Source: an uncultured Victivallales bacterium
GTDB taxonomy: Bacteria > Verrucomicrobiota > Lentisphaeria > Victivallales > UBA1829
Length of the DNA stretch: 64,000 bases
Assembly: GCA_944390735.1 (NCBI GenBank)
Contig: CALXRL010000094.1
Span: forward strand, 1 to 64,000
Direction of reading: 5' to 3'
The position numbers and the translations under genes were made by a program. Under the pieces are notes generated by a model. The model saw only the letters and a program-made list of their open reading frames with translations. It had not been told where the DNA came from and did not search any database. Below, one piece after another: positions 1 through 64,000 of this stretch. Every line of letters starts with the position of its first letter. The first letter of the stretch is position 1.

Positions 1-1372
1 CAAGACCGCTGCCGCCGACCATGAGATTCGGATCGTGAAGTTTCGTTTTCGCGTAGTCTATTTTCAGTTCTTCCGCGAAGTCCGCGGGAAGACGGGTCGC
101 GTTTGCCTCATTTGCCGCCTCGGTCAGATGGAATGTGCCGGGGGGATATTTCCAGCTTTCGCTGGTTTGGGGAATCAGCGAAAGTTTCCGTTTCCGGTAC
201 TCCCGGAAAATTTCCTCGGTGCTGCGTTTGGAATAGATCCCGTTTTTGCCTGGAGAGGGCAGTGGGATGCCGTCATGAAGAATCCGATAGGCCCCGCGCA
301 GCCGCACCGTGCCGATGCCGAGCCATTCCAGAAGATCCAGTTTTTCTTCGCTGACGCGGTTCCATGGATAGAGCATTCCTCCGAAAATGGAATGCTTCCG
401 GTGTTTCCGTTCGCCGGAGGGCAGAATGCAGTACGAGGTGCGGAACATCTCCCGTTTTCCACAGCGGAGAGTCACTTCAAAATATCCCAGTCGGCCGGCT
501 GGAAGAGGAAGAGTCTGTCTGGAGATGGATGCCGCATCCGCCCGGAGCGGAAGTATGCGTTGTTCGATTCGCCCGTTCCATGCGTCGGTGATTTCCAGTT
601 CGCCTTGCGTATCCAGTGCTTGGGAGGAACGATTGCGGATCAGCAGTTCCGCTTCCGTCGCATCCCCCTCCAGCAGAATGTTGCAGTAGCGGCGGAAACG
701 GAGTGCGGCATCTATTTCCTGTTCGGAAAAAATATCGAAGAGCGGTCTGCTTCCGCAGTACGGGGTGAGTGCCAGATCCAGCGACAGACGGGATTTCCCG
801 TTTTCGGTTTTCCAGAAGAGAATTCCCTCGCTGCTTTTCCGGCTGCGCTGAAAGGCAAGAGAGAGTTTCGGCTTGAATTCCGCTTTGATTCCGCAGCTTC
901 CGCCTTCGGGACCGTTGTCCGCGCGGGATGAAAGCAGACGCTGTTCCGGTCCCGCGTAGAAAATCAGCATGCGCATTCCGCCATCCTGCTTTTTGTGTTC
1001 CCGGAACTCTCCGCTGAAATGAATACGAAGCCATTCCGGATGCGCCTCCATCCACCCTTTGAGCTGGACGCGTTCCGACTGAGATCCGCTGAAACGATAC
1101 TCGAATTCGATTTTGTCCGTATCCCCGTTTTTCTCCTGAAGACGGGCATGGAATTCCGCGGAACGAAAGAGTTCTTTTCCCGTACTCCGTTCCGATACAA
1201 AACCGATTCCCTTGAGAAACGGAGTGAAGGTGCCGTTTTTCTGAAGAATGGAGATCCGGATCGACCGGGAGTAATCCAGCTGATAGGTTTTCCCATGGTA
1301 GATTCCGTTTTCCGCAAAGAGGGAAAGGAACGGAAGAACGAGAAGCGGGAGCAGAATGCGGGAGATGGTCAT
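1..1372 (-). CDS. Secreted glycoside hydrolase-like protein, C-terminus cut by window edge
   Basis: The frame opens at an ATG at 1372 and stays open to base 1, giving at least 457 residues. Residues 1-20 form a hydrophobic signal peptide ending LFA before ENG. The middle looks like beta-rich, extracellular sequence. Near the window edge, residues 421-424 read NEAN, followed about 20 residues later by a DPNLMVGG-type strand. This is the layout of the acid/base strand of clan GH-A TIM barrels (usually NEP). It is the third gene of a minus-strand cassette behind a pseudopilin (18-bp gap) and a GntR-LacI regulator. Family and substrate cannot be assigned because the expected nucleophile strand lies outside the window. 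The hydrolase call is inference from motif and context. Confidence 0.6.
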   Translation of the reverse strand, partial: MTISRILLPLLVLPFLSLFAENGIYHGKTYQLDYSRSIRISILQKNGTFTPFLKGIGFVSERSTGKELFRSAEFHARLQEKNGDTDKIEFEYRFSGSQSERVQLKGWMEAHPEWLRIHFSGEFREHKKQDGGMRMLIFYAGPEQRLLSSRADNGPEGGSCGIKAEFKPKLSLAFQRSRKSSEGILFWKTENGKSRLSLDLALTPYCGSRPLFDIFSEQEIDAALRFRRYCNILLEGDATEAELLIRNRSSQALDTQGELEITDAWNGRIEQRILPLRADAASISRQTLPLPAGRLGYFEVTLRCGKREMFRTSYCILPSGERKHRKHSIFGGMLYPWNRVSEEKLDLLEWLGIGTVRLRGAYRILHDGIPLPSPGKNGIYSKRSTEEIFREYRKRKLSLIPQTSESWKYPPGTFHLTEAANEANATRLPADFAEELKIDYAKTKLHDPNLMVGGSGL

Positions 1373-1390
1373 AATGCGATCCTCCACTCA

Positions 1391-2044
1391 TCAGTCCTGC
1401 AGCCCGAAACAGCGGCGTTTCGCGGCAAGCCATGCGGAGTAGGGACGATACTCGATATGGCCGTCCAGAAATCCGGCGACCGATCCGCCGGTGTGTCTGG
1501 GATCGAAACTCTGTGGCAGGGTATCGGTCCATGGCGTCGTTTTCGGGGAGTAGAAGGAGATGCTTCCCCGGGTGTCGCCGATCAGAACCCGTGAAGAGGC
1601 ATCCTGAATGCGTGAAAGCAGAAGAGACACCTGATAGCCGACTCCATAAGTGACACTGGCGTAAATGCCGATGGTTCTGTTTTCCGTTCCGGGAGCCGGA
1701 CAAACCAGAACGCCGGATCCGCTCTTCCCTTCGATTTCGCTGATCCAGGCTTTGGGCTCCGGCAGATACCTGCTGCGGATCAGAAGATTGCTCCACCAGT
1801 TTCTGCTGCGCGAGGGATTGCTCCCGGAAAAACTTTCCGCCAGATTCAGCGGCGGAGTCCGGTCGTCGAAATCGGAACAGTAGAGCATGACGGCCTGCAT
1901 GATCTGTTTCTGATTCCCCGTGCAGCTGTTCCGGATCGCGCGTGCGTTTGCCTTGTTCAGTGCAGGAAGCAGAAGAGAGAGTAGAATCAGCAGAATTGCA
2001 AGAACAATCATCAATTCAATCATTGTAAAGGAATGTGGTCTCAT
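1391..2044 (-). CDS. Prepilin-type (pseudopilin) protein, H-X9-DG family
   Basis: A 217-residue protein with a short basic leader, then FTMIELM and a hydrophobic helix (residues about 6-30), the class III signal of type IV pilins and type II secretion pseudopilins. The mature Phe+1 and Glu+5 are present, but the residue before Phe is Ser, not Gly. Near the C-terminus a His is followed after nine residues by Asp-Gly (DGH), the processing-associated H-X9-DG motif common in PVC bacteria. I chose the ATG at 2044, four bases after the regulator's stop, because it leaves a normal short leader; an upstream start would overlap the regulator. It lies between a regulator and a secreted glycosidase-like gene. 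Its role in assembly or secretion is inferred. Confidence 0.85.
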   Translation of the reverse strand: MRPHSFTMIELMIVLAILLILLSLLLPALNKANARAIRNSCTGNQKQIMQAVMLYCSDFDDRTPPLNLAESFSGSNPSRSRNWWSNLLIRSRYLPEPKAWISEIEGKSGSGVLVCPAPGTENRTIGIYASVTYGVGYQVSLLLSRIQDASSRVLIGDTRGSISFYSPKTTPWTDTLPQSFDPRHTGGSVAGFLDGHIEYRPYSAWLAAKRRCFGLQD

Positions 2045-2048
2045 GGGA

Positions 2049-3149
2049 TCAGTTCTCCGTTTGCGGTGTGACAATACTTTCTCTTTCGATCAGGACAGCC
2101 GGATAATATTTTTCCTTCGGCTGGGGTGTATTGGCGGCAATCATATCCAGAGCATCCCGGCTCATGGTGGTGAAATCGGTCCGGGTGCAGGAGATGGCGG
2201 GGGTGGCATCGGCGAGCATGAAGTCATCGCCATGGGCCAGAATTCCGATCTCATCGGGGACGCGGATCTTCTGTTCCCAGAGAACCCGACGACCGGCAAA
2301 CGCTCCGTTGGCTCCGATGTAAATGAGTCCGGTGAGTTTCCGTTCCCGGATCTCCTCCAGAAAGGACAGAGTGACTTTTCTTCCTGCGTCGCGGCTGCTT
2401 TCCCAGGATTTGACCGGTCGGGAAAAGAGACTCAGTTCCATATCGGACTGTTTCGCTTCTTCCAACGCTGCTTCGATCATTTTCTGTGGAATGGTTCCAT
2501 CGGGGACCGCGCGGAGAAAACCGATCCGGCGGTGATGCTTCTCCCGGAAACAGCGGACGCACAATCTGCCATTGGCTTCCGCGTCGGGGAGGAGAAGGTG
2601 AATATTCGCAGGCAGATCATCGTAGGTGAAGTAGCTGTCGAGAATAACGACCGGGCAGGAGAGTGTTCCAAGCTCCTGAAGCAGAGATTCTTCCAGACGA
2701 TCCGCTGTGGATATCAGGACCATTCCTTTGAGCTCTTCCATTCCGGCGATCTCTCGGATCAGCGCATTCCGGTCGCTGTTCCGCTGCACGCGATAGTTCC
2801 GGGCCGTGAATCCGAGCTGTCTTGCATAGGCGTTCAGGGTATGTTCCATCTGCCACACAGGACTCGCAAAATAATCCACCGAGAAGATCACAACATTGGC
2901 ATGACGGTCCTGTCCCCTGGCCGGCCGGACTTCATAAGGGGCGCTTCCTGCACAGCTGACAATGCCTGTTCCTCTGCGGCAGAGCAGGATTCCTTCTTTT
3001 TCCAGATCATGCACAGCTCGGCTCACCGGTGACTGCGAGGCCCGGAAACGACGCATCAGTTCCGCGATGGTCGGCATCCGGAGGCGCGAGGCGGGTTTCA
3101 GCGCTTCGGCCTTCAGATAGGCTTTGATTTCATCGTATTTTTCCGACAT
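2049..3149 (-). CDS. GntR-type transcriptional regulator with LacI-like sensor domain
   Basis: A 366-residue protein. Residues about 1-75 are a GntR winged helix (IAELMRRFRASQSPVSRAVHDL is the recognition region), ending in a short wing. The remainder resembles the periplasmic-binding-protein fold of LacI/GalR regulators, with segments such as GMVLIST, VVILDSY, RRIGFLRAV and GLIYIGANG. The ATG at 3149 has a GGGGAAGAG ribosome site; the open frame extends further upstream but through the promoter at 3201-3229. It heads the pseudopilin / secreted hydrolase cassette that follows on the same strand, so it probably senses a sugar released by that cassette. The ligand is unknown. Confidence 0.85.
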   Translation of the reverse strand: MSEKYDEIKAYLKAEALKPASRLRMPTIAELMRRFRASQSPVSRAVHDLEKEGILLCRRGTGIVSCAGSAPYEVRPARGQDRHANVVIFSVDYFASPVWQMEHTLNAYARQLGFTARNYRVQRNSDRNALIREIAGMEELKGMVLISTADRLEESLLQELGTLSCPVVILDSYFTYDDLPANIHLLLPDAEANGRLCVRCFREKHHRRIGFLRAVPDGTIPQKMIEAALEEAKQSDMELSLFSRPVKSWESSRDAGRKVTLSFLEEIRERKLTGLIYIGANGAFAGRRVLWEQKIRVPDEIGILAHGDDFMLADATPAISCTRTDFTTMSRDALDMIAANTPQPKEKYYPAVLIERESIVTPQTEN

Positions 3150-3200
3150 CGATTCTCTTCCCCTGATATTTTCTCGATAATGAAAAAGAACTATATTAAT

Positions 3201-3229
3201 ATTATAATCGATTTTTTGGAATTTGTCAA
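3201..3229 (-). promoter_or_regulatory. Sigma-70 type promoter of the GntR-pilin-hydrolase cassette
   Basis: Read on the minus strand, TTGACA (3229-3224) and TATAAT (3206-3201) are separated by exactly 17 bp, a full consensus match. It lies about 50 bp upstream of the regulator start at 3149. A 10-bp palindrome ATATTAATAT (3193-3202) overlaps the end of the -10 and the expected start site and could be an operator. The rest of the 285-bp gap up to 3434 is purine-rich with no gene seen. Confidence 0.75.
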
Positions 3230-3434
3230 CCCCATGGATTTCTCTTTTTCCGGAAAAAAACGGATTGTTCTTCCGGGAAGGAGGGAAAGGGATGCGGAAA
3301 GCGGAAGATGGCTGGAAGAAGCGCTTCGGCAAACCAAAATCATTCCGGAAGGAAAGAAAAAAAGAAACCCGTTCCTCCTTGGGGGGGGACGGGGAGAAAA
3401 CGTTTGTGTCGAATTCTTGCGAAAGCGGCTGTTA

Positions 3435-4085
3435 TTACGGTTTGTAATCGTAGTACCCGGTAATGATGCCGCATTGACGGCAGCGGAATGCGTAGGCGCG
3501 GGGACTTCCGTCGCCATCAAGTCGTTTGAGCACGCTTTCGGCTTTTCCGCCGTCCCAGCTGACCTCTTCTTCGGCGAGAGCGGTGAGGGCGTCAAGGAAT
3601 TCGGCGCTTCCGCAGGCAATGAGTTCCTCGTATCCCGCAGTGCCGAGATATTCCATCATATCGCCGCAGTGGGAGAGCCATTGCTCCTCTTTCCAGCCGT
3701 CGAAGCACGGGGTTCGTTCGCGGATGAGGGCCTGGGTCTCCTCCGGAACATCGCTGATATCCTTGACCTTGCAGAAGACCCCGTGAAATTTTCTTGCGGC
3801 GGCGCCGCTGGCGATGCACCAGGGACAGACCTCCTGGAACTGCTGTCCCCGCGCATGTTCCAGAAAATGAAAATGACCTCCGTACAGACAGGGCACCTCT
3901 TTGCCGCAGCAGGCGCAGACGGCGTGTTCCGCGGGATGGATCGTTCCATCTTCATAGGCTCTTGGATAGTAGGGGAATTCCGGCAGAACGGAATAGTCCT
4001 GCCCTGCGATGATCTGCTGCAGGATCTCCTCCTCGGTCGGCGGGGCTTCCTTTTTGGAGTGGATCAGTTTTTGCAGAAAACTCAT
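3435..4085 (-). CDS. CbrC family protein
   Basis: A 216-residue cytoplasmic protein of the CbrC (UPF0167) family. Residues after about 25 contain the family's LPEFPYYPRAYEDGTI region, and there are three Cys pairs (VCACCGKE, CPWC, CRQCG) that look like zinc ligands. The start at 4085 is preceded by an AAGGAGG ribosome site five to six bases away; an upstream in-frame Met would run through the promoter. In E. coli CbrC is linked to colicin E2 tolerance, but its biochemistry is not known and I do not transfer that role. It is monocistronic here. Confidence 0.8.
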   Translation of the reverse strand: MSFLQKLIHSKKEAPPTEEEILQQIIAGQDYSVLPEFPYYPRAYEDGTIHPAEHAVCACCGKEVPCLYGGHFHFLEHARGQQFQEVCPWCIASGAAARKFHGVFCKVKDISDVPEETQALIRERTPCFDGWKEEQWLSHCGDMMEYLGTAGYEELIACGSAEFLDALTALAEEEVSWDGGKAESVLKRLDGDGSPRAYAFRCRQCGIITGYYDYKP

Positions 4086-4168
4086 GAACGTCCTCCTTTC
4101 AGTCAAAGCTCTCGTGATATGAGTGGTCACCCGGACAACGGAACTGGAGAAATTCGGGTCTCTTCTGC

Positions 4169-4198
4169 AATATAGATACCGAAGGAAGGAAATTCCAA
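4169..4198 (-). promoter_or_regulatory. Probable promoter of the CbrC-like gene
   Basis: On the minus strand TTGGAA (4198-4193) and TATATT (4174-4169) are separated by 18 bp, about 85 bp upstream of the start at 4085. Prediction from sequence only. Confidence 0.45.
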
Positions 4199-4257
4199 CG
4201 GGGAAAGAAAAAAAACGCTGAAATCTTCCCGGAGATATGGAAAAGCACTCCGTTTTT

Positions 4258-4286
4258 TTGAAAAACAGCCGATTCCGTGCTATATT
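4258..4286 (+). promoter_or_regulatory. Promoter of the small membrane protein gene
   Basis: TTGAAA (4258-4263) and TATATT (4281-4286) with a 17-bp spacer, ending 24 bp before the ATG at 4311. This gives a very short leader containing a GGGAGAAGAAG ribosome site. Confidence 0.6.
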
Positions 4287-4310
4287 GCTCTCATTCGGGA
4301 GAAGAAGAGA

Positions 4311-4640
4311 ATGCAAACGGATGATGTTGTTCTATTTCTGAATTATTTTTTTCTGGCGCTGCCGCTGGTGGTTGTGCTTCTTCATTTGACGAAGCCCGCC
4401 TGGTTTGCGGGACTGCGGAGGAAAATTTTCTGGGGGATCGGGGTGTCGGTCTTTGCCTGGGGGATTGTTTGTCTGGAGATGATTCTGGATCCTCCGGAGA
4501 CGCAGTTCACCCTGGTTTGTGCAGGCTGGTTCGGCTGGATGTACATCTGGTTTCTTCTGACGCCGGTGCTGCTGGTCTATGCGGGAATCCGCTGGGGAAT
4601 CCTGTCTCTCGCGGAGCTCTGGCGAAGGCATCGCTCCTGA
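4311..4640 (+). CDS. Small integral membrane protein of unknown function
   Basis: A 109-residue protein with three likely membrane helices: about residues 7-25 (FLNYFFLALPLVVVLL), 38-57 (FWGIGVSVFAWGIVCL) and 70-98 (LVCAGWFGWMYIWFLL and following). It ends in a basic tail, RRHRS. I do not recognise a family. It has its own promoter 24 bp upstream and is followed by 272 bp without a gene, so it appears monocistronic. Confidence 0.65.
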   Translation: MQTDDVVLFLNYFFLALPLVVVLLHLTKPAWFAGLRRKIFWGIGVSVFAWGIVCLEMILDPPETQFTLVCAGWFGWMYIWFLLTPVLLVYAGIRWGILSLAELWRRHRS

Positions 4641-4675
4641 AGCGCGGAAGAACGGCCGCATGCGCGGAAGCCTGC

Positions 4676-4798
4676 GCGGAGAGAAGGAGATGTCGCTTCT
4701 CCGCCCGCGGATCATCGTCCCGGCTCCCGGAGGGCGATTCCCGACAGAAAAAACTCTTTTTCTTTCGCGGAACGTGATTCCTGGGAACATTTTTCCCA
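4676..4798 (+). terminator. Stem-loops after the small membrane protein gene
   Basis: Two short hairpins lie in the gap 4641-4912: an imperfect GCGGAGAGAAG / CTTCTCCGC pair near 4676-4703 and TGGGAA (4782-4787) pairing with TTCCCA (4793-4798). Neither has a clean U tract, so termination is uncertain. Nothing else was seen in this gap. Confidence 0.3.
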
Positions 4799-4912
4799 AA
4801 GTCGCTGTTTTTAAACGGTGTTTCCGGGAAATTTCCGGCAACGCTGCGCCGGAGAAAGCCGATCCCAGGCGAACACGAACCGTGGAATGGAAAAAGGATA
4901 TCGGAGAGAGAG

Positions 4913-5416
4913 ATGGAGATCAGAGATCGAATCAATGCGTTTGTTTTTCCGAAAATGAATCGGACGTTCGCCATTCGTCTGGTTATCACAATTGCGGTCT
5001 GCTTTCTCTTTTTCAAATTTGTCTGCAAACCGGTTTTCCTGAACGGAGGAAGCATGGAACCCAATTATCACGACGGAACGTTGAACTTCTGCTGGACTCC
5101 TACCTATCTCTTCCGCGCTCCCAGAAAGGGAGATGTGGTGGCGCTGCGTTATGAGGGAGACCGGGTCATGCTCCTGAAACGGATCGTCGCCAATGCCGGC
5201 GATACCGTCGAATTCCGGAACGGAACGCTGTTCGTCAACGGAAAGGCTGTCCGGGAACCGTATGTCAAGTTCAATGAGGGAAACTGGAATCTGCCTCTTC
5301 GGAAGGTCTCGCCCGGCTGCGTGTATGTCGTCGGAGACAACCGGGGCATGCCGATCGAACAGCATAAATTCGGAGAAATCCGCAGAAACCGAATCGAAGG
5401 AACTCTTCTCTTATGA
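4913..5416 (+). CDS. Signal peptidase I, short form
   Basis: A 167-residue S26-family protease that would cleave signal peptides at the outer face of the cytoplasmic membrane. One N-terminal membrane helix (residues about 20-40) precedes the catalytic serine in GGSMEPN (Ser47). The general-base lysine is in MLLKRIVA (Lys89), and the GDNR box (VYVVGDNRG) follows. It is much shorter than the 388-residue LepB encoded at 18357-19523, so the organism carries at least two paralogues. The start has a GGAGAGAGAG ribosome site. Its last four bases overlap the next gene's start, so the two are translationally coupled. A specialised substrate is possible but not shown. Confidence 0.9.
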   Translation: MEIRDRINAFVFPKMNRTFAIRLVITIAVCFLFFKFVCKPVFLNGGSMEPNYHDGTLNFCWTPTYLFRAPRKGDVVALRYEGDRVMLLKRIVANAGDTVEFRNGTLFVNGKAVREPYVKFNEGNWNLPLRKVSPGCVYVVGDNRGMPIEQHKFGEIRRNRIEGTLLL

Positions 5417-5928
5417 ACAGAAAACTGCTGATTGTCATCCTTGGAGTCGTGGCGGTCTGCGCCGCAGGCGTGCTTCTCTGGCGATTCCTGTTTGCGGAGT
5501 CGCCGGAGCATCAGATCCGCCGGACCTTTCAGGAGTTGTCCGCCACCGCCCGGAAGACCGGAAAGGAGGGCCTCATCGTTGCTATGGAAAAAGCCCGCGA
5601 CACCGCCCGCTTCTTTGACGACGTCTGCACTCTGAAACTGGACCGGATTCCCAATGGGGTCGGCGCCATGAGCCGCCAGAACATCACGGCAAACACTCTG
5701 ACGCTGCGCAACTATTTCCGAACCATGAAAGTCACGTTCTACGACATGGAAATCCTGGTGGACAGGGAGAAACCGGAGGCACAGGCCACTTTCACCGCCG
5801 TCTTCGAGGGCGATCCCTCCTCCGGCCGGCCCGTCCGCGAGACCAAGGAGATGGATGCCGGTCTGGTGCGGAAGCAGGACCGCTGGCTCCTGACATCGCT
5901 TGCCTTCCGCGATGTCATCCGGAAATGA
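5413..5928 (+). CDS. Membrane-anchored protein, possibly NTF2-like fold
   Basis: A 171-residue protein with one N-terminal membrane helix (residues about 5-27, LLIVILGVVAVCAAGVLLW) and an exported soluble part. The pattern of an alpha-helical start followed by strands ending in DAGLVRKQDRWLLTSLAFRDV resembles NTF2/SnoaL-like ligand-binding folds, where RW-type strands are typical. This fold assignment is inference; no catalytic residues can be named. It overlaps the short signal peptidase by 4 bp (ATGA) and its 3' end overlaps the convergent UroD gene by 14 bp. Confidence 0.6.
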   Translation: MNRKLLIVILGVVAVCAAGVLLWRFLFAESPEHQIRRTFQELSATARKTGKEGLIVAMEKARDTARFFDDVCTLKLDRIPNGVGAMSRQNITANTLTLRNYFRTMKVTFYDMEILVDREKPEAQATFTAVFEGDPSSGRPVRETKEMDAGLVRKQDRWLLTSLAFRDVIRK

Positions 5929-7006
5929 CGCTTCTCTTTTCCGAAGCCTCCCGGCAGGCGGAAACGTATGCTTCGATGTTTTCCCATGGCACTTCCGGTT
6001 CCACCAGATGCGTCGGCGTGCAGAGCAGTCCGCCCTGTTCGCCGGCGATCCTCAGATTCCGGAGAACCGCATCCCGCACCTCCTCCGGCGTTCCGAAGGG
6101 AAGCGTGGTCTGGGTGCCGAGCGTGCCCCAGAAGGAGAGGCGGTCTCCGCAGGCATCGTGAATTTCCTTGAAATCCATGCATTCCGGCTGAACCGGATTC
6201 AGCACATCGATTCCCGCTTCGATCAGGTCTTCCAGAAAAGGGGTCACATAACCGCAGGAGTGGTAGGTGATCAGCAGAGACGGATGGACTCGTTTCGCCG
6301 CGGAAATGACCCGTTTCAGGCGCGGCTTCAGGTGTGCGCGGTAGAGTTCGAGCGACATCATGATGGTATGCTGCATTCCGATGTCGTCGCCCAGACGGAT
6401 GAAGTCCACCCCCGCGGCTGCAAACGCCGCCGCTCGCTTTTCCGCAAGAACGGTGATCCGTTCCAGATGACCCACGGTCATGGGATCGTCCGTCATCATG
6501 CCGATCATCATCTCCTCCATGCTCCGCAGGTACCAGGCGCATTCCCAGATGGTGCACTCCATGCAGACGGAGGCGGCTAGACCGCGCGCATGGATGGCTT
6601 CCACCTCTTTCCGGCATGATTCCATCTGCGTCTCATCGAATTCCGGATACGGATAGGCGTCGAACTCCTCCTGCGAGGTGAAATTCTTCATCGGATGGTA
6701 CATCCGGCTCATGTGCATGGATTCCGGCGTTTTCTCGTGCGCAGTTCCCCAGATCGAAAAGGTCGTTTCCGGAAGAAACTCCATTCCGGGATAATACCGT
6801 CTCCAGTCGGTCTCCTTCTGCCGCAGAAACGTGGTTCTGACTTCCCGGGCGGGAAACGAAAAAAATTCCCGGTAATCATCGCCATGGCCGGGATGGTGAC
6901 GGAGAAATTTCTCCACCATGGCCGGGGAAAGGGCGAAATCAACCGGAACGGCTTCATATCCTTTCCGTCGCCACAGACTCAACAGATTTTCGCGCGGGGT
7001 CATCAT
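5915..7006 (-). CDS. Uroporphyrinogen decarboxylase-family methyltransferase (MtaA-like)
   Basis: A 363-residue protein of the UroD superfamily, the fold used by MtaA, MtbA and CmuA to move methyl groups to or from corrinoid proteins or coenzymes. A zinc-site pattern is visible: His249-Ser-Cys251 (YHSCGYV) and Cys329 (GGLLCTPTH), the H-x-C...C arrangement of MtaA-type enzymes, rather than the haem-pathway decarboxylase. It is the last gene of a five-gene operon and overlaps the DUF1638 gene by 4 bp. Operon context with a corrinoid protein and a RACo-like activator strongly supports methyl transfer. The methyl donor or acceptor is not identifiable from sequence. Confidence 0.8.
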   Translation of the reverse strand: MMTPRENLLSLWRRKGYEAVPVDFALSPAMVEKFLRHHPGHGDDYREFFSFPAREVRTTFLRQKETDWRRYYPGMEFLPETTFSIWGTAHEKTPESMHMSRMYHPMKNFTSQEEFDAYPYPEFDETQMESCRKEVEAIHARGLAASVCMECTIWECAWYLRSMEEMMIGMMTDDPMTVGHLERITVLAEKRAAAFAAAGVDFIRLGDDIGMQHTIMMSLELYRAHLKPRLKRVISAAKRVHPSLLITYHSCGYVTPFLEDLIEAGIDVLNPVQPECMDFKEIHDACGDRLSFWGTLGTQTTLPFGTPEEVRDAVLRNLRIAGEQGGLLCTPTHLVEPEVPWENIEAYVSACREASEKRSVISG

Positions 7007-7758
7007 TTGATTTTCTCCTTTTCCTCTTTTGCCGGAGTGGTCGGAACGGTGCGGAGGATCCGGTCCCAGTCGCCGACCTGCCGGATCATTTCGCCGGGTT
7101 TTACCATCAGAAACTCCTCCTCCGCCCAGTTTCCGGCGAGCAGGGCGCGAATCAGATGCAGGGATCCCTGGAGAGTTTGAAAGGGACGTCCTTCCTTCTC
7201 CGCATGTTCCCGGCAGCGTTCCATGGCTTCGGCACAGGGAATCTCCGGAATCTGAATAAAGAAAATCGGCCGGAGTTCCCCGTTGAGTTTCGGGTGCATT
7301 GCCTCGTAGATGTAGCGGGCGTCCTCTTCGCCGTACTGTTCCACGAGCGCCTCCCAGCCGTCGCCGAGAATCATTTCCCCGTCGGAGAAATAGTAGTCGC
7401 CGTGTTCCACAAATCCGATGGATCCGAAGGGGGTGCTCGGCATCGGGGAGAAGATCTCTTCAAAGCGTCTGCGGCTCCCGAGCAGAATGCCGCAGCAGTC
7501 GTGACTGCGCGGAATGACCACCGGAATTGATCGCGCGCACAGTCCGTCGGCGGCGCTGCCGCAGAGTCCGTAGGCAAGAAGAATGGCGTCGAATTCCGGC
7601 GAACGGTCGATTTTTTCCTGAAGTTTCCTCCGCAGTTCCGCCGGATGGGCATGTTCTCCCAGTTCCAGAAATTCAATCGTCAGATGGTGCGGCGATTCCA
7701 TCGCCGCATACGAAAGTTCATGGGAAAAGACATTGCAGGAGATCACTTTGAATTTCAT
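7003..7758 (-). CDS. DUF1638 family protein of the corrinoid operon
   Basis: A 251-residue protein with the start of DUF1638 proteins (KFKVISCNVF) and the family's conserved LLAYGLCG and IPRSHDCCGILLGS segments, which carry paired Cys and His residues. DUF1638 proteins commonly sit beside corrinoid-dependent methyltransferases; their function is not established. The ATG at 7758 overlaps the stop of the upstream activator gene by 4 bp, and the 3' end overlaps the next UroD gene by 4 bp, so expression is coupled on both sides. The Cys-rich segment suggests metal or cofactor binding, which is inference. Confidence 0.8.
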   Translation of the reverse strand: MKFKVISCNVFSHELSYAAMESPHHLTIEFLELGEHAHPAELRRKLQEKIDRSPEFDAILLAYGLCGSAADGLCARSIPVVIPRSHDCCGILLGSRRRFEEIFSPMPSTPFGSIGFVEHGDYYFSDGEMILGDGWEALVEQYGEEDARYIYEAMHPKLNGELRPIFFIQIPEIPCAEAMERCREHAEKEGRPFQTLQGSLHLIRALLAGNWAEEEFLMVKPGEMIRQVGDWDRILRTVPTTPAKEEKEKIK

Positions 7759-9191
7759 GGCAGCATCAATCCGTCGATAAAGTTGTTTTCGAATTCGGGA
7801 AGTGCATTCAGCGGCAGTTCGTGCGGCAGCGCGGAGAGTCGTTCGAGTTCCGGGAGCAGTTCCGGTTTTGCCGCCAGTTCCGCCGCGCCCGCAAGACTGG
7901 TGTTGCCCACGATCCGGCACTCCACCTCCGGCAGCATTCCGATCGCCCTGGCATTGGCCGGATCCAGATAACGGGCGAATCCTCCGGCGAGAAGAAGACG
8001 TCTGACCGGCGTCCCGCAGGAATCCGCAAGGGTTTGAATTCCGGCTGCGACGGCGGCTTTCGCCTTCAGCAGCTGGGAGATCTCCTCCTCCCGGATCGAC
8101 AGCGTCTCCGTAAAGGCAAATTGTTCCGCTTTCGGCTGAAGACGGCCGAATTCATTCAGACGTCCCTTCCGGCGCATGACCGCCAGAAAATCAATCATGG
8201 CGCTTCCGCAGAGGCCGGCGGCTTCTCCGCCTCCGAGAACGGAAAACGTTCCATCCGGGAAATAGTGGTCGACGGCTCCCTCCACCGCGCGGCTCCCGCA
8301 CGGGATTCCGCTGCCTTCGAACGCCGGCCCCGCGGCCGCCGCGGTGCAGAAGATCCCTTCCCGCGTCCGGAAAACCATCTCGCAGTTGGTGCCGATGTCC
8401 ACCAGCATCTCTCCCGGCTGCGGATCGGTCCGCAGAATTCCCCCCACCAGATCCCCTCCGACAAATCCGGCAATCGCCGGGATGGTCAGAACCGGAAGGT
8501 CCGGCGGCGCCGAAATCAGTCCGCATTCGCGCGCCGTGCGGATCGGAAAACAGCGAAGCGGCGGAAGAAACGGCATCGTTCCGACCGGACTGGGGTCCAC
8601 TCCGTGAAACAGAAGACTCATGACGGTATTGCCCGCCACGCCGATCCGGACGCAGTCCGACGCATCCAGTTCCGCGAGAAGCTCGTCGATGGTCTCTCGG
8701 ACGGCCCGCCGTTCCTCCTCCAGCGCCTCCTTCGAGCTGCCCGCGTGGACGATTCGCGAGATCACATTGTCTCCGAACCTGCTCTGTCCGTTGAAGGCGC
8801 TTGCGCGCGCGACAATGGTTCCGTTGACCAGTTTCACCGCGGCAACCGTGGTCGTTCCGATGTCAATGCCGATCACCGGATCGGGAAGAGATGGCGGCGG
8901 GTTTCCCGTCCACTCCGTCAGAATGCGTCCCGGAAGGGTGCGGAGCGAACGGTCCGGAACGTCGACGCATCCGCGTTCGCTTTCCAGCACCGTCCGGCAC
9001 GCCTTGGCGGAGATGCCCGGCGGAGAAACCGATCTCTCTTTGCCGTCAATGCGATAGGTCCCCGAGAGAAGCTGAACGCGGCAGCGCCCGCAGCTGCCGT
9101 TTCCGCCGCAGCGCAGATCCAGCGCGCAGCCCTCCGCGGCGAGAAGGTCCGCGAGAGATTCCGCTTTCCGTCTGTGCAGTTCCAGTTTCAT
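7755..9191 (-). CDS. Corrinoid activation protein, RACo-like (ferredoxin domain plus ASKHA domain)
   Basis: A 478-residue protein. Residues 1-70 are a 2Fe-2S ferredoxin-like domain with Cys28-x5-Cys34-x2-Cys37 and Cys65. After a linker, an ATPase of the ASKHA fold starts at VIGIDIGTTTVAAVKL (phosphate-1 loop) and continues with GDNVISRI, VDIGTNCEM, AAAGPAFEGSGI and GGFARYLDPANA. RACo-type activators use ATP to drive one-electron reduction of Co(II) corrinoid back to Co(I) after accidental oxidation. It sits between the two methyltransferase halves of the operon and overlaps its neighbours by 4 bp on both sides. This is the clearest sign that the operon performs corrinoid methyl transfer. Confidence 0.9.
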   Translation of the reverse strand: MKLELHRRKAESLADLLAAEGCALDLRCGGNGSCGRCRVQLLSGTYRIDGKERSVSPPGISAKACRTVLESERGCVDVPDRSLRTLPGRILTEWTGNPPPSLPDPVIGIDIGTTTVAAVKLVNGTIVARASAFNGQSRFGDNVISRIVHAGSSKEALEEERRAVRETIDELLAELDASDCVRIGVAGNTVMSLLFHGVDPSPVGTMPFLPPLRCFPIRTARECGLISAPPDLPVLTIPAIAGFVGGDLVGGILRTDPQPGEMLVDIGTNCEMVFRTREGIFCTAAAAGPAFEGSGIPCGSRAVEGAVDHYFPDGTFSVLGGGEAAGLCGSAMIDFLAVMRRKGRLNEFGRLQPKAEQFAFTETLSIREEEISQLLKAKAAVAAGIQTLADSCGTPVRRLLLAGGFARYLDPANARAIGMLPEVECRIVGNTSLAGAAELAAKPELLPELERLSALPHELPLNALPEFENNFIDGLMLP

Positions 9192-10276
9192 GAAGGATAG
9201 GTTCCGATCCGGAGTCCGTTTTCGAGAAAATAGCGGTAGCTGTCGTAGTCCGTCGATTCCGGAATGGAGTGGTCGGAATGGAGGAGAAAACCGTTTTTCT
9301 TCATGACGATCGGGACTTTGCTTTCAAGCTCGCGCAGGATTCCGGGACGGTCGTTTTTGGTGATCGGGCGCACATCGAGTCCGCCCATGAGCGCGATCCT
9401 GTCGCCGAAATTTTGATAGATGCGCAGAAGATCCATTCCCGCCTTGACCTCCATCGCCTGCAGACAGTCGATTCCCGCTTCCACCATGCCCGGCAGAAGC
9501 GGTTCCACAAATCCGCACGAGTGCATGAGAACAGGAAGACCGAGACTGTGCGCAAAGGCAATCGTCCGGCTGTGGGCCGGCTGAATGAGCTCCCGGTACA
9601 TCTCCGGCGACATGAAGGGCCGTCCCTTGAACCCCATGTCCTCGAAGAACCAGATTCCGTCGGGTTTTCCCTCCTCCGCAATGAGGATCTCCATCAGATG
9701 AATCCAGAGATCGGCATAGGTGTCGACCATGTCCCTGACCCAGTCGGGATCAAGCGCCATCGCCATCAGGAAGTTTTCGTGCCCGCAGATCGGGTGGATT
9801 GATTCAAAGACGTTGACGCCCGCCCAGCAGAAGAACCGTCCCTTCTCCTCGCAGTGACGTTTCTCTCTGCGATAGCTTTCGAAGGCGATGCGTTTCCGCT
9901 CCGGCGTGAGAAACGGTTTGGCTTTCTCCTTCCAGTCCTCGCAGGTGTTGATGGAGTAGCCGAGATGTTCCGGAGTGGTGTCATGCCCCTTGTAGCGGCG
10001 CATGGTGGCGCCGTTGCCGTCAAGAAAGGTTTTCGTATCCTCGTCCTCCGCCACGAGCCTGTCCTGCATGTCCGGATTGATTTTGAGGTTGAAGCTCCAG
10101 TTCATGGCAATGTCAAGATGAAAATGGTCCTCCGGCGATTCCCCCGCAGGGAACACCCCCTGTTCCACCCAGTGGGAAATGGTGTGGCTCCAGAATTGCT
10201 CCATCACGGCGATGCGGTCGACCGGCTGATGCTTCAGCTGCCGGGCAACCCGTTCTTTTCCAGTCAGTTCAGTCAT
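9188..10276 (-). CDS. Uroporphyrinogen decarboxylase-family methyltransferase, second copy
   Basis: A 362-residue UroD-superfamily protein. The His252-Ser-Cys254 pair (MHSCGFV) matches the zinc site of methyltransferase members. The third ligand position, Cys329 in the other operon copy, here falls in FLLHSDHSIPE, so His or Asp would have to serve. The start at 10276 has an AGGAG ribosome site; upstream in-frame codons would overlap the corrinoid-protein gene. It follows that gene by 34 bp and overlaps the activator gene by 4 bp. The two UroD copies probably do different steps: methyl transfer from substrate to cobalt, and from cobalt to an acceptor. Which does which cannot be decided here. 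Confidence 0.8.
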   Translation of the reverse strand: MTELTGKERVARQLKHQPVDRIAVMEQFWSHTISHWVEQGVFPAGESPEDHFHLDIAMNWSFNLKINPDMQDRLVAEDEDTKTFLDGNGATMRRYKGHDTTPEHLGYSINTCEDWKEKAKPFLTPERKRIAFESYRREKRHCEEKGRFFCWAGVNVFESIHPICGHENFLMAMALDPDWVRDMVDTYADLWIHLMEILIAEEGKPDGIWFFEDMGFKGRPFMSPEMYRELIQPAHSRTIAFAHSLGLPVLMHSCGFVEPLLPGMVEAGIDCLQAMEVKAGMDLLRIYQNFGDRIALMGGLDVRPITKNDRPGILRELESKVPIVMKKNGFLLHSDHSIPESTDYDSYRYFLENGLRIGTYPS

Positions 10277-10310
10277 GGGCGGCTCCTGCGTTCGGTTCGG
10301 TGGCGCGGAG

Positions 10311-10937
10311 TCAGCTGGCGCGGTGGTAAAGGGAGTCCACGAGCTTGACGGCGCCGTTGGCGTCCTCACTGTACCCGTCGGCGCCGATTTCGTCGGCGAA
10401 CGCCTGGGTGACGGGGGCTCCGCCGATGATGACTTTGACATGGGTGCCCTTGAAGTGTTCCACCACCTCTCTCATATAGGGCATGGTCGTGGTCAGAAGC
10501 GAACTGCATGCCACGATGTCCGCGCCCTGCTTTACGGCACTGTCATATTTTGCGGTGTCGCAGTTGACGCCGAGGTCGATGACGTCGTATCCGGCGCCCT
10601 TGAGCATGATGGCGACGAGATTTTTCCCGATGTCATGGAGGTCTCCCTTGACCGTTCCGATGGCAATCTTGCCGATGGATTTCCGTCCGCTCGCGGCAAT
10701 CAGGGGTTCAAGGAGAGCCAGACCGGTCTGCATGGCGCGCGCGGCGATGAGAAGTTCGGGGACATAGGCTTCGTTCCGGGAGAACTTGTCGCCGATTTCG
10801 CGCATGGCGGGAATCATGCCTTCGTCGAGAAGACGGTTGATGTCCTCCTTTTCCTCCAGCGCGGCCTGAACGATGGCGGTCACGTCGTTGCGTTTTCCTT
10901 TGATGATTGCGGTCCGCAGCGCTTCAAAATCCGTCAT
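10311..10937 (-). CDS. Methyltransferase corrinoid-binding protein
   Basis: A 208-residue B12 carrier protein of the MtaC/MtbC/MtmC type. Residues 1-85 form the helical cap domain, and residues about 88-205 the Rossmann-like B12-binding domain with DLHDIGKN, where His101 would be the lower axial cobalt ligand. IACSS-type and GGAPVT segments complete the cobalamin pocket. I chose the ATG at 10937 with an AAGGAGA site; a TTG two codons upstream is too close to that site. It is the first gene of the corrinoid operon, so the carrier is made together with its two UroD partners and reactivator. Confidence 0.92.
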   Translation of the reverse strand: MTDFEALRTAIIKGKRNDVTAIVQAALEEKEDINRLLDEGMIPAMREIGDKFSRNEAYVPELLIAARAMQTGLALLEPLIAASGRKSIGKIAIGTVKGDLHDIGKNLVAIMLKGAGYDVIDLGVNCDTAKYDSAVKQGADIVACSSLLTTTMPYMREVVEHFKGTHVKVIIGGAPVTQAFADEIGADGYSEDANGAVKLVDSLYHRAS

Positions 10938-11091
10938 GGTCAATCTCCTTGTGTTACAGGTGTTCTGTCCGGCTTTGCTGCCGTTTGATGAATTTGTTTT
11001 GTCGTCTGCTTTCCTTCTTCCGGTCTCCGGAGAAGAGGGGAATCCCTTCTGTTCCCGTCATAATTTATGCGTGAAAAAGAAAAATGTCTTC

Positions 11092-11120
11092 TTGTATTTT
11101 GAAAAGTTTTGCTCTATATT
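11092..11120 (+). promoter_or_regulatory. Promoter giving an almost leaderless AraC mRNA
   Basis: TTGTAT (11092-11097) and TATATT (11115-11120) with a 17-bp spacer. The -10 ends only six bases before the ATG at 11127, so transcription would start at or next to the start codon. No ribosome site is visible. Confidence 0.55.
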
Positions 11121-11126
11121 AATTTT

Positions 11127-12056
11127 ATGATGCAGACCATTACTCTGGAACTGGACAATTTCATCAATCCGGCCGTGGGCGCGGAGGTCTCGTTTCATTC
11201 CATCAGCTGGAACCGGGAGCACAAGCAGACCTCGATTCCCAGCGGAGGCAATCTGCACTATCACTCTCTTCCCGCCGGCGGAACGGTGCCGCACACCCAT
11301 GAATTCGGGGAACTGATTCTGCTGCTTTCCGGTTCGATCGTCCATCTCGTGAACGGGGAACGGCAGCTTCTGGAGGCCAACGACGTTGCTTTTGTGCGTC
11401 CCAGCGACCGCCACGGATTCCTGCCTCCGGAGAAGGGCGGACATTGTGAACTGCTTCTGCTCTCCTTCTGTCTGGAGTTCTTCTACACCCTCAGTCAGTA
11501 TCTGGAGAACGATGAATTCCTCCACCGCTATACGGAGAGCGTTCTGCCCGCGGTCTGCCGTCTGCCGGAAAATCAGATGAACGATCTTTCCCTTCAGCTT
11601 CTGAACCTGAATGCGCAGAACATCGCGCCCTCCCTCCGGAAGATCCGGTTCAAAATGCTTCTGCTCCAGCTCTTCACCCGCTGTTTTCTGGATTCGGAGC
11701 GTGCGACGAATCCGGCCGCTCCGGAATGGCTCAACATGCTCTGCTCCCGGATGAGACAGCCGGAAAATTTCATTCCCGGCTTGAAACGAATGCAGAAACT
11801 CTCCGGTTACACGCCGGAATATCTCTGCAAGACCTTCCGGAAATATCTCGGTCAGAGTCCCACGGAGTTTATCAACGAACTGCGGATCAACCATGCCGCG
11901 CGGCTGCTGGCGGATTCCGATCTGGGAATTTCCGAAATCGCCTTTGAACTGAAATTCCAGAGTCTGAGCCGCTTCTACCATCTGTTCAAGCGGCAGTACG
12001 CCTGCACTCCGGTCGAATACCGGAAGCGTGCGCTTTCCGCAAAGCGGCTGCTCTGA
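11127..12056 (+). CDS. AraC family transcriptional regulator
   Basis: A 309-residue regulator. Residues about 45-130 are a cupin-type sensing domain (GGTVPHTHEFGELILLLSGS, with the metal or sugar-facing His pair). Residues about 205-305 are two helix-turn-helix motifs of the AraC family, ending in FELKFQSLSRFYHLFKRQY and TPVEYRK. It is divergent from the corrinoid operon, with 189 bp between starts, and probably regulates it. There is no Shine-Dalgarno sequence before ATG 11127; a second ATG directly follows. The start is therefore chosen from the promoter position. Confidence 0.85.
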   Translation: MMQTITLELDNFINPAVGAEVSFHSISWNREHKQTSIPSGGNLHYHSLPAGGTVPHTHEFGELILLLSGSIVHLVNGERQLLEANDVAFVRPSDRHGFLPPEKGGHCELLLLSFCLEFFYTLSQYLENDEFLHRYTESVLPAVCRLPENQMNDLSLQLLNLNAQNIAPSLRKIRFKMLLLQLFTRCFLDSERATNPAAPEWLNMLCSRMRQPENFIPGLKRMQKLSGYTPEYLCKTFRKYLGQSPTEFINELRINHAARLLADSDLGISEIAFELKFQSLSRFYHLFKRQYACTPVEYRKRALSAKRLL

Positions 12057-12098
12057 TTCCCGGAGGTTTTCTTTTTCCGCGATTCCTGTCGGCGCGGA

Positions 12099-12740
12099 TC
12101 AGAGCGCCAGCGCCCGGCGGATCACTCCGGCGATCTCCTCCGCGATTTTCCGGGAGCCATCCTCGTTGTAGTGAACCCAGTCACGGTGCAGACGGGTGAG
12201 CTGTTTTTCCGCAAAGGTGTAGAGATCGTTGCATTCGACTCCGAATTCGGAAAGAGTCGTTTCGGCGATCCGGTTGTAGTTGCGGATCTCCGCGTTTCTG
12301 CGGCAGAGGAACGAGGGAATCTGGTCCTCCAGAACCGGAGTGGTATACGCAAAAATGATCTTTGCGCGCGGGAAGAGGGTCCGGATGCGGTTGTGGACGC
12401 GCCGGATCATGTGGGCGTAAAAATCGGGCGGAGTGAGATTTTCCTCCTCATAGGTGTAGTATCCGGCGACATAATGCGCGGTGTCGGCGGCGGCCTCTCC
12501 GGTCTCGCCGATGCCGAGATGGCCGACGTCCCAGAGTCCGTTGTTCCAGTGCACCAGATCCACATCCTCTCCGGAGAGATGCAGCTGCGCCTTCCAGTCC
12601 TGAAGCTGCCGGAGCGTGTATTGCGCGAAGCGTCCGTTGTCCGGCGGATAGACAACCTCCGCCCGGTCCTTCAGCAGTTCGCAGACAAACTGATCGTATC
12701 CCATCCGGATGGAATCCCCGAGAAGCAGCACTTTTTTCAT
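12099..12740 (-). CDS. SGNH/GDSL-type hydrolase
   Basis: A 213-residue esterase-like protein without a signal peptide. The block I serine motif is LLLGDSIRMGY near the N-terminus, an HWNNGLWD segment carries the block III-type Asn, and the C-terminal D-x-x-H is DWVHYNEDG. Such enzymes remove acetyl or acyl groups from carbohydrates or lipids. It has its own promoter (12786-12814) and is convergent with the upstream AraC gene. Acting in the cytoplasm, it may deacetylate imported sugars, which is inference. Confidence 0.8.
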   Translation of the reverse strand: MKKVLLLGDSIRMGYDQFVCELLKDRAEVVYPPDNGRFAQYTLRQLQDWKAQLHLSGEDVDLVHWNNGLWDVGHLGIGETGEAAADTAHYVAGYYTYEEENLTPPDFYAHMIRRVHNRIRTLFPRAKIIFAYTTPVLEDQIPSFLCRRNAEIRNYNRIAETTLSEFGVECNDLYTFAEKQLTRLHRDWVHYNEDGSRKIAEEIAGVIRRALAL

Positions 12741-12785
12741 TTTTCACGACCCTTTCCTTTTTCCGGTGTTGCAATGAACTCCGGC

Positions 12786-12814
12786 AATATACATCGGGAA
12801 GCGGGAAACATCAA
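12786..12814 (-). promoter_or_regulatory. Promoter of the SGNH hydrolase gene
   Basis: On the minus strand TTGATG (12814-12809) and TATATT (12791-12786) are 17 bp apart, about 45 bp upstream of the start at 12740. Confidence 0.55.
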
Positions 12815-12841
12815 TCTCTTTTTCGCGATTCCAGCCGCCGG

Positions 12842-13666
12842 TCAGTCCATGGTGGAGCGTTTCCGGTACTCCATCGGAGTCATGCCGGTGTGCTTCCGGA
12901 CCAGACGGCAGAAATAGCTGACATGGACCATGCCGCACGCATAGGCGATCTCCTTTACGGAGGATTCCGTTTCCCGCAGCAGCGAGAGCGCATGCTGCAT
13001 CCGGATCTGATCCAGATAGGTCCCGGGCGAGAGCTCCATCATGCGGAAGAAGAGGCGGTTCAGCGTGGTCCTGTGAATTCCGAGTTCCTCTGCCAGGGAA
13101 GCGATGGTCACATCGGGATCGGCGAATCCCTCATGCGCCAGTTCGATGAAGCGTTTGACAAGATCGTGCTCCCGGGATCCCGTCATTTTCCCGCCCGCAA
13201 GGGCAAGCAGTTCCGCCGCGAGCGCTACCGCGTGACGCTGCGCATACGGGGTCCGCTGTCTGAGCAGGGATTCCATCTCCAGAAAACAGCGGACGGGACA
13301 CTCTCCGGCCGGAAGATTCGTCTGCGGATAGCCGTAGGAGATCATGAAGTCCGCCGCGCGGGGGCCGTCGAAGGTGAACCAGTGGTAGCACCACCGGGAG
13401 TCGGAATTGACCGAGCGGTGATAATGCTCCTCCCGCGGCAGATGATAACACACCTCGCCCGGAGAGAGACGGACAATCCGGTCCTCAAACACGATCTCGC
13501 CTGTCCCTTCCACGCACCAGAAGAGCTGGACAAAGTTCTTCTGTCTGCCGGGAACCCGTTCATACCATCCGCAGTCGGCTTCGTTGTATCCGACCGACCG
13601 CACATGAATCGGCAGCGGAAGCGCGGGAAGCTGAAGCGGATCCGGACGGCTGATGATTTTGCGCAT
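12842..13666 (-). CDS. AraC family transcriptional regulator
   Basis: A 274-residue regulator. Residues about 30-110 form a cupin-like ligand domain (VFEDRIVRLSPGEVCYHLP, EEHYHRSV). Residues about 170-270 are the AraC DNA-binding domain, with ASLAEELGIHRTTLNRLFF and EIAYACGMVHVSYFCRLVRKH as the two recognition helices. It is divergent from the nagB-like operon. A 10-bp direct repeat at 20-bp spacing lies between them and is a plausible binding site, so autoregulation and control of the sugar operon are likely. Confidence 0.85.
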   Translation of the reverse strand: MRKIISRPDPLQLPALPLPIHVRSVGYNEADCGWYERVPGRQKNFVQLFWCVEGTGEIVFEDRIVRLSPGEVCYHLPREEHYHRSVNSDSRWCYHWFTFDGPRAADFMISYGYPQTNLPAGECPVRCFLEMESLLRQRTPYAQRHAVALAAELLALAGGKMTGSREHDLVKRFIELAHEGFADPDVTIASLAEELGIHRTTLNRLFFRMMELSPGTYLDQIRMQHALSLLRETESSVKEIAYACGMVHVSYFCRLVRKHTGMTPMEYRKRSTMD

Positions 13667-13678
13667 TTTTTTCTCTCC

Positions 13679-13708
13679 TGCATCAAAAGTATTATGATTG
13701 CATCAAAA
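13679..13708. promoter_or_regulatory. Candidate AraC operator: direct repeat at 20-bp period
   Basis: TGCATCAAAA occurs at 13679-13688 and again at 13699-13708, exactly two helical turns apart, as expected for the two half-sites of an AraC-type dimer. A CATAAT-like -10 for the minus-strand AraC gene lies between the copies. For the plus-strand operon a TATAAT occurs at about 13738 with a poor -35, the usual look of an activator-dependent promoter. Confidence 0.5.
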
Positions 13709-13795
13709 ACGGTATTCCGGACCATAATTTAATGCAGTATAATAAAAATAGCAAACGACAGTTCCGCAACAGAAATATCAGAAAGGAAAAGAAAA

Positions 13796-14647
13796 ATGAA
13801 TCGTTCGGAAGAGGTCAGAAGACTCCTCTCGCTTTCGGTGGAGGAGATGATCCGGGAGGCGAAGGGCCATTTCAAAGTCACGGAAACGCTGGAGGAGCTC
13901 TATGAGTTTCTCGCCGAGGAGATGGTGAAAGAGTTCCGGAAGGCGGCGGAGGGGGATCGGATCGTCTCCTTCATCATGCCGGTGGGACCGACTCAGCCGT
14001 ACCGGATCATGGCGGCAAAGATCAATGATCGGAACCTGAGCTTGAAAAACGTTCGCTTCTTCTTCATGGACGAGTACTGCGACGACAACGACCAGCTCAT
14101 TCCGGAGACGCATCCTCTGAGTTTCCGCGGACAGATCGGCGATCTGTTTTTCAACCATGTCCGGCCCGATCTTCTGATGCCGGAGGATCAGATCATCTTT
14201 CCGCGTCCGGAGATTCTCGGGGATCTTCCGAAAATGATCGAAGACGCCGGTGGAATCGAAGTCTGCTACGGCGGCATCGGCATTCACGGCCATATCGCGT
14301 TCAACGAACCGTCTCCCGGCGTGGCGGATACCGATCCGCGCATTCTGACGATCAACGAGTTCACCCGGACGATTGATTCCACCCGTCATTGCGGTGTCGG
14401 AGGCAATCTGGAGAACTTTCCGCGCAGGGCGATCACGCTCGGGATGAAACAGTGTCTCGGTGCAAGAAAACTGCTGCTGATGACACGGAATGAGTCCACG
14501 GAATTCCTCTGGGCGAATACGATTATCCGCATCGCGGCGCTCGGACAGGCCGGCGACGATTATCCCGTCACCCATCTGCGCCACCATCCGAATTACATCA
14601 TCGCGACGGACATTCGTACCGCGACCGCTCCGAAGTACAACATCTGA
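13796..14647 (+). CDS. Glucosamine-6-phosphate deaminase-like protein (NagB family)
   Basis: A 283-residue protein related to NagB, which converts glucosamine-6-phosphate to fructose-6-phosphate and ammonia. Family landmarks are FFMDEYCDDN (the DEY region with active-site Asp), GGIGIHGHIAFNEPSPG (the substrate and catalytic His loop; NagB has GVGxDGHIAFNEP), and a C-terminal segment corresponding to the NagB lid. It is about 20 residues longer than typical NagB, and several loop residues differ, so the substrate may be another amino sugar. It is the first gene of an operon with an amidohydrolase (10-bp gap) and a Gfo/Idh oxidoreductase, and has a GAAAGGAAAAG ribosome site. Confidence 0.75.
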   Translation: MNRSEEVRRLLSLSVEEMIREAKGHFKVTETLEELYEFLAEEMVKEFRKAAEGDRIVSFIMPVGPTQPYRIMAAKINDRNLSLKNVRFFFMDEYCDDNDQLIPETHPLSFRGQIGDLFFNHVRPDLLMPEDQIIFPRPEILGDLPKMIEDAGGIEVCYGGIGIHGHIAFNEPSPGVADTDPRILTINEFTRTIDSTRHCGVGGNLENFPRRAITLGMKQCLGARKLLLMTRNESTEFLWANTIIRIAALGQAGDDYPVTHLRHHPNYIIATDIRTATAPKYNI

Positions 14648-14657
14648 GAGACGCATC

Positions 14658-15488
14658 ATGAAAATCATTGACGCTCATGCGCATCTGCTCCACAATCACA
14701 CCGGATTCGACCGGATCGTCGAATCCGGCGTCTACGAGGAAATCTGGCTGATGGATCTCTCCGGGGTCGAACTGCCCGGATACGAGCTGGCAACCCGGGA
14801 GGAGGTGCTTCAGGCGGCAAAGGATTTCAGGGGAAGGGTGTCGGCGTTCGGTTTTCTGGACTTCCGGCAGGAGGTCTCGGAGATCGACCGCCTGAAGGAG
14901 ATGGGGTTCGTCGGACTCAAACCCTACAAACCGTCGCTCCCTTACAATCATGAATCGTATTACGCGCACTACCGGCGGGCGCAGGAGCTGAGGATGCCGA
15001 TCCTGTTCCATACCGGTCTTGTGGCGCAGGGAGCCCCCTGGCGCGGACATTCGAACGGGCACTGTTTCGGTCCGGACAACATGCGGCCGGCGCATCTGGC
15101 GGGAATCGCGGAGGCGTTCCCGGATCTGACGATCATCGGCGGACATGTCGGCTGGCCGTGGATCGAGGAGATGGAACAGAATCTCTACTACTATAAAAAC
15201 ATCTGTCATGACGTCAGCGGGTACCGGCGGTCCATCGGGCGCCTGAATGAGATCCTCGACCGCCGCTGTCATGACGGCACCGACCGCTATTTCAACGACA
15301 AGATGCTCTTCGCCACGGATTCCTTCTACGGAATCCCCGCGGAAAACGAACAGTCCTTGAAACTTTGCGATTTCTGGCGATATTATTTTGAATTCGTTGG
15401 AAAACTCTATTACCGATGGGGCCGGGAGGAGGAACAGGAAAAGTTCTTCTATCGGAATGCCTGGAACATCAAACAACGCTGGAGCTGA
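14658..15488 (+). CDS. Amidohydrolase family protein (amidohydrolase 2 type)
   Basis: A 276-residue metal-dependent hydrolase of the amidohydrolase superfamily. The N-terminal metal motif is IIDAHAHLL, later metal ligands are LFHTGLV and IIGGHVGWPW, and the conserved Asp is in LFATDSFYG. It lies 10 bp after the nagB-like gene and 4 bp before the oxidoreductase gene, so all three are one operon. Relatives hydrolyse lactones or decarboxylate ring acids. In this sugar operon a lactonase or deacetylation step is plausible but not provable from sequence. Confidence 0.75.
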   Translation: MKIIDAHAHLLHNHTGFDRIVESGVYEEIWLMDLSGVELPGYELATREEVLQAAKDFRGRVSAFGFLDFRQEVSEIDRLKEMGFVGLKPYKPSLPYNHESYYAHYRRAQELRMPILFHTGLVAQGAPWRGHSNGHCFGPDNMRPAHLAGIAEAFPDLTIIGGHVGWPWIEEMEQNLYYYKNICHDVSGYRRSIGRLNEILDRRCHDGTDRYFNDKMLFATDSFYGIPAENEQSLKLCDFWRYYFEFVGKLYYRWGREEEQEKFFYRNAWNIKQRWS

Positions 15489-15492
15489 ATGT

Positions 15493-16671
15493 ATGAAAAA
15501 ACGGAAAATGGGACTGATCGGCGCGGATCCGAATCTCCGTTCCGGAATGGTCGGAACCTGTCTCCCGGAAGAGGAGGCGGAAATCACCGCGGTTGCGGAT
15601 ATCAACCCGGATATGCTGAAGGCTTATCAGGAGAAATATCCGGATCGGAAGGCGTTTTTCACCACCCGTGTCGATGAGCTGCTGAAACAGGAGCTCGACG
15701 GCGTTTTCATCATGGTGCGCGACTGTTATCATGAGGATCTGGCGGTCAAGGCCCTGGAAGCCGGAAAAGCGGTCTATCTGGAAAAGCCGATGGCGATCAC
15801 CATCGAAGGATGCGACCGCATTCTGGAAACCGCGTACCGGACCGGAAGCAAACTCTTCCTCGGACACAACATGCGCTATATGCCGTTCGTCCGCAAGATG
15901 AAGGAGATCATCGATTCCGGAATCATCGGGGAAATCCAGTGCGTCTGGGTGCGTCACTTTGTCAACTACGGCAGCTGCTACTTCCACCACTGGTGCGCCG
16001 AACGGAAAAACTGTACGGGACTCCTGCTTCAGAAGGGCGCGCATGACATTGATGTGATCCAGTGGCTTGCCGGAGGGGCTCCGAAGCATGTCAGCGCCAT
16101 GGGGAAACTTTCCGTCTACAACCGGACCACCGACCGTCTGAAGGAAGGCGAAAAACCGGACCGGAAAATCGCTTTCACCGACGAAGCATGGCCGCCGCTC
16201 GAACAGAAGAAACTCTCTCCCCGGATTGACGTGGAAGACCACAACATGATTCTGATGCAGCTCGACAACGGTGTGCAGGCAACCTACATGCACTGCATGT
16301 ACGCTCCCGATTCCGAACGGAATTACACCTTTATCGGGACGCATGGAAGAGTGGAAAACATCGGCGATGGCGGCGAAGGGACCCAGATCCATGTCTGGAC
16401 CTGCCGGGGAAGGCGGAGCGAACCGGATATCGTCTACCATCTGAAACCTCTGCCGGGAACGCATGGCGGCGCCGATCCGCTGATCCTGCAGGCGTTCATC
16501 CGCTTTGTCCGGGATGGCGTGACGCCGGATGTTTCTCCGGTCGACGCCCGGAATGCCGTCGCCGCCGGATGCATGGGGCACTACTCCATGCGCAACGGCA
16601 ACTGCGGCTGCGATATTCCCGAACTGCCGAAACATCTTCTGGACTATTTCGCAAACGGCCAGAAGAAATAA
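15493..16671 (+). CDS. Gfo/Idh/MocA family oxidoreductase
   Basis: A 392-residue NAD(P)-dependent sugar dehydrogenase-like protein. The N-terminal Rossmann fold begins MGLIGADPNLRSGMVG, and the family's EKPM motif (VYLEKPMAIT) carries the catalytic lysine region. The C-terminal domain has KGAHDIDVIQWLAGG, with the conserved Asp-His pair. Members oxidise or epimerise sugars, inositols or glycosides. The ATG at 15493 lies 4 bp after the amidohydrolase stop. Together with its two upstream genes it suggests catabolism of a modified amino sugar. Confidence 0.85.
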   Translation: MKKRKMGLIGADPNLRSGMVGTCLPEEEAEITAVADINPDMLKAYQEKYPDRKAFFTTRVDELLKQELDGVFIMVRDCYHEDLAVKALEAGKAVYLEKPMAITIEGCDRILETAYRTGSKLFLGHNMRYMPFVRKMKEIIDSGIIGEIQCVWVRHFVNYGSCYFHHWCAERKNCTGLLLQKGAHDIDVIQWLAGGAPKHVSAMGKLSVYNRTTDRLKEGEKPDRKIAFTDEAWPPLEQKKLSPRIDVEDHNMILMQLDNGVQATYMHCMYAPDSERNYTFIGTHGRVENIGDGGEGTQIHVWTCRGRRSEPDIVYHLKPLPGTHGGADPLILQAFIRFVRDGVTPDVSPVDARNAVAAGCMGHYSMRNGNCGCDIPELPKHLLDYFANGQKK

Positions 16672-16755
16672 AAAACAGACTCATCCTCTGCTGGAAAATC
16701 CCATAAGCCTTTCGGCAGACACAAAGGCGTTCAAAACGCGGCGGGAAAAAGAAAA

Positions 16756-16806
16756 ATGCGAGAGAGATGAACCGTTTTTATGCAAAGCGGTTCTCTCCTC
16801 CCGCAT
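16756..16806 (-). terminator. Terminator hairpin between Gfo/Idh and tpx genes
   Basis: An imperfect 19-bp stem (about 16756-16774 with 16788-16806) sits between two convergent genes. Read on the minus strand it is followed by a U-rich tract (TTTTTCTTTTT), so it should end tpx transcripts; it may also stop the plus-strand operon. No gene is seen in 16672-16833. Confidence 0.6.
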
Positions 16807-16833
16807 TCAAATCAAAGAAGCATCAAGGAAGCG

Positions 16834-17346
16834 TCAGGCCTTTTTCAATGCTTCCAGCGCCCGGTCGTAATCGGGTTCGTTGACGATTTCGGGGACCATG
16901 TCGGCATAGGTGATTTTCCCATCCCGGTCGATGATGACCACGGAGCGTGCGAGGAGGCCGCTGAGGGGGCCATCGGTCATCAGAACTCCGTAATCTTTCC
17001 CGAAGGTGGACGCATAGTGAAAATCCGACAGCGGAATGACGTTGCGGATTCCTTCCGCTGCGCAGAAACGGCCCTGGGCAAAGGGCAGATCCTTGGAGAT
17101 GCAGAGCACGAGGGTGTCCTCCATCTTTGCCGCCATCTCGTTGAATTTCCGGACCGAGGCGGAACAGACGGGCGTATCAATGCTCGGGAAGATGTTCAGA
17201 AGAAGTTTTTTCCCTTTAGCATCCGCCAGAGTGAACCGGCTGAGATCTTCTTTTGTGAGGCTGAAATCCGGCGCCTTGTCCCCGGGCTTGACAAATGTTC
17301 CCGCCACGCTGACGGGCGTTCCCTGAAATTTTGTTTTGTTTTCCAT
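16834..17346 (-). CDS. tpx: Thiol peroxidase Tpx
   Basis: A 170-residue peroxiredoxin of the atypical 2-Cys Tpx group, reducing peroxides with electrons from thioredoxin. The peroxidatic Cys61 is in FPSIDTPVCSASVRKFN and the resolving Cys95 in FAQGRFCAAEG, both at the standard positions. The start KFQGTPVSVAG and the length match the family. It is cytoplasmic and useful to an anaerobe exposed to oxygen. It follows purU by 122 bp on the same strand and has a terminator hairpin downstream. Confidence 0.95.
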   Translation of the reverse strand: MENKTKFQGTPVSVAGTFVKPGDKAPDFSLTKEDLSRFTLADAKGKKLLLNIFPSIDTPVCSASVRKFNEMAAKMEDTLVLCISKDLPFAQGRFCAAEGIRNVIPLSDFHYASTFGKDYGVLMTDGPLSGLLARSVVIIDRDGKITYADMVPEIVNEPDYDRALEALKKA

Positions 17347-17468
17347 GATTGCCTTTCCCTTTCTTTTTCCCGGCCGACCGGGATGGGTTTGCTGTAAAAC
17401 CCGGAGAATTGTCTCCGGGTTGGTGAAATCCGTTCTCCGACTCGTTTCCGACGACGGAACGCTTGTGG

Positions 17469-18341
17469 TCAGGCTCCGATTCCGCCGGTGAAGACAACGG
17501 TCCGGTTTTCGTGGACGATCACGCGGCTTTCCAGATGCGCCTTGACCGCGCGGGAGAGGACCATCATCTCCACATCGCGTCCAATGCGGGAGAGGTCATC
17601 CGGTCCATATTCATGAGTGACGCGCACGACATCCTGTTCGATAATCGGTCCCTCGTCGAGATCCGCGGTGACATAGTGTGCGGTGGCTCCGATCATCTTC
17701 ACGCCGCGCTGGAATGCCCGCAGATACGGATTCGCCCCCTGAAACGCCGGCAGAAACGCATGATGGATGTTGATGATCCGGTTCCGGTAGAGATCAATGA
17801 ACGCCGGTGTGATGATCTGCATATAGCGTGCAAGAACCACAAGATCGATATGATGAATGGAGAGAAGCTCCGTGATTTTCTCCTCCTGTTCCTTTTTGGT
17901 CTCTTTGGTGACCGGGAGGCAGAAGAACGGGACGCGGAACTGTTCGGCCACATATTCCAGATCGGGATGATTGGAGAGAATCAGGGGAATCTCACACTTC
18001 AAAGTTCCCTCCCGCTGTTTGACGAGCAGGTCGTAGAGACAGTGCGACGCCTTGGACACCAGGATCGCCATGCGCGGCACATAGTCGGAATAGTGGACCG
18101 ACCACTCCAGTCCGAGCGGCTTTCCGAATTCCGTCAGACGGTTTTCCAGATCCTTCTTGCTGAAGGCCAGATCGGCCAGATCGAGTTTCAGACGCATGAA
18201 ATACTGTCCGGTCATGCAGTCGGTGTACTGCTGGCAGTTCAGGATGTTCAGTCCGAGTTCGTAGAAGAAGTTGGTGATTCCGGCGACGAGTCCTTTTTTA
18301 TCCATGCAGCGGATCAGGAACACCGCGTTTGTGTCTTTCAT
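17469..18341 (-). CDS. purU: Formyltetrahydrofolate deformylase
   Basis: A 290-residue protein with an N-terminal ACT domain (AVFLIRCMDKKGLVAGITNF) and a C-terminal formyltransferase-type hydrolase domain. The catalytic Asn/His/Asp set is seen in INIHHAFLPAFQGANPY and AHYVTADLDEGPII. It hydrolyses 10-formyl-THF to THF and formate, supplying formate for purine synthesis or balancing one-carbon units. It starts 15 bp after the lepB stop, so it appears to be the third gene of a lepA-lepB-purU unit. Confidence 0.93.
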   Translation of the reverse strand: MKDTNAVFLIRCMDKKGLVAGITNFFYELGLNILNCQQYTDCMTGQYFMRLKLDLADLAFSKKDLENRLTEFGKPLGLEWSVHYSDYVPRMAILVSKASHCLYDLLVKQREGTLKCEIPLILSNHPDLEYVAEQFRVPFFCLPVTKETKKEQEEKITELLSIHHIDLVVLARYMQIITPAFIDLYRNRIINIHHAFLPAFQGANPYLRAFQRGVKMIGATAHYVTADLDEGPIIEQDVVRVTHEYGPDDLSRIGRDVEMMVLSRAVKAHLESRVIVHENRTVVFTGGIGA

Positions 18342-18356
18342 GATTTCTTCCTTTCC

Positions 18357-19523
18357 TTATTGCAGAGCCATTGAGTCCGGCAGAACGGTTTTTCCTTTGA
18401 GCTGGGGTTTTGTGTCGACGAATCCCCAGCGGCGGGAGATCGGCCAGAATACGTTGAGACCCCGTCCGATGATGTTTTTCCGGGGAATGAATCCCCAGTT
18501 GCGACCGTCGAGACTGTTGGAGGTGTTGTCGCCGAGCGCGAAAAACTTGTCTTTCGGGACCTTGAGTTCCAGGCCGGGCGCCAGCAGTTCCGAGGCGATG
18601 TGTCCCTGATATCCCCCCTCAAAGGAGTAGAGACGGCGGAACTTGTCCGAGAATGCGGTGGCGGGCTTGAATTCGGTTTCCCCTTCCGGTTTGATGTAGA
18701 GAATGTTGTCCACGATTTTCAGCGTGTCGCCGGGCAGGCCGACCAGACGCTTGATGTAGTAGTAGCCGCCGAGCGGCTGGGTCGGAGAGTGAATGTTTTC
18801 CGTTGTGAATACAATGACATCTCCGCGTTTCGGCGGCAGAAAATGGATCGAGAAACGGTCCACAAAAAGATGGTCTCCCGTGGAGAGATAGCCGTCGCAG
18901 AGGAGTTCGCCTTTCCGATAGCCCTCCTGCTGGAGATTCACATAGCGCGCGACATTGCCGATGGTTCCCGGAAGAGAATAGACCCGGTTTCCGATCTGAA
19001 GCGAGGTTTCCGTTCCGAACAGATGTTTGCTGTGCGTGTTGTAGGCGGTCAGGTCTCCGTCTTCCTGAATTTCCAGTTTTGCCCGCGGGGAGAAGAGCGG
19101 CAGCATGGTTCCGGAGATCGGTCCGCCGAATGCTTCCAGACCTTTCCGGTCCACATAATGGATGCCGAAGAGGGTCGGCTGCATGCTGCTGGTCGGGATC
19201 TTGAACGGCTGAAGATAGAGCGCGCGGATGCCGAACGCGACCGCGAACGCAACCGCCAGCACATCCAGGAAATTCCGGAGTTTCCGCATATTTCCGTGGA
19301 GAGCCATCAGGGAGTCGATCCGGGATTCGCTGCGTGCGATGAACTGCTCCATGGCTGCGGTGTCCTTGTGCTTGAGGGCCTCCGCTTCCACAAGGAGGGC
19401 GGTCAGGGACTCTTTCTGCTGATCGGAGAGAATGTCGTCATCCGAAACGAGACGGCGCCGGAGACTGAGGGTCAGCTCCCGGACTTTCTTCCGAAGTTTC
19501 CGCTGCTTGAAATAGGAGAACAT
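18357..19523 (-). CDS. lepB: Signal peptidase I
   Basis: A 388-residue S26 signal peptidase, longer than usual. Residues 1-80 are a basic, helical cytoplasmic extension, followed by a membrane helix (about 84-102). The catalytic Ser113 is in PFKIPTSSMQPTLFG and Lys258 in YYYIKRLVGLPGD. The GDN box (FFALGDNTSNSLDGRNWGF) follows. An insertion of about 100 residues separates Ser and Lys boxes, common in PVC-group enzymes. It is 18 bp downstream of lepA, the classical lepA-lepB arrangement. It is presumably the general exporter peptidase for the many secreted proteins in this window. Confidence 0.93.
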   Translation of the reverse strand: MFSYFKQRKLRKKVRELTLSLRRRLVSDDDILSDQQKESLTALLVEAEALKHKDTAAMEQFIARSESRIDSLMALHGNMRKLRNFLDVLAVAFAVAFGIRALYLQPFKIPTSSMQPTLFGIHYVDRKGLEAFGGPISGTMLPLFSPRAKLEIQEDGDLTAYNTHSKHLFGTETSLQIGNRVYSLPGTIGNVARYVNLQQEGYRKGELLCDGYLSTGDHLFVDRFSIHFLPPKRGDVIVFTTENIHSPTQPLGGYYYIKRLVGLPGDTLKIVDNILYIKPEGETEFKPATAFSDKFRRLYSFEGGYQGHIASELLAPGLELKVPKDKFFALGDNTSNSLDGRNWGFIPRKNIIGRGLNVFWPISRRWGFVDTKPQLKGKTVLPDSMALQ

Positions 19524-19541
19524 AGCGATCCTTTCCGAACG

Positions 19542-21350
19542 TTATTCCGCATTGGATTTCAGGACTTCGACAAACGCTTCCTGAGGAATGTTCACTTTTC
19601 CGATCTGCTTCATGCGCTTTTTTCCTTCCTTCTGTTTTTCCAGCAGCTTGCGTTTTCGCGTGATGTCGCCGCCGTAGCATTTGGCAAGGACGTTTTTCCG
19701 GAAGGCCCGCACCGTTTCGCGTGCAATGACCTTGCCGCCCACGGCGGCCTGAATCGCCACCTGGAACATGTGCTGGGGTATGACGTTGGCAAGACGTTCG
19801 GCCAGCATCCGACCGCGGGAGTAGGCAAGGTCGGCATGAACGATTGTGGCAAAGGCGTCGACCGGTTCCCCGTTGACCAGAATGTCCAGTTTGACCAGTT
19901 TGTCCGCGCGGTATCCGGCATGTTCATAATCCATGCTGCCGTAGCCCCGGGTGATGGACTTGAGCTTGTCGTGAAAATCAATGAGGATTTCGTGCATGGG
20001 AATGGTGGCGGTGATCAGGACATGGGAGCCGTCGACGCTGTCGGTTTTGGTGCAGATCCCGCGCTTCTGCATGACCAGGTTCATGATGTCTCCGATGTAC
20101 TGGTTCGGCGACATGATGTGCGCGGAGATCAGCGGTTCTTCGATCCGGTCGATTTCCGCCGGATCGGGCAGCCGGACGGGATTGTCCACTTCGATCATGG
20201 TTCCGTTGGTCAGGTAGACATGGTAGATGACGCTCGGATAGGTCGCGATGATGTCCATGTTGTATTCCCGGCGCAGACGTTCCTGAATGATCTCCATGTG
20301 GAGCAGTCCGAGGAAGCCGCAGCGGAATCCGAATCCCAGCGCGGCCGAGGTTTCCGCCTGATAGGTGAACGCCGCGTCGTTCAGCTGAAGTTTTGCCATG
20401 CTGAAGCGGAGCTGGTCGTAGTCGGCGGAATCAATCGGATAGATGCCGCTGAAGACCATCGGTTTGACCTCCTGAAAACCGGGGAGCGGTTCCGTGCACG
20501 GATCTTTCACTTCGGTGATGGTGTCGCCGATTCTGGTGTCGGTGGGACTCTTGATGTTCGGGATGATGTAGCCCACGGAGCCCGCGGAGAGCTCCGGCGT
20601 TGCCGTCATGGAGGGTTTGAACACGCCGACTTCCTTGATTTCGCTTTCCAGTCCGGTGCTGAGCAGCCGCAGTCTGTCGCCCCGTTTGAAGGTGCCGTTG
20701 AAGACCCGCAGATAGGTGACGACTCCGCGATAGGCGTCGTAAATGGAGTCGAACACCAGGGCGCTGGTTCCCGCGGTCGGATACGGTTTCGGCGGAGGTA
20801 TGAACTGGACGATCGCTTCGAGCACTTCCGCGATTCCCGTGCCTTCCTTGGCGGAGACGGCGATCGCCTCCTCGCGCGGGATGGCGAGAATCTCCTCCAT
20901 CTGATCCAGACACATCGGGATATCGGCCGCCGGAAGGTCGATCTTGTTGATGACCGGAATGATGTGGAGGTTGTGGCGCATCGCGAGCTGAACATTTGCC
21001 ACGGTCTGCGCCTGAACGCCCTGCGTGGCGTCAATGACCAGCAGCGCTCCTTCGCAGGCCGAGAGCGAACGGCTGACTTCATAGGCAAAGTCGACATGTC
21101 CCGGCGTGTCGATCAGATTCAGTTCATACTCCTGCCCGTCGGACGCCTGATAGGCCATGCGCACCGGGTGAGCCTTGATGGTGATGCCGCGTTCCTGTTC
21201 CAGATCCATGGCGTCGAGAAGCTGATCGTGGGTCAGGTCGCGTTTTTCAATGGTTCCGGTCGCTTCGAGCAGGCGGTCGGCGAGCGTGGACTTGCCGTGG
21301 TCGATGTGGGCAATGATCGAAAAATTCCGTATGTATTTCAATTCCGGCAT
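19542..21350 (-). CDS. lepA: Elongation factor 4 (back-translocase LepA)
   Basis: A 602-residue translational GTPase. G1 is AHIDHGKST, G3 is DTPGHVDF and G4 is NKIDLP; the C-terminal LepA-specific domain includes RKRKLLEKQKEGKKRMKQIG, which inserts into the ribosomal A-site region. Length matches the family (about 600). I chose the ATG at 21350 because MPELKYIRNFSIIAHIDHGK is the usual LepA start; codons upstream overlap the promoter. It is the first gene of the lepA-lepB-purU unit. Confidence 0.97.
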   Translation of the reverse strand: MPELKYIRNFSIIAHIDHGKSTLADRLLEATGTIEKRDLTHDQLLDAMDLEQERGITIKAHPVRMAYQASDGQEYELNLIDTPGHVDFAYEVSRSLSACEGALLVIDATQGVQAQTVANVQLAMRHNLHIIPVINKIDLPAADIPMCLDQMEEILAIPREEAIAVSAKEGTGIAEVLEAIVQFIPPPKPYPTAGTSALVFDSIYDAYRGVVTYLRVFNGTFKRGDRLRLLSTGLESEIKEVGVFKPSMTATPELSAGSVGYIIPNIKSPTDTRIGDTITEVKDPCTEPLPGFQEVKPMVFSGIYPIDSADYDQLRFSMAKLQLNDAAFTYQAETSAALGFGFRCGFLGLLHMEIIQERLRREYNMDIIATYPSVIYHVYLTNGTMIEVDNPVRLPDPAEIDRIEEPLISAHIMSPNQYIGDIMNLVMQKRGICTKTDSVDGSHVLITATIPMHEILIDFHDKLKSITRGYGSMDYEHAGYRADKLVKLDILVNGEPVDAFATIVHADLAYSRGRMLAERLANVIPQHMFQVAIQAAVGGKVIARETVRAFRKNVLAKCYGGDITRKRKLLEKQKEGKKRMKQIGKVNIPQEAFVEVLKSNAE

Positions 21351-21380
21351 AAAGATTCTCCATTGAGTTTGCAAATGTAT

Positions 21381-21409
21381 AATTTAACACGGCAAGTGCG
21401 CTTTTGCAA
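21381..21409 (-). promoter_or_regulatory. Promoter of lepA-lepB-purU
   Basis: On the minus strand TTGCAA (21409-21404) and TAAATT (21386-21381) are 17 bp apart, about 31 bp upstream of the lepA start. Confidence 0.5.
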
Positions 21410-21431
21410 ATCGCAAACGCGCGCGATGGAA

Positions 21432-21935
21432 TCAGCGGGCGAGGAGTTCCCGGAGCTCCCGTGCGTCCTCCCAGGCGGCGAACGCGTATTCCTCGGAGCC
21501 CTGCCGGTATTCCAGTACGGGAGTCAGGAGCATGGAGCGGATCTCCCCGCTCTTCAATCCGCCGATTGCCAGATCGGCCTGTCCGCTGCGGATGCGTCCG
21601 GGAATCGCCTCCGGCCGGACGTCAAAAAGAAAAAGACGAAGCCCCGCCTTTTCCGCGGCCTTCCGGATCTTCCGGACCTCCGGGCCTTCGAACTCTCCGT
21701 CGGCGGTGACATGGACAAAGGATCCGCTCCGGCTGCTGACCGCGACCCGGAGCGTGCCGCGCTGAAGCAGCATCCGGTACCGGCGCTCGGCGGCCATGCG
21801 CACCAGACGGGTCTGGGAGGGCGGAGGCGTTTCCTCCGTCTCCGTGGAGCAGGAGACGGAAAGAACGGCAAGCAGAACGATCACCGGAATCAGAACCGGC
21901 CAACGTGCCGCGGGTCTGTCCGATCGCCGGTCCAT
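21432..21935 (-). CDS. Lipoprotein with solute-binding-protein-like domain
   Basis: A 167-residue lipoprotein: basic start, hydrophobic stretch (residues about 13-27) and a lipobox LSVSC with Cys29. The mature part has LQRGTLRVAVSS, EGPEVRKIRKAAEKAGLRL and GQADLAIGGL, the pattern of the first lobe of family-3 solute-binding proteins. At about 140 mature residues it is too short for the normal two-lobed domain (about 220), so it is a reduced or single-lobe form. It lies 5 bp after carA in the same direction, but no functional tie to pyrimidine synthesis is apparent. Confidence 0.65.
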   Translation of the reverse strand: MDRRSDRPAARWPVLIPVIVLLAVLSVSCSTETEETPPPSQTRLVRMAAERRYRMLLQRGTLRVAVSSRSGSFVHVTADGEFEGPEVRKIRKAAEKAGLRLFLFDVRPEAIPGRIRSGQADLAIGGLKSGEIRSMLLTPVLEYRQGSEEYAFAAWEDARELRELLAR

Positions 21936-21940
21936 GGTTC

Positions 21941-23095
21941 TTACTGTTCGATCATCTCTTTGAACTGACGGAAGAGATAGAACGGATCATGCGGTCCCGG
22001 CGCGGCCTCCGGATGGTACTGCACGCAGAACATCGGAGCCGTTTTGTGGCGCAGTCCTTCGACGGTGCCGTCATTGAGGTTGATGTGTGTGACTTCAACC
22101 GAATCGGGCAGCGAATCCGGATCCAGCGCGAAGTTGTGGTTCTGGGAGGTGATCTCGACCGAGCCGGTCGCCAGATTCTTGACCGGATGGTTGCAGCCGT
22201 GATGCCCGAATTTCAGGCGGTAGGTCTTTCCTCCCACCGCGCGTCCGAGGATCTGATGTCCCAGACAGATTCCCATGAGCGGCACTTTCCCGATGAGCTT
22301 TGCCGCCATGTCGGACGCGTACGGAAGCGCCGCCGGGTCCGCGGGACCGTTGGAAAGGAACACCCCTTCCGGATGAAGCGCGAGAATCTCCTCCGCCGTG
22401 GTTTTTGCCCCGACCACCTGCACATCCATTCCGCAGAGGCGGAGGGAGCGCAGAATATTCCATTTGATGCCGAAGTCGACGGCGACGATTTTATGTTCCA
22501 GCGGCGGCAGCTCCTCCGTCATCGGCCAGGAGCGCGTGATGGATCCGTCCGGATCGAAGCGGTAGTTTTCGCGGCAGGTGACTTTGGAGGCGTAGTCCTG
22601 ATTGTCGAGACCGCACCATTCGCGGGCCCGGGCGACCGCGGTCTCCTCGGAGAGTTCAGAATCGTCGCAGTGCAGATAGCCCTTGAGGGTTCCGGAGGAG
22701 CGCAGTTTCAAGGTGAGGGCGCGGGTGTCGATTCCGTCGATGGCGGGAACGCCCGCCCGGATCAGCGCCTGCGCCAGCGACTCCTCGGAGCGCCAGTTGC
22801 TGGGTTCGTTGTACTCGTGCATCACGAATCCGTTGAGGAAGAGGGCGCGCGACTCCATGTCGGCGGCGTTCATTCCGTAGTTGCCGATTTCAGGATAGGT
22901 CATGGTGACGAACTGTCCGGCATAGGAGGGGTCGCTCAGGATCTCCTCATAGCCGGTGAGACCGGTGTTGAACACCACTTCGCCGGTCCGGTCGATTTTC
23001 GCGCCGACGGAACGGCCTCTGAAGATGGAGCCGTCCTCAAGGGCGAGGAATGCTTTTTTTTCGCGTTGCGCTTTCCAGTCGTATGTATCAGCCAT
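21941..23095 (-). CDS. carA: Carbamoyl-phosphate synthase small subunit
   Basis: A 384-residue glutamine amidotransferase subunit that releases ammonia for carbamoyl phosphate in pyrimidine and arginine synthesis. The N-terminal domain has ALEDGSIFRGRSVG, and the class I amidotransferase domain has the nucleophile in MGICLGHQILGRA and the His/Glu pair in VQYHPEAAPGPHD. The start at 23095 is chosen from homology of MADTYDWKAQ-ALEDGSIF; codons upstream run through the promoter. The large subunit carB is not in the window. It is divergent from pyrG, another pyrimidine gene. Confidence 0.96.
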   Translation of the reverse strand: MADTYDWKAQREKKAFLALEDGSIFRGRSVGAKIDRTGEVVFNTGLTGYEEILSDPSYAGQFVTMTYPEIGNYGMNAADMESRALFLNGFVMHEYNEPSNWRSEESLAQALIRAGVPAIDGIDTRALTLKLRSSGTLKGYLHCDDSELSEETAVARAREWCGLDNQDYASKVTCRENYRFDPDGSITRSWPMTEELPPLEHKIVAVDFGIKWNILRSLRLCGMDVQVVGAKTTAEEILALHPEGVFLSNGPADPAALPYASDMAAKLIGKVPLMGICLGHQILGRAVGGKTYRLKFGHHGCNHPVKNLATGSVEITSQNHNFALDPDSLPDSVEVTHINLNDGTVEGLRHKTAPMFCVQYHPEAAPGPHDPFYLFRQFKEMIEQ

Positions 23096-23190
23096 TTTAT
23101 GATCCTTCCTGATCCTGCCCGGGATGTCGTGTGCCGCAGGCCCCGGAGTGAGCCTGTCCGGTACAAAGAGGCAATTGTGCAAATCCAGGA

Positions 23191-23219
23191 AATATACACT
23201 CCGGACGTGAAAAATTCAA
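23191..23219 (-). promoter_or_regulatory. Promoter of carA
   Basis: On the minus strand TTGAAT (23219-23214) and TATATT (23196-23191) are 17 bp apart, about 95 bp upstream of carA. The facing pyrG promoter is less clear: a TATATT at about 23311 has only a T-rich -35 region. Confidence 0.5.
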
Positions 23220-23360
23220 TTTGTTTTCCGGGGAACTTTCCCGGAACTCCGCAAAAATTATTTTTTTTGAAATCTTTGGAGAACGGCTTTTTTTTTCCCG
23301 GAAAAGGGAGTATATTGAAAGGTTCAAAACGGAACACCTTATTATGGGGATGCTGACAGA

Positions 23361-24971
23361 ATGACGAAACATATTTTTATTACTGGAGGCGTGGTCTCCT
23401 CCCTTGGCAAAGGAATTACAGCCGCGTCCATCGCAATGCTTCTCAAAAGCCGCGGATACAAAGTCGCGATGCAGAAGCTGGATCCTTATCTCAATGTCGA
23501 TCCGGGGACGATGTCTCCCTATCAGCACGGGGAGGTGTTCGTGACCGACGACGGTGCGGAAACCGACCTCGATCTGGGACATTACGAACGCTTTGCCGGC
23601 ATCTCCTGTTCCAAGGCAAGCAACTACACCACGGGACGCATTTACAGCGCCGTCATTCACCGGGAGCGGGAAGGCGGGTATCTGGGCGGAACCGTGCAGG
23701 TGATTCCCCATATCACCAACGAGATCAAGGCGGCCATTGCCTCGATGCACTCCGACGATGTCGATATCGCCATTACGGAGATCGGCGGAACCGCGGGCGA
23801 CATTGAATCCCTGCCGTTTCTGGAGGCGATCCGCCAGTTCCATCATGAATTCGGAGAGAACAACTCCATTTTCCTTCATCTGACGCTTGTGCCGTACATC
23901 CGTGCGGCGGGGGAACTGAAGACGAAGCCGTCCCAGCAGTCTGTCGCCGTTCTTCGGAGCATCGGGATCGTGCCGCATATTCTCGTCTGCCGCTGCGAGG
24001 TCCCGATGCAGGAGGACCACCGGCAGAAACTGGCGCTTTTCTGCAATGTCCGCAGAGAGAACGTGATTGAAGAGCTGGATGTGAAGAATTCCATCTACGA
24101 GGTCCCGCTGGATCTTGCAAAACAGGGCGTGGACAGCTGCGTGCTGAAACTTCTGGCGCTGCCGGAGCGTCCCAGCGATCTTTCCGAATGGAAGAAAATG
24201 CTTTCGACTGTGCTGAATCCCTCCAATGGGACCGTCGAGATCGCGGTGGTTGGAAAATACATTTCCCTGCGGGATGCCTACAAGAGCATTTACGAGGCGC
24301 TTTCTCATGCGGGAATCGCGAATTCCGCGAAAGTGAAGTTCCGTCCGGTGGAGGCCGAGGAGCTGGACAGCCGCGATCCGGCGGAAATTTTCCGCGGAAT
24401 CGACGGCATTCTGGTGCCCGGCGGATTCGGCGACCGCGGCGTTTCCGGAAAGATCAAGGCGGTGAAATATGCAAGAGAAAACAAGATTCCCTTCTTCGGA
24501 ATCTGTCTGGGAATGCAGTGCGCGGTCATTGAGTTTGCGCGCGATGTCTGCGGAATGGAGAATGCCAACAGCACGGAATTCGACCGCCATTCCCCCTATC
24601 CGGTGATCGACCTGATGGAGGCGCAGAAGACGATTACCGCCAAGGGGGGAACGATGCGTCTGGGTGCGTATCCCTGCACGATTCGTCCGGGAACGAAGGC
24701 GGCTTCGGTCTACCATGCCGGAGAGATCCGGGAGCGTCACCGTCACCGCTATGAGTTCAATACGAAATACCAGGAGCGCATCGAGGAGGCCGGTCTTGTC
24801 ATTTCGGGAACCTCTCCGGACGGCCGTCTGGTCGAGATGGTGGAACTGAAGGATCATCCGTGGTTTGTCGCCTGTCAGTTCCATCCGGAATTCAAATCGA
24901 CGCCGCTGAAGGCGCATCCGCTGTTTTTCGGATTCATCCGCGCGGCTCTCGCGTACCGCGACCGGAACTGA
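23361..24971 (+). CDS. pyrG: CTP synthase
   Basis: A 536-residue enzyme converting UTP to CTP with glutamine. The synthetase domain starts [19 protein letters not shown] with the ATP loop, and the class I amidotransferase domain has the Cys nucleophile in [17 protein letters not shown] and the His/Glu pair in [16 protein letters not shown]. Length is standard. It is followed 8 bp later by xerC on the same strand. Confidence 0.97.
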
Positions 24972-24979
24972 GGTTCTGC

Positions 24980-25987
24980 ATGGCGAGGACGGCGGAGCAG
25001 GAGATCCGGCGGGAGCACCGGAGATCGGAGGAGTTGGCGGATCCGGCGCTGGCCTCCTATCTTTCCTATCTGGATCACGAGCGCAACGCCTCTCCGCATA
25101 CGATTGAGAGCTACCGGATCGACATTGAACAGTTTGCGCAACTGGTGCTGAAAGCGGATGCCGCCGCCTCCCGGATCGACTGGAATTCCGTGGATGTTTA
25201 TGCGGCACGCTCCTTTGTCGTGATCCTTCAGGAGGAGGAGAAGGTTTCCAAGACGTCGATTCTGCGGAAGCTCTCCGGACTGCGTTCGTTTTACCGTTAT
25301 ATGCTGCGGGAGGGGCTGGCGAAGGAGAATCCGTTTGCCAGTCTCACGCCTCCGAAGAAACAGAAGCTCCTTCCGAAATACATGACGGTGGAGGAGGTCG
25401 GGCGTCTGCTTGACGCACCGGAAAAATTCTGGAAGGAGGCCTATGAAAAGGATCTCGCAAAGGATGAGGAGAGCGCAAAATTTTCCGCCGCGCGCGATGC
25501 CGCCATGCTGGAGGTCATTTACAGCGGAGGAATCCGAATCAGCGAGGCGGTCGGCCTGAGCATCGGCGATGTGGATCTTTTTTCCGGGGTCATGAAGGTG
25601 CGGGGAAAAGGGAAGAAGGAGCGTCTCTGCGGACTTGGAGGTCCGGCGGAACGTGCCCTGCGCAAATACATGGTCGCCAGAAGGATGCGGACTTCCAACG
25701 AGCGGCGCGGCGCTCCGCTGTTTGTCAACCGGGACGGTCAGCGGCTGACCGCGCGCTCCTTCCAGCGGAATTTCAAGCTCTATCTTCGGGAGGCGGGTCT
25801 GCCGCTGGATATGACGCCCCACAAGCTTCGTCATTCCTTTGCCACGCATCTGCTGGATGCCGGCGCCGATCTCCGAAGCGTGCAGGAGCTGCTCGGACAT
25901 GAGAATCTGAGCACCACGCAGATTTATACGCACATCAGTGCGGAGCGGTTGAAAAGCGTTTACAACAAGGCGCATCCCCGAGCGTAG
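24980..25987 (+). CDS. xerC: Tyrosine recombinase XerC-like
   Basis: A 335-residue site-specific recombinase for resolving chromosome dimers at dif. The N-terminal SAM-like DNA-binding domain spans about 20-120. Catalytic residues are visible: Arg in SGGIRISEAVGL, the HKLRHSFATHLL His/Arg pair, His in LLGHENLSTTQ and Tyr in IYTHIS. The C-terminus SVYNKAHPRA is typical of XerC. About 15 extra charged residues (KEAYEKDLAKDEESAKFS) precede the catalytic Arg compared with the usual enzyme. The start at 24980 sits 8 bp after pyrG, suggesting co-transcription. Confidence 0.9.
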   Translation: MARTAEQEIRREHRRSEELADPALASYLSYLDHERNASPHTIESYRIDIEQFAQLVLKADAAASRIDWNSVDVYAARSFVVILQEEEKVSKTSILRKLSGLRSFYRYMLREGLAKENPFASLTPPKKQKLLPKYMTVEEVGRLLDAPEKFWKEAYEKDLAKDEESAKFSAARDAAMLEVIYSGGIRISEAVGLSIGDVDLFSGVMKVRGKGKKERLCGLGGPAERALRKYMVARRMRTSNERRGAPLFVNRDGQRLTARSFQRNFKLYLREAGLPLDMTPHKLRHSFATHLLDAGADLRSVQELLGHENLSTTQIYTHISAERLKSVYNKAHPRA

Positions 25988-26003
25988 GAGACGGCGTGTC
26001 GCT

Positions 26004-27329
26004 TCACTTGCCTTCCGGTTCCGGGACCTTCTTTCCGAATTCGGCATCCAGATGTTTTCCCGCGAAATGCACCGAAAGGAAACTCGGCACGGTGCAGAGA
26101 CAGATCCAGAGGAAGAAGCAGCGGTATCCCGCCTCCGCTCCCAGCCGGACGGAGAGGCGGGCAAACAGCTCCTGGATGTGTCCGGAGAACATGCCCACCA
26201 GCGTCATGCCGAGAATCGCAATGCCCGTCATGAAGGCAAAGTGACTGGTCTTGAATGTTCCGCTTCGGTTGGCAAACTGCACCATGAAGAGGACATGCGC
26301 CATATATCCCAGTCCGTATCCGAACTGTTCCAGAGCGATGCAGATTGCCGCCGGAAGCAGTCCGGGATGATGAAACGACAGATACACGTAAAACAGATCC
26401 GGCAGATTCAGCGCCAGCGCCATGAACCAGAGACAGCGCCCGAATCCGAAACGGGCGACGGCAAGTCCCGCAAGAAATCCTCCGGCCAGAAAGCAGATCG
26501 TTCCCGCGACTCCATAGATGGTTCCCTGCTGGCTCAAGGTGAGTCCGAGTCCGCCCTCCGTGCGGGGCGCCAGCATGAAGGGAATCGAGAGCTTTCCAAG
26601 CTGCGCCTCCGCAAAACGGTAGAAAAACAGAAACGCCACCGCGCTGACGGCGCCTTCCCGCGCAAAAAAACTCCGGAAGGATTCCAGAAATCCGCTTCCG
26701 GTTCCGCTTTCCGCCGAGACGGACCGCTCCGTGGAAGGGGTGGTGAAAAGATGATAGAAAAACAGAAGAAACAGAACGGCGGAGACGGCGGCCATCGGAT
26801 AGATCCAGGCGGAGGAGGCACGATATCCCGCCTCCTGGAAGCGGCCCGCCAGCAGGACAAGTCCGCCCTGTCCGGCAAGCATGGCGCATTTGTAGAAAAT
26901 GTTGCGGAGTCCGGAGCACGCCGCCTGATCGTGCGTGGAGAGAGCCAGCATATAGTAGCCGTCCGCCGCGATGTCGTGGGTCGCGGAGACGAATGCCGTG
27001 AGAAGAAACAGACCCACAATCAGCGGAAGCGCCGGATGTTCCGCCTGAAACGTCAGGGCCGTTGCCGCGAAACAGAGTCCGAGGACAAACTGCGCACCCA
27101 GCATCCACGCGCGTTTGGTCCATCGGGAATCCAGAAACGGCGCCCAGAGAAACTTGAAACTCCAGGGCAGTCCGATGACGCCCGTCCAGAACGTCATGGA
27201 ACTGTTCGACATCCCCAGCGTCGTGAAGATCACCATGGCGACCGAGGTCGCCACGGCAAACGGCAGACCCTCCGCAAAGTAGACCCCGGGAACCCAGAGC
27301 CATCCGCCGGAGCGGGAGAATGAGTTCAT
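26004..27329 (-). CDS. MFS transporter, AmpG/PAT-like
   Basis: A 441-residue permease with about twelve membrane helices. The start (WVPGVYFAEGLPFAVATSVAMVIFTTLGMSN) and the first cytoplasmic loop FLWAPFLDSRWTKRAW resemble AmpG-type muropeptide permeases and other PAT-family importers, as does the ATHDIAADGYYM segment. AmpG members import anhydro-muropeptides for wall recycling. The substrate here is not certain. Its start overlaps the stop of the metallophosphatase gene by 4 bp, and it ends a minus-strand unit with nucleotide-sugar genes. Confidence 0.8.
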   Translation of the reverse strand: MNSFSRSGGWLWVPGVYFAEGLPFAVATSVAMVIFTTLGMSNSSMTFWTGVIGLPWSFKFLWAPFLDSRWTKRAWMLGAQFVLGLCFAATALTFQAEHPALPLIVGLFLLTAFVSATHDIAADGYYMLALSTHDQAACSGLRNIFYKCAMLAGQGGLVLLAGRFQEAGYRASSAWIYPMAAVSAVLFLLFFYHLFTTPSTERSVSAESGTGSGFLESFRSFFAREGAVSAVAFLFFYRFAEAQLGKLSIPFMLAPRTEGGLGLTLSQQGTIYGVAGTICFLAGGFLAGLAVARFGFGRCLWFMALALNLPDLFYVYLSFHHPGLLPAAICIALEQFGYGLGYMAHVLFMVQFANRSGTFKTSHFAFMTGIAILGMTLVGMFSGHIQELFARLSVRLGAEAGYRCFFLWICLCTVPSFLSVHFAGKHLDAEFGKKVPEPEGK

Positions 27330-28036
27330 CGCGCAGCTCCTTCGATGGTCCGGAAGTCGCTCAGAAGGCCGTTCCGGTCGAGTTCAAACAGAAGAAACGG
27401 GAAGGGCTCCTCGCAGAGGGCGGGCGCGGCAAGCGCCGTGACGCGGCCGTCGGAAACAGGCCGCATTCCCTGGTGATCGTGTCCGGAAATGGAGAGCCGG
27501 ACGCCGGAATCCCGCATCGCGTCGAGAATCGTTTCCGCGTATTCGTAGTGATAGCGGGCCGTGCCGACTCCGGGCCGGTACAGCGGCACATGCTGGATCG
27601 ATACCGAAGGTCCCGGAAATGCCGAGGCGCTCCGGATCATTCGATCCATCTCCTCCGGAGTCCGGGCGGCGTTCCAGCCGGGCCGTTCCGGATCGTCCGT
27701 GAACGGAAGAAAACGGATTCCGTCAAGATCCAGCACGACGGGCGGACGAGGTACATGACAATAGAATTCCTCCGACAGGGGATCGTGATTGCCGGGAATC
27801 GCAAGGAATGGCGCGCGCAGACGCTTCAGGTGCCGGACGACTTCCGGCAGAAGATCGGAGCGTTTCGGGTCGTCGACCAGATCCCCCGCGCAGATCACGA
27901 GATCCGGATGGAACTCCCCGTTGAGGCGATCCACGACCCGTTCCAGAATCTCCGGAACGATTTCGCCGCGCCGCCGGGGATGTCCCGCATTGGGATGGTC
28001 GGAATAGTGCAGATCGGAAAAGACGGCGATTCTCAT
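27326..28036 (-). CDS. Metallophosphoesterase
   Basis: A 236-residue calcineurin-like phosphoesterase. Metal motifs are in order: SDLHYS (residues about 7-12), [20 protein letters not shown] and SGHDHQG. Two metal ions would bind these His/Asp residues for phosphomonoester or diester hydrolysis. The substrate is unknown. The start at 28036 overlaps the epimerase stop by 4 bp and the stop overlaps the MFS gene by 4 bp, so it belongs to a coupled four-gene unit with the dehydrogenase and epimerase. Confidence 0.88.
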
Positions 28037-29043
28037 GGGGTGCCGGACTCTCCGGCGCGCGGATCGGCGGCAGTCCGCTGTCCCGTGTACCATTGGACGG
28101 CATGACGCAGTCCGCTTTCGACGTCGAAGCAAGGATGGTATCCGAGCAGTCGCCGTGCTTTGGAAATGTCGGCCAGGGAGTGCGGAATGTCGCCCGGGCG
28201 CGGGGGGCCGTAAACCGGTTCGATCCCTGCAATCTCCGGATCGTATTCGGAGAGAAAGCGTCTCAGAAGACGGAACAGCGTGTTCAGATCGGTTTCCGTT
28301 CCGCAGGCGACGTTGTAGACCGTGTTCAGCGCCTCCGCGGGCAGGGGGCCCGCCGCAAGAAGATTCGCCTGCACCACGTTGTCGATGTAGGTGAAATCGC
28401 GGGAAGAAGTGCCGTCGCCGTGGATCACGGGGCGTTCCTGATGAAGCATCGCGCGGACAAACCGGGGAATGACCGCCGCATAGGCGCCGTCGGGATCCTG
28501 TCGCCGCCCGAAAACGTTGAAATAGCGCAGACCGATGCAGTCGATCCCGTAGAGGGAGTGAAACACGTCGGCGTACAGTTCGTTGACATATTTTGTTATC
28601 GCATACGGAGAGAGCGGTCTGCCGATCTGCTCCTCGACTTTCGGCAGCGTTCTGCTGTCGCCGTAGGTGGAGCTGCTGGCCGCGTAAATGAACCGTTTGA
28701 CACCGCATTCGCGCGCGGCATTGAGCATCTTCACAAATCCGCCGATGTTGACCTCGTTCGTCGTGACGGGATCCCGGACCGAGCGGGGAACGGAGCCCAG
28801 CGCGGCTTCATGAAAGACCAGATCGGCGTTTTCGCAGGCGCGGAGACAAATTTCGCAGTCGCGGATGTCGCCGCGGATCAGGCGGAAGCGCGGATGATTC
28901 CGGAACGGCCGGATGTTCTCCTCCTTTCCCGTGGAGAAGTTGTCAAGACAGACCACATGAGCGCCTTCGGCAAGAAGCGCTTCCGTGAGGTTGGAGCCGA
29001 TAAATCCGGCCCCTCCGGTGACAAGAATGGTTTTGGTATTCAT
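28033..29043 (-). CDS. NAD-dependent nucleotide-sugar 4-epimerase (SDR)
   Basis: A 336-residue extended short-chain dehydrogenase. The Rossmann glycine motif is [12 protein letters not shown], the acidic adenosine-binding residue follows in [10 protein letters not shown], and the active-site pair is YAITK with AASSSTYG serine upstream. The sequence is closest in feel to the WbpP / UDP-GlcNAc 4-epimerase group ([21 protein letters not shown]). Neighbouring UDP-sugar dehydrogenase supports a role in making UDP-HexNAc or its uronic acid for surface polysaccharide. It overlaps both neighbours by 4 bp. Confidence 0.87.
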
Positions 29044-30335
29044 AGCCGTCCGTCCGAACACTCTCTTGGCAGGATTCCCTTGATGTCGAAGATGACGCAT
29101 CCGCTGCGGCGGAAAAGCGAAAAATCCAGCTCCCGGAACTGTCGGTGGGCCACGGCCAGCACAAGAGCGGAATACTCCTCCGGATGAATCCGGGAGAAGT
29201 CCTTCAGCAGCTCTTTTCCGTATTCTTTCCGGACCTCTCCGGAGTCGGCCCACGGATCGTGGATATCGACCCGGCAGCCGAAACTTTCCAGTTCGCGGAT
29301 GATGTCGATGACGCGGGAGTTGCGGATGTCGGGACAGTTTTCCTTGAAGGTCATTCCCAGGATCAGCACCCGGGCTCCGTGGATCGCGCAGCCCTTCCGG
29401 ATCATGAGCTTGACCAGTTCATAGGCGACATATCGGCCCATGCCGTCGTTCATTCTCCGTCCGGCGAGGATCACTTCCGGCAGATAGCCGAGAGAGGTCG
29501 CCTTGTGCGTGAGATAGTAGGGATCGACCCCGATGCAGTGCCCTCCGACCAGTCCCGGCGTGAAATGCAGAAAGTTCCATTTGGTTCCCGCCGCCTTGAG
29601 CACTTCATGCGTGTCAATGTTCATCAGACGGAAGATCTTGGACAGCTCGTTGACAAACGCAATGTTGATGTCTCTCTGGGAGTTTTCAATGACTTTCGCC
29701 GCCTCCGCCACCTTCAGGGAGGAGACGCGGCAGGTGCCCGCCGTGATGATGGAGGCGTAGAGCGCATTGACCGCATCGGCCGCTTCCGGCGTGGACCCGC
29801 TGGTGATCTTGAGTATCCGGGTGAGCGTATGCTCCTTGTCGCCGGGGTTGATCCGCTCCGGACTGTACCCGCAGAAGAAATCGCGATTGAACTTCAGATT
29901 GCTGAACTGTTCGATGACCGGAACGCACTCCTCCTCCGTGCAGCCCGGATAGACCGTGCTTTCATAGATCACGAGCGCGCCTTTGCCGATGGATCTGCCG
30001 ACGGTTTCGCTGGCTTTCCGCAGCATGGTCAGATCGGGAATATTGCTTTTGTCCACCGGAGTGGGAACCGTGACGATGTACACATCCCGGTTCCGGATCT
30101 CCTCCGGATTCGAGGTGAAGGTCAGCCGGGCGGCCGCTTTCAGCTCCTCCGGCGAGGTTTCCAGCGTATGGTCCCGCCCTTCTTCGAGTTCCCGGATCCG
30201 CTCCGGCTTGGTGTCGAATCCGACGGTGCTGAATTTTCTGCCGAATTCGACGGCGAGAGGCAGTCCCACATATCCCAGCCCGATCAAAGTGATCCGGGCG
30301 GAACCGTTCCTGATTTTATCAATAAGATCCCGCAT
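29040..30335 (-). CDS. UDP-sugar 6-dehydrogenase (WecC/WbpA/TviB type)
   Basis: A 431-residue NAD-dependent dehydrogenase oxidising the C6 of a UDP-hexose or UDP-HexNAc to a uronic acid. The N-terminal fold starts [17 protein letters not shown], the middle domain has [11 protein letters not shown], and the catalytic cysteine is in [16 protein letters not shown], whose PYYL form is typical of the UDP-N-acetylhexosamine group rather than UDP-glucose dehydrogenase. It is first in a minus-strand unit with a 4-epimerase, suggesting a UDP-HexNAc uronate for a capsule or cell-wall glycan. Confidence 0.88.
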
Positions 30336-30543
30336 GATTTACTCCATGAAAAACAGAGAAAAGGTACACCCCGTCCGTCGGATTTCAAGCGGAAAAGAGC
30401 GGCATTTCCCGGAATTCTTTCTCAGAAAACTCATTTTCTCCGGAAAAACCCTTTCTTCCGGAACGGAACGACTTGAAAAAAAACCATCTCACTGGCATAG
30501 TACCCCATACAGACACACATTCAAAATCAAGGAAGGTTTCAAG

Positions 30544-31203
30544 ATGTATCGAGTGGCTCAGTGTTGGGACGACGGTGTCGTGAACGACATCATCGTCGCG
30601 GAAATCTGCCGGAAATACCAGGCAAAGGCAACCTTCAACATCAATCCGGGACTTCGCGACCGGACAAAGCGGAAATGCGGATGGAGTTTTCAGGGATTCG
30701 ACGTCTACGGTCTGGCGCTGAATGAGATGCCGTCCGTGTATGAAGGCTTTCAGGTCGCGTCGCATACGATGACCCATCCGCATCCTTCGCAGATTTCTCC
30801 GGAGCAGTTCCGGCGCGAGGCGGTCGACGCCCGCAAATACATCGAGGATGTCTGGCAGCGCGAGGCGCGCGGCTTCGCCTGGCCCTTCGGCGATTTCAAC
30901 GACGAGTGCGTGAAAATCCTCCGGGAGGAGGGCTTCGCCTATGGCCGAACCACCCGGAATGTCGATTCCGTGATCCCCTGCGAGGAACCGATGGCTCTTC
31001 CCAGCAACTGCCATTTCCTGAATCCCGATTTCGACCGGATCCGGGAGAAGGCGAAAAAGACGGGCGTCTTCTATTTCTGGGGGCACAGCTACGAAATGAA
31101 GGACGATCCCCGGCTGCGCGAGCGGTACGAGTCGATCATCCGCGACATCAGCGCGGATCCGGAGGCCCGCTGGGTCGATGTGGTCGATCTTGTCACGGAA
31201 TAA
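30544..31203 (+). CDS. Polysaccharide deacetylase, tandem copy 1
   Basis: A 219-residue NodB-fold (CE4) deacetylase lacking a signal peptide. Metal ligands fit the family: the Asp pair in CWDDGV, the two His in SHTMTHPH and a conserved FAWPFGDFN in place of the usual R-x-P-Y/F. A C-terminal YFWGHSYEM supplies the last catalytic His. It probably removes acetyl groups from a sugar or glycan inside the cell. The start at 30544 has an AAGGAAGG ribosome site. A close paralogue follows 14 bp downstream, then an esterase. Confidence 0.85.
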   Translation: MYRVAQCWDDGVVNDIIVAEICRKYQAKATFNINPGLRDRTKRKCGWSFQGFDVYGLALNEMPSVYEGFQVASHTMTHPHPSQISPEQFRREAVDARKYIEDVWQREARGFAWPFGDFNDECVKILREEGFAYGRTTRNVDSVIPCEEPMALPSNCHFLNPDFDRIREKAKKTGVFYFWGHSYEMKDDPRLRERYESIIRDISADPEARWVDVVDLVTE

Positions 31204-31217
31204 GACGGGGAGCGGCG

Positions 31218-31883
31218 ATGTATCTGGCTGCCCAGTGCTGGGATGACGGAAACGTCAGCGATCTGCGGATCATGGAGATCTGCCGGAAATACGGAGCAAA
31301 GGCAACGTTCAACATTACTCCGGGACGGTATCGGAAACAGGTGCGGACGCTTGCCCGGACCTGGGAGGGATTCGACATCCGGCGTTTCTCCCTGAATGAA
31401 ATCGCTTCGGTGTATGAGGGATTTCCGCTGGCGTCGCATACGATGACCCATCCGCATCCTTCGCAGATCTCCCCGGAGGAGTTCCGGCGCGAGGCGGTCG
31501 ACGCCCGCAAATGGATCGAAGATCTGCGACAGTGCGAGGCGCGCGGCTTCGCCTGGCCGTTCGGGGAATACAATCAGACGTGCATCGGGATTCTCCGCGA
31601 GGAGGGGTTCGTCTACGGGCGCACCTGCGCGAACACGGACCGGGTTCTCCCCTGCGGAGAACCGCTTGTCGCGGCAACGAGCATGCACTGGCTGAATCCG
31701 GACTTCGCTCTCCGGCTGGAAAAAGCGAGGGAAAGCGGAGTCTTTTATTTCTGGGGACACAGTTACGAGATGAAGGACGATCCCCGGCTGTGGGCGCGCT
31801 ACGAGGAAATGGTGCGCGCTGTCTCTTCCGATCCGGAGGCTCTCTGGGTCGATGTATTGGATCTGTTTCAGAAAAGGAGTTGA
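31218..31883 (+). CDS. Polysaccharide deacetylase, tandem copy 2
   Basis: A 221-residue CE4-type protein strongly similar over its whole length to the preceding gene: both have QCWDDG, SHTMTHPHPSQISPE, ARGFAWPFG and FYFWGHSYEMKDDPRL. The two clearly arose by tandem duplication. Metal and catalytic residues are all kept in both, so neither looks inactive. The start overlaps nothing; its ribosome site is a modest GGGGAGCGG. The two may deacetylate related substrates. Confidence 0.85.
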   Translation: MYLAAQCWDDGNVSDLRIMEICRKYGAKATFNITPGRYRKQVRTLARTWEGFDIRRFSLNEIASVYEGFPLASHTMTHPHPSQISPEEFRREAVDARKWIEDLRQCEARGFAWPFGEYNQTCIGILREEGFVYGRTCANTDRVLPCGEPLVAATSMHWLNPDFALRLEKARESGVFYFWGHSYEMKDDPRLWARYEEMVRAVSSDPEALWVDVLDLFQKRS

Positions 31884-31888
31884 CGACA

Positions 31889-32665
31889 ATGGCTTTCATT
31901 CAATGCAATTTTCATTCGGAATCGCTGGGCATGGCGGCGTCCATGAATGTGATTCTTCCGCAGACAACGTTTTCCCAGATCGGGATGAAGGGAGTTGTGA
32001 ACGAGACCGGCACTCCGGTGCTCTATCTGCTTCATGGTCTTTCCGACGATCATACCATCTGGATGCGCCGGACCTCCATTGAGCGTTACGCCTCGGAGCT
32101 GGGGCTGGCGGTGGTGATGCCGTGCGTGAACCGCAGCTTCTACAACGACACGCCGGACGGAATGAAATTCTGGCAGTTTGTCTCCCGGGAGCTGCCCGCG
32201 CTGGTGCAGAGCTTCTTCAAGGTTTCCGGCCGGAGGGAGGACACGTTCGTGGCGGGGCTTTCGATGGGCGGATTCGGGGCGTTCAAACTTGCGCTGAACT
32301 GTCCGGAGCGCTTTGCCGCGGCGGCGAGTCTCTCCGGAGCGCTGCGGAACGACTGGCTCAACAGCGGAAACAAGACGCTCTTTGAATTCGATTTCGGGCC
32401 GCTGGACAAGATCCGGGGCTCGGAGAACGATCTCTACTTCAAGGCCGAGGAGGTGGTGAAGAGCGGCGGACCGCGCCCGATGCTCTATCAGGTGTGCGGA
32501 ACGGAGGATTTCCTCTATCAGGTGAATACGGAATTCCGCGATCATCTGAAACGCATCGGATATGACGCGGTCTTCCGCGATGGTCCCGGCAGTCACTCCT
32601 GGGCGTTCTGGGACGCCGAGATCCAGCACATTCTCAAGTGGCTTCCGATTTCGAGGAAAGCATGA
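31889..32665 (+). CDS. Esterase, esterase D / S-formylglutathione hydrolase family
   Basis: A 258-residue alpha/beta hydrolase. The oxyanion strand is VLYLLHGLSDDHTIWMR, the nucleophile Ser125 is in AGLSMGGFGAF, and the catalytic His is in PGSHSWAFWD. Members of this family include acetyl-xylan and other carbohydrate acetylesterases as well as S-formylglutathione hydrolase. Being in a unit with two deacetylases suggests a carbohydrate acetylesterase. It begins 5 bp after the second deacetylase and overlaps rsmE by 4 bp. Confidence 0.85.
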   Translation: MAFIQCNFHSESLGMAASMNVILPQTTFSQIGMKGVVNETGTPVLYLLHGLSDDHTIWMRRTSIERYASELGLAVVMPCVNRSFYNDTPDGMKFWQFVSRELPALVQSFFKVSGRREDTFVAGLSMGGFGAFKLALNCPERFAAAASLSGALRNDWLNSGNKTLFEFDFGPLDKIRGSENDLYFKAEEVVKSGGPRPMLYQVCGTEDFLYQVNTEFRDHLKRIGYDAVFRDGPGSHSWAFWDAEIQHILKWLPISRKA

Positions 32666-33354
32666 GCACCCGGAAGTTCCGCTGCGGAAATCTGGAGAAG
32701 CCGGTCGGATCGGTATTCCGTCTGGAGCGGGAGGAGGAGAATCATCTTTTCAAGATTCTTCGTGCGTCGCCGGGGGAGCGGATCGAGCTGCTGGACGGCC
32801 GCGGGACCATCGCTTCCGCGGAGGTGGTTCCGGGAAGACAGGTGAAGCTTCTTGAACTCCGGCGAATCCCGCCGCCGGCGCGCCGCGTGCATCTTTACAT
32901 TGCGCCGCCGCGCCGCCAGAAGATGGATGTTATTCTTCGGGAGGCGACGGAACTCGGCGTCTGGCGGATCGTTCCGCTGATCTGTGACTTCCGGGTTTCG
33001 GAGCCGGATGCCGCCTCCGTTGCCGGACGCTGGAACGAGGCGATGTTTGAGGCATGCAAGCAGTCGGGGAATCCGTTTCTTCCGCAGACGGTGGCCCCCA
33101 TGCGTTTTGCGGATGCGCTGGAGGAGAGCTGCGGGAGCTGTTCCATGATCCGGTTCGGTTCGCCGTCGGATTCGGAACCGGCGGAGGTGCCGGAGGGGGA
33201 TGTCGGATGGTTCGTCGGACCGGAGGGGGGGTTTTCGGAGGGAGAGCTTTCGCAGCTGCGCGCATCGGGAGCGCTTCCTCTGCGGATCGGGCGCTGGGTG
33301 CTGCGGGTGGAGACCGCCGCGCTGGCGGGAATCGTTCTGCTGACGGGCCGCTGA
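32662..33354 (+). CDS. rsmE: 16S rRNA m3U1498 methyltransferase RsmE
   Basis: A 230-residue SPOUT methyltransferase. The N-terminal PUA-like region (HLFKILRASPGERIELLDG) precedes the knotted SAM-binding domain, with KMDVILREATELGV, FVGPEGGFSEGEL and RVETAALAGIVLL as the standard RsmE motifs. Its ATG overlaps the stop of the esterase gene by 4 bp. It is an ordinary housekeeping gene that happens to follow the deacetylase unit. Confidence 0.93.
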   Translation: MSTRKFRCGNLEKPVGSVFRLEREEENHLFKILRASPGERIELLDGRGTIASAEVVPGRQVKLLELRRIPPPARRVHLYIAPPRRQKMDVILREATELGVWRIVPLICDFRVSEPDAASVAGRWNEAMFEACKQSGNPFLPQTVAPMRFADALEESCGSCSMIRFGSPSDSEPAEVPEGDVGWFVGPEGGFSEGELSQLRASGALPLRIGRWVLRVETAALAGIVLLTGR

Positions 33355-33483
33355 GAGGAGCCGGGAGGAACAGCTGCGTTCTTTCGTGCGGATTAACAGA
33401 AATCTAATCATCCTCTGATACCCTGCACATAAAGACTGAATATAGTATGGGGTATGGTGCCAAACTACTATGGAGAAGTGTTT

Positions 33484-34176
33484 ATGAGTAAAGGACGAAT
33501 TCTTGCGGTGGACGATGAAGAGGATATTCTGACTCTGCTGAAGTACAATCTGGAACGGGAGGGCTATCTTGTCGACTGTGTGGAAACCGGGGAGGAGGCC
33601 ATGGAGCATGTCGCCGCGGTGCGTCCGGACGCGATTCTGCTGGATCTGATGCTGCCCGGACTGGATGGAATTGAAGTCTGCCGGGAGCTGCGGAAGAATC
33701 CGGATACGAAAAATGTGCCCATCATCATGCTGACGGCCAAAAGCGAGGAGTCGGACATGGTTTCCGGTCTGGAGGTCGGCGCCGATGACTATGTGCCCAA
33801 GCCGTTCAGTCCGAAGGTTCTGATAGCCCGTCTCCGGGCGCTGCTGCGCCGTTCCTCCTCGGAGGAGTCCGGGGAGTCCGGCGAGGTGATCCGCCGGGGG
33901 GATTTCGTGCTGGATTCCGGTCGGCGCGAGGTCTCGGTGGGTGGAAAGCCGCTGGATCTGACCTTTACGGAATTTGAGATTCTCCATCTTCTTGCCAGAC
34001 GTCCCGGATGGGTTTACAGCCGCAGCCGGATCGTCAACGAGATCAAGGGATCGGACTATCCCGTGACGGAGCGCTCCGTGGATGTCCAGATCGTGGGACT
34101 CCGGAAAAAACTCGATTCCGCCGATCTGATCGAGACGGTCCGGGGAGTCGGCTATAAGTTCAAAATGCCGCGCTGA
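33484..34176 (+). CDS. phoB: Response regulator, PhoB type
   Basis: A 230-residue OmpR/PhoB regulator. The receiver domain (1-120) has the acidic pair DDEED, the phosphorylated Asp54 in ILLDLMLPG, Thr in IIMLTAKSEE and Lys in VPKPFSPK. A winged helix (about 135-228) ends in ETVRGVGYKFKM. Its partner kinase gene begins 27 bp later. PhoB is the likely identity because the kinase has the PhoR layout, but no phosphate transporter genes lie nearby. The start is preceded by GGAGAAG. Confidence 0.85.
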   Translation: MSKGRILAVDDEEDILTLLKYNLEREGYLVDCVETGEEAMEHVAAVRPDAILLDLMLPGLDGIEVCRELRKNPDTKNVPIIMLTAKSEESDMVSGLEVGADDYVPKPFSPKVLIARLRALLRRSSSEESGESGEVIRRGDFVLDSGRREVSVGGKPLDLTFTEFEILHLLARRPGWVYSRSRIVNEIKGSDYPVTERSVDVQIVGLRKKLDSADLIETVRGVGYKFKMPR

Positions 34177-34203
34177 CGACGGTCACGGAAGGAGTGTAAC
34201 AGA

Positions 34204-36015
34204 ATGGGAAAACGCATTTTTTTTCAAATTTATCCCGGTTTTCTAATCATCATAGCCCTGACCATCATCCCGACCGCCTGGTTTGCAACCCGGATCTTCC
34301 AGGAGTTTCACATTGAAAATCTGCGGGACGAAGTTCTAATCCGCGCCAACATGATGAATGGACGCGTCGCTGCCGCCATCGGGAAAAAGGAGTTCCTGCA
34401 GACCTGCGAAGCCATTGCCGGAAGCGCCGGGGCCCGCGTGACCGTGATTGATCCCGGCGGAAAGGTCCTGTACGATTCGGAGGGCGATTATGCCTCCATG
34501 CCGGATCATTCCGTCGCGCGTCCGGAGATGAAGGCGGCTCTGGTCGACCATCGCAACGGGGTTGCCATCCGGTACAGTTCCACGCTGCTGAAGGACATGC
34601 TCTACGCCGCGGAGCCGCTTCTGGATGCAAATGGAAAACTGATCGGGGTGCTGCGCCTCTCTCTTCCGGTGGAAGCGGTGGACACCAACATCGGAAAACT
34701 GAATTTCAAACTTGGATTCTTCGCCTTTTTCCTTGCGGTGTTTTCCATGCTGCTGGGACTGCTGATCTCCCGCAGACTCAGCCGGCCGATTGAAAACATC
34801 CGTCGCGCGGTGGAGCTGATGGCCGGCGGCTCTCTGGATCGGAAGATTCATCCCTCCTCCAACATCGAGGAGATCAACGCTCTGGCGGACGCCGTCAATT
34901 CCATGGCCGTCCAGCTGAAACTTCGGATCAGCGACATCACGAGCCGCAAGAACGAGCTCGGAACGATTCTCTCCTCCATGCAGGAGGGGGTGATAGCCAT
35001 CGATTCCAGCTTCAACGTGATTATTGTGAACCGCTCCGCCGCGGAAATTCTGAATCTGGATATGGAATCGGCTTCCGGACGTTCCCTCTATGAGGTGCTG
35101 CGGAACCCGCGGATGCAGAAGTTCGCCGAGAATGTGCTTGCGTCCCGCGAATCCCGGGAAGAGGAGATGGAGGGAACGTTCGGCGAAAAGCGGATTCTCG
35201 TCATGCGCGGCTCCATCATGATCGACGAGGAGAGCGGAGAACCTTCCGGAGCTGTGATCGTGATCGGCGATGTGACAAGAATGCGCCGTCTTGAGGAGAT
35301 GCGCCGCGATTTCGTGGCGAATGTCTCCCATGAGATCAAAACGCCGGTCACCGCCATCAAAGTCTCGGTGGAGACGCTGGAGGAGGCCGGGAGCGATCTT
35401 CCGGAACCGCTGCGCAAATTTCTGCGGATCATCGAACGTCATGCGGACCGCCTGGCCGCACTGGTCGGCGATGTGCTCAGCATTTCCGCTCTGGAATCGA
35501 ATTCCTCCGAGCAGGGAATGCGCTTCTCGTTCCAGCGGGAGCGGCTGCTGGATATTCTGACGACGGCAAAGGAACTCTGCCGTTCCAAGGCCGAAGCCGC
35601 CGGAGTTGCGCTGGAGCTGGAGTGCTCTCCGGATCTTGCGGTCCGGGCCGACTCCTCTCTGCTGGAGCAGGCGGTGGTGAATCTGATCGACAATGCCGTG
35701 AAATACAGTCCGGCGGGAAGCAGCGTGACTGTTTCCGCCGTCTCCCGCGACGGTGGATCGATCGAGATCCGCGTGACGGACCATGGATGCGGCATCGACA
35801 AAAAAGAGCATGAACGCATTTTCGAGCGCTTCTACCGGGTCGACAAGGCGCGCAGCCGGAAACTCGGCGGAACGGGACTCGGACTTTCCATTGTGAAACA
35901 CATCGTTCTGGCTCACGGGGGAACGGTGCATGTCGAGTCCGAGCCGGGCAAGGGAGCCACGTTTGTGATTGAACTGCCTCCGCCGGGGGCCGCGGATGCG
36001 GAGCGGGAATCCTGA
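34204..36015 (+). CDS. phoR: Sensor histidine kinase, PhoR type
   Basis: A 603-residue membrane kinase. Two membrane helices (about 10-30 and 170-188) flank a sensor domain of roughly 140 residues exposed outside. A HAMP domain (about 190-245), PAS domain (about 252-360), the HisKA phosphorylation site His376 in NVSHEIKTPV, and the ATPase with N, G1 and G2 boxes (VNLIDNAVKYS, DHGCGI, GTGLGLSIVKH) follow. This is the PhoR/PnpS arrangement in low-phosphate systems. It is co-transcribed with the regulator and followed by a strong terminator. Confidence 0.85.
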   Translation: MGKRIFFQIYPGFLIIIALTIIPTAWFATRIFQEFHIENLRDEVLIRANMMNGRVAAAIGKKEFLQTCEAIAGSAGARVTVIDPGGKVLYDSEGDYASMPDHSVARPEMKAALVDHRNGVAIRYSSTLLKDMLYAAEPLLDANGKLIGVLRLSLPVEAVDTNIGKLNFKLGFFAFFLAVFSMLLGLLISRRLSRPIENIRRAVELMAGGSLDRKIHPSSNIEEINALADAVNSMAVQLKLRISDITSRKNELGTILSSMQEGVIAIDSSFNVIIVNRSAAEILNLDMESASGRSLYEVLRNPRMQKFAENVLASRESREEEMEGTFGEKRILVMRGSIMIDEESGEPSGAVIVIGDVTRMRRLEEMRRDFVANVSHEIKTPVTAIKVSVETLEEAGSDLPEPLRKFLRIIERHADRLAALVGDVLSISALESNSSEQGMRFSFQRERLLDILTTAKELCRSKAEAAGVALELECSPDLAVRADSSLLEQAVVNLIDNAVKYSPAGSSVTVSAVSRDGGSIEIRVTDHGCGIDKKEHERIFERFYRVDKARSRKLGGTGLGLSIVKHIVLAHGGTVHVESEPGKGATFVIELPPPGAADAERES

Positions 36016-36093
36016 CACGGGATTCCCGTTTCCGGACGCAGACAGCCGATGGTTCCGGCACGACAGGTCCAGCCTGTCGGCCGACAAAAAAAC

Positions 36094-36126
36094 GGGCGCC
36101 GTACCTCTGTGAGGGGTACGGCGCCC
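36094..36126. terminator. Strong bidirectional terminator between phoR and the sialate esterase gene
   Basis: A perfect 12-bp GC-rich stem (36094-36105 with 36115-36126) with a 9-base loop lies between two convergent genes. On the plus strand it is followed by CTGTTTTT and on the minus strand by CGTTTTTTT, so it can stop both transcripts. Confidence 0.85.
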
Positions 36127-36154
36127 GCTGTTTTTCCGGTGAAACGGAAGAGCG

Positions 36155-38254
36155 TTACTTGTATTGCGGCTTATCGGTGCGGAAGGGACTGGCGGCAAAG
36201 CCGTCCTTGTTGCAGAGATTCACGTCGCCGCGGTACTGAACCCAGGCGTAGCGGACGTTTCTGGGATCCTTGACTTTCGGGGAGGAGACCACGACCGTGT
36301 CGCCGTCGATCACGGCGTCGGCCCAGACATATTTTCCATCCTTGCCGGCGATGGCGAAGGCTCCGGGTTTTTTGCCGTCCTTGGTGGCGAGGCCCTTTCC
36401 GACGTTCGTGAAGAAGAGACGGATCTTTCCGTTTTCAATCTTCATGGACTTGAAGAGCGGTCCCTGCGAGACCTTTCCGCTGTGATAGGCGATTCGTTCC
36501 GCCTCCATGGCGAGCCGGTAGCCGACGGTCTGCTTGTCCGCCGGATGAATATCGGAATGATCTCCGATGTCCATGGCGACCGCCATTCCCGTGTTCGGCA
36601 GTTTGAGCATTTCCGCCTGAATTTCGCGGGTCAGCGCATACGGGACGCGATCCTGCGGAGCCTTGCGGGTCCAGTAGTCGTCCGCGAGGCGCTTTTTCGG
36701 CGTATGGGATTCAAATCCGGCAAGCTGCACGAGAAGGAACGGCATTTCCGGATTCTTCCACTGCGTTCTCCAGTCGTTGATGAGAATCTTGTGAAGCGGA
36801 TAGTAGTCGGCGCTTCCGGCGTTCGAACAGCCCTGGTACCAGATGATGCCGCGGATCGGATAGCGGGTCCACGGAGCAATCATGCTGTTGAAGAGGGTGG
36901 AGGGGTAACTCGCGGAGTTGACGCCGCCGGAGAGCATCGCCGGAGTCGAAGGACGGGGACCGAGCTTCTTCATGTCCGCGGCGAATTCCAGTTTGAATTT
37001 CCATCCGCTGTCGGGCAGCGCGATGCGTGCGGCCTTGCCCTGTTTCAGCGTGACGAAGCGTTCCTTTTCTCCGCCCATGAGACCGCCGTTGCTGAAATGG
37101 TCCGCCACGCGGACGGCGATCACGTTTCTGCCGGCCTTCACCAGTTTCCCGGGGACAAGATAGCAGCGTTTTTTCGCCCAGTACCCTTCGGTGTCGGGTC
37201 CGGTTTCTCCGACTTTGGTTCCATTGAAGAAGGTTTCGTCGCAGTCATCGACCGCGCCGAGATTCAGGAGGAGATCCTTTCCCGCCCAGTCCGCGGGGAG
37301 ATTGACACTGTGACGGAACCAGCCGATTCCGTCGACGTCCGTCGGGATTCCGCCGGGCAGGACGGCCTTTGCCCATTTGCTGTCATCGCAGGAGGGATTT
37401 TTCCACTCGTTCGCCTTTGCCGTCGCAGCCGGATTGGTGGAGTGGAAGGCTTTGATCCACTTGTTGAATTTCACCTGATATTCCGCCTGAGCCTTTTTGA
37501 GCTTCTGCTCCTGCTCCCGGGAGGGGGTGCGCGCGGCTTTCACAAGATTTGCTTCGTTGCGTCCGGCGGCAATGTAGGCGGCTTCGGAGATCCAGGGCTC
37601 GATCCGGGTTCCGCCCCAGGAGGCGTTGATCAGACCGATCGGCACGTTCAGATCCCGGTTGAGCTGACGGCCGAAGAAGTAGCCTGCCGCCGAGAATTTG
37701 CGCACTGTCTCCGGCGTGCAGAGCGTCCAGTTTCCTTTCGTCTCCTTCTGAATGTAGCCCGGCGACCGCGTGAGCGGAACCGCAAAGAGCCGGATCGTCG
37801 GATGATTTCCGTTCTTCACCTCCTGCTGCGCGTTTTTGACCTGCCAGAACTGGCCTCCCATCACGGGCATCTGCATGTTCGACTGACCGCTGCAGAGCCA
37901 GACTTCGCCGAAGAGAATGTCGTCAAACACCTCTTTTTTCCCATCTTTTCCGCTGACTTCCAGAACATAGGGACCGCCGGCCTCCATCGCGGGAAAGACG
38001 GCTTTCCATTCGCCGTTTCTGTCCGCTTCCGCGTAGACGCTTTTTCCGGCCAGGGTCGCTTTCACAACCTTTCCGGGTTCCGCTGTTCCGGAGATGGTCA
38101 CAGGAGTCTCCCTCTGCAGAACCATGTGGGAGCCGAACACCTTGTGAACCGTGAAGTTCCCCGCCATCTTTTCCGGCGGGACCGAAGTGCAGCACGCGGA
38201 CATGGCGAGCGCCATCGCGGCCGCGGCGAAAATCGCCGTCATTCTTTTTTTCAT
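36155..38254 (-). CDS. Sialate O-acetylesterase-like lipoprotein or secreted enzyme
   Basis: A 699-residue exported enzyme of the SGNH-type sialate O-acetylesterase family. A signal sequence with Cys21 (AMSACC) suggests lipoprotein anchoring, though the lipobox is not ideal. The catalytic Ser125 is in WLCSGQSNMQMPV, and the Asp-His pair in HSDIHPADKQ. A beta-sandwich insertion (about 300-440) with WFRHSVNLPADWAGKDLLLNLG resembles the jelly-roll domain often found in this family. It should remove O-acetyl groups from sialic acids or other sugars outside the cell. It is the last gene of the pseudopilin/glycosidase cluster, 267 bp beyond the second pseudopilin. Confidence 0.88.
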   Translation of the reverse strand: MKKRMTAIFAAAAMALAMSACCTSVPPEKMAGNFTVHKVFGSHMVLQRETPVTISGTAEPGKVVKATLAGKSVYAEADRNGEWKAVFPAMEAGGPYVLEVSGKDGKKEVFDDILFGEVWLCSGQSNMQMPVMGGQFWQVKNAQQEVKNGNHPTIRLFAVPLTRSPGYIQKETKGNWTLCTPETVRKFSAAGYFFGRQLNRDLNVPIGLINASWGGTRIEPWISEAAYIAAGRNEANLVKAARTPSREQEQKLKKAQAEYQVKFNKWIKAFHSTNPAATAKANEWKNPSCDDSKWAKAVLPGGIPTDVDGIGWFRHSVNLPADWAGKDLLLNLGAVDDCDETFFNGTKVGETGPDTEGYWAKKRCYLVPGKLVKAGRNVIAVRVADHFSNGGLMGGEKERFVTLKQGKAARIALPDSGWKFKLEFAADMKKLGPRPSTPAMLSGGVNSASYPSTLFNSMIAPWTRYPIRGIIWYQGCSNAGSADYYPLHKILINDWRTQWKNPEMPFLLVQLAGFESHTPKKRLADDYWTRKAPQDRVPYALTREIQAEMLKLPNTGMAVAMDIGDHSDIHPADKQTVGYRLAMEAERIAYHSGKVSQGPLFKSMKIENGKIRLFFTNVGKGLATKDGKKPGAFAIAGKDGKYVWADAVIDGDTVVVSSPKVKDPRNVRYAWVQYRGDVNLCNKDGFAASPFRTDKPQYK

Positions 38255-38521
38255 GCTGGTTTCCTTTGATAATCGTTGCTGTCCCTTGAAGATCGAATAA
38301 AAATAGTGTAGCACCGAATTTCCATTTTGCCAGCATTGGATTCTGCTTTTCGGGGAAAAAAACGGAGCCGGAGGTCCGCTGCTCCGGCGGAAATCCGCCG
38401 CCTCCGGAAAGCCGAAGGCGGAACGGGGAGGGGAGCCTCCGAGGAGGAAAACAGGGCTGCTCCGGCTTTCCGAACGCTCCTGCGCGGGAAGGCCGGAGAG
38501 GGAAACGGGGAAAGCGGAAAA
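38255..38521. other. Gap with hairpins between pseudopilin and sialate esterase genes
   Basis: No gene is seen. A GGCGGAAATCCGCC stem (about 38388-38401) and a longer GGAAGGCCGGAG / CTCCGGCTTTCC pairing (about 38459-38501) are present but lack U tracts. No convincing promoter was found for the esterase gene, so it may be read from the upstream operon. Confidence 0.4.
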
Positions 38522-39259
38522 TCAGGGATCCTGAATGGTTTCCAGCTTGTAGGGACTGGTTTCGTACTGTTTTTCCCAGTGTTTCTTTGCAGCGGCATGA
38601 CCGTCCGCGAAAAGGAAGTTCGCATAGAGCTGATGGACCGCGCCGACCCGTTCCCCGTAGTCGATGTAGACGATGCTGCCCAGTGCCGACGAGGCCCGGC
38701 CGCAGACCGGAGCCGCCATGACGGCAATTGCCGGATTCCGGTCCGCGATCAGATAGGTGGAGGCGCTTCTCGCGATGCGGGAAATGCGCGGCGGAGGCGT
38801 TTCGTTGACGACTTCGAACATCGGGCGGAACATGCAGTAGCTTCTTGGCGGCAGGAAGCGTCTTGCATTTGCCGCCGGATCCTCCAGAATCACATTGTCC
38901 TCGGGACAGTGAAAGGGTTTCCAGGAAGGTCCGTATGCCTCCCGGAACGTCGATTCCGAAACGCGGAGTGCCGCATTCATGAAGCGCGTTCCATAGGCGA
39001 AATCCCAGTGGTAGAGCGACTGCCCCCATGACATGCCGGAGGCGTTGTTGTTCATCGGCGGCGCGATGAACTCGTCGAAGGTTGCCGCATACTGCATCGC
39101 CGCCATGCCGATCTGCTTGAGATTGGAGGTGCAGTTGATCTTTCTTGCCGACGCCTGCGCCGAGTTCAGCGCGGGCAGCAGAAGCGCGGCCAGGATCGCG
39201 ATGATCGCAATGACGATGAGGAGTTCCAGCAGTGTGAATTTGCGTTTTCTTTCCATCAT
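38522..39259 (-). CDS. Prepilin-type (pseudopilin) protein, H-X9-DG family
   Basis: A 245-residue protein beginning with a basic leader and [25 protein letters not shown]-type helix (seen as FTLLELL followed by an isoleucine-rich stretch). Phe+1 and Glu+5 are present but the preceding residue is Lys rather than Gly. The C-terminal His-x9-Asp-Gly motif is [12 protein letters not shown]. Two Met codons (39259, 39256) are possible starts. It lies 24 bp downstream of the 1067-residue glycosidase-like gene and is the second pseudopilin of this cluster, at the opposite end from the first. Confidence 0.85.
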
Positions 39260-39283
39260 GATTCGCTTCCTTTCCTGATTTCG

Positions 39284-42200
39284 TTACGGATTCAGAACCA
39301 GCGACTGTTTCAGCGTCTCCGCCGGCACCGGGGCTTCCAGATAGGTCACCAGTCCGTCGTACCGGACCGGGAAGCGCAGCGGATTGCCGTAGAGATCCGA
39401 GGCGGATGCGTTCGGAAGCGTGCAGGACACCTTCCGGTCGCGGATGTCGTTCTTCCCGGAGAGAACGGCGACGGACGTTTTCCCGTCGGAGAACACATAG
39501 GCGCCGAATCCGGGCTCCAGGATCCGGGTTCCCGCATACTTCTTGTCCTCCAGACGCGAGGTCAGCGCCGAATGTCCCGCCAGCATCGGTCCCGGATATC
39601 CGTCCGCATTCACCATCACACGGAGGCGCGCACGCTCCACAAGGTTTCTGTTCCCGTGCATCGAATAGACAAACACCCGTTTCACTCCGATCGCCAGAAG
39701 AGAAAGATGCAGCCGCGCATTGCGGTCCGCCAGCCAGTGATAATCCTCTTTTCCCTCCCACGGGATCGTGTGCTTCAGAAGTCCGATATAGCGGCATTCG
39801 CTGCTGCCGGCGCTTTCCGGCGAACCCTGTCCTTCGGTCATGTAGATCGGCTTGGAGATTCTGCCGCCCTCCTTTTCCGCGATGGCGCCGAAGGCGCTCT
39901 GCCACGCTTCCCGGGCGTAATCGTCGTTCGGATAGCCGAGAAGACGGCCCGCGTAGAAGTGATAGTCGAGCGCGTCGCATTTTTTCATGCCGCCGGCGTC
40001 ATAGACCCGTTCCGACCAGCGGTTCGGATCGAATCCGCGCGTATTGAAGCCGCAGACCACTGCGTCCGGATTGACCTCCTTGACCGCGTCGTAAGCGGCC
40101 GCACTCAAGGCGGCGTACTGTTCGGGAGCGTCCGGAGCGCTCCAGTATCGGGAGGGATTCTTCTTCCCCGTCTTGTCGTATCCGAAGGCGAAGAACGGCG
40201 CATACCACGGCTCGTTCCAGAGGAACCATTCGTCGATGACGCCCCGGTAGCGTTGGGCAACGGTGCGGGCGTAGCGGGCGAACTCCTCCGGCCGGCGGGG
40301 CGCGAAATAGTTCTTGAAGTATCCGGAGTCGCAGCGGATCACCGGATCAAAATAGCTGGCCCATTCCGGTGCGGTTCCGAGCTCCCCGAGCAGACGCAGT
40401 CCGACGTTCCGATACGCCATCAGCTCCTTGTCCCGGAAGATCCATTTCCCTTTTTCCGGTTCCAGAAACGCCCAGCCGATCAGGAAGAGTCCTGCATCGT
40501 GCAGACGCGCCCAGTTCGCACCGGACGCCTTCGCCGCCAGCAGCGATTCCCTCTGCGGCACCACATGCACGCCGAAGGGGGAGTCGGGCGCATCCTTGTT
40601 CCAGTAGCGCGGCCGGACCACACGGGTCGCGACCATCTCGTTGACCGGAGAGAGCGCCTTCCCGTTCCCGAACAGCTGAACTTCCACCCGGAACTGACCG
40701 AGAGGCCGTTTCGGAAAACAATCATAGCGGAGGAGTCCGCTTCGATTCCCCTCCGTCACCGGAACGGGCGGAAGCTGGACGCGATCCCCGTACAGATTCG
40801 TGACCGATGCCCGAAGCTCCGCTTCTTTCGGCAGCTTGCCCGATACGTAATACTTCAGTTCCGCCTTCTCGTCCGGGAACTGGATCCGCGCTTCCGAGGC
40901 CGAGGAGTCCGGAAAGGCCAGGGAGACCTCGTTCCGCATCATCGGCCGGTATCCCTTTTCCGACTCCGGGGCAACCCGGAACGCATCCATCCAGATCGTT
41001 CCGCTTCCCCGAATGTGGATCGCGAAAGCCGGGGCGTCTTCCGGCGGATCAAACGGCACTTCGATCCTGGTCCATTCCGGTCCCGCCTGGAAGCGTGTCC
41101 GGTTCAGCGGCACGTAGCTCTTCTTTTCCGTGATGACTTCCGCAACGAAACTTCCGCTTCCGCGGACGGCGAACGACGCACTGTGCCGGAGATTCGGATT
41201 GCCCACATTGAACGGTTCCGAATAGAGTCCGATGTTCCGCCCCGGTTCGGATGCCGCTTTCAGCGCCGCTTCTCCGGAGGGCCCCCGGACGGCGGAATCC
41301 GGTTCGATGCGTCCGTCTTTCCCGATGTTGTTCCAGGAGCCCATGGACTCCTGCGTCCAGCCGCTCTGGAGACCGAGCGGAAGACGGCTGTTGCGCAGAA
41401 AGTTGACCAGTTTCGCATCAGGCCGTTTCGTGACGATTTCTCCATCGGAAAGCTCTTCCAGCAGCAGCGATCCGAGATCCAGTTCTCCGGTTCCGCGGAT
41501 CGTCAGAAACAGCGCGGAGGGGCCGGGAATGCTCCGGTCGACTGCAAAGGTCAGAGTCTGTGTTTTCCATCCGGAGGAGCCGTTCGCGCTGGCATAGGCA
41601 AGAAGCGTGTACGGAGAGGCGATCTGCCGCAGGGAGAAGGCGAGCGGTTCGCCGGTCCGGTTGTCGCCGGTGAAGGTCAGGCGGTAATACCGTCCCGCTT
41701 CCAGAGCTTGCAGGGGGGCCTGAAACTGGGCGCCTGCGCCGTTCACGTGGAAGCGGAGGAACCGTTCCGTTCCCCGTTTTCCGGGCTCCGTGGAGACCTC
41801 GGCGCGGATGAAGTGCGTGTAGTCCTCCTTCCAGTTCTCCGGAAGACCGCCCCGGAAGGAGCCTTTTCCCGCGGCGGTCAGGGAAGCGCCTGTCGCGGAA
41901 AAGTCCGTGGAGAGCAGAACTTTGTTTTCCCTGTCCGCCTCTTCCAGACGGATGCTCCGCACGTCGAATTCCCCGTTCCCCCGCAGGGAGAGGAACAGAA
42001 CAAGGGTCGGATCGGGATCCTGATCAAACTGAAAGGTCTTTGTCCAGGTCTTCCACCGGCCGGAAGCGGGAACAGGGAGGGTGGCCCACACCTTGTAGGG
42101 CTTCCCCGCCCGAAGAAGAACCGATGCCATTCCGTCACTTTTGTTCCGGATGACCGCCGTCAGACGGTACGGACAGTCCTTCTTCAATTTCGGCAGCTCG

Positions 42201-42487
42201 GTATAATACTGACTTCCGGCGCCGGTAAGTTTGAATTTCAGATAGTCTCCGGCGGAATCCCGGACCACTTCGGTTTTCGTGTCGGATTTCTGCCAGGAGG
42301 CTCCGTTTTCCCGCCAGGTTTTCGGAAGGGGGCCGTGAAAGGTGCCGAATCCTTTTGTCCGGTAGTCCAGATGGAGTTCCCTTCCGTTCCGGGAAAAGTC
42401 GGTTTCCGAGAGGACGGTTCCTCCGGAAAGAAGAGCGGAGAGGAGCATCAGAACTCCTCCCAGCATAAGAATGGATCGCGTTTTCAT
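39284..42487 (-). CDS. Large secreted glycoside hydrolase-like protein with N-terminal sugar-binding-like repeats
   Basis: A 1067-residue exported protein. After a signal peptide (about 1-25) come two related beta-sandwich-like units (about 27-185 and 190-345), each starting with an (L)S-TDF-x(2)-G pattern and ending in an RxxxLEE strand, then a third less similar unit (about 365-530) and a linker. The C-terminal half is a TIM-barrel of clan GH-A type: acid/base Glu759 in WFLWNEPW and candidate nucleophile Glu885 in YMTEGQGS. Related enzymes are GH39/GH5-like; the exact family and substrate are uncertain. It is in the middle of a five-gene operon. Confidence 0.75.
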   Translation of the reverse strand: MKTRSILMLGGVLMLLSALLSGGTVLSETDFSRNGRELHLDYRTKGFGTFHGPLPKTWRENGASWQKSDTKTEVVRDSAGDYLKFKLTGAGSQYYTELPKLKKDCPYRLTAVIRNKSDGMASVLLRAGKPYKVWATLPVPASGRWKTWTKTFQFDQDPDPTLVLFLSLRGNGEFDVRSIRLEEADRENKVLLSTDFSATGASLTAAGKGSFRGGLPENWKEDYTHFIRAEVSTEPGKRGTERFLRFHVNGAGAQFQAPLQALEAGRYYRLTFTGDNRTGEPLAFSLRQIASPYTLLAYASANGSSGWKTQTLTFAVDRSIPGPSALFLTIRGTGELDLGSLLLEELSDGEIVTKRPDAKLVNFLRNSRLPLGLQSGWTQESMGSWNNIGKDGRIEPDSAVRGPSGEAALKAASEPGRNIGLYSEPFNVGNPNLRHSASFAVRGSGSFVAEVITEKKSYVPLNRTRFQAGPEWTRIEVPFDPPEDAPAFAIHIRGSGTIWMDAFRVAPESEKGYRPMMRNEVSLAFPDSSASEARIQFPDEKAELKYYVSGKLPKEAELRASVTNLYGDRVQLPPVPVTEGNRSGLLRYDCFPKRPLGQFRVEVQLFGNGKALSPVNEMVATRVVRPRYWNKDAPDSPFGVHVVPQRESLLAAKASGANWARLHDAGLFLIGWAFLEPEKGKWIFRDKELMAYRNVGLRLLGELGTAPEWASYFDPVIRCDSGYFKNYFAPRRPEEFARYARTVAQRYRGVIDEWFLWNEPWYAPFFAFGYDKTGKKNPSRYWSAPDAPEQYAALSAAAYDAVKEVNPDAVVCGFNTRGFDPNRWSERVYDAGGMKKCDALDYHFYAGRLLGYPNDDYAREAWQSAFGAIAEKEGGRISKPIYMTEGQGSPESAGSSECRYIGLLKHTIPWEGKEDYHWLADRNARLHLSLLAIGVKRVFVYSMHGNRNLVERARLRVMVNADGYPGPMLAGHSALTSRLEDKKYAGTRILEPGFGAYVFSDGKTSVAVLSGKNDIRDRKVSCTLPNASASDLYGNPLRFPVRYDGLVTYLEAPVPAETLKQSLVLNP

Positions 42488-42508
42488 AAGGTCCTGCGCA
42501 CTCTTCGC

Positions 42509-43090
42509 TTATTTTTTCGCGGAGGACGGAGGAAGGGGGCCGACCTCTTCCAGACGGATGCTCCGCACATCGGTTTCGCCGTTTCCGTTGAGCAGCAGAA
42601 ACAGGGTAATGGTCGGATCGGGCTCCTCCGTGAACTGGAAGGTCCGCGTCAGGGTCTGCCACTCCTGCGAGACGGGAACGGGGAGGGTCTGCCAGACTTT
42701 GTAGGGTTTTCCCGCGCGCAGAATCACGGAGCCCGGTTTGTCGCCCTTGTTCCGGATGACCGCCGTCAGACGGTACGGACAGTTCTTCTTCAGTTTCGGC
42801 AGCGGGGTAAAATACTGCGATCCTTTTCCGGAAACGGAGAATTTCAGATAGTCGCCGGAAGGATCCTTCACGATTTTCGTCGTGGCGTCGCTCTTTTTCC
42901 AGGCGGCTCCGTTTTCATGCCAGTTTTTAGGGAGAAATCCGTGAAAGGTGCCGAAGCCTTTGGCGCGGTAGTCAAAGTTCATGACTTTTCCGTTCCGGGT
43001 GAAATCCGTTTCGGAGATCACGGGTCCGCCGATGACGGAAAACGAGAGGAGCAGCACGGCTCCCAGAGGGAGAATGTGTTGTGGTTTCAT
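42509..43090 (-). CDS. Secreted stand-alone copy of the N-terminal domain of the neighbouring hydrolase
   Basis: A 193-residue exported protein: signal peptide of about 22 residues, then one domain. It matches residues about 25-185 of the 1067-residue neighbour closely (both have RAKGFGTFHG/RTKGFGTFHG, CPYRLTAVIRNK, RAGKPYKVW, DVRSIRLEE) and stops just after that domain with PLPPSSAKK. It has a proper start and an intact 20-bp spacing to the next gene, so it looks like a real gene made by partial duplication rather than a broken hydrolase. A carbohydrate-binding role is inferred from the shared position in the hydrolase. Confidence 0.75.
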   Translation of the reverse strand: MKPQHILPLGAVLLLSFSVIGGPVISETDFTRNGKVMNFDYRAKGFGTFHGFLPKNWHENGAAWKKSDATTKIVKDPSGDYLKFSVSGKGSQYFTPLPKLKKNCPYRLTAVIRNKGDKPGSVILRAGKPYKVWQTLPVPVSQEWQTLTRTFQFTEEPDPTITLFLLLNGNGETDVRSIRLEEVGPLPPSSAKK

Positions 43091-43104
43091 TCTTCTGCCT
43101 TTCT

Positions 43105-45861
43105 TTATTTTTGTTTGTGGTATCGGAATGTTTTATCCTGATTTTCCGGAAGAGGGGGCGCCGCGCGGAGACGGGAGCGGAGAAGCTCCGGCGGACCGTC
43201 CGCCGTGAGATACAGAAGCCGGCCCCGGTAACTCAGGCGCGGAACCGGATTCCCGTACAGGTCGGCCATGCGGTGCGGAAGGGGGGAGGAGACGAGAATT
43301 TCCGCTTTTTTGTCCGGTTCGCCCGTCAGAACGGCGACGGTCTGTTTCCCGTCGGAGAAGAGCGCGGCGAACACGCCGTCGGCCAGCTTCTGCCAGCAGA
43401 TGAATTTCTTCGTTTCGATCCGGCCGGCGAAGGCCGACATCGCCACCAGTCCCGGATGCGGAAATCCATCCGCGCCCAGCATGATCTGAAGCGGAGACCC
43501 CTGCGCCAGACTCGAATAGGCATGCGACGTGTAGAGAAAGACCCGTTTGACGCCGAACGTCAGGTGCGAGAGAAGAAAACGAATCTCCGCCTCCGCAATC
43601 CTGTGATAATCCTCCGCGCTGCGCCATGGAATGGTGTGTTTGTAGAGGCCGGTTCGGGGATCGCCTTCCTCCGCGGTCGCGTAACCGGACTGGCCTTCCG
43701 ACATCAGAACCGGTTTGCGGATTCTCCCTTCCTTGCGCAGCACTTCGCGGAAGGAGAGACGCAGGGTCTCCTCCAGACCGTCGCCGGGAAAGCCGGCCGC
43801 TGCGTTCTGATGATAGGTGTGATAATCAATCTCGTCGCAGAAGGAGTATCCGCCCGCCGCATAGAGCGCGGCGTTCCAGGCGGGCGTGCTGCCGCGCGAA
43901 GAGCTGAAGGCCGTGATCCGGCAGTCCGGATTGCCTTTCTTCGCTCCGAGACAGGCCAGTTTCGAGAGCCGGGCGTACGCTTCGGCGTTGTCGCGAAGAC
44001 TCCCGTAGGTCCGATACTGCCGCTTTGCTGTATCGTAGCTCCTGTGGAAGAAGAGCGGAAGCCAGGGCTCGTTCCAGATGAACCAGTCGTCGATGATTCC
44101 CTTGTAGCGCCGGGTCATGGTTTCGCAGTACCGGGCAAAGTCCGGTTCATGTTCCGGCAGCGGCGTGAAGTAGACCTTTGCATAGCTGTTCCAGAAGCCG
44201 GGAAGATTTTTCACGTCCGACGCCCATGCGGGACTCCCCCCGAGCTGTCCGTACAGAAGAATGTGATTCTTCCGGAACGCCTGAATCTCCCGGTCGGCGA
44301 AATGCCACTTCCCCTTTTCGGGCTCCACAAAGTACCAGCAGGAGAGGTGGCGGGAGCCGTCGTGAAGACGGACCCAGTTGAAGCCGCCCGCCTTCATCGC
44401 CCGGATGGAGGTCTCCTTCAGATTCATGTGAATGCCGAAGGGACTCTCCGGCGCATCCTTCCCCTCGTGAACCGGACGGGGTAGACGGGTGACAACCATT
44501 TCGTTGACCACGGAAACCGCCTTCCCGTTCCGGAAGGCCTGTGCTTCGATCCGGAACTGTCCATAGGGTTTCCCCGTTTCGGGAAGATAGCGGAGGGTGC
44601 CGCGTTTCCCCTTGACGTCGGGGAGGGTGAAGCTCTTTCCGTACAGATCGGTCACACGGCTTTTGACAATCACATCTTCCGCGTTTCCGGTCAGATCGTA
44701 ATTCAGAAGAGGTTTCTCGTCTTCCAGCTGGATGCGCGCAGGCGAAAGGTCGGTGGGCGGAAGAAAAAACGAAATCTCATGTTCGCCCGACATCCGGTAC
44801 TCCGTCTTCCCCTCTTCTGCGACTCGGAACGCGTCGACATGCAGTTTTCCTTTTCCCTGAATTTTCAGCACGGCCGCGAGCCGGCGGATCGGGATTCGTG
44901 CAGTCAGAGCCGTCCGTTTCCATTTTCCCTCCTCCGGCGCAAGCTCCTTTCGAGTGAGCGATCGTCGCCCGTCCGCCATCAGCACGGCCGCGAACTTCCC
45001 GTTCCCCCGGTAGGAGAAGGAGACTGTGACCGGACGGAGCGGATCGCTTGCGGAAAACGGTTCCGAAAAAATTCCGACCTCTTCATCCGTTGAGGAATCC
45101 AGTTTCAGTGCCGCTTCCCCGGAGGGGCCGATGACCGTCGGATCCGGTTCGACAATGGCGCGTGCCTGATGGTTTCCCGCGAGCTGACACCAGCCGCTCT
45201 GCAATCCATGCGGAAGCGTACTGTTGCGCAGAAAATTCACGGTTCCGGCCGGTTTTCGGATGACCCGCCGCATCTGTTCCATTTCCAGAAGGTCGTATTC
45301 CCGTTTCGAGATCTCTTCGATGCGGATGCGTTTGAAGTCGAGGATGCCGGTTGCCGTGAGATGCAGAAAAAGTCCCTGCGGATTGGGTTCGTCGTAAACC
45401 GCCTTCGGAGAGAAGGGAAACACCAGAGTCCGGAAGGAGGGATCGCGGGGAATGCGGAACTTGATTCCGAGCAGAGTATACGGCTTATACATCCTTCGCA
45501 GATAGGGGGTGATCTCGCCGGAGAGCTGATTGCGGACCACGAACGTCGCCTTGTAGAGCTTCTTCGCCTGAAGACCGGGAAGACGGATGTTGAACTGGAC
45601 GCCGGGTTTGTCGATGAAGAAGCGCAGGAACGGATCTCCCAGCGTATCGGTTCCGCTTTCCGCCCGGCAGACTCCGGAGGACCACGAGGTGAAATCCTGA
45701 TTCATCCCCTGCGGCATCGGTCCGGAATAGGAGCCCTTACCCTGAACATGCAGAATGCCGGAATGACGGTTGAAATCCACATCGGCAATCTGCGGATTCC
45801 CCGCGGAAAGAAACGGGAGATTCAGAAGAATGAGAATTGTCAGAAGAAACATTTTCCGCAT
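43105..45861 (-). CDS. Large secreted glycoside hydrolase-like protein
   Basis: A 918-residue exported protein paralogous to the 1067-residue one. A signal peptide (about 1-21) precedes beta-rich units (about 25-330) with the same DVDFNRHSG and KRIRIEEIS pattern, then a TIM barrel with acid/base Glu598 in WFIWNEPW and candidate nucleophile Glu722 in LMSEGQSGY. The C-terminal strand MADLYGNPVPRLSYRG also matches its paralogue. The start at 45861 has AAGGAG 11 bases upstream; Met three codons later is also possible. It is the second gene of the operon, after a pseudopilin. Confidence 0.75.
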   Translation of the reverse strand: MRKMFLLTILILLNLPFLSAGNPQIADVDFNRHSGILHVQGKGSYSGPMPQGMNQDFTSWSSGVCRAESGTDTLGDPFLRFFIDKPGVQFNIRLPGLQAKKLYKATFVVRNQLSGEITPYLRRMYKPYTLLGIKFRIPRDPSFRTLVFPFSPKAVYDEPNPQGLFLHLTATGILDFKRIRIEEISKREYDLLEMEQMRRVIRKPAGTVNFLRNSTLPHGLQSGWCQLAGNHQARAIVEPDPTVIGPSGEAALKLDSSTDEEVGIFSEPFSASDPLRPVTVSFSYRGNGKFAAVLMADGRRSLTRKELAPEEGKWKRTALTARIPIRRLAAVLKIQGKGKLHVDAFRVAEEGKTEYRMSGEHEISFFLPPTDLSPARIQLEDEKPLLNYDLTGNAEDVIVKSRVTDLYGKSFTLPDVKGKRGTLRYLPETGKPYGQFRIEAQAFRNGKAVSVVNEMVVTRLPRPVHEGKDAPESPFGIHMNLKETSIRAMKAGGFNWVRLHDGSRHLSCWYFVEPEKGKWHFADREIQAFRKNHILLYGQLGGSPAWASDVKNLPGFWNSYAKVYFTPLPEHEPDFARYCETMTRRYKGIIDDWFIWNEPWLPLFFHRSYDTAKRQYRTYGSLRDNAEAYARLSKLACLGAKKGNPDCRITAFSSSRGSTPAWNAALYAAGGYSFCDEIDYHTYHQNAAAGFPGDGLEETLRLSFREVLRKEGRIRKPVLMSEGQSGYATAEEGDPRTGLYKHTIPWRSAEDYHRIAEAEIRFLLSHLTFGVKRVFLYTSHAYSSLAQGSPLQIMLGADGFPHPGLVAMSAFAGRIETKKFICWQKLADGVFAALFSDGKQTVAVLTGEPDKKAEILVSSPLPHRMADLYGNPVPRLSYRGRLLYLTADGPPELLRSRLRAAPPLPENQDKTFRYHKQK

Positions 45862-45889
45862 CGGAAACAGACTCCTTTTTCTACCGGTT

Positions 45890-46558
45890 TCACCAGAAAT
45901 TTCTTGCAGCACGGATGGCCGATTCGCGCATTCCTGTGACATGTCCGTCGGCAAACAGGACATTGGCTCCGGTGCCGTTGGAATGGCGCCACCGGCCGCC
46001 CTCGTCAAGATTGACCATTCTGTCCACTTTGTTGGACTCCGGATTGACCCATCCGGCGATTCCGGGCTGATCCATGTCGAACAGCAGCGATCTCTGCGAG
46101 GGGGTGGCCACCCGCGTGAGCCGCACTCCGCTGAGTTTGCTGTTCATGCCGAAGTGACGGGCGACAATGTACCGGAGATCGTCGATGCTCCTGATCTCCC
46201 TGACCGGCGAAGCAGGACACTGGAACGGCTCCTTTGCCACATACCGCTCCCCCGTCTTTTCCAGCCAGATATGGTCTCTGGGCGAAGTGTTGCGGTAGAC
46301 GGCATAGGCGCAGTCGATCCATTTGCCCTGATAATATCCATCCTGATTCCCATTGCACAGCGGAATCAGGTCGTTGTTCTGCTCCGTGTAGACCAGAAGA
46401 AAGGTTCCGACCTGACGGATGTTTCCGACACAGCGGATCGTCTGCGCCTTCGCCCTTGCCGCGTTCAAGGCCGGAAGAAGCAGCGCAGCAAGAACAGCAA
46501 TGATTGCAATGGTGATCAGCAGCTCCACCAGCGTGAAATGAAATTTTCGATGATTCAT
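45890..46558 (-). CDS. Prepilin-type (pseudopilin) protein, first gene of glycosidase operon
   Basis: A 222-residue protein with leader MNHRKFH, then FTLVELLITIAIIAVLAA-type helix (Phe+1, Glu+5 present, His at -1 instead of Gly). The C-terminal motif is HSNGTGANVLFADGHV, where the His to Asp-Gly spacing is eleven rather than nine. The start at 46558 gives a short leader; a longer frame upstream would cross the promoter. It is the first gene of the operon that also holds the 918- and 1067-residue hydrolases, and is divergent from an AraC regulator. Confidence 0.85.
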   Translation of the reverse strand: MNHRKFHFTLVELLITIAIIAVLAALLLPALNAARAKAQTIRCVGNIRQVGTFLLVYTEQNNDLIPLCNGNQDGYYQGKWIDCAYAVYRNTSPRDHIWLEKTGERYVAKEPFQCPASPVREIRSIDDLRYIVARHFGMNSKLSGVRLTRVATPSQRSLLFDMDQPGIAGWVNPESNKVDRMVNLDEGGRWRHSNGTGANVLFADGHVTGMRESAIRAARNFW

Positions 46559-46687
46559 TGGATTCCTTTCTCTTTCCGTATTTTTGTTTTCTATTTTATT
46601 ATAGCACAAAATATTTGAAAAATAGTTTTTCATGGTCTATATTTTATTTCAAAAAATACTAAATATATTTGCTGAATTCTCATTACG
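46559..46687. promoter_or_regulatory. AT-rich divergent promoter region of the pseudopilin/glycosidase operon
   Basis: On the minus strand a consensus TATAAT (about 46603-46598) lies about 40 bp before the pseudopilin start but has no good -35, as expected for an AraC-activated promoter. An imperfect inverted repeat (TTTGAAAAATAG against CTATATTTTATTTCAAA, about 46613-46652) is a candidate regulator site. Confidence 0.4.
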
Positions 46688-47596
46688 ATGAAACCTCTGA
46701 CCGATGGATCCGTCTTTCGCCGTACTCCTCTTCACTTCCAGATGAAGAAGGAGGGGTGTTCCTATTTTGCCGGCGGCAGTCATGAATGGCAGTGTACGAC
46801 GTTTCTTCCGCAGAAACCGCCGGATGCGCTGTTCTGGTGCGCCTCGATCTGGGAGTCGAAGATGAACCGAGATTGTCACATGCGGCGGATCGACTCCAAT
46901 TTTCTGGCGCTGGAACATATTCAGAAAGGGTCCCTGTATGTCCGGCAGGGCGAGGAGATGTTTCTGGCGGAGGAAAACGACTTTTTTCTTCTGCGTCCCG
47001 GCGGCGATCTGGAATTCATGACGGGGCCGGATGGATTCTGCGTCAAGGATTCCCTGATCCTGTCCGGAAATCTCCTGGACGACATGCTCCGGCAGACGGG
47101 GCTTGCCACCAGGAACTATCTGCCGAATGTCAACGTGAAGCGTTTTGACATTCTTCTCCAATCCTTCAAGACGCTGGCGCGGGAGTTCCGCAGCGGAATT
47201 TTTCAGGAACTGGAGCATCGGACATACGATCTGATTCTTCTGCTGAAGGAGCCGGTTCCCTCGGAGAAGATGCCGGAGAAACTTCTGGAGCTTCTGGCCT
47301 TTCTGGAGTCGAATCTGGAACGGGCGTTTTCCCTGCGGGAGCTGGCACGGCGTTACGGCTGTTCCGTATCGCATCTGATGCGTCTTTTTCACCAGCACTG
47401 CCGTTCCACTCCGTACCGGATGCTGACCGAGATGCGGATGCGCCGCGCGGTCGGACTCCTGCTGGAGACGGAACTTTCCGTAAAGGAGATCGCCGCGAAG
47501 GTCGGATATGAGAATCCGATGAATTTTTCCACGGAATTCCGGAAGAGACACCGAATTTCACCGCGTCTATTCCGCCGGGGGGCGAGAACGCTCTGA
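46688..47596 (+). CDS. AraC family transcriptional regulator of the glycosidase cluster
   Basis: A 302-residue regulator. Residues about 20-120 are a cupin-like sensing domain (ALEHIQKGSLYVRQGEEMFLAEENDFFLL). Residues about 195-300 are the AraC DNA-binding domain (LRELARRYGCSVSHLMRLFHQH and KEIAAKVGYENPMNFSTEFRKRH). It is divergent from the pseudopilin-glycosidase operon with 129 bp between starts and so is the likely activator. Possible ligand is a sugar from that cluster's substrate. Confidence 0.85.
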   Translation: MKPLTDGSVFRRTPLHFQMKKEGCSYFAGGSHEWQCTTFLPQKPPDALFWCASIWESKMNRDCHMRRIDSNFLALEHIQKGSLYVRQGEEMFLAEENDFFLLRPGGDLEFMTGPDGFCVKDSLILSGNLLDDMLRQTGLATRNYLPNVNVKRFDILLQSFKTLAREFRSGIFQELEHRTYDLILLLKEPVPSEKMPEKLLELLAFLESNLERAFSLRELARRYGCSVSHLMRLFHQHCRSTPYRMLTEMRMRRAVGLLLETELSVKEIAAKVGYENPMNFSTEFRKRHRISPRLFRRGARTL

Positions 47597-47715
47597 GTTC
47601 CGCCGGAGCCTGAGAGAAAGAGGGCGCAAACGCTGCGATCCGATGGAAAAGGGTTCCGTAATCCGTTTTTCCTGCGCGATTTTCATTTTTATCGAAGAAA
47701 ATGCGCCATTTAAAT

Positions 47716-47744
47716 TTGTTTTGCACCGGAATGTATTGTATATT
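47716..47744 (+). promoter_or_regulatory. Promoter of the TRL-like lipoprotein gene
   Basis: TTGTTT (47716-47721) and TATATT (47739-47744) with a 17-bp spacer, giving a leader of about 50 bases before the ATG at 47800. The rest of 47597-47715 holds nothing recognised. Confidence 0.5.
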
Positions 47745-47799
47745 GCCGGAAGAGAATAAGGTTTTCCATGAAATCAGACAAATCAAAAAGGAGCTGCTG

Positions 47800-48123
47800 A
47801 TGAAACTCGGATTCAAAGCTGTGATTGCCGCCGTGTCGGTAACGTCATTGGTCGTACTCACCGGATGTGCCACCTCATTTCCCCTGGGATTGGTTTATAC
47901 GAGCACAAACCAGCCGGTGACAGTCGGTACCGGTGAAATGCGATTCTCCAAGAAGGGCGAGGCAAAATGCCAGAGCATTCTCGGCCTGTTCGCCAGCGGA
48001 GACGCTTCCATCAATGCGGCGTGCGCGGAAGCCAAAATCACAAAGGTCGCCTGGGTCAATCAGGAGATCGTGAACATTCTCGGCATCTACGGCTCCTACA
48101 AGACCGTTGTGTTTGGAGAATGA
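47800..48123 (+). CDS. TRL-like family lipoprotein
   Basis: A 107-residue lipoprotein: signal sequence with lipobox LTGC at about residues 20-23, then the TRL-type domain, GLVYTSTNQPVTVG, KKGEAKCQSILGLFASGDASI, and VNQEIVNILGIYGSYKTVVFGE. Function of TRL lipoproteins is unknown; the family was named from a tRNA-associated locus, but no tRNA gene is seen here. The start at 47800 has an AAGGAG site. It has its own promoter and a strong terminator, so it is monocistronic. Confidence 0.8.
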   Translation: MKLGFKAVIAAVSVTSLVVLTGCATSFPLGLVYTSTNQPVTVGTGEMRFSKKGEAKCQSILGLFASGDASINAACAEAKITKVAWVNQEIVNILGIYGSYKTVVFGE

Positions 48124-48150
48124 CCGCTCCATTTTTTTGAGCGAAGTCGG

Positions 48151-48188
48151 CGGATTCCCGGGGTGCTTCGGGAATCCGTTTTTTTTTC
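48151..48188 (+). terminator. Rho-independent terminator of the TRL-like gene
   Basis: A perfect 9-bp stem (48151-48159 with 48170-48178), 10-base loop, followed by ten T residues (48179-48188). Confidence 0.92.
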
Positions 48189-48213
48189 TTGTCAGCAGGA
48201 AAGGTGGTGAAAT

Positions 48214-49095
48214 ATGAGTGCACTGTTTGAGCTTTTTGCAGATACCCGGGCGGTTCTCGGGGAGAGCGCCGTCTGGTGCGAATGGGACCGTTCTCTCTAC
48301 TGGCTGGATGTCCTCGGCGGAATCGTCTACCGCAGGAAAGGTGACGGCGGAAATCCGGAGGAGTTTGAGCGCTTCGAATGGAACATCGGAAAAATCGGCG
48401 GCATCTCCTTTACGCGGGAAAAGTCGATTCTGCTCTTCGCGGAAGCGGGAAAAGTCTGGGAATGGATTCCCGGAAAGGAGCCCGTGCTTTACACCACGCT
48501 CCGGATCGCCAGCGAAACCCGTTTCAACAAAGTGGTGACCGCGCCCGACGGAACGGTCTTCTGCACCGTCGCCCCTCTTCTTCAGGGCGGAATCGGATCC
48601 CTCTGGAGAATGGATCTTCAGGGAAAGTTTTCCTGCATTGAGGCGGCAACAAGCGGAATGCCGAACGGACTCGGGTTTTCTCCCGATCATCGAAAACTCT
48701 ATTTCACCGTCACAACGGAAGGGAAAATTTACAGCTACGACTTTGAAATGGCCCGCGGAGGACATGTTTCCAACAAGGATGTCTTTGTCCAGATCCCGCG
48801 GGAAGAGGGACGGCCGGACGGGTTGACCGTGGATCGCGAAGGATGTGTCTGGTCCGCTCTCTGGGAAGGCGGAAAGCTGGTCCGCTTCTCCCCGGCCGGC
48901 GAGAAAGTGGCGGAATATGCGTTCCCGATGCGGCAGGTCACCGGTGTCGCTTTCGGCGGCGAGGATCTGCGAGACCTCTTCGTTTCCACGGCAAACTACC
49001 CCTGGAACGACGGGGAATATCAGACCCATCATGCGGGAGCGGTGTTCCGGATGAAGGAGTCGCCGTACACCGGAAACCTTGAGTTCCTGCGCTGA
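48214..49095 (+). CDS. SMP-30/gluconolactonase-like protein
   Basis: A 293-residue six-bladed beta-propeller of the SMP-30/LRE family. Repeating strands include LGESAVWCEWDRSLYWLDVLGG, GMPNGLGFSPDHRKLYFT, GRPDGLTVDREGCVWSALW and VTGVAFGGEDLRDLFVST; conserved Glu, Asn and Asp in these are the metal ligands of sugar lactonases. It has no signal peptide and probably opens a sugar lactone in the cytoplasm. It stands alone after a strong terminator, with an AAAGGTGG ribosome site. Confidence 0.87.
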   Translation: MSALFELFADTRAVLGESAVWCEWDRSLYWLDVLGGIVYRRKGDGGNPEEFERFEWNIGKIGGISFTREKSILLFAEAGKVWEWIPGKEPVLYTTLRIASETRFNKVVTAPDGTVFCTVAPLLQGGIGSLWRMDLQGKFSCIEAATSGMPNGLGFSPDHRKLYFTVTTEGKIYSYDFEMARGGHVSNKDVFVQIPREEGRPDGLTVDREGCVWSALWEGGKLVRFSPAGEKVAEYAFPMRQVTGVAFGGEDLRDLFVSTANYPWNDGEYQTHHAGAVFRMKESPYTGNLEFLR

Positions 49096-49132
49096 CAAAA
49101 GCGCGTCGGAAAGAGGGGAAAGGGGGGGACCC

Positions 49133-49864
49133 TTATTTTTTATAACGATTCAGAAATTGACGGATCCGATTGTTGGCGGAACCGAAGCAGACGCGGTCGG
49201 CGGCATCCACGGTCTCCCGGGGGCGATAGCGCAGAACGAGATTTCCCGTTCTGTCCGCTTCCAGCAGAACAATGCCTTCGGCAAGGATGGTTTCCGCGGG
49301 GGATCCCCGGAACTTCCGCTGGAAATGACGGTTCGCATAGGACCGGACCAGTGCCGCGGGAAGCGGAAGGTCGCCAATCCGGAAGGAGAGAATATCCCAC
49401 TTCAGGATCCCGTTTTCCACCCGGACGGTAAAGCGGCAGAAGAGATTGAGACAGGATCCGAAGGGGGTTTTTCTTCCGGTGTCGCGTGTCCAGGTGAGAT
49501 GAAAGATCCCGTCGCGGAGTTCCAGAAGCGTGTTCCTCCATTCTTTCGGCAGGAGGGCTTTTCCGTTGTTCCGGATCGGCAGCGATGCGGCAAAGAAGTT
49601 GCCGAAAAGCGAACCTGCCAGAGCATTGAATTCAGATTCCGTAAGAGTCAGGGTCCGTTCGATTCCCGGCGGAGCGTTCGCGATCGACGTCATCTCCTGA
49701 TTGAGCTTCCGCATGATCGAGAGCATGGAGAGAAAATCGGTTCCCTTCGATTTCCGCACGGGCGAGGTCGGGTCCAGCACCAGAGCGAGCAGCACCACGG
49801 CAAGAGCCAGAAGAAGCAGAAGTGTTCCGGCGAGAATGGAAAAAACAAGACAGCGTTTCCTCAT
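49133..49864 (-). CDS. Membrane-anchored protein of unknown function
   Basis: A 243-residue protein with one N-terminal membrane helix (residues about 7-30, leucine-rich) and a probably exported C-terminal part with a lipid-binding-like beta pattern (TLTLTESEFNALAGSLFGNFF, FCRFTVRVENGILKWDILSFRIG). This layout recalls proteins with a TM segment and an AsmA- or DUF-type beta domain, but I cannot name a family. It follows tsaB by 23 bp on the same strand and converges with the SMP-30 gene. Confidence 0.55.
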   Translation of the reverse strand: MRKRCLVFSILAGTLLLLLALAVVLLALVLDPTSPVRKSKGTDFLSMLSIMRKLNQEMTSIANAPPGIERTLTLTESEFNALAGSLFGNFFAASLPIRNNGKALLPKEWRNTLLELRDGIFHLTWTRDTGRKTPFGSCLNLFCRFTVRVENGILKWDILSFRIGDLPLPAALVRSYANRHFQRKFRGSPAETILAEGIVLLEADRTGNLVLRYRPRETVDAADRVCFGSANNRIRQFLNRYKK

Positions 49865-49887
49865 GGCAGACCGGCCTTTTCTGCGGA

Positions 49888-50583
49888 TCAGATTTTCCGG
49901 GGAATTCGGGGGGCGACAAAAACCGCCGCCCGCAGATAGATCAGATCCGTGGGCGAGGCCGAAAAGTTTTCCGGATCATTGAAGATGAGTTCCTCCGCCC
50001 GGATGGACGGCGTGAAGAGAATCCGTTTTTCCGCCTCCGGATCGAATTTCGCAATGGCGGCACGGTCCTTTTCCAGCGCCGTGCAGGAGTAGTCCGCCAG
50101 CGCCTGAGCCAGCTCCTCCGGCGAGTGAAACACCGCGGTGTAGCCGTCGTGAAGATAGGAGCCGTTTTCAAGGCGGAGTCCATAGGCGAGGAGTTCGCTT
50201 CTGCGGCCGTCGAAGAGCGCAAGGACCTTTTCCGGATACGGTTTTCCGGCGAAGGCGCTGCGTGCCAGTCCGGCGGCGGAGGACATTCCGCGGACGCGTG
50301 TCTCCGGCGCTCCAAAGGCCAGACCGATGACAAGAGCCGACGCGACGCGCAGCCCCGTGAATCCGCCGGGGCCCGTGCCGACAGTCCATTCACCCACTTC
50401 GGAGAACGTCCGGTTCTGTGACCGGAGCGCCCGTTCCAGACGTTCCGGAAGACTGGATGCGTCATGCCCGGACAACAGAAACGTTTCCGATGCAAGAACT
50501 TGATTGTTTTCATCCGCCAGCGCCAGAGAGGCCTCGTTCCAGGAGAAATCCAGAGCCGCTCTGATTTTTTTCATTGTCTGCAT
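49888..50583 (-). CDS. tsaB: tRNA threonylcarbamoyladenosine biosynthesis protein TsaB
   Basis: A 231-residue ASKHA-fold protein that, with TsaC, TsaD and TsaE, makes t6A37 in ANN-decoding tRNAs. Landmarks are LDFSWNEASLAL near the start, the GTGPGGFTGLRVASALVIGLAFG segment characteristic of TsaB, and ALFDGRRSELLAYGL. The ATG at 50583 has GGAG nine bases upstream; an in-frame ATG at 50574 is also possible. It lacks the metal-binding His pair of TsaD. It lies between two unrelated membrane-protein genes. Confidence 0.9.
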   Translation of the reverse strand: MQTMKKIRAALDFSWNEASLALADENNQVLASETFLLSGHDASSLPERLERALRSQNRTFSEVGEWTVGTGPGGFTGLRVASALVIGLAFGAPETRVRGMSSAAGLARSAFAGKPYPEKVLALFDGRRSELLAYGLRLENGSYLHDGYTAVFHSPEELAQALADYSCTALEKDRAAIAKFDPEAEKRILFTPSIRAEELIFNDPENFSASPTDLIYLRAAVFVAPRIPRKI

Positions 50584-50686
50584 AATTCCAACTCCGCGTT
50601 TGTCGAATGGAAAAGATAGCCCGCGAATGAGTGAATTGCAAGTGCTTTTCTCGGATTTGCCCGCGTTTTTGCCGAAGCATCCCCGT

Positions 50687-50977
50687 TCAGTAGAGAAGAT
50701 GCTTCAGAAGCACAAGCAGCGGAATGATTACCAGCGCCAGCGCCGTGGATTCCGGCCAGAAGTCCGCATTGGTCATCACCGTGGTGAAGCGCAGCAGAAA
50801 AAGAGCCGCCAGAATCCAGCCCGCATAGGGAATGCCGATCAGAAGCGTCAGAATGACTCCGAGGGCAAGAACGGCTCCTGGCGGAAACTTGATCCGCATC
50901 TGACTGGAAACATAGGAGAGAAGAACGAGAAGGGCGATCAGAAGAAGCAGGCCTTTCAGAAGAAAAATCAGAATCAT
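50687..50977 (-). CDS. Small integral membrane protein
   Basis: A 96-residue protein with three likely membrane helices (about 1-22, 35-55 and 60-95), with the loop SSQMRIKFPPG between the first two. No family recognised. The start at 50977 has a GGGAGA ribosome site and avoids overlap with the previous gene's downstream region. It precedes tsaB by 103 bp on the same strand. Confidence 0.6.
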   Translation of the reverse strand: MILIFLLKGLLLLIALLVLLSYVSSQMRIKFPPGAVLALGVILTLLIGIPYAGWILAALFLLRFTTVMTNADFWPESTALALVIIPLLVLLKHLLY

Positions 50978-51085
50978 AAAGATGTCTCCCTTGGTTCGGG
51001 AGAACATTAATATCCTTTGGAAGAAAAATCAAGTCCCCGGTTTGGAAATTTCCGGGGAAACACGGGGTCTTTGACGGAATTTGGA

Positions 51086-54031
51086 TCAGGGGAGGAGCAG
51101 GAAGCCGAAGAGAAATCGGTTGCGCCAGTTTTCCGCACCTCCCGCCCAGACGTCCTGTCTGTGGCGCCGCTCTCCGTCGGAATCGTCCACGGCCAGATCA
51201 AACGCGATTCCGGAAGGCCCCTGCAGTCCGAGATTTTTCCATGGAATCCGGATCGCCGCCGTATAATTGCTTCCGGAGTCGTTCAGCGTGCAGACGATTC
51301 CGCGCAGATCCAGATTCGGACTGCCCGTCAAAGCTTCCGGAAGTCCATTGGAGGATTCCGGAACGAGAAACAGGCGGTAGCAGGAATCCGTATAAGCCTG
51401 GCGATCAAGCTCCCGTCCGGGAGCCGTATCAAGGAACAGTTCGACTCCGTCGCCGGACCACGGGGCATCCTTGATTCTTCCGCCGCGCTTGTCATCCCGG
51501 ACCTGAATTTGAAACTCCAGAAATTCCGGGGTGGTCCGGATCTGAAATTCCGCATTTCTTCCGACCGTTTGTTTTTCCCCCGGACGGCAGAATTTCCCGG
51601 AAACGGGACGGATGCGGTGTGTCAGGATTTCCGAACCGTCCGAAACGATGATTCCGACTTCCTCCTTTTCGGCTGCCGGGACGGGAAAATGAATCGTCCG
51701 CATCCCCTGAGGCTTCAGAGTGAATTCCTGTTTTGGAGTACCGGGAATCCGCACGGCTGTCTGCTGTTCCTGATTGGTGTTGTTGCGGATCTCGACAGCC
51801 AGAACGCGTTTGCCTTGTCCGGCAAGAATTCTGGCTCCGGTCACCTGCAGTTTCCGCCGTGGAATGACCTGAATGGCTTTCCAGTCCGGATTTCTGTCCC
51901 GGCTTTTCAGGTAGACTGGATTGTTTCCGGTCTCTATTTTTTTCCCGGGCAGAGGATTTCCGAAGAGATCGTATGCCTGCATGTTTTCCGGCAGAATCAG
52001 AAGGAAGGTTTCTCCTTCGTCTTTTGCCCAGCAGGCGAGGAGCGGCGAGCCGTTCTGATCCTCATAGCTCCATGCGCTCAAGCCCCGGAGGAGAGGGACG
52101 GCCCCTCTGCCTTTTCCGCATTCCAGAAAACGGGAGAACGCGTTGGTTGCGGCTGCGTATTCATTCGGGATAAACGTGGATGCGGCATAATTGGGCCATC
52201 TGTATTCCGGTCGGAGATCGACCCCCGTGATGCGCGGCGCCCATGCCGGAATGCTTTGAGCCAGTCCCTCTCCGAGATCAATCAGATACCGGCGGACCAG
52301 ATTGCCGACGGGGAATTCTCCGTGTTCCGCGACCGGTTTCCGGAGTCCTTTCAGACTCTGGATGAAGTACAGCTCCGAGTTCCATACCGGCAGGTCTTTC
52401 CGGTATTTGCGGAGGATCGCGAACACTTGCCGGATCTGCTGTTCCGCGGGAACGGGGGAGTCATCCAGCTGTGCGCTGTACGGATGGAAGGAGACGGCGT
52501 CCGCAAATTGAAACGCTCCGAGTTTTCCGCAATCTTCGAGGAATTTCCCGAGATTCCCATTCAGGTCTCCGGTGGCGCAGAATCCGACTACGACGGAGTC
52601 CGGATCGGCCTTCTTTGCCGCGCGATATGCCCGCTTCAGATAATCGGTGTACTGTTCCGGGGTCAGGAAGAGATTCGGTTCGTTAATGATTTCATAGCAT
52701 TGGATCTCGTTCCGGTAACGGGAGACAAATTCGTAAATGAAGCGTTCCCAGGCCTCGGGAGGCGGAAGAATTCTCCAGGCGCGGCCGATCACTTTCACTC
52801 CGGTGTGTTTGCCGGCTTTCCGAATCCAGGTGCCGGCGAATTTATCCTTGCCATAAGCGACAAATTCCGAACTCCCGAGACGGGGCAGGACATCAAGTCC
52901 GTTTTTCCGGGCTTTGCGGATGATGTTGTCGGTAATTCGCCAGTCGTACCTGCCGCATTCGTGTTCTGTCCGCCACCAGTAGAAGACGCCGTCGTCGTGA
53001 AGACGGATGGAACCGAAACCGCACTGGCGGGTCCGGGCGAAGAATTCATCCAGATTCATTCCGCAAGCTCCGAACAGAGGTGCTTTCGGCGATTTGTCGG
53101 GGTCCTCCGCTTGGAAACGGGTGCTTTGAATGTGAAACAGATGCCCGTTGATTCCGACGGAAAAACCGTTCCGGAACGAATAGCTGCGGACCGGAAGCTC
53201 TCCGATGACGGAAAACAGCAGCGGCGTGCTGTCCGCATTCATCCGAAGTTCAAACGTTCCGTACCGTTCCAGATTCACGGAAACGGTCTGTTCCGCAACC
53301 GTTCCCGGATCGAGGTCGAAGACGACTGGTTTCAGCGGGACACTCTTCCGGTAAAAGACATCGTAAAGTTCCAGAGCAACCCGGTGCCTTGTTTTTTGAT
53401 TGGAATAGTTCACCGCTTTTACAGGAAAATGGTGTTTCCCCGGGAAAAGGAGCGGATTTCCTCCGCGATCGAATGCCGTCTCGATCGGCTCCGCGGGCGA
53501 ATAGGGCGCGGATGTTTCGGAAAAGGATGCCGCATCCAGCCACAATTTTTCCGCGATCCAGATCAGAAGGAGATTTCCGGTCGGATTGGTTTCCGGCATT
53601 GCGGGGAATGTGAAGCGGTACTGTTTCCAGCCGGGGGTAACGTTCCAGACCGTCAATGCGTTTTTCCAGTGATATCCTTTGGAATCATAAGAGCAGGAGC
53701 GGAACCGGACTTCCACTTCGGTATTTTTTTCCGCTTTGATCCAGCAGGAGAACGTGTAGTGTCTGCCGGGGATCAGCCGGAGATCGTGGGAGGAGAACTG
53801 CATCGTGTTTCCTTTCGGATTCGGGAAAAACAGACTGTATTTTCCATGAATCCGGGTGGAAGCGTCCGTTTCCGCTTTCCCGGGGGAGAAGTCCGATGCG
53901 GAGTACGGAATCCCGGCCGTAATGCTGTACTCGGCGCTTCCGAGTTCAAAACTGGAGTTCCGCAGCAGATTTTTCCCTTCGGCGCAGGAAAGAATGGCAC
54001 AGACGGAGATAAGGGAGAGAATATTTTTCAT
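51086..54031 (-). CDS. Secreted glycoside hydrolase-like protein with C-terminal CBM9-like domain
   Basis: A 981-residue exported protein. After a signal peptide (about 1-19), an N-terminal sugar-binding-like domain (about 20-175, starting NLLRNSSFE) is followed by a linker and a clan GH-A TIM barrel: acid/base Glu451 in EIINEPNLFLTPEQY and candidate nucleophile Glu553 in LPVWNSELYFIQS. The C-terminal part (about 760-981) resembles family 9 carbohydrate-binding domains (DGVELFLDTAPGRE, YTAAIRIPWKNLGL). Closest general relatives are GH39-like xylosidases or GH5/10-like enzymes; substrate unknown. It ends the third regulator-pilin cassette. Confidence 0.75.
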   Translation of the reverse strand: MKNILSLISVCAILSCAEGKNLLRNSSFELGSAEYSITAGIPYSASDFSPGKAETDASTRIHGKYSLFFPNPKGNTMQFSSHDLRLIPGRHYTFSCWIKAEKNTEVEVRFRSCSYDSKGYHWKNALTVWNVTPGWKQYRFTFPAMPETNPTGNLLLIWIAEKLWLDAASFSETSAPYSPAEPIETAFDRGGNPLLFPGKHHFPVKAVNYSNQKTRHRVALELYDVFYRKSVPLKPVVFDLDPGTVAEQTVSVNLERYGTFELRMNADSTPLLFSVIGELPVRSYSFRNGFSVGINGHLFHIQSTRFQAEDPDKSPKAPLFGACGMNLDEFFARTRQCGFGSIRLHDDGVFYWWRTEHECGRYDWRITDNIIRKARKNGLDVLPRLGSSEFVAYGKDKFAGTWIRKAGKHTGVKVIGRAWRILPPPEAWERFIYEFVSRYRNEIQCYEIINEPNLFLTPEQYTDYLKRAYRAAKKADPDSVVVGFCATGDLNGNLGKFLEDCGKLGAFQFADAVSFHPYSAQLDDSPVPAEQQIRQVFAILRKYRKDLPVWNSELYFIQSLKGLRKPVAEHGEFPVGNLVRRYLIDLGEGLAQSIPAWAPRITGVDLRPEYRWPNYAASTFIPNEYAAATNAFSRFLECGKGRGAVPLLRGLSAWSYEDQNGSPLLACWAKDEGETFLLILPENMQAYDLFGNPLPGKKIETGNNPVYLKSRDRNPDWKAIQVIPRRKLQVTGARILAGQGKRVLAVEIRNNTNQEQQTAVRIPGTPKQEFTLKPQGMRTIHFPVPAAEKEEVGIIVSDGSEILTHRIRPVSGKFCRPGEKQTVGRNAEFQIRTTPEFLEFQIQVRDDKRGGRIKDAPWSGDGVELFLDTAPGRELDRQAYTDSCYRLFLVPESSNGLPEALTGSPNLDLRGIVCTLNDSGSNYTAAIRIPWKNLGLQGPSGIAFDLAVDDSDGERRHRQDVWAGGAENWRNRFLFGFLLLP

Positions 54032-54045
54032 GGGAATCCTTGGGA

Positions 54046-54912
54046 TCAGGGCAGTTCTTCGAGTTCGATTCCCTTGAGGAACAGTTCCATCTGTTCGGCG
54101 GGGACGGTGAAGCGGCAGGAAATGAGTCCGCGCTTGAGATACGGATACTCCTGTTCGGTCGGACAGCGGAATTCCATGGAATGTTTTTTCCATTGTTCCG
54201 AGACAGGCATGGTTTCTCCGAACGACCAGTATTTGGTTTTCGGGAACCATCCTCCGTCCACGGTTGCGCGCAGGGTCCCCGAACTGCCTTTTGTCCAGAA
54301 GGAGAGACGGTAGCGTCTGCCCGGGGTGGCCGGAAGTTCAATCGACCGGAGATCTTTTGCTCCATTTCCGCGGCAGAGAAATGCCGCCCCCTCGTCGATG
54401 TGATCTTTGACCTTGATGGTCTGATGCATTTCTCCTTTCATGGTTCGGAAGGGAGAAACTCCGTCATCGGCGTTCAGCCGGATTTTCCGGCAGTCGGTCT
54501 TCTCGAGCGCCTCCAGTTTCATCTCTTTGATTTGCAATGTATAAGGCTTTTTTCTCTCTGCGATGAAGGCAAACGGAACCGGGCTCTTTTCGCGGAAGTA
54601 GACCGTGGCTAGACTCCAGTTTTCCGTTGCCGGGAAAGCTGCCGCAACCTTTGTGCCGATCCGGATTTTCAGCGGGACTCCTGCTGCCCCCGGAGTGCGG
54701 TAGCGGAACGTCACGCGATGGACTCCCTCTTTTTTCAGCTTCAGAGTGGTGGAGGCCGAGGTCCATTTTGTGAACGGATGTTCCAGCTGACCGGAGGCCG
54801 CCTTCCAGTCCCGTGGTGTTTTCCACTGGGAAAAGTCGTCGACAGGGAGCTGCGACGCGGCTGCAAGAGGGATGGTCAGTCCGGCAAACAGAAAGGCAAG
54901 AGATGTTTTCAT
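54046..54912 (-). CDS. Secreted beta-rich protein, probably carbohydrate-binding
   Basis: A 288-residue exported protein with a signal peptide (about 1-19). It has two likely beta-sandwich units: residues about 25-135 and 150-285, the second with LPATPGRRYRLSFWTKGSSGTL and SEQWKKHSMEFRCPTEQ, the pattern of CBM4/9-like domains. No catalytic motif is visible. It is 24 bp downstream of the pseudopilin and 14 bp upstream of the 981-residue hydrolase, so a helper or substrate-binding role is likely by context only. Confidence 0.65.
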   Translation of the reverse strand: MKTSLAFLFAGLTIPLAAASQLPVDDFSQWKTPRDWKAASGQLEHPFTKWTSASTTLKLKKEGVHRVTFRYRTPGAAGVPLKIRIGTKVAAAFPATENWSLATVYFREKSPVPFAFIAERKKPYTLQIKEMKLEALEKTDCRKIRLNADDGVSPFRTMKGEMHQTIKVKDHIDEGAAFLCRGNGAKDLRSIELPATPGRRYRLSFWTKGSSGTLRATVDGGWFPKTKYWSFGETMPVSEQWKKHSMEFRCPTEQEYPYLKRGLISCRFTVPAEQMELFLKGIELEELP

Positions 54913-54936
54913 GGTTGTGTCCTTGTTCTGATTTGA

Positions 54937-55623
54937 TTATTTTTTTGTCCAGTTGCTGTTGAATTTCTGCATCCAGTGAATCGTTTCCGCGTGCCCGTCG
55001 AGGAAGAGAATGTTCAGGCTTCTGCCGCCATGATTCCGGTAGCCGGGAAACGTTTTGATTTCGTTGTCCGTCATGGCCATTCCGGGGACATAGGTTCCCG
55101 GCGTATAATCCGGATAGCAGGAGTTGCGGTGCGGTCCCCAGAGGGTTCCCCAGAGATAGAGCGAGGTCTTTTCCAGCAAGATCACCGCGCCGGAAGCGAT
55201 CTGCCCCAGACGCCGCGATTCTCTGCCGCCCTCTTCCGTTTCCCGGAGAGCTCCTCCCTGTTTCCCCAGAGTCAGCACATAGGAGGAAGCGTATGTTGCA
55301 TTCGCCGCGGAGGATTTTTCCGTTTCCGGGCAGTAGAATGCTCCGGCCGGTTTCGTGAAGCGGTTTGTTCGATACTTCTCCTGAACCGGTGCGACCTGAC
55401 TGACATAGGTGTAAACGCCATCCAGCTGCGGGGCATGCTCATTGTTTTCTCCACAGTATTCATGAAACAGGATTCCATTCTGTTTCAGATTCGACACGCA
55501 GGCAATGTTCCGCGCTTTCGCCCGCGCGGAATTCAGAGCGGGAAGAAGCATGGAGGCAAGAATTGCTATGATTGAAATAACGATTAGAAGTTCGATCAAT
55601 GTGAATCTTGTTTTCCGTTTCAT
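54937..55623 (-). CDS. Prepilin-type (pseudopilin) protein, H-X9-DG family
   Basis: A 228-residue protein with leader MKRKTR, then [18 protein letters not shown]-type helix (Phe+1 and Glu+5 present; Arg, not Gly, at -1). The C-terminal motif is [17 protein letters not shown], with ten residues between His and Asp-Gly. It overlaps the GntR regulator's stop by 4 bp (ATGA), so its translation is coupled to the regulator's, and is followed by two secreted proteins. Confidence 0.87.
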
Positions 55624-56654
55624 GCATCCTCCGCTTGTCTGGTTGAAGTTCCTTCGATGATCTCCCATTCGAGAGTGGAATTCTGCAGAGTGGTGTCTGT
55701 TCCTTCGATCCGGTTCCACAGCTGCTTCAGCAGAAGGGATACGATGGTCCGGAAGGGTTTTGCCGTCATGGTGGGATTCCAGTCGTAGTACATAAAGCCG
55801 GTGATGATCTGGAGATCCTGCGGAATGCGGATTCCGCGGGAAAGGGCGAAATTCCGAATTCGGTCCGCCTGATCGAAACGGACGGCTGCTCCGTCGATCC
55901 GATACTGTTCCAGCAGGGCGGGAAGTTTCTGGAGATAGCTGGTTTCCTCCGCAAGGAGTTCCGGAAGCGGTTCGATTCCGGCGTCTTTCAGGGCTGCGAG
56001 ATATCCATCATGACTGCGTTCGACTCCCGGGGTCTGAACAAAAAGAATTCTTCTGCATCCGTGATCCAGCAGATATTTCGTTTTCTGATATCCCTCCTTG
56101 AAGTGGTCCATGTAGACATAATCTCCGCAGTTCGGGAGTGCAAGATCGAAGTGTCCGACGATCGGAAGGACATGTTCCCGGTGAATCCGTTCAAATACGG
56201 GAATATGGGGCTTCGGGACTCCAAGCCAGAGCAGTCCGTCGAGCTTGCTGTTGACAATGTCATTGTAGATCATTTCCGGATTGGAGGTCATGATCAGCTG
56301 GGCGCAGGCTCGGTAACGGCGGATTTCCCGGAAAAATTCCTCCATGAACCGGACATCCTCCTGATTGTAAAGCGCGTGCATGCCGTTGCGGTGGAGAAGA
56401 CCGATGATTTTCATCTTCCGTTCATCCTCCCGCATCGACAACGGATTGACAAAATAGCCGCGGCGCGGGCGTTTTATCAGATAATGATCCCGGACCATGT
56501 CTTCCAGCGCCCGCCGGACCGTTTTCCGGGCCACAGAGAACATCTCCGCAAGCGCGCGTTCCGACGGAAGCGGATTTTCCGGGTCCGAATGCAGCGTCAG
56601 ATTGATGAAATACTGCCGCAGCTTGATGTATTCGTGTATGTTCGTGCCTGCCAT
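55620..56654 (-). CDS. GntR-type regulator with LacI-like sensor domain
   Basis: A 344-residue regulator with a winged helix at about 1-75 ([24 protein letters not shown], ending KRPRRGYFV) and a LacI/GalR-type periplasmic-binding fold from about 80 ([47 protein letters not shown]). Same architecture as the regulator at 2049-3149. It heads the third cassette. Start 56654 has an AAAGGAATTG ribosome site. Candidate operator repeats lie just upstream, so it probably represses or activates its own operon. Confidence 0.87.
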
Positions 56655-56670
56655 CTCAATTCCTTTTGAT

Positions 56671-56690
56671 GGGTACCAGAGGGTACCAGC
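56671..56690. promoter_or_regulatory. Candidate operator: tandem 10-bp repeat
   Basis: GGGTACCAGA is followed at once by GGGTACCAGC, so the GGTACC palindrome occurs twice exactly one helical turn apart, between the promoter's -10 and the GntR start. A dimeric or tetrameric regulator bound here would block transcription of its own operon. Confidence 0.5.
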
Positions 56691-56698
56691 TTATTTAA

Positions 56699-56726
56699 AT
56701 TATACAACATTTTCTGATTTTCGCAA
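56699..56726 (-). promoter_or_regulatory. Promoter of the third GntR-pilin-hydrolase cassette
   Basis: On the minus strand TTGCGA (56726-56721) and TATAAT (56704-56699) are 16 bp apart. The expected start near 56692 is immediately before the tandem repeats. Confidence 0.6.
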
Positions 56727-57213
56727 GGGGGGTAATCTGGAAAAAAAAAGAAAATTCCTTGTTTTTTTCGTGATGACCGGTGTTTCCATTTACGCTTGTT
56801 GTGAAACTCCGTCCGCTTGGGCGCGAGGAGCTCCTTTTGTATAACAGAATGTTCCGTTTCATGTTGAAGAGGATTTCCGGAAGCGGGGAGGGGAGGCCTT
56901 CTCCTCTCCAAGCCTGTGTCCTTCCCGAAGAAAATCCCGAAAAAGAGCGATTTCCTCTCGGCTGTGACGACGGGGAATCGCGAAAAGAGGAGCCGAAACA
57001 CCTTTCTCCGATCCGGGGCGCGGAGAATCGGATCGGAGAAAACCCGGGCGTTCCGCTTCTTGGAGGAAATCCCGGAAGCGATTCCGGTGTGCGGGAGAAC
57101 CGCATACGCTCTTCTCCTCCCGTGCGGGGGACTTTCCCCTGCGCTTGTTCCCGGCAGACAAAAAAAAGCCGCGGAGGGAGGCTCCGCGGCTGGAAAAACA
57201 GAGGGAAACGGCA
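56727..57213. other. Non-coding gap rich in inverted repeats
   Basis: No gene is supported across about 490 bp; weak open frames lack ribosome sites and protein-like composition. It contains a perfect 13-bp stem (57003-57015 with 57029-57041, 13-base loop), a GGGGAGGGGAGG / CCTTCTCCTCTCC near-palindrome at about 56885-56909, and the terminator at 57168-57190. A structured transcript or decayed intergenic sequence are both possible. Confidence 0.45.
57160..57190 (-). terminator. Rho-independent terminator of rhaA
   Basis: A perfect 9-bp GC-rich stem (57168-57176 with 57182-57190) followed, on the minus strand, by eight T residues. It lies 24 bp after the rhaA stop. Confidence 0.9.
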
Positions 57214-58470
57214 TCAGCGGCCGGAGAGAACCTCCTTTTCATACTTGTCGATTTCGGAAATGAATTCAATTCCGGGAGGCACGCCCTGCTGTTCGCAGAA
57301 GTAGTCGTAGACGGCGCCGAGCGGGAACATCTTGAGTTCTTCGATCAGGGCCATTTTGCGTCCGTTGTTGAACTCCTTTTCCATTTTTTTGAGCTGATCC
57401 GCCGGTTCGAGCAGGGCTTTCAGAAGAGCCTTCTGCATGTTGCGTGTGCCCACGACCCAGGCGATGATGCGGTTGATGGTGGCGTCGAAGTAGTCGAGTC
57501 CGATATGCACCTTTTCCGCTCCGTTGTAGATGATCTCGCGGGCGATTGCCTGAAGTTCGTCGTCGAAGAAGACCACATGGTCGCTGTCCCATCGGACCGG
57601 GCGCGAAACATGAAGCAGAATCTCCTTGACAAACAGCAGAACGGAACTGATCTTGTCGCTGATGACCTCCGTCGGATGGAAATGGCCGGAATCCAGAGTA
57701 AGGAGAATCCCGTTTTTCACGGCATAACCCAGATAGAATTCGCTGGAGCCCACGGTGCAGCTCTCCACTCCGATGCCGAACAGTTTGGATTCGACGGCGT
57801 CTTTCATGTATTTTGGGGAGATTTTTTCCCGGAACATCGCATCCAGCGACCGTTCGAGACGTTTTCGAGCCGCGAGACGGTCGATTGTGACATCCTTGAA
57901 TCCATCGGGAATCCAGGTGTTCATGATGGACGGCGTCTTCAGCTGGCGTCCCATCTCCTCGGCGATTTTCCGGCAGGCGATTCCGTGCTCGATCCAGAAG
58001 TTCCGGATGCCGGAGTCCGGATGGGAGAGCGTCAGGTTCGACGCCGCCTTGGGATGTCCGAAAAAGGTGGGATTGAAATCCAGACCCGCGTTCCGCTCCT
58101 TCGCCCAGTCGATCCAGGACTGGAAGTGCTCCGGCGTGATGCGGTTGCGCTCGACCGCCTGTTTCGTGTCCAGATAGATCGCATGAAGATTCAGACGCTT
58201 CATGCCGGGAATGAGGGAAAAGGCCTTGTCGATGTCGCTGCGGAGCTCCTCCGGGTTCCGGGCGCGTCCGGGATAGTTTCCGGTGGAGAGAATGCCGCCG
58301 GAGGCTCCTCCGGCATCCGGTTCAAATCCGCTGACGTCGTCGCCCTGCCAGCAATGAAGCGAAATCGGGATGGCGGCCAGCTTTTTCAGCGCGGCGTCGG
58401 TGTCGACTCCGATGGTGGCATAATACTCTTTGGCAAACTTGTAGTTGTGTTCCATGTTTCTGGACGGCAT
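57214..58470 (-). CDS. rhaA: L-rhamnose isomerase
   Basis: A 418-residue enzyme converting L-rhamnose to L-rhamnulose (E. coli RhaA is 419). Landmarks are ISLHCWQGDDVSGFE near the start, GGILSTGNYPGRAR, LNLHAIYLD, LDFNPTFFGHP with metal-site residues, IPDGFKD and LTLDSGHFHPTE, with the metal-binding Asp/His set. I chose the ATG at 58470, preceded by a perfect AAGGAGG. It is divergent from an AraC regulator; the other rhamnose genes (kinase, aldolase) are not in the window. It has its own terminator. Confidence 0.95.
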   Translation of the reverse strand: MPSRNMEHNYKFAKEYYATIGVDTDAALKKLAAIPISLHCWQGDDVSGFEPDAGGASGGILSTGNYPGRARNPEELRSDIDKAFSLIPGMKRLNLHAIYLDTKQAVERNRITPEHFQSWIDWAKERNAGLDFNPTFFGHPKAASNLTLSHPDSGIRNFWIEHGIACRKIAEEMGRQLKTPSIMNTWIPDGFKDVTIDRLAARKRLERSLDAMFREKISPKYMKDAVESKLFGIGVESCTVGSSEFYLGYAVKNGILLTLDSGHFHPTEVISDKISSVLLFVKEILLHVSRPVRWDSDHVVFFDDELQAIAREIIYNGAEKVHIGLDYFDATINRIIAWVVGTRNMQKALLKALLEPADQLKKMEKEFNNGRKMALIEELKMFPLGAVYDYFCEQQGVPPGIEFISEIDKYEKEVLSGR

Positions 58471-58548
58471 TCTGCGCCTCCTTTTGTTCGCAGTTGACAA
58501 TTTCTTCCGTTCTCTGGAAATAAAGTAGCATCTCTATGGGAAATAACC

Positions 58549-58577
58549 TTGACAAATGTGCCATTTTATAGTATTAT
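58549..58577 (+). promoter_or_regulatory. Promoter of the AraC gene divergent from rhaA
   Basis: TTGACA (58549-58554) and TATTAT (58572-58577) with a 17-bp spacer, 20 bp before the ATG at 58598. No equally good promoter is seen for rhaA on the other strand, which fits activation by the regulator. Confidence 0.7.
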
Positions 58578-58597
58578 TGAACCAAAAAGGAGATGCT

Positions 58598-59452
58598 ATG
58601 GCAGAGATTCTTTCCCGGACCGATTTTCTGACCGACCGCCGGCTTCCGCTGAGGCTGATCCGTCGCGATCCGCAGGAGGAATACGGTCTGCACAGCCATG
58701 AGTTTTCCGAACTGGTGATCGTGTACCGCGGATGGGGGGAGCACCTGATTTTCGGCGAACGGCGTCCGATCTGCGCAGGCGATGTGTTTCTCATCAAGGA
58801 ACAGACCCGTCATGGATATGAGAATCTGCATGATCTGGCGCTGTGCAATCTGCTGTTTGATCTGCATGAGGTGAACAATCCTCTGTTTGCGCTCTGCCGG
58901 TATCCGGTTCTTCGGAGCCTGTTCCTGCTGGAACCGGGGTTTTCGAGCCGGAGACGGGGACTGCGCTTGTCGCCGGAGGAGCTGCCGGAGATCCTGGAGA
59001 TCTTGTCGGAGATTGAGAAGGAACAGAATGGAAGAGAGGAGGATTTCGCCTCGGCAATGTCCGCATGGCTGGTCCTCTTGACGGTGAAGCTCTCGCGTCT
59101 TCACGGCACCGGTCAGGAACAGGCGCAGGAGGGATCGTTCGAACTCTATCGGCTCCTGAATGAAATTTCCGACCGCTCGCAGGAGGAGTGGAGCCGGGAG
59201 CGGATGGCCAAGCTGGCGGGAATGTCGGTCAGCACCCTCACGCGGCATTTCCGTCGGGCAACCGGGTATCCTCCAAACGAATATCTGCTGATGCTGCGCT
59301 TGAAACAGAGTCTGCTTCTTCTGGTGAATCCGGAACTTTCCATCAGCGACATTGCCGACCGCGTGGGGTTTTCCGACAGCAACTACTTCTGCCGTCAGTT
59401 CAAGCGCCACTACGGTCTTCCTCCTCAGAAATACCGCAACATGCGCGTCTGA
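58598..59452 (+). CDS. AraC family regulator, RhaR/RhaS-like
   Basis: A 284-residue regulator. The N-terminal cupin domain has EEYGLHSHEFSELVIVYRGWGEHLIFGERRP, close in form to RhaR/RhaS sensor domains. Two helix-turn-helix motifs at about 185-280 include MAKLAGMSVSTLTRHFRRATG and IADRVGFSDSNYFCRQFKRHYGL. Being divergent from rhaA, it is the likely L-rhamnose-responsive activator. The ATG at 58598 has an AAAAGGAGAT site; an upstream in-frame Met would overlap the promoter. Confidence 0.87.
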   Translation: MAEILSRTDFLTDRRLPLRLIRRDPQEEYGLHSHEFSELVIVYRGWGEHLIFGERRPICAGDVFLIKEQTRHGYENLHDLALCNLLFDLHEVNNPLFALCRYPVLRSLFLLEPGFSSRRRGLRLSPEELPEILEILSEIEKEQNGREEDFASAMSAWLVLLTVKLSRLHGTGQEQAQEGSFELYRLLNEISDRSQEEWSRERMAKLAGMSVSTLTRHFRRATGYPPNEYLLMLRLKQSLLLLVNPELSISDIADRVGFSDSNYFCRQFKRHYGLPPQKYRNMRV

Positions 59453-59537
59453 AACGCTCCGGACCGTTGTGGCCGTTTCCGTCCGTGGCGCGGTCCCGTT
59501 CGCCCGGGAACGTGTTCGGATCCGGATGGCGGAGCGG

Positions 59538-60545
59538 TCAGATCTTCCCGGTCTGCCGCTTCGGAGATTGCGCCTTGCGGCCGGCAAAAATCCTGTGATT
59601 CCGATATTTCAGAATTTTCCTTCGGATTTTGAACTCGATCTTTTCATACAGGGCGCCGGGATAGGGATTCAGCTGACGGATCTCCTTTTCCGTGGGAAGG
59701 ATTCCCGGTTCCTTCGGGAGAAAACCCTTCGGGGTGCAGAAAATGGCTTCCGCCTGCTCCGTGGCGCGGTCGGGCGTCGGGAACCGGCGTTTGAAAAAGT
59801 GAATGTAGGCGAATTCATCGGTGAGAATCTTCTTTTCCGGCGTGAGAAAGGCCCGCAGGACGTGTCCGTTTTCCCAGTAGAAGAGCTGATGCGGATAATC
59901 CGGCGCCGGCGCCGGATATCGGTCCGAGGTCCGCTTCTGAAGGGAGAAGCGTTTGCGGTTGCATGTCAGATCGGCGAACAGCGCTTCGTCAAACATCGGC
60001 AGATGATTCTCCTTGTAGATGCGGTAGATTCCCCGCCATTCATCGAAAGCGTAGTTGACCGGGTTTTCCATGACCTCGCGGCAGGAGAATTTCCCGCCGG
60101 GCAGCCGGTAGCGCGCATTGCACTCCGGCGTGTTCCGATAAAGGGAGAGATGTCCCATCGCAAAGATTTTATCAAAATGATCCAGACGCTCCGGAGGCAG
60201 AAATTTCCGCAGATCGCCGAACAGCATGTCGAAGTCGCAGTATCCCCAGAAGTCGTAATCCTTGAGATAATCCTGAAAGATTTCCCCGTACATGACCTTG
60301 TAGTCGCAGAGCTTGTAGGGGGTCGGCAGGACCAGAGTTGAAAATCCGGTCCGTGCACGCGCAAGATCTGCGACGGCATCCAGAGTCGTGTGGTGAAGAT
60401 GAACATTCTCCGGAAGATTCTCCACGGTCTGATCCGTGAAAAAAAGCCAGTCGATGGTCGGATTCGCCGCACAGGACTTCAGCCAGAGAGAAAAATAGTT
60501 CGGCAGAGAACCGAAATAACAGCAGACAATTGCGATTCTCTGCAT
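59538..60545 (-). CDS. DUF6625-like putative glycosyltransferase
   Basis: A 335-residue protein starting RIAIVCCYFGSLPNYFSLWLKSC, with WLFFTDQ, YKLCDYKVMYGEIF and FWGYCDFDMLFGDLRKFL (a DxD motif inside CDFDMLFGD), which are features of DUF6625-type proteins placed near sugar-modification loci. A GT-A glycosyltransferase role is plausible from the DxD motif, but I do not know the substrate. It follows prfA by 4 bp, so it may be read together with it. Moderate confidence in family, low in function. Confidence 0.65.
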   Translation of the reverse strand: MQRIAIVCCYFGSLPNYFSLWLKSCAANPTIDWLFFTDQTVENLPENVHLHHTTLDAVADLARARTGFSTLVLPTPYKLCDYKVMYGEIFQDYLKDYDFWGYCDFDMLFGDLRKFLPPERLDHFDKIFAMGHLSLYRNTPECNARYRLPGGKFSCREVMENPVNYAFDEWRGIYRIYKENHLPMFDEALFADLTCNRKRFSLQKRTSDRYPAPAPDYPHQLFYWENGHVLRAFLTPEKKILTDEFAYIHFFKRRFPTPDRATEQAEAIFCTPKGFLPKEPGILPTEKEIRQLNPYPGALYEKIEFKIRRKILKYRNHRIFAGRKAQSPKRQTGKI

Positions 60546-60549
60546 GGCG

Positions 60550-61647
60550 TCACTCCTTTCCGGAGAGGATGCGCTCGATTTCCCGCTGACTTTCGGCGGC
60601 GAGAATGGGCGTGAGAATCTGATCCAGATTTCCTTCCATCAGTCCCGGCAGATCGTAGGTGGAGATCCCGTACCGGTGGTCGGTGATGCGGTTCTGGGGA
60701 AAGTTGTAGGTGCGGATTCGTTCGCTCCGGTCGCCGGTTCCGATCTGCATGCGTTTGGATGCGGCATGTTTCGCCGCCTCTTCGCGCCGCTGAATTTCCA
60801 GAAGTTTCGCTTTCAGAATGCGCAGGGCGATTTCTCGGTTCCGGATCTGGGAGCGCTCCTGCTGACTGGCCACCACAAGTCCGCTGGGTTTGTGCACGAT
60901 TCTCACGGCGGAATCGGTCCGGTTGACATTCTGTCCTCCCGGTCCCGAGGAGCGGAAGGTGGAAATTTCCAGATCCTCATGGCGGATCTCGATGTCATCC
61001 AGTTCATCGGCCTCCGGCAGAACGGAGACGGTGACGGTGGAGGTGTGAATCCGTCCCGAGGCTTCGGTGGAGGGCACACGCTGCACCCGGTGGACTCCGC
61101 TTTCAAACTTCATCAGGGAATAAACGTCGGTTCCGGCGAGGGAAAAGAGCGCTTCCTTGACACCTCCGAGATCGCTTTCGGAAAGATCCAGCGTCTCCCA
61201 TTTCCAGCCTTTGTGTTCGGCGAACCGAGTATACATGCGGAACATCTCTCCTGCGAAGAGAGCGGCTTCCTCGCCGCCGGCCGCGGGCCGGATTTCCACA
61301 ATGGTGTCTCTGGCATCGGCCGCGTCGCGGGGGATCAGCGCAAGCGTGAGCTGCTGCTCGATTGCCGCGGATTTCTGCTCCAGATCCTGAAGGTCGGTTT
61401 CGAGGAGCTGAAGAAACTCCCCGTCTTTTTCGTGTTGAAGAAGGCGCCTGTTCTCCTCAATCTGCTCCAGGGTTCTGGTCCACTCCCCGTAGTGGCGGAA
61501 CAGATCGGAAAGGCACTGACGTTCGCGGGAAAGCGCCTTGCATTCCGCCGGTTTTGCATAGATGTTCGGATCAGCGAGTTTTGTTTCGAGTTCAGCGAAA
61601 CGCTCCTTCATGGAATCGATATGAACTGCGATATCTTCCGGTTTCAT
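60550..61647 (-). CDS. prfA: Peptide chain release factor 1
   Basis: A 365-residue class I release factor for UAA/UAG. The catalytic GGQ is in SGPGGQNVNRTDSAVRI, and the anticodon-like tripeptide region (PxT) lies in RVPSTEASGR, so RF1 rather than RF2. Length is normal. The ATG at 61647 has a CAGGAGAG site. It is followed 4 bp later by the DUF6625-like gene. The HemK-type methyltransferase usually near prfA is not in the window. Confidence 0.95.
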   Translation of the reverse strand: MKPEDIAVHIDSMKERFAELETKLADPNIYAKPAECKALSRERQCLSDLFRHYGEWTRTLEQIEENRRLLQHEKDGEFLQLLETDLQDLEQKSAAIEQQLTLALIPRDAADARDTIVEIRPAAGGEEAALFAGEMFRMYTRFAEHKGWKWETLDLSESDLGGVKEALFSLAGTDVYSLMKFESGVHRVQRVPSTEASGRIHTSTVTVSVLPEADELDDIEIRHEDLEISTFRSSGPGGQNVNRTDSAVRIVHKPSGLVVASQQERSQIRNREIALRILKAKLLEIQRREEAAKHAASKRMQIGTGDRSERIRTYNFPQNRITDHRYGISTYDLPGLMEGNLDQILTPILAAESQREIERILSGKE

Positions 61648-61738
61648 CGTCTCTCCTGAAAAAAGAAAAACCCGTTGCATGGACCGGAAGGCGGGGGAGT
61701 GAATTTCCGGTAATGGAACGGGTTTGTCGAAAACGGGC

Positions 61739-61945
61739 TTATTGAGCCTTTTTGCCATAACGGCGGTTGAACTTGTCAACGCGGCCGGCAACGTCCACCA
61801 GTTTCTGTTTTCCGGTGAAGAACGGATGGCATTCCGCACAGATACCGACTCTCTGCTCTTTTCTCGTGGAGTTGATTTCCCAGACTTTTCCGCAGGCGCA
61901 GATCACCTTCGCGGGACCATAATTCGGATGAATTCCTTCTTTCAT
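61739..61945 (-). CDS. rpmE: 50S ribosomal protein L31
   Basis: A 68-residue protein of the zinc-ribbon (C+) L31 type: Cys pair VICACGK and second pair GICAECHPF. The start [10 protein letters not shown] is standard; a TTG three codons upstream is less likely. The next gene, prfA, follows on the same strand, the common rpmE-prfA arrangement. Confidence 0.95.
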
Positions 61946-62087
61946 TTTTTGCAAACCTTGTCAATTGTGGTTATCTTATTTATAGAGTTCGTTTTTCCAT
62001 CCGGATGCGTCCCGTTGAAAGACACGCAGCCGTGAAGAAAATAATATAACCGGACTTTAAGAAAAATCAAATGATGGAAGGAAAAAA

Positions 62088-62579
62088 ATGGAGAACGAGA
62101 ATCGTCCGCTGTGGGCCCCCTGGAGAATTGAATTCATCCGCTCGAAAAAGACCCCCGGCTGTTTCCTCTGCGGGAAAAAAGAGAATTTTCAGACGCCGGA
62201 GGAGGAACTCCTTGTCGCCCGTCTGGAGCACTGCTTTGTGATCCTGAACCGGTATCCCTATGCCGCGGGGCATCTTCTGATCGCCCCCTACGAGCACTGC
62301 GGGGATCTTTCGCTGCTTTCGCCGGAGACGCGCCATGAGATGATCGACACCTGCGCCCGGGCCAAGGATGTGCTCAAGGATCTGATGCGTCCGGACGGAT
62401 TCAATGTCGGCTTCAACTTCGGTGTCGCGGCGGGAGCCGGGGTGGCGGATCATCTGCATCTTCACATTGTTCCGCGCTGGGTGGGGGACAACAATTTCAT
62501 GCCGGTGATCGGTGACATCCGGTGCGTTCCGGAAGCGCTGGTCAAAACGGCGGAGCTGGTCCGCGGCGCCTGGAAATAA
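62088..62579 (+). CDS. HIT family protein, Ap4A phosphorylase-like
   Basis: A 163-residue HIT protein. The active motif HLHLHIVPRW (His-x-His-x-His) near residue 128 is present, as is GFNVGFNFGVAAGAGVADH upstream. The N-terminal ENRPLWAPWRIEFIRS and the CFLCGKK Cys pair resemble the Ap4A phosphorylase/Rv2613c-type branch. It hydrolyses or phosphorolyses dinucleoside polyphosphates. It stands alone, transcribed away from rpmE. Confidence 0.88.
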   Translation: MENENRPLWAPWRIEFIRSKKTPGCFLCGKKENFQTPEEELLVARLEHCFVILNRYPYAAGHLLIAPYEHCGDLSLLSPETRHEMIDTCARAKDVLKDLMRPDGFNVGFNFGVAAGAGVADHLHLHIVPRWVGDNNFMPVIGDIRCVPEALVKTAELVRGAWK

Positions 62580-62995
62580 TCCCGGATCGGGCAGCGGATT
62601 CCCCGGTCGGCGAACGACCGGATCCGAAGGGGAGCCGGAATTCCGGTTCCCCTTCGAAGAACGGCTCTCTTTCCGAATTTCGTCGGTCTCCCTTCCGCCG
62701 GGCGGGGGGGATGGACGGCATATCTTGAAACGGTTCCCTTTTCAGAATATCGTCTCTTTTTCTGCCGCGGGGAGGGGACGCGGGCGGCACTCCTTTCCGG
62801 AGGAGTCGTTTTTCATCTTCCATAACCGCGTTTTCCATGGATGAAAAGTCCCCGGAAACGGGTCCGATCTTCCCTTTCCGGTTCCGTCGGGGCAAACCGG
62901 ACCCCACGAATCCCTGTGAAAGAAATCACGGGATGCCTTTTCCGGAAAGTCAATGGTTTTCTTGAAAAAAAAGAAATATTTTTTTTGAGGGAAGA
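62580..62995. other. Non-coding gap before nrdD with a long hairpin and imperfect repeats
   Basis: No gene is supported. A 16-bp stem with one mismatch (62625-62640 with 62641-62656, no loop beyond the centre) sits just after the HIT gene, without a U tract. Two imperfect copies of a roughly 50-bp block (about 62656-62711 and 62726-62780, sharing a GAACGG/AAACGG...GAAT(A/T)TCGTC core) follow. Confidence 0.45.
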
Positions 62996-63041
62996 ACACA
63001 ATATAATGTGGTTTTTTGTTTGAAATATCTATATAATGTGT
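62996..63041 (+). promoter_or_regulatory. Two NrdR boxes overlapping the nrdD promoter
   Basis: ACACAATATAATGTGG (62996-63011) and TATCTATATAATGTGT (63026-63041) both fit the 16-bp NrdR box (acaCwAtATaTwGtgt); each has one clear mismatch at the same inner position. They are 30 bp apart, close to three helical turns, as known for NrdR pairs. Each contains a TATAAT, so NrdR binding would cover the -10. Repression of nrdD when dATP is high is expected. Confidence 0.75.
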
Positions 63042-63137
63042 TAGAGTACGATTTGTCGGACGACCGGGAGCGCTGGAACAGACGGTCGTTTTCTTTCAAG
63101 TTTCGTGAATCTGTCATACAGGAAGAGAGTGGGGAAA

Positions 63138-64000
63138 ATGGAAATCGCAACCCAGATCCGGAAAATGAAAAAACGCGACGGAAGAATCGTCGAGTTCGAG
63201 CCGGAACGGATTGCCATCGCCGCGGGACGGGCTCTGAAAGCCGCGGGGACCGGCAGTGACAAAATCGCCAGAAACATCGCAAAGGAGGTCGTGCAGGAAC
63301 TGAAAATCCGCGGATTCGAGTCGGAGGATTCCATTCCGGATGTCGAACTTATTCAGGATCTTGTCGAGCACGCTTTTATCAAGAAGGGGCTTTCCAAGGC
63401 GGCAAAGCTCTACATTCTCTACCGCTCGCAGCATCAGAAGATGCGCGAGGCCAGGCATCTGATGATGGATGTGCAGGACCTTGTGTCCAGCTACATCGGT
63501 CAGGAGGACTGGCGCGTCAATGAGAATTCCAATTCGGGCTATTCGTATGCCAGTCTTCTGAACCATGTTTCCGGGGCGGTTGTCGCGAACTACACGCTGG
63601 CGAACATCTATCCCCGGGAGATTGCCGATGCGCATACCAACGGGGATTTTCATCTGCATGATCTCTCCTGCGGCATCGTGGGGTACTGCGCCGGATGGAG
63701 TCTGCGTGAACTGCTGGAACGCGGATTCCAGGGAAGCGGCGGACGCGCAAGCGCGGCTCCCGCGAAACATTTCGACACGGCTCTCGGACAGATCGTCAAC
63801 TTCCTTTCCACGCTTCAGACCGAATGGGCGGGGGCGCAGGCATTCAGTTCGTTTGACACCTTTCTGGCTCCGTTTGTGCGGCGCGACGCGCTGAATTACC
63901 GGCAGGTCAAGCAGGCGATTCAGCAGTTTGTCTTCGGACTCAACATCGCCAGCCGGTGGGGGCAGACGCCTTTCACGAATCTGACGTTCGACTGGGTGGT
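63138..64000 (+). CDS. nrdD: Anaerobic ribonucleoside-triphosphate reductase, 3' end cut by window edge
   Basis: The first 287 codons of a class III (glycyl-radical) reductase making dNTPs without oxygen. An N-terminal ATP-cone (about 8-100, starting KKRDGRIVEFEPERIAIAAGRAL) for allosteric control is followed by DLVSSYIGQEDWRVNENSN and the NHVSGAVVANYTLANIYP and DFHLHDLSCGIVGYCAGWSL segments of the catalytic barrel; the last contains the first active-site Cys. The glycyl-radical site and zinc Cys set lie beyond the edge. Two NrdR boxes precede it. Confidence 0.93.
   Translation, partial: MEIATQIRKMKKRDGRIVEFEPERIAIAAGRALKAAGTGSDKIARNIAKEVVQELKIRGFESEDSIPDVELIQDLVEHAFIKKGLSKAAKLYILYRSQHQKMREARHLMMDVQDLVSSYIGQEDWRVNENSNSGYSYASLLNHVSGAVVANYTLANIYPREIADAHTNGDFHLHDLSCGIVGYCAGWSLRELLERGFQGSGGRASAAPAKHFDTALGQIVNFLSTLQTEWAGAQAFSSFDTFLAPFVRRDALNYRQVKQAIQQFVFGLNIASRWGQTPFTNLTFDWV

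Follow-up and report, generated by a model that had tools for sequence, protein, structure and literature searches.

Five genes, encoding in this order a corrinoid protein, UroD-1, a RACo-type activase, a DUF1638 protein and UroD-2, all on the minus strand (Table 1), form the core of a methyl-transfer system dependent on vitamin B12; the remaining enzymes of the system are encoded elsewhere in the genome. The system is akin to known ones. Its best explanation, which we hold with a little more confidence than doubt, is a dispersed, AraC-controlled regulon of corrinoid methyltransferases serving methyl removal or salvage, in which a third UroD protein, UroD-3, would deliver the methyl group to a thiol.

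Table 1. Features of the corrinoid operon and its divergent regulator in the window, i.e. the whole stretch of 64,000 nucleotides analysed.
Feature	Position	Strand	Basis
UroD-2, UroD-superfamily methyltransferase	5915..7006	-	Pfam URO-D 73.6 bits; last operon gene
DUF1638 protein	7003..7758	-	Pfam DUF1638 (PF07796) 97.8 bits
RACo-type ATP-dependent corrinoid reductive activase	7755..9191	-	Pfam RACo_C_ter, Raco_middle, Fer2
UroD-1, UroD-superfamily methyltransferase	9188..10276	-	Pfam URO-D 55.8 bits
Corrinoid (B12-binding) methyl-carrier protein	10311..10937	-	Pfam B12-binding and B12-binding_2; DxHxxG axial-His motif; solved relatives
Candidate -10 hexamer TAAATT, operon promoter	11062..11067	-	19 nt after the AraC-type motif
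Putative 34-bp AraC-type site AATATAGAGCAAAACTTTTCAAAATACAAGAAGA	11087..11120	-	Genome-wide motif scan; conservation in relatives
Divergent AraC-family regulator	11127..12056	+	Pfam Cupin_2 and AraC_binding, N-terminal

Coordinates of the five-gene operon and the divergent AraC gene agree with the initial annotation, as do the exact 4-bp overlaps at the UroD-1/RACo, RACo/DUF1638 and DUF1638/UroD-2 junctions. The corrinoid and UroD-1 genes are separated by a 34-bp gap, and the AraC gene starts with an ATG (11127), an upstream TTG being a possible alternative. Rfam elements, including cobalamin riboswitches, are absent from the window at gathering score. A search for the five-gene order in other genomes, as had been suggested, recovers it in one congener (contig L094), with identities of 92% for UroD-1 and 89% for UroD-2. 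Across the order, the corrinoid, activase and DUF1638 genes persist as a core, Victivallis vadensis being one example, and in these relatives a homologous divergent AraC gene adjoins the cluster.

The RACo-like protein possesses a ferredoxin-like domain, RACo middle and C-terminal ASKHA domains (Raco_middle 114.8 bits, RACo_C_ter 174.7 bits) and matches the solved RACo 3zyy (2.3e-59); against the AcsV equivalog model it reaches 244, below the cut-off of 800. The DUF1638 protein lies above the gathering cut-off of its family (27), and Cys8, Cys66, Cys88, His36, His86 and Glu14 are conserved among 31 homologues. By analogy with Phaeobacter, whose split B12 methionine synthase depends, according to genetics, on a DUF1638 protein together with a RamA-like one (PMC5764234), it is a probable helper of corrinoid reactivation. 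Its predicted structure is no guide to function: the model is good (pLDDT 86), but Foldseek gives no match at E below 0.001, and the best VIA Z of 7.1 is to generic two-lobed alpha/beta folds, which are uninterpretable.

Both UroD proteins of the operon carry metal-site motifs of the His-Cys-His class. Among 80 relatives of UroD-1, HSCG is invariant and HSDHSIP near-invariant, and the motif of UroD-2 aligns as HSCG ... CTPTH. The predicted fold of UroD-1 resembles HemE and MtaA (4ay8: Z 26.2, rmsd 3.1 over 311 residues) and also MetE (Z about 16). UroD-1 and UroD-2 remain below the cut-off (235.4) of the MtaA/CmuA family TIGR01463, with 54.5 and 63.6 bits, respectively, and neither matches the HemE model TIGR01464 (cut-off 302.95). 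Relatives of UroD-1 outside Lentisphaerota mostly have no corrinoid gene nearby, so that UroD-1 may use further carriers or have a different function altogether. The gene neighbourhoods of UroD-1 relatives give no guide to the substrate: LacI, Gfo/Idh and pseudopilin-type genes are all that recurs in them. Two loci of Hydrogenedentota have a homocysteine S-methyltransferase gene after UroD-1 and a corrinoid gene, which makes a thiol acceptor plausible.

The dispersed members are connected by a 34-bp motif adjoining araC, present at four sites in its own genome (up to 3 mismatches), compared with about 0.0007 expected by base composition and 0 expected in the shuffled window. The sites precede the operon, UroD-3, a fourth UroD gene and a divergent pair of further UroD-like genes, so that each of the four transcription units found to carry UroD genes has one; the last two sites are blind predictions, unused in building the pattern. 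The reversed pattern, taken as control, gives 0 sites in the 20 genomes scanned. Relatives retain the motif before the operon or before UroD-3, and all 14 aligned sites are followed, at a comparable distance, by a TAnAnT-like hexamer resembling a -10 element; the UroD-3 genes of G011 and G006 have no close match. The position of the putative site next to araC, its conservation and its specificity within the genome point to AraC as the protein that would bind it, and the operon and its dispersed members are apparently switched on together through this one shared DNA site. The earlier reading as a corrinoid methyl-transfer system is supported and, with this motif at four UroD-bearing units, control by the divergent AraC is very probable. 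The regulon probably has one corrinoid carrier serving about six UroD-like methyltransferases.

UroD-3 (contig C90) is MtaA-like and displays HNCG ... SGC, a His-Cys-Cys motif. Its gene adjoins the corrinoid gene in relatives and is located on another contig here; 13/13 operon-bearing genomes encode it, against 2/20 relatives lacking the operon (Fisher p = 1.8e-7). A division of both half-reactions between the two operon UroDs, as initially proposed, is not supported given UroD-3, which is encoded in trans behind a copy of the motif here and in-cluster in relatives. UroD-3 shares His-Cys-Cys with the coenzyme M methyltransferases MtaA and MtbA and has its best scores with their models, and the predicted fold of UroD-1 matches MtaA, but the scores fall below curated cut-offs: UroD-3 obtains 120-147 bits where 235-244 are required (119.7-127.7 bits for TIGR01463, cut-off 235.4), and 78.3 bits for HemE (TIGR01464, below 302.95). 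Coenzyme M is not an expected acceptor here, because the host is a bacterium; it is a gut-type member of Lentisphaerota.

Further UroD-like proteins are UroD-5 (contig C20), without a His-Cys-Cys motif in the alignment, and a U4-type and a more divergent protein on contig C100. The U4 class is characterised by DxDG ... DH, and the C100 member is 68-74% identical to U4 proteins adjoining the corrinoid gene in L044, L097, L101 and L110. No Pfam family matches the most divergent protein of C100; its putative kinship to UroD derives from a group-alignment profile comparison (91% probability). Up to eight UroD genes accompany one corrinoid gene and one RACo in L101. A uxaC gene neighbouring the UroD pair of C100 hints at 4-O-methylglucuronate, but it belongs to a gene group of its own, convergent with the pair, and is a lead only.

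The assembly is 92% complete, and absences are provisional. It contains no dedicated tetrahydrofolate (THF) methyltransferase: Pterin_bind is confined to contigs C39 and C44, in a 301-aa protein, presumably FolP, and in a full-length MetH. The latter carries its own activation domain, so that the operon activase is unlikely to serve it. MttB (PF06253), the MTTB family of MttB/MtgB systems, and the acetyl-CoA synthase CdhC/ACS (PF03598) of the Wood-Ljungdahl route have 0 matches each, which extends to the whole assembly what had been observed initially, namely no MttB partner and no acetyl-CoA pathway genes in view; acetogenesis is unlikely, given the missing synthase at this completeness. With no MttB, dedicated THF methyltransferase or acetyl-CoA synthase found, methyl-THF methylotrophy is unlikely. 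The initial annotation amounts to a model in which one operon UroD demethylates a substrate and the other methylates THF, yielding methyl-THF for growth. An AraC-controlled operon that encodes both the corrinoid protein and the activase would suit such a pathway, as would the methylene-THF reductases present in the genome, but the conserved partner is UroD-3, neither a separate Pterin_bind methyltransferase nor CdhC/ACS occurs in the assembly, and we know of no UroD enzyme with THF as acceptor. We consider this pathway, and methyl-THF as its product, improbable.

The absence of an MttB or MtaB partner is no oddity in itself, UroD-type substrate-specific first methyltransferases being well known (MtvB, OdmB, VdmB, MtoB, CdmB, CmuA; PMC13222342), and the statement that usual systems employ UroD only for the second half-reaction overlooks these O-demethylases and dehalogenases. 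The O-demethylase and Cdm dehalogenase systems (MtvB, OdmB, VdmB, MtoB, CdmB) likewise combine a UroD first methyltransferase with a corrinoid protein and an ATP-dependent activase; their second, pterin-binding methyltransferase, which makes methyl-THF, has no counterpart in the present assembly. Literature on UroD with Lentisphaerota, cobalamin-linked carbohydrate demethylation and DUF4445 yielded nothing relevant.

The closest known systems are type 1 mlp gene clusters of anaerobes, with at least two UroD genes and corrinoid and Ram protein genes in the same direction, at most 2 kb apart, and no THF methylase within 20 kb (PMC10418091). The operon has this layout, including the co-oriented Ram/RACE-type activase, the 20 kb to the left running past the window and the contig start. 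It differs in having DUF1638 in the core, dispersed members and an AraC-type site common to all. Kountz and Balskus proposed that mlp UroDs demethylate methylated sulfur or selenium compounds and pass the methyl group to another thiol. The common core and the one His-Cys-Cys UroD in the regulon are compatible with such a salvage. UroD-3 might also act as a demethylase on S- or Se-methyl compounds, which would speak against the role in thiol methylation that we favour for it. However, His-Cys-Cys is "nearly invariable" in mlp proteins (PMC10418091), and here only UroD-3, in trans, possesses it: UroD-1 (HSCG/HSDHS) and UroD-2 (HSCG/CTPTH) are His-Cys-His, and U4 and UroD-5 also lack it, the other UroDs being Asp-type. 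The scores of UroD-3 against the coenzyme M methyltransferase models count against this salvage as well. Selenocysteine machinery occurs in 87% of the genomes with type 1 mlp clusters (PMC10418091); the sole SelA match of our assembly is partial (34.9 bits over 65/367 positions), in a protein also matching Aminotran_5, the class-V aminotransferases. An mlp-like salvage is rather unlikely, yet the most serious of the rivals. Zinc sites of the His-Cys-Cys type favour sulfur, and carboxylate replacements favour oxygen (PMC10418091).

Split B12 methionine synthases (Phaeobacter, PMC5764234; Ruegeria, PMC12478193) likewise have a stand-alone corrinoid protein, a RamA-like activase and DUF1638, but their methyltransferases are MetH-type domains, in contrast to the UroD proteins here, where MetH is intact and separate. 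An alternative methionine synthase, with UroD-3 as homocysteine methyltransferase turning salvaged methyl groups into methionine, would fit the Phaeobacter requirement for DUF1638 and a RamA-like protein, the Hydrogenedentota clusters and the MetE-like fold of UroD-1. The genome already encodes full-length MetH and a bifunctional homocysteine S-methyltransferase/MTHFR, however, and AraC-type control suits an inducible role better than a biosynthetic one. As a distinct function it is doubtful, but with homocysteine taken as the acceptor it fits into the dispersed regulon.

In the regulon that we favour, the single corrinoid protein would carry the methyl group, and the RACo-type activase, probably with the help of DUF1638, would re-reduce cobalt to Co(I). 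UroD-1, UroD-2, UroD-5, the U4-type protein and the divergent C100 protein would each load the corrinoid from a different donor, probably mostly oxygen-linked methyl compounds. UroD-3 would then pass the methyl group to homocysteine, sulfide or another thiol, which is our best guess, so that methyl groups would be removed or salvaged without folate-based methylotrophy. We tentatively extend this to a folate-independent methyl hub, in which one AraC regulon takes methyl groups from O-methyl donors through diversified UroDs (His-Cys-His and Asp-type) and transfers them to a thiol through UroD-3, a possibility that carries distinctly less weight. Corrinoid methyltransferase reactions are often reversible, and sequences do not fix the direction; UroD-3 might draw methyl groups from a thioether, with acceptors being methylated by the other UroDs. 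The convergence of several different UroDs on a single corrinoid protein, together with an AraC-type switch, appears to resemble substrate intake instead, and the reverse direction is the least probable of all readings.

Enzymes of the UroD superfamily are abundant in anaerobic and gut bacteria, and most of them have no assigned function. The shared motif links at least six such enzymes with one corrinoid protein, one activase and one DUF1638 protein in a single system, which allows partners and substrates to be studied jointly in Victivallis vadensis, a species available in culture. The system is a new setting for finding out the role of DUF1638, and a possible gut-bacterial route for removing methyl groups without methyl-THF.

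The initial annotation had placed the five operon genes correctly, all on the minus strand; at three junctions the neighbours share exactly 4 bp, at the other 34 bp separate the genes, and the AraC-family gene is divergent. The window is the beginning of contig C94 in a 4.29-Mb, 92%-complete assembly, the closest named matches being uncultured Victivallales, with Victivallis vadensis DSM 14823 among more distant ones. Roughly 10 nt upstream of the AraC ATG lies a TATATT hexamer that could render the araC mRNA leaderless. A PurU-like formyl-THF deformylase (ACT and formyltransferase domains) is encoded 6 kb from AraC.

Features of the operon, its surroundings and comparison loci (L201, contig C100 of the same genome; other L-numbers, loci from other genomes)
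Feature	Location	Strand
Corrinoid protein	10937-10311	minus
UroD-1	10276-9188	minus
RACo-like activase	9191-7755	minus
DUF1638	7758-7003	minus
UroD-2	7006-5915	minus
Possibly leaderless araC start	11120-11127	
PurU-like deformylase	17469-18341	
DUF1638 fusion	L088:8284-11163	
UroD-rich cluster	L101:150-14361	
Hydrogenedentota cluster	L136:8279-13323	
Hydrogenedentota cluster	L140:4144-9219	
MTHFR-fusion run	L079 (G384:C1:680000-697000)	
Sugar genes by UroD-like pair	L201:9678-11846	

A search for the five-gene order in other genomes, as initially suggested, found it again in a congener contig (L094). Across the order, clusters with the corrinoid-RACo-DUF1638 core have a divergent AraC that is homologous to this one and a complement of UroD genes that varies; in most of them the AraC promoter is followed directly by the gene of a third UroD, UroD-3 (about 340 aa). 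In locus L101 one corrinoid gene, one RACo and DUF1638 are clustered with as many as eight genes of the UroD family, several neighbouring genes overlapping by 4 bp. Of 388 genomes sampled in the phylum, 97 have DUF1638, in many cases away from these clusters. UroD-1-like proteins (53-72% identical, L093-L172) occur in Clostridia, Chloroflexota, Armatimonadota, Planctomycetota, Spirochaetes and others, the fetched flanks mostly without a corrinoid gene. That most UroD-1 relatives outside Lentisphaerota have none nearby is left unexplained by our model.

In the window's genome UroD-3 is encoded outside the operon, on contig C90. It groups with the cluster-encoded UroD-3 of Victivallis and relatives (support 100/88) in a tree of 80 UroD proteins, excluding reference Mlp and O-demethylase sequences. 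Among 33 genomes searched, UroD-3 is found in 13/13 with the cluster vs 2/20 relatives without DUF1638 (Fisher p = 1.8e-7, which overstates independence as the genomes are related).

Operon and UroD-3 share a 34-bp sequence, which adjoins the AraC start (AATATAnAGCAAA-n6-CAAnA-n3-AAGAAGA), contains in several genomes a GCAAAA direct repeat 10 bp apart, and is kept at relatives' cluster promoters and before UroD-3 in this genome and the congener. The pattern derived from these sites was scanned against 20 genomes, all of which were free of matches to the reversed pattern. With ≤3 mismatches allowed, the forward pattern occurs at four sites in the window's genome (0.0007 expected from base composition). 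It fits without mismatch at the operon, at UroD-3 and in the promoter of a fourth PF01208 protein, UroD-5 (contig C20, neighbours ruvB and transketolase). The remaining site, with 2 mismatches, lies on C100 between divergent genes for a U4-type and a more divergent UroD-like protein; neither the C20 nor the C100 site had entered the pattern. A TAnAnT-like hexamer follows 14/14 aligned sites by 17-20 nt, as expected if an activator sits beside the promoter. Position and conservation suggest AraC as the binder. Glucuronate isomerase and glucosamine-6-phosphate deaminase genes are convergent with the C100 pair, the former hinting faintly at 4-O-methylglucuronate.

The 142 aligned UroD proteins were classified by residues at the MtaA zinc-ligand positions: HSCG + H[ST]DHS in UroD-1 (and nearly all 80 cross-phylum relatives), HSCG + PTH in UroD-2, HNCG + SGC, i.e. 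His-Cys-Cys, in UroD-3, DxDG + DH in U4 and TSDG + GNH in UroD-5. Each class forms a separate, well-supported clade. Published work links His-Cys-Cys to S/Se chemistry, and O chemistry to carboxylate ligands or the lack of ligands (PMC10418091), a rule whose scope excludes His-Cys-His and by which UroD-3 would be thiol-type and U4 and UroD-5 O-type. Proteins encoded next to a corrinoid gene in L044, L097, L101 and L110 share 68-74% identity with the C100 U4 protein, which independently ties the latter to the corrinoid system. The predicted UroD-1 structure (pLDDT 95) has the UroD fold (Z about 28 to HemE, 26 to MtaA, about 16 to MetE). No HemE equivalog was found among the genome's URO-D matches, so haem synthesis by the HemE route may be absent.

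No MttB and no CdhC/ACS was found in the assembly (92% complete). Its only pterin-binding proteins are one of 301 aa, probably FolP, and a full-length MetH that includes an activation domain; no further pterin-binding methyltransferase was found. In our view these absences point to several UroDs loading methyl groups from different donors onto one corrinoid protein, which UroD-3 would unload to a thiol while RACo keeps the cobalt reduced; direction, donors and acceptor are inferred. By analogy, the thiol step is backed by two Hydrogenedentota clusters (L136, L140) with UroD-1, corrinoid and homocysteine S-methyltransferase (PF02574) genes in a row. L136 also encodes a UroD-thioredoxin fusion and a CobW protein. 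L079 and L082 hold an operon-like run of MTHFR/methyl-THF-methyltransferase fusion, formate transporter, formate-THF ligase, corrinoid protein, RACo and DUF1638, possibly a methyl-sulfur to formate pathway; the L079 run adds a UroD-thioredoxin fusion.

DUF1638 has two conserved histidines and three cysteines that are fully or almost invariant. It probably acts as a helper in the corrinoid system: in Phaeobacter, methionine synthesis with B12 requires both it and a RamA-like protein, no function being proposed for it (PMC5764234). In L088 it is fused to hydantoinase/oxoprolinase (ASKHA-type) domains (about 950 aa; the domain scan covers this protein, and L089 and L090 encode proteins of similar length), independently linking it to an ATP-dependent activase-like fold.

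Among systems already described, the mlp gene clusters come closest, with several UroDs, a corrinoid protein, a Ram activase and no THF methyltransferase (PMC10418091); the operon shares this gene content, but its UroDs lack His-Cys-Cys. A search for SelA gave a partial match, and no clear selenocysteine machinery was seen in the 92%-complete assembly. UroD enzymes are already known as first methyltransferases in O-demethylases and the Cdm system (PMC13222342), and DUF1638 paired with an activase in split methionine synthase. As far as could be found, what appears new is that a single AraC-type site unites a dispersed regulon, that UroDs with diverse metal sites converge on one corrinoid protein, and that DUF1638 belongs to the core.
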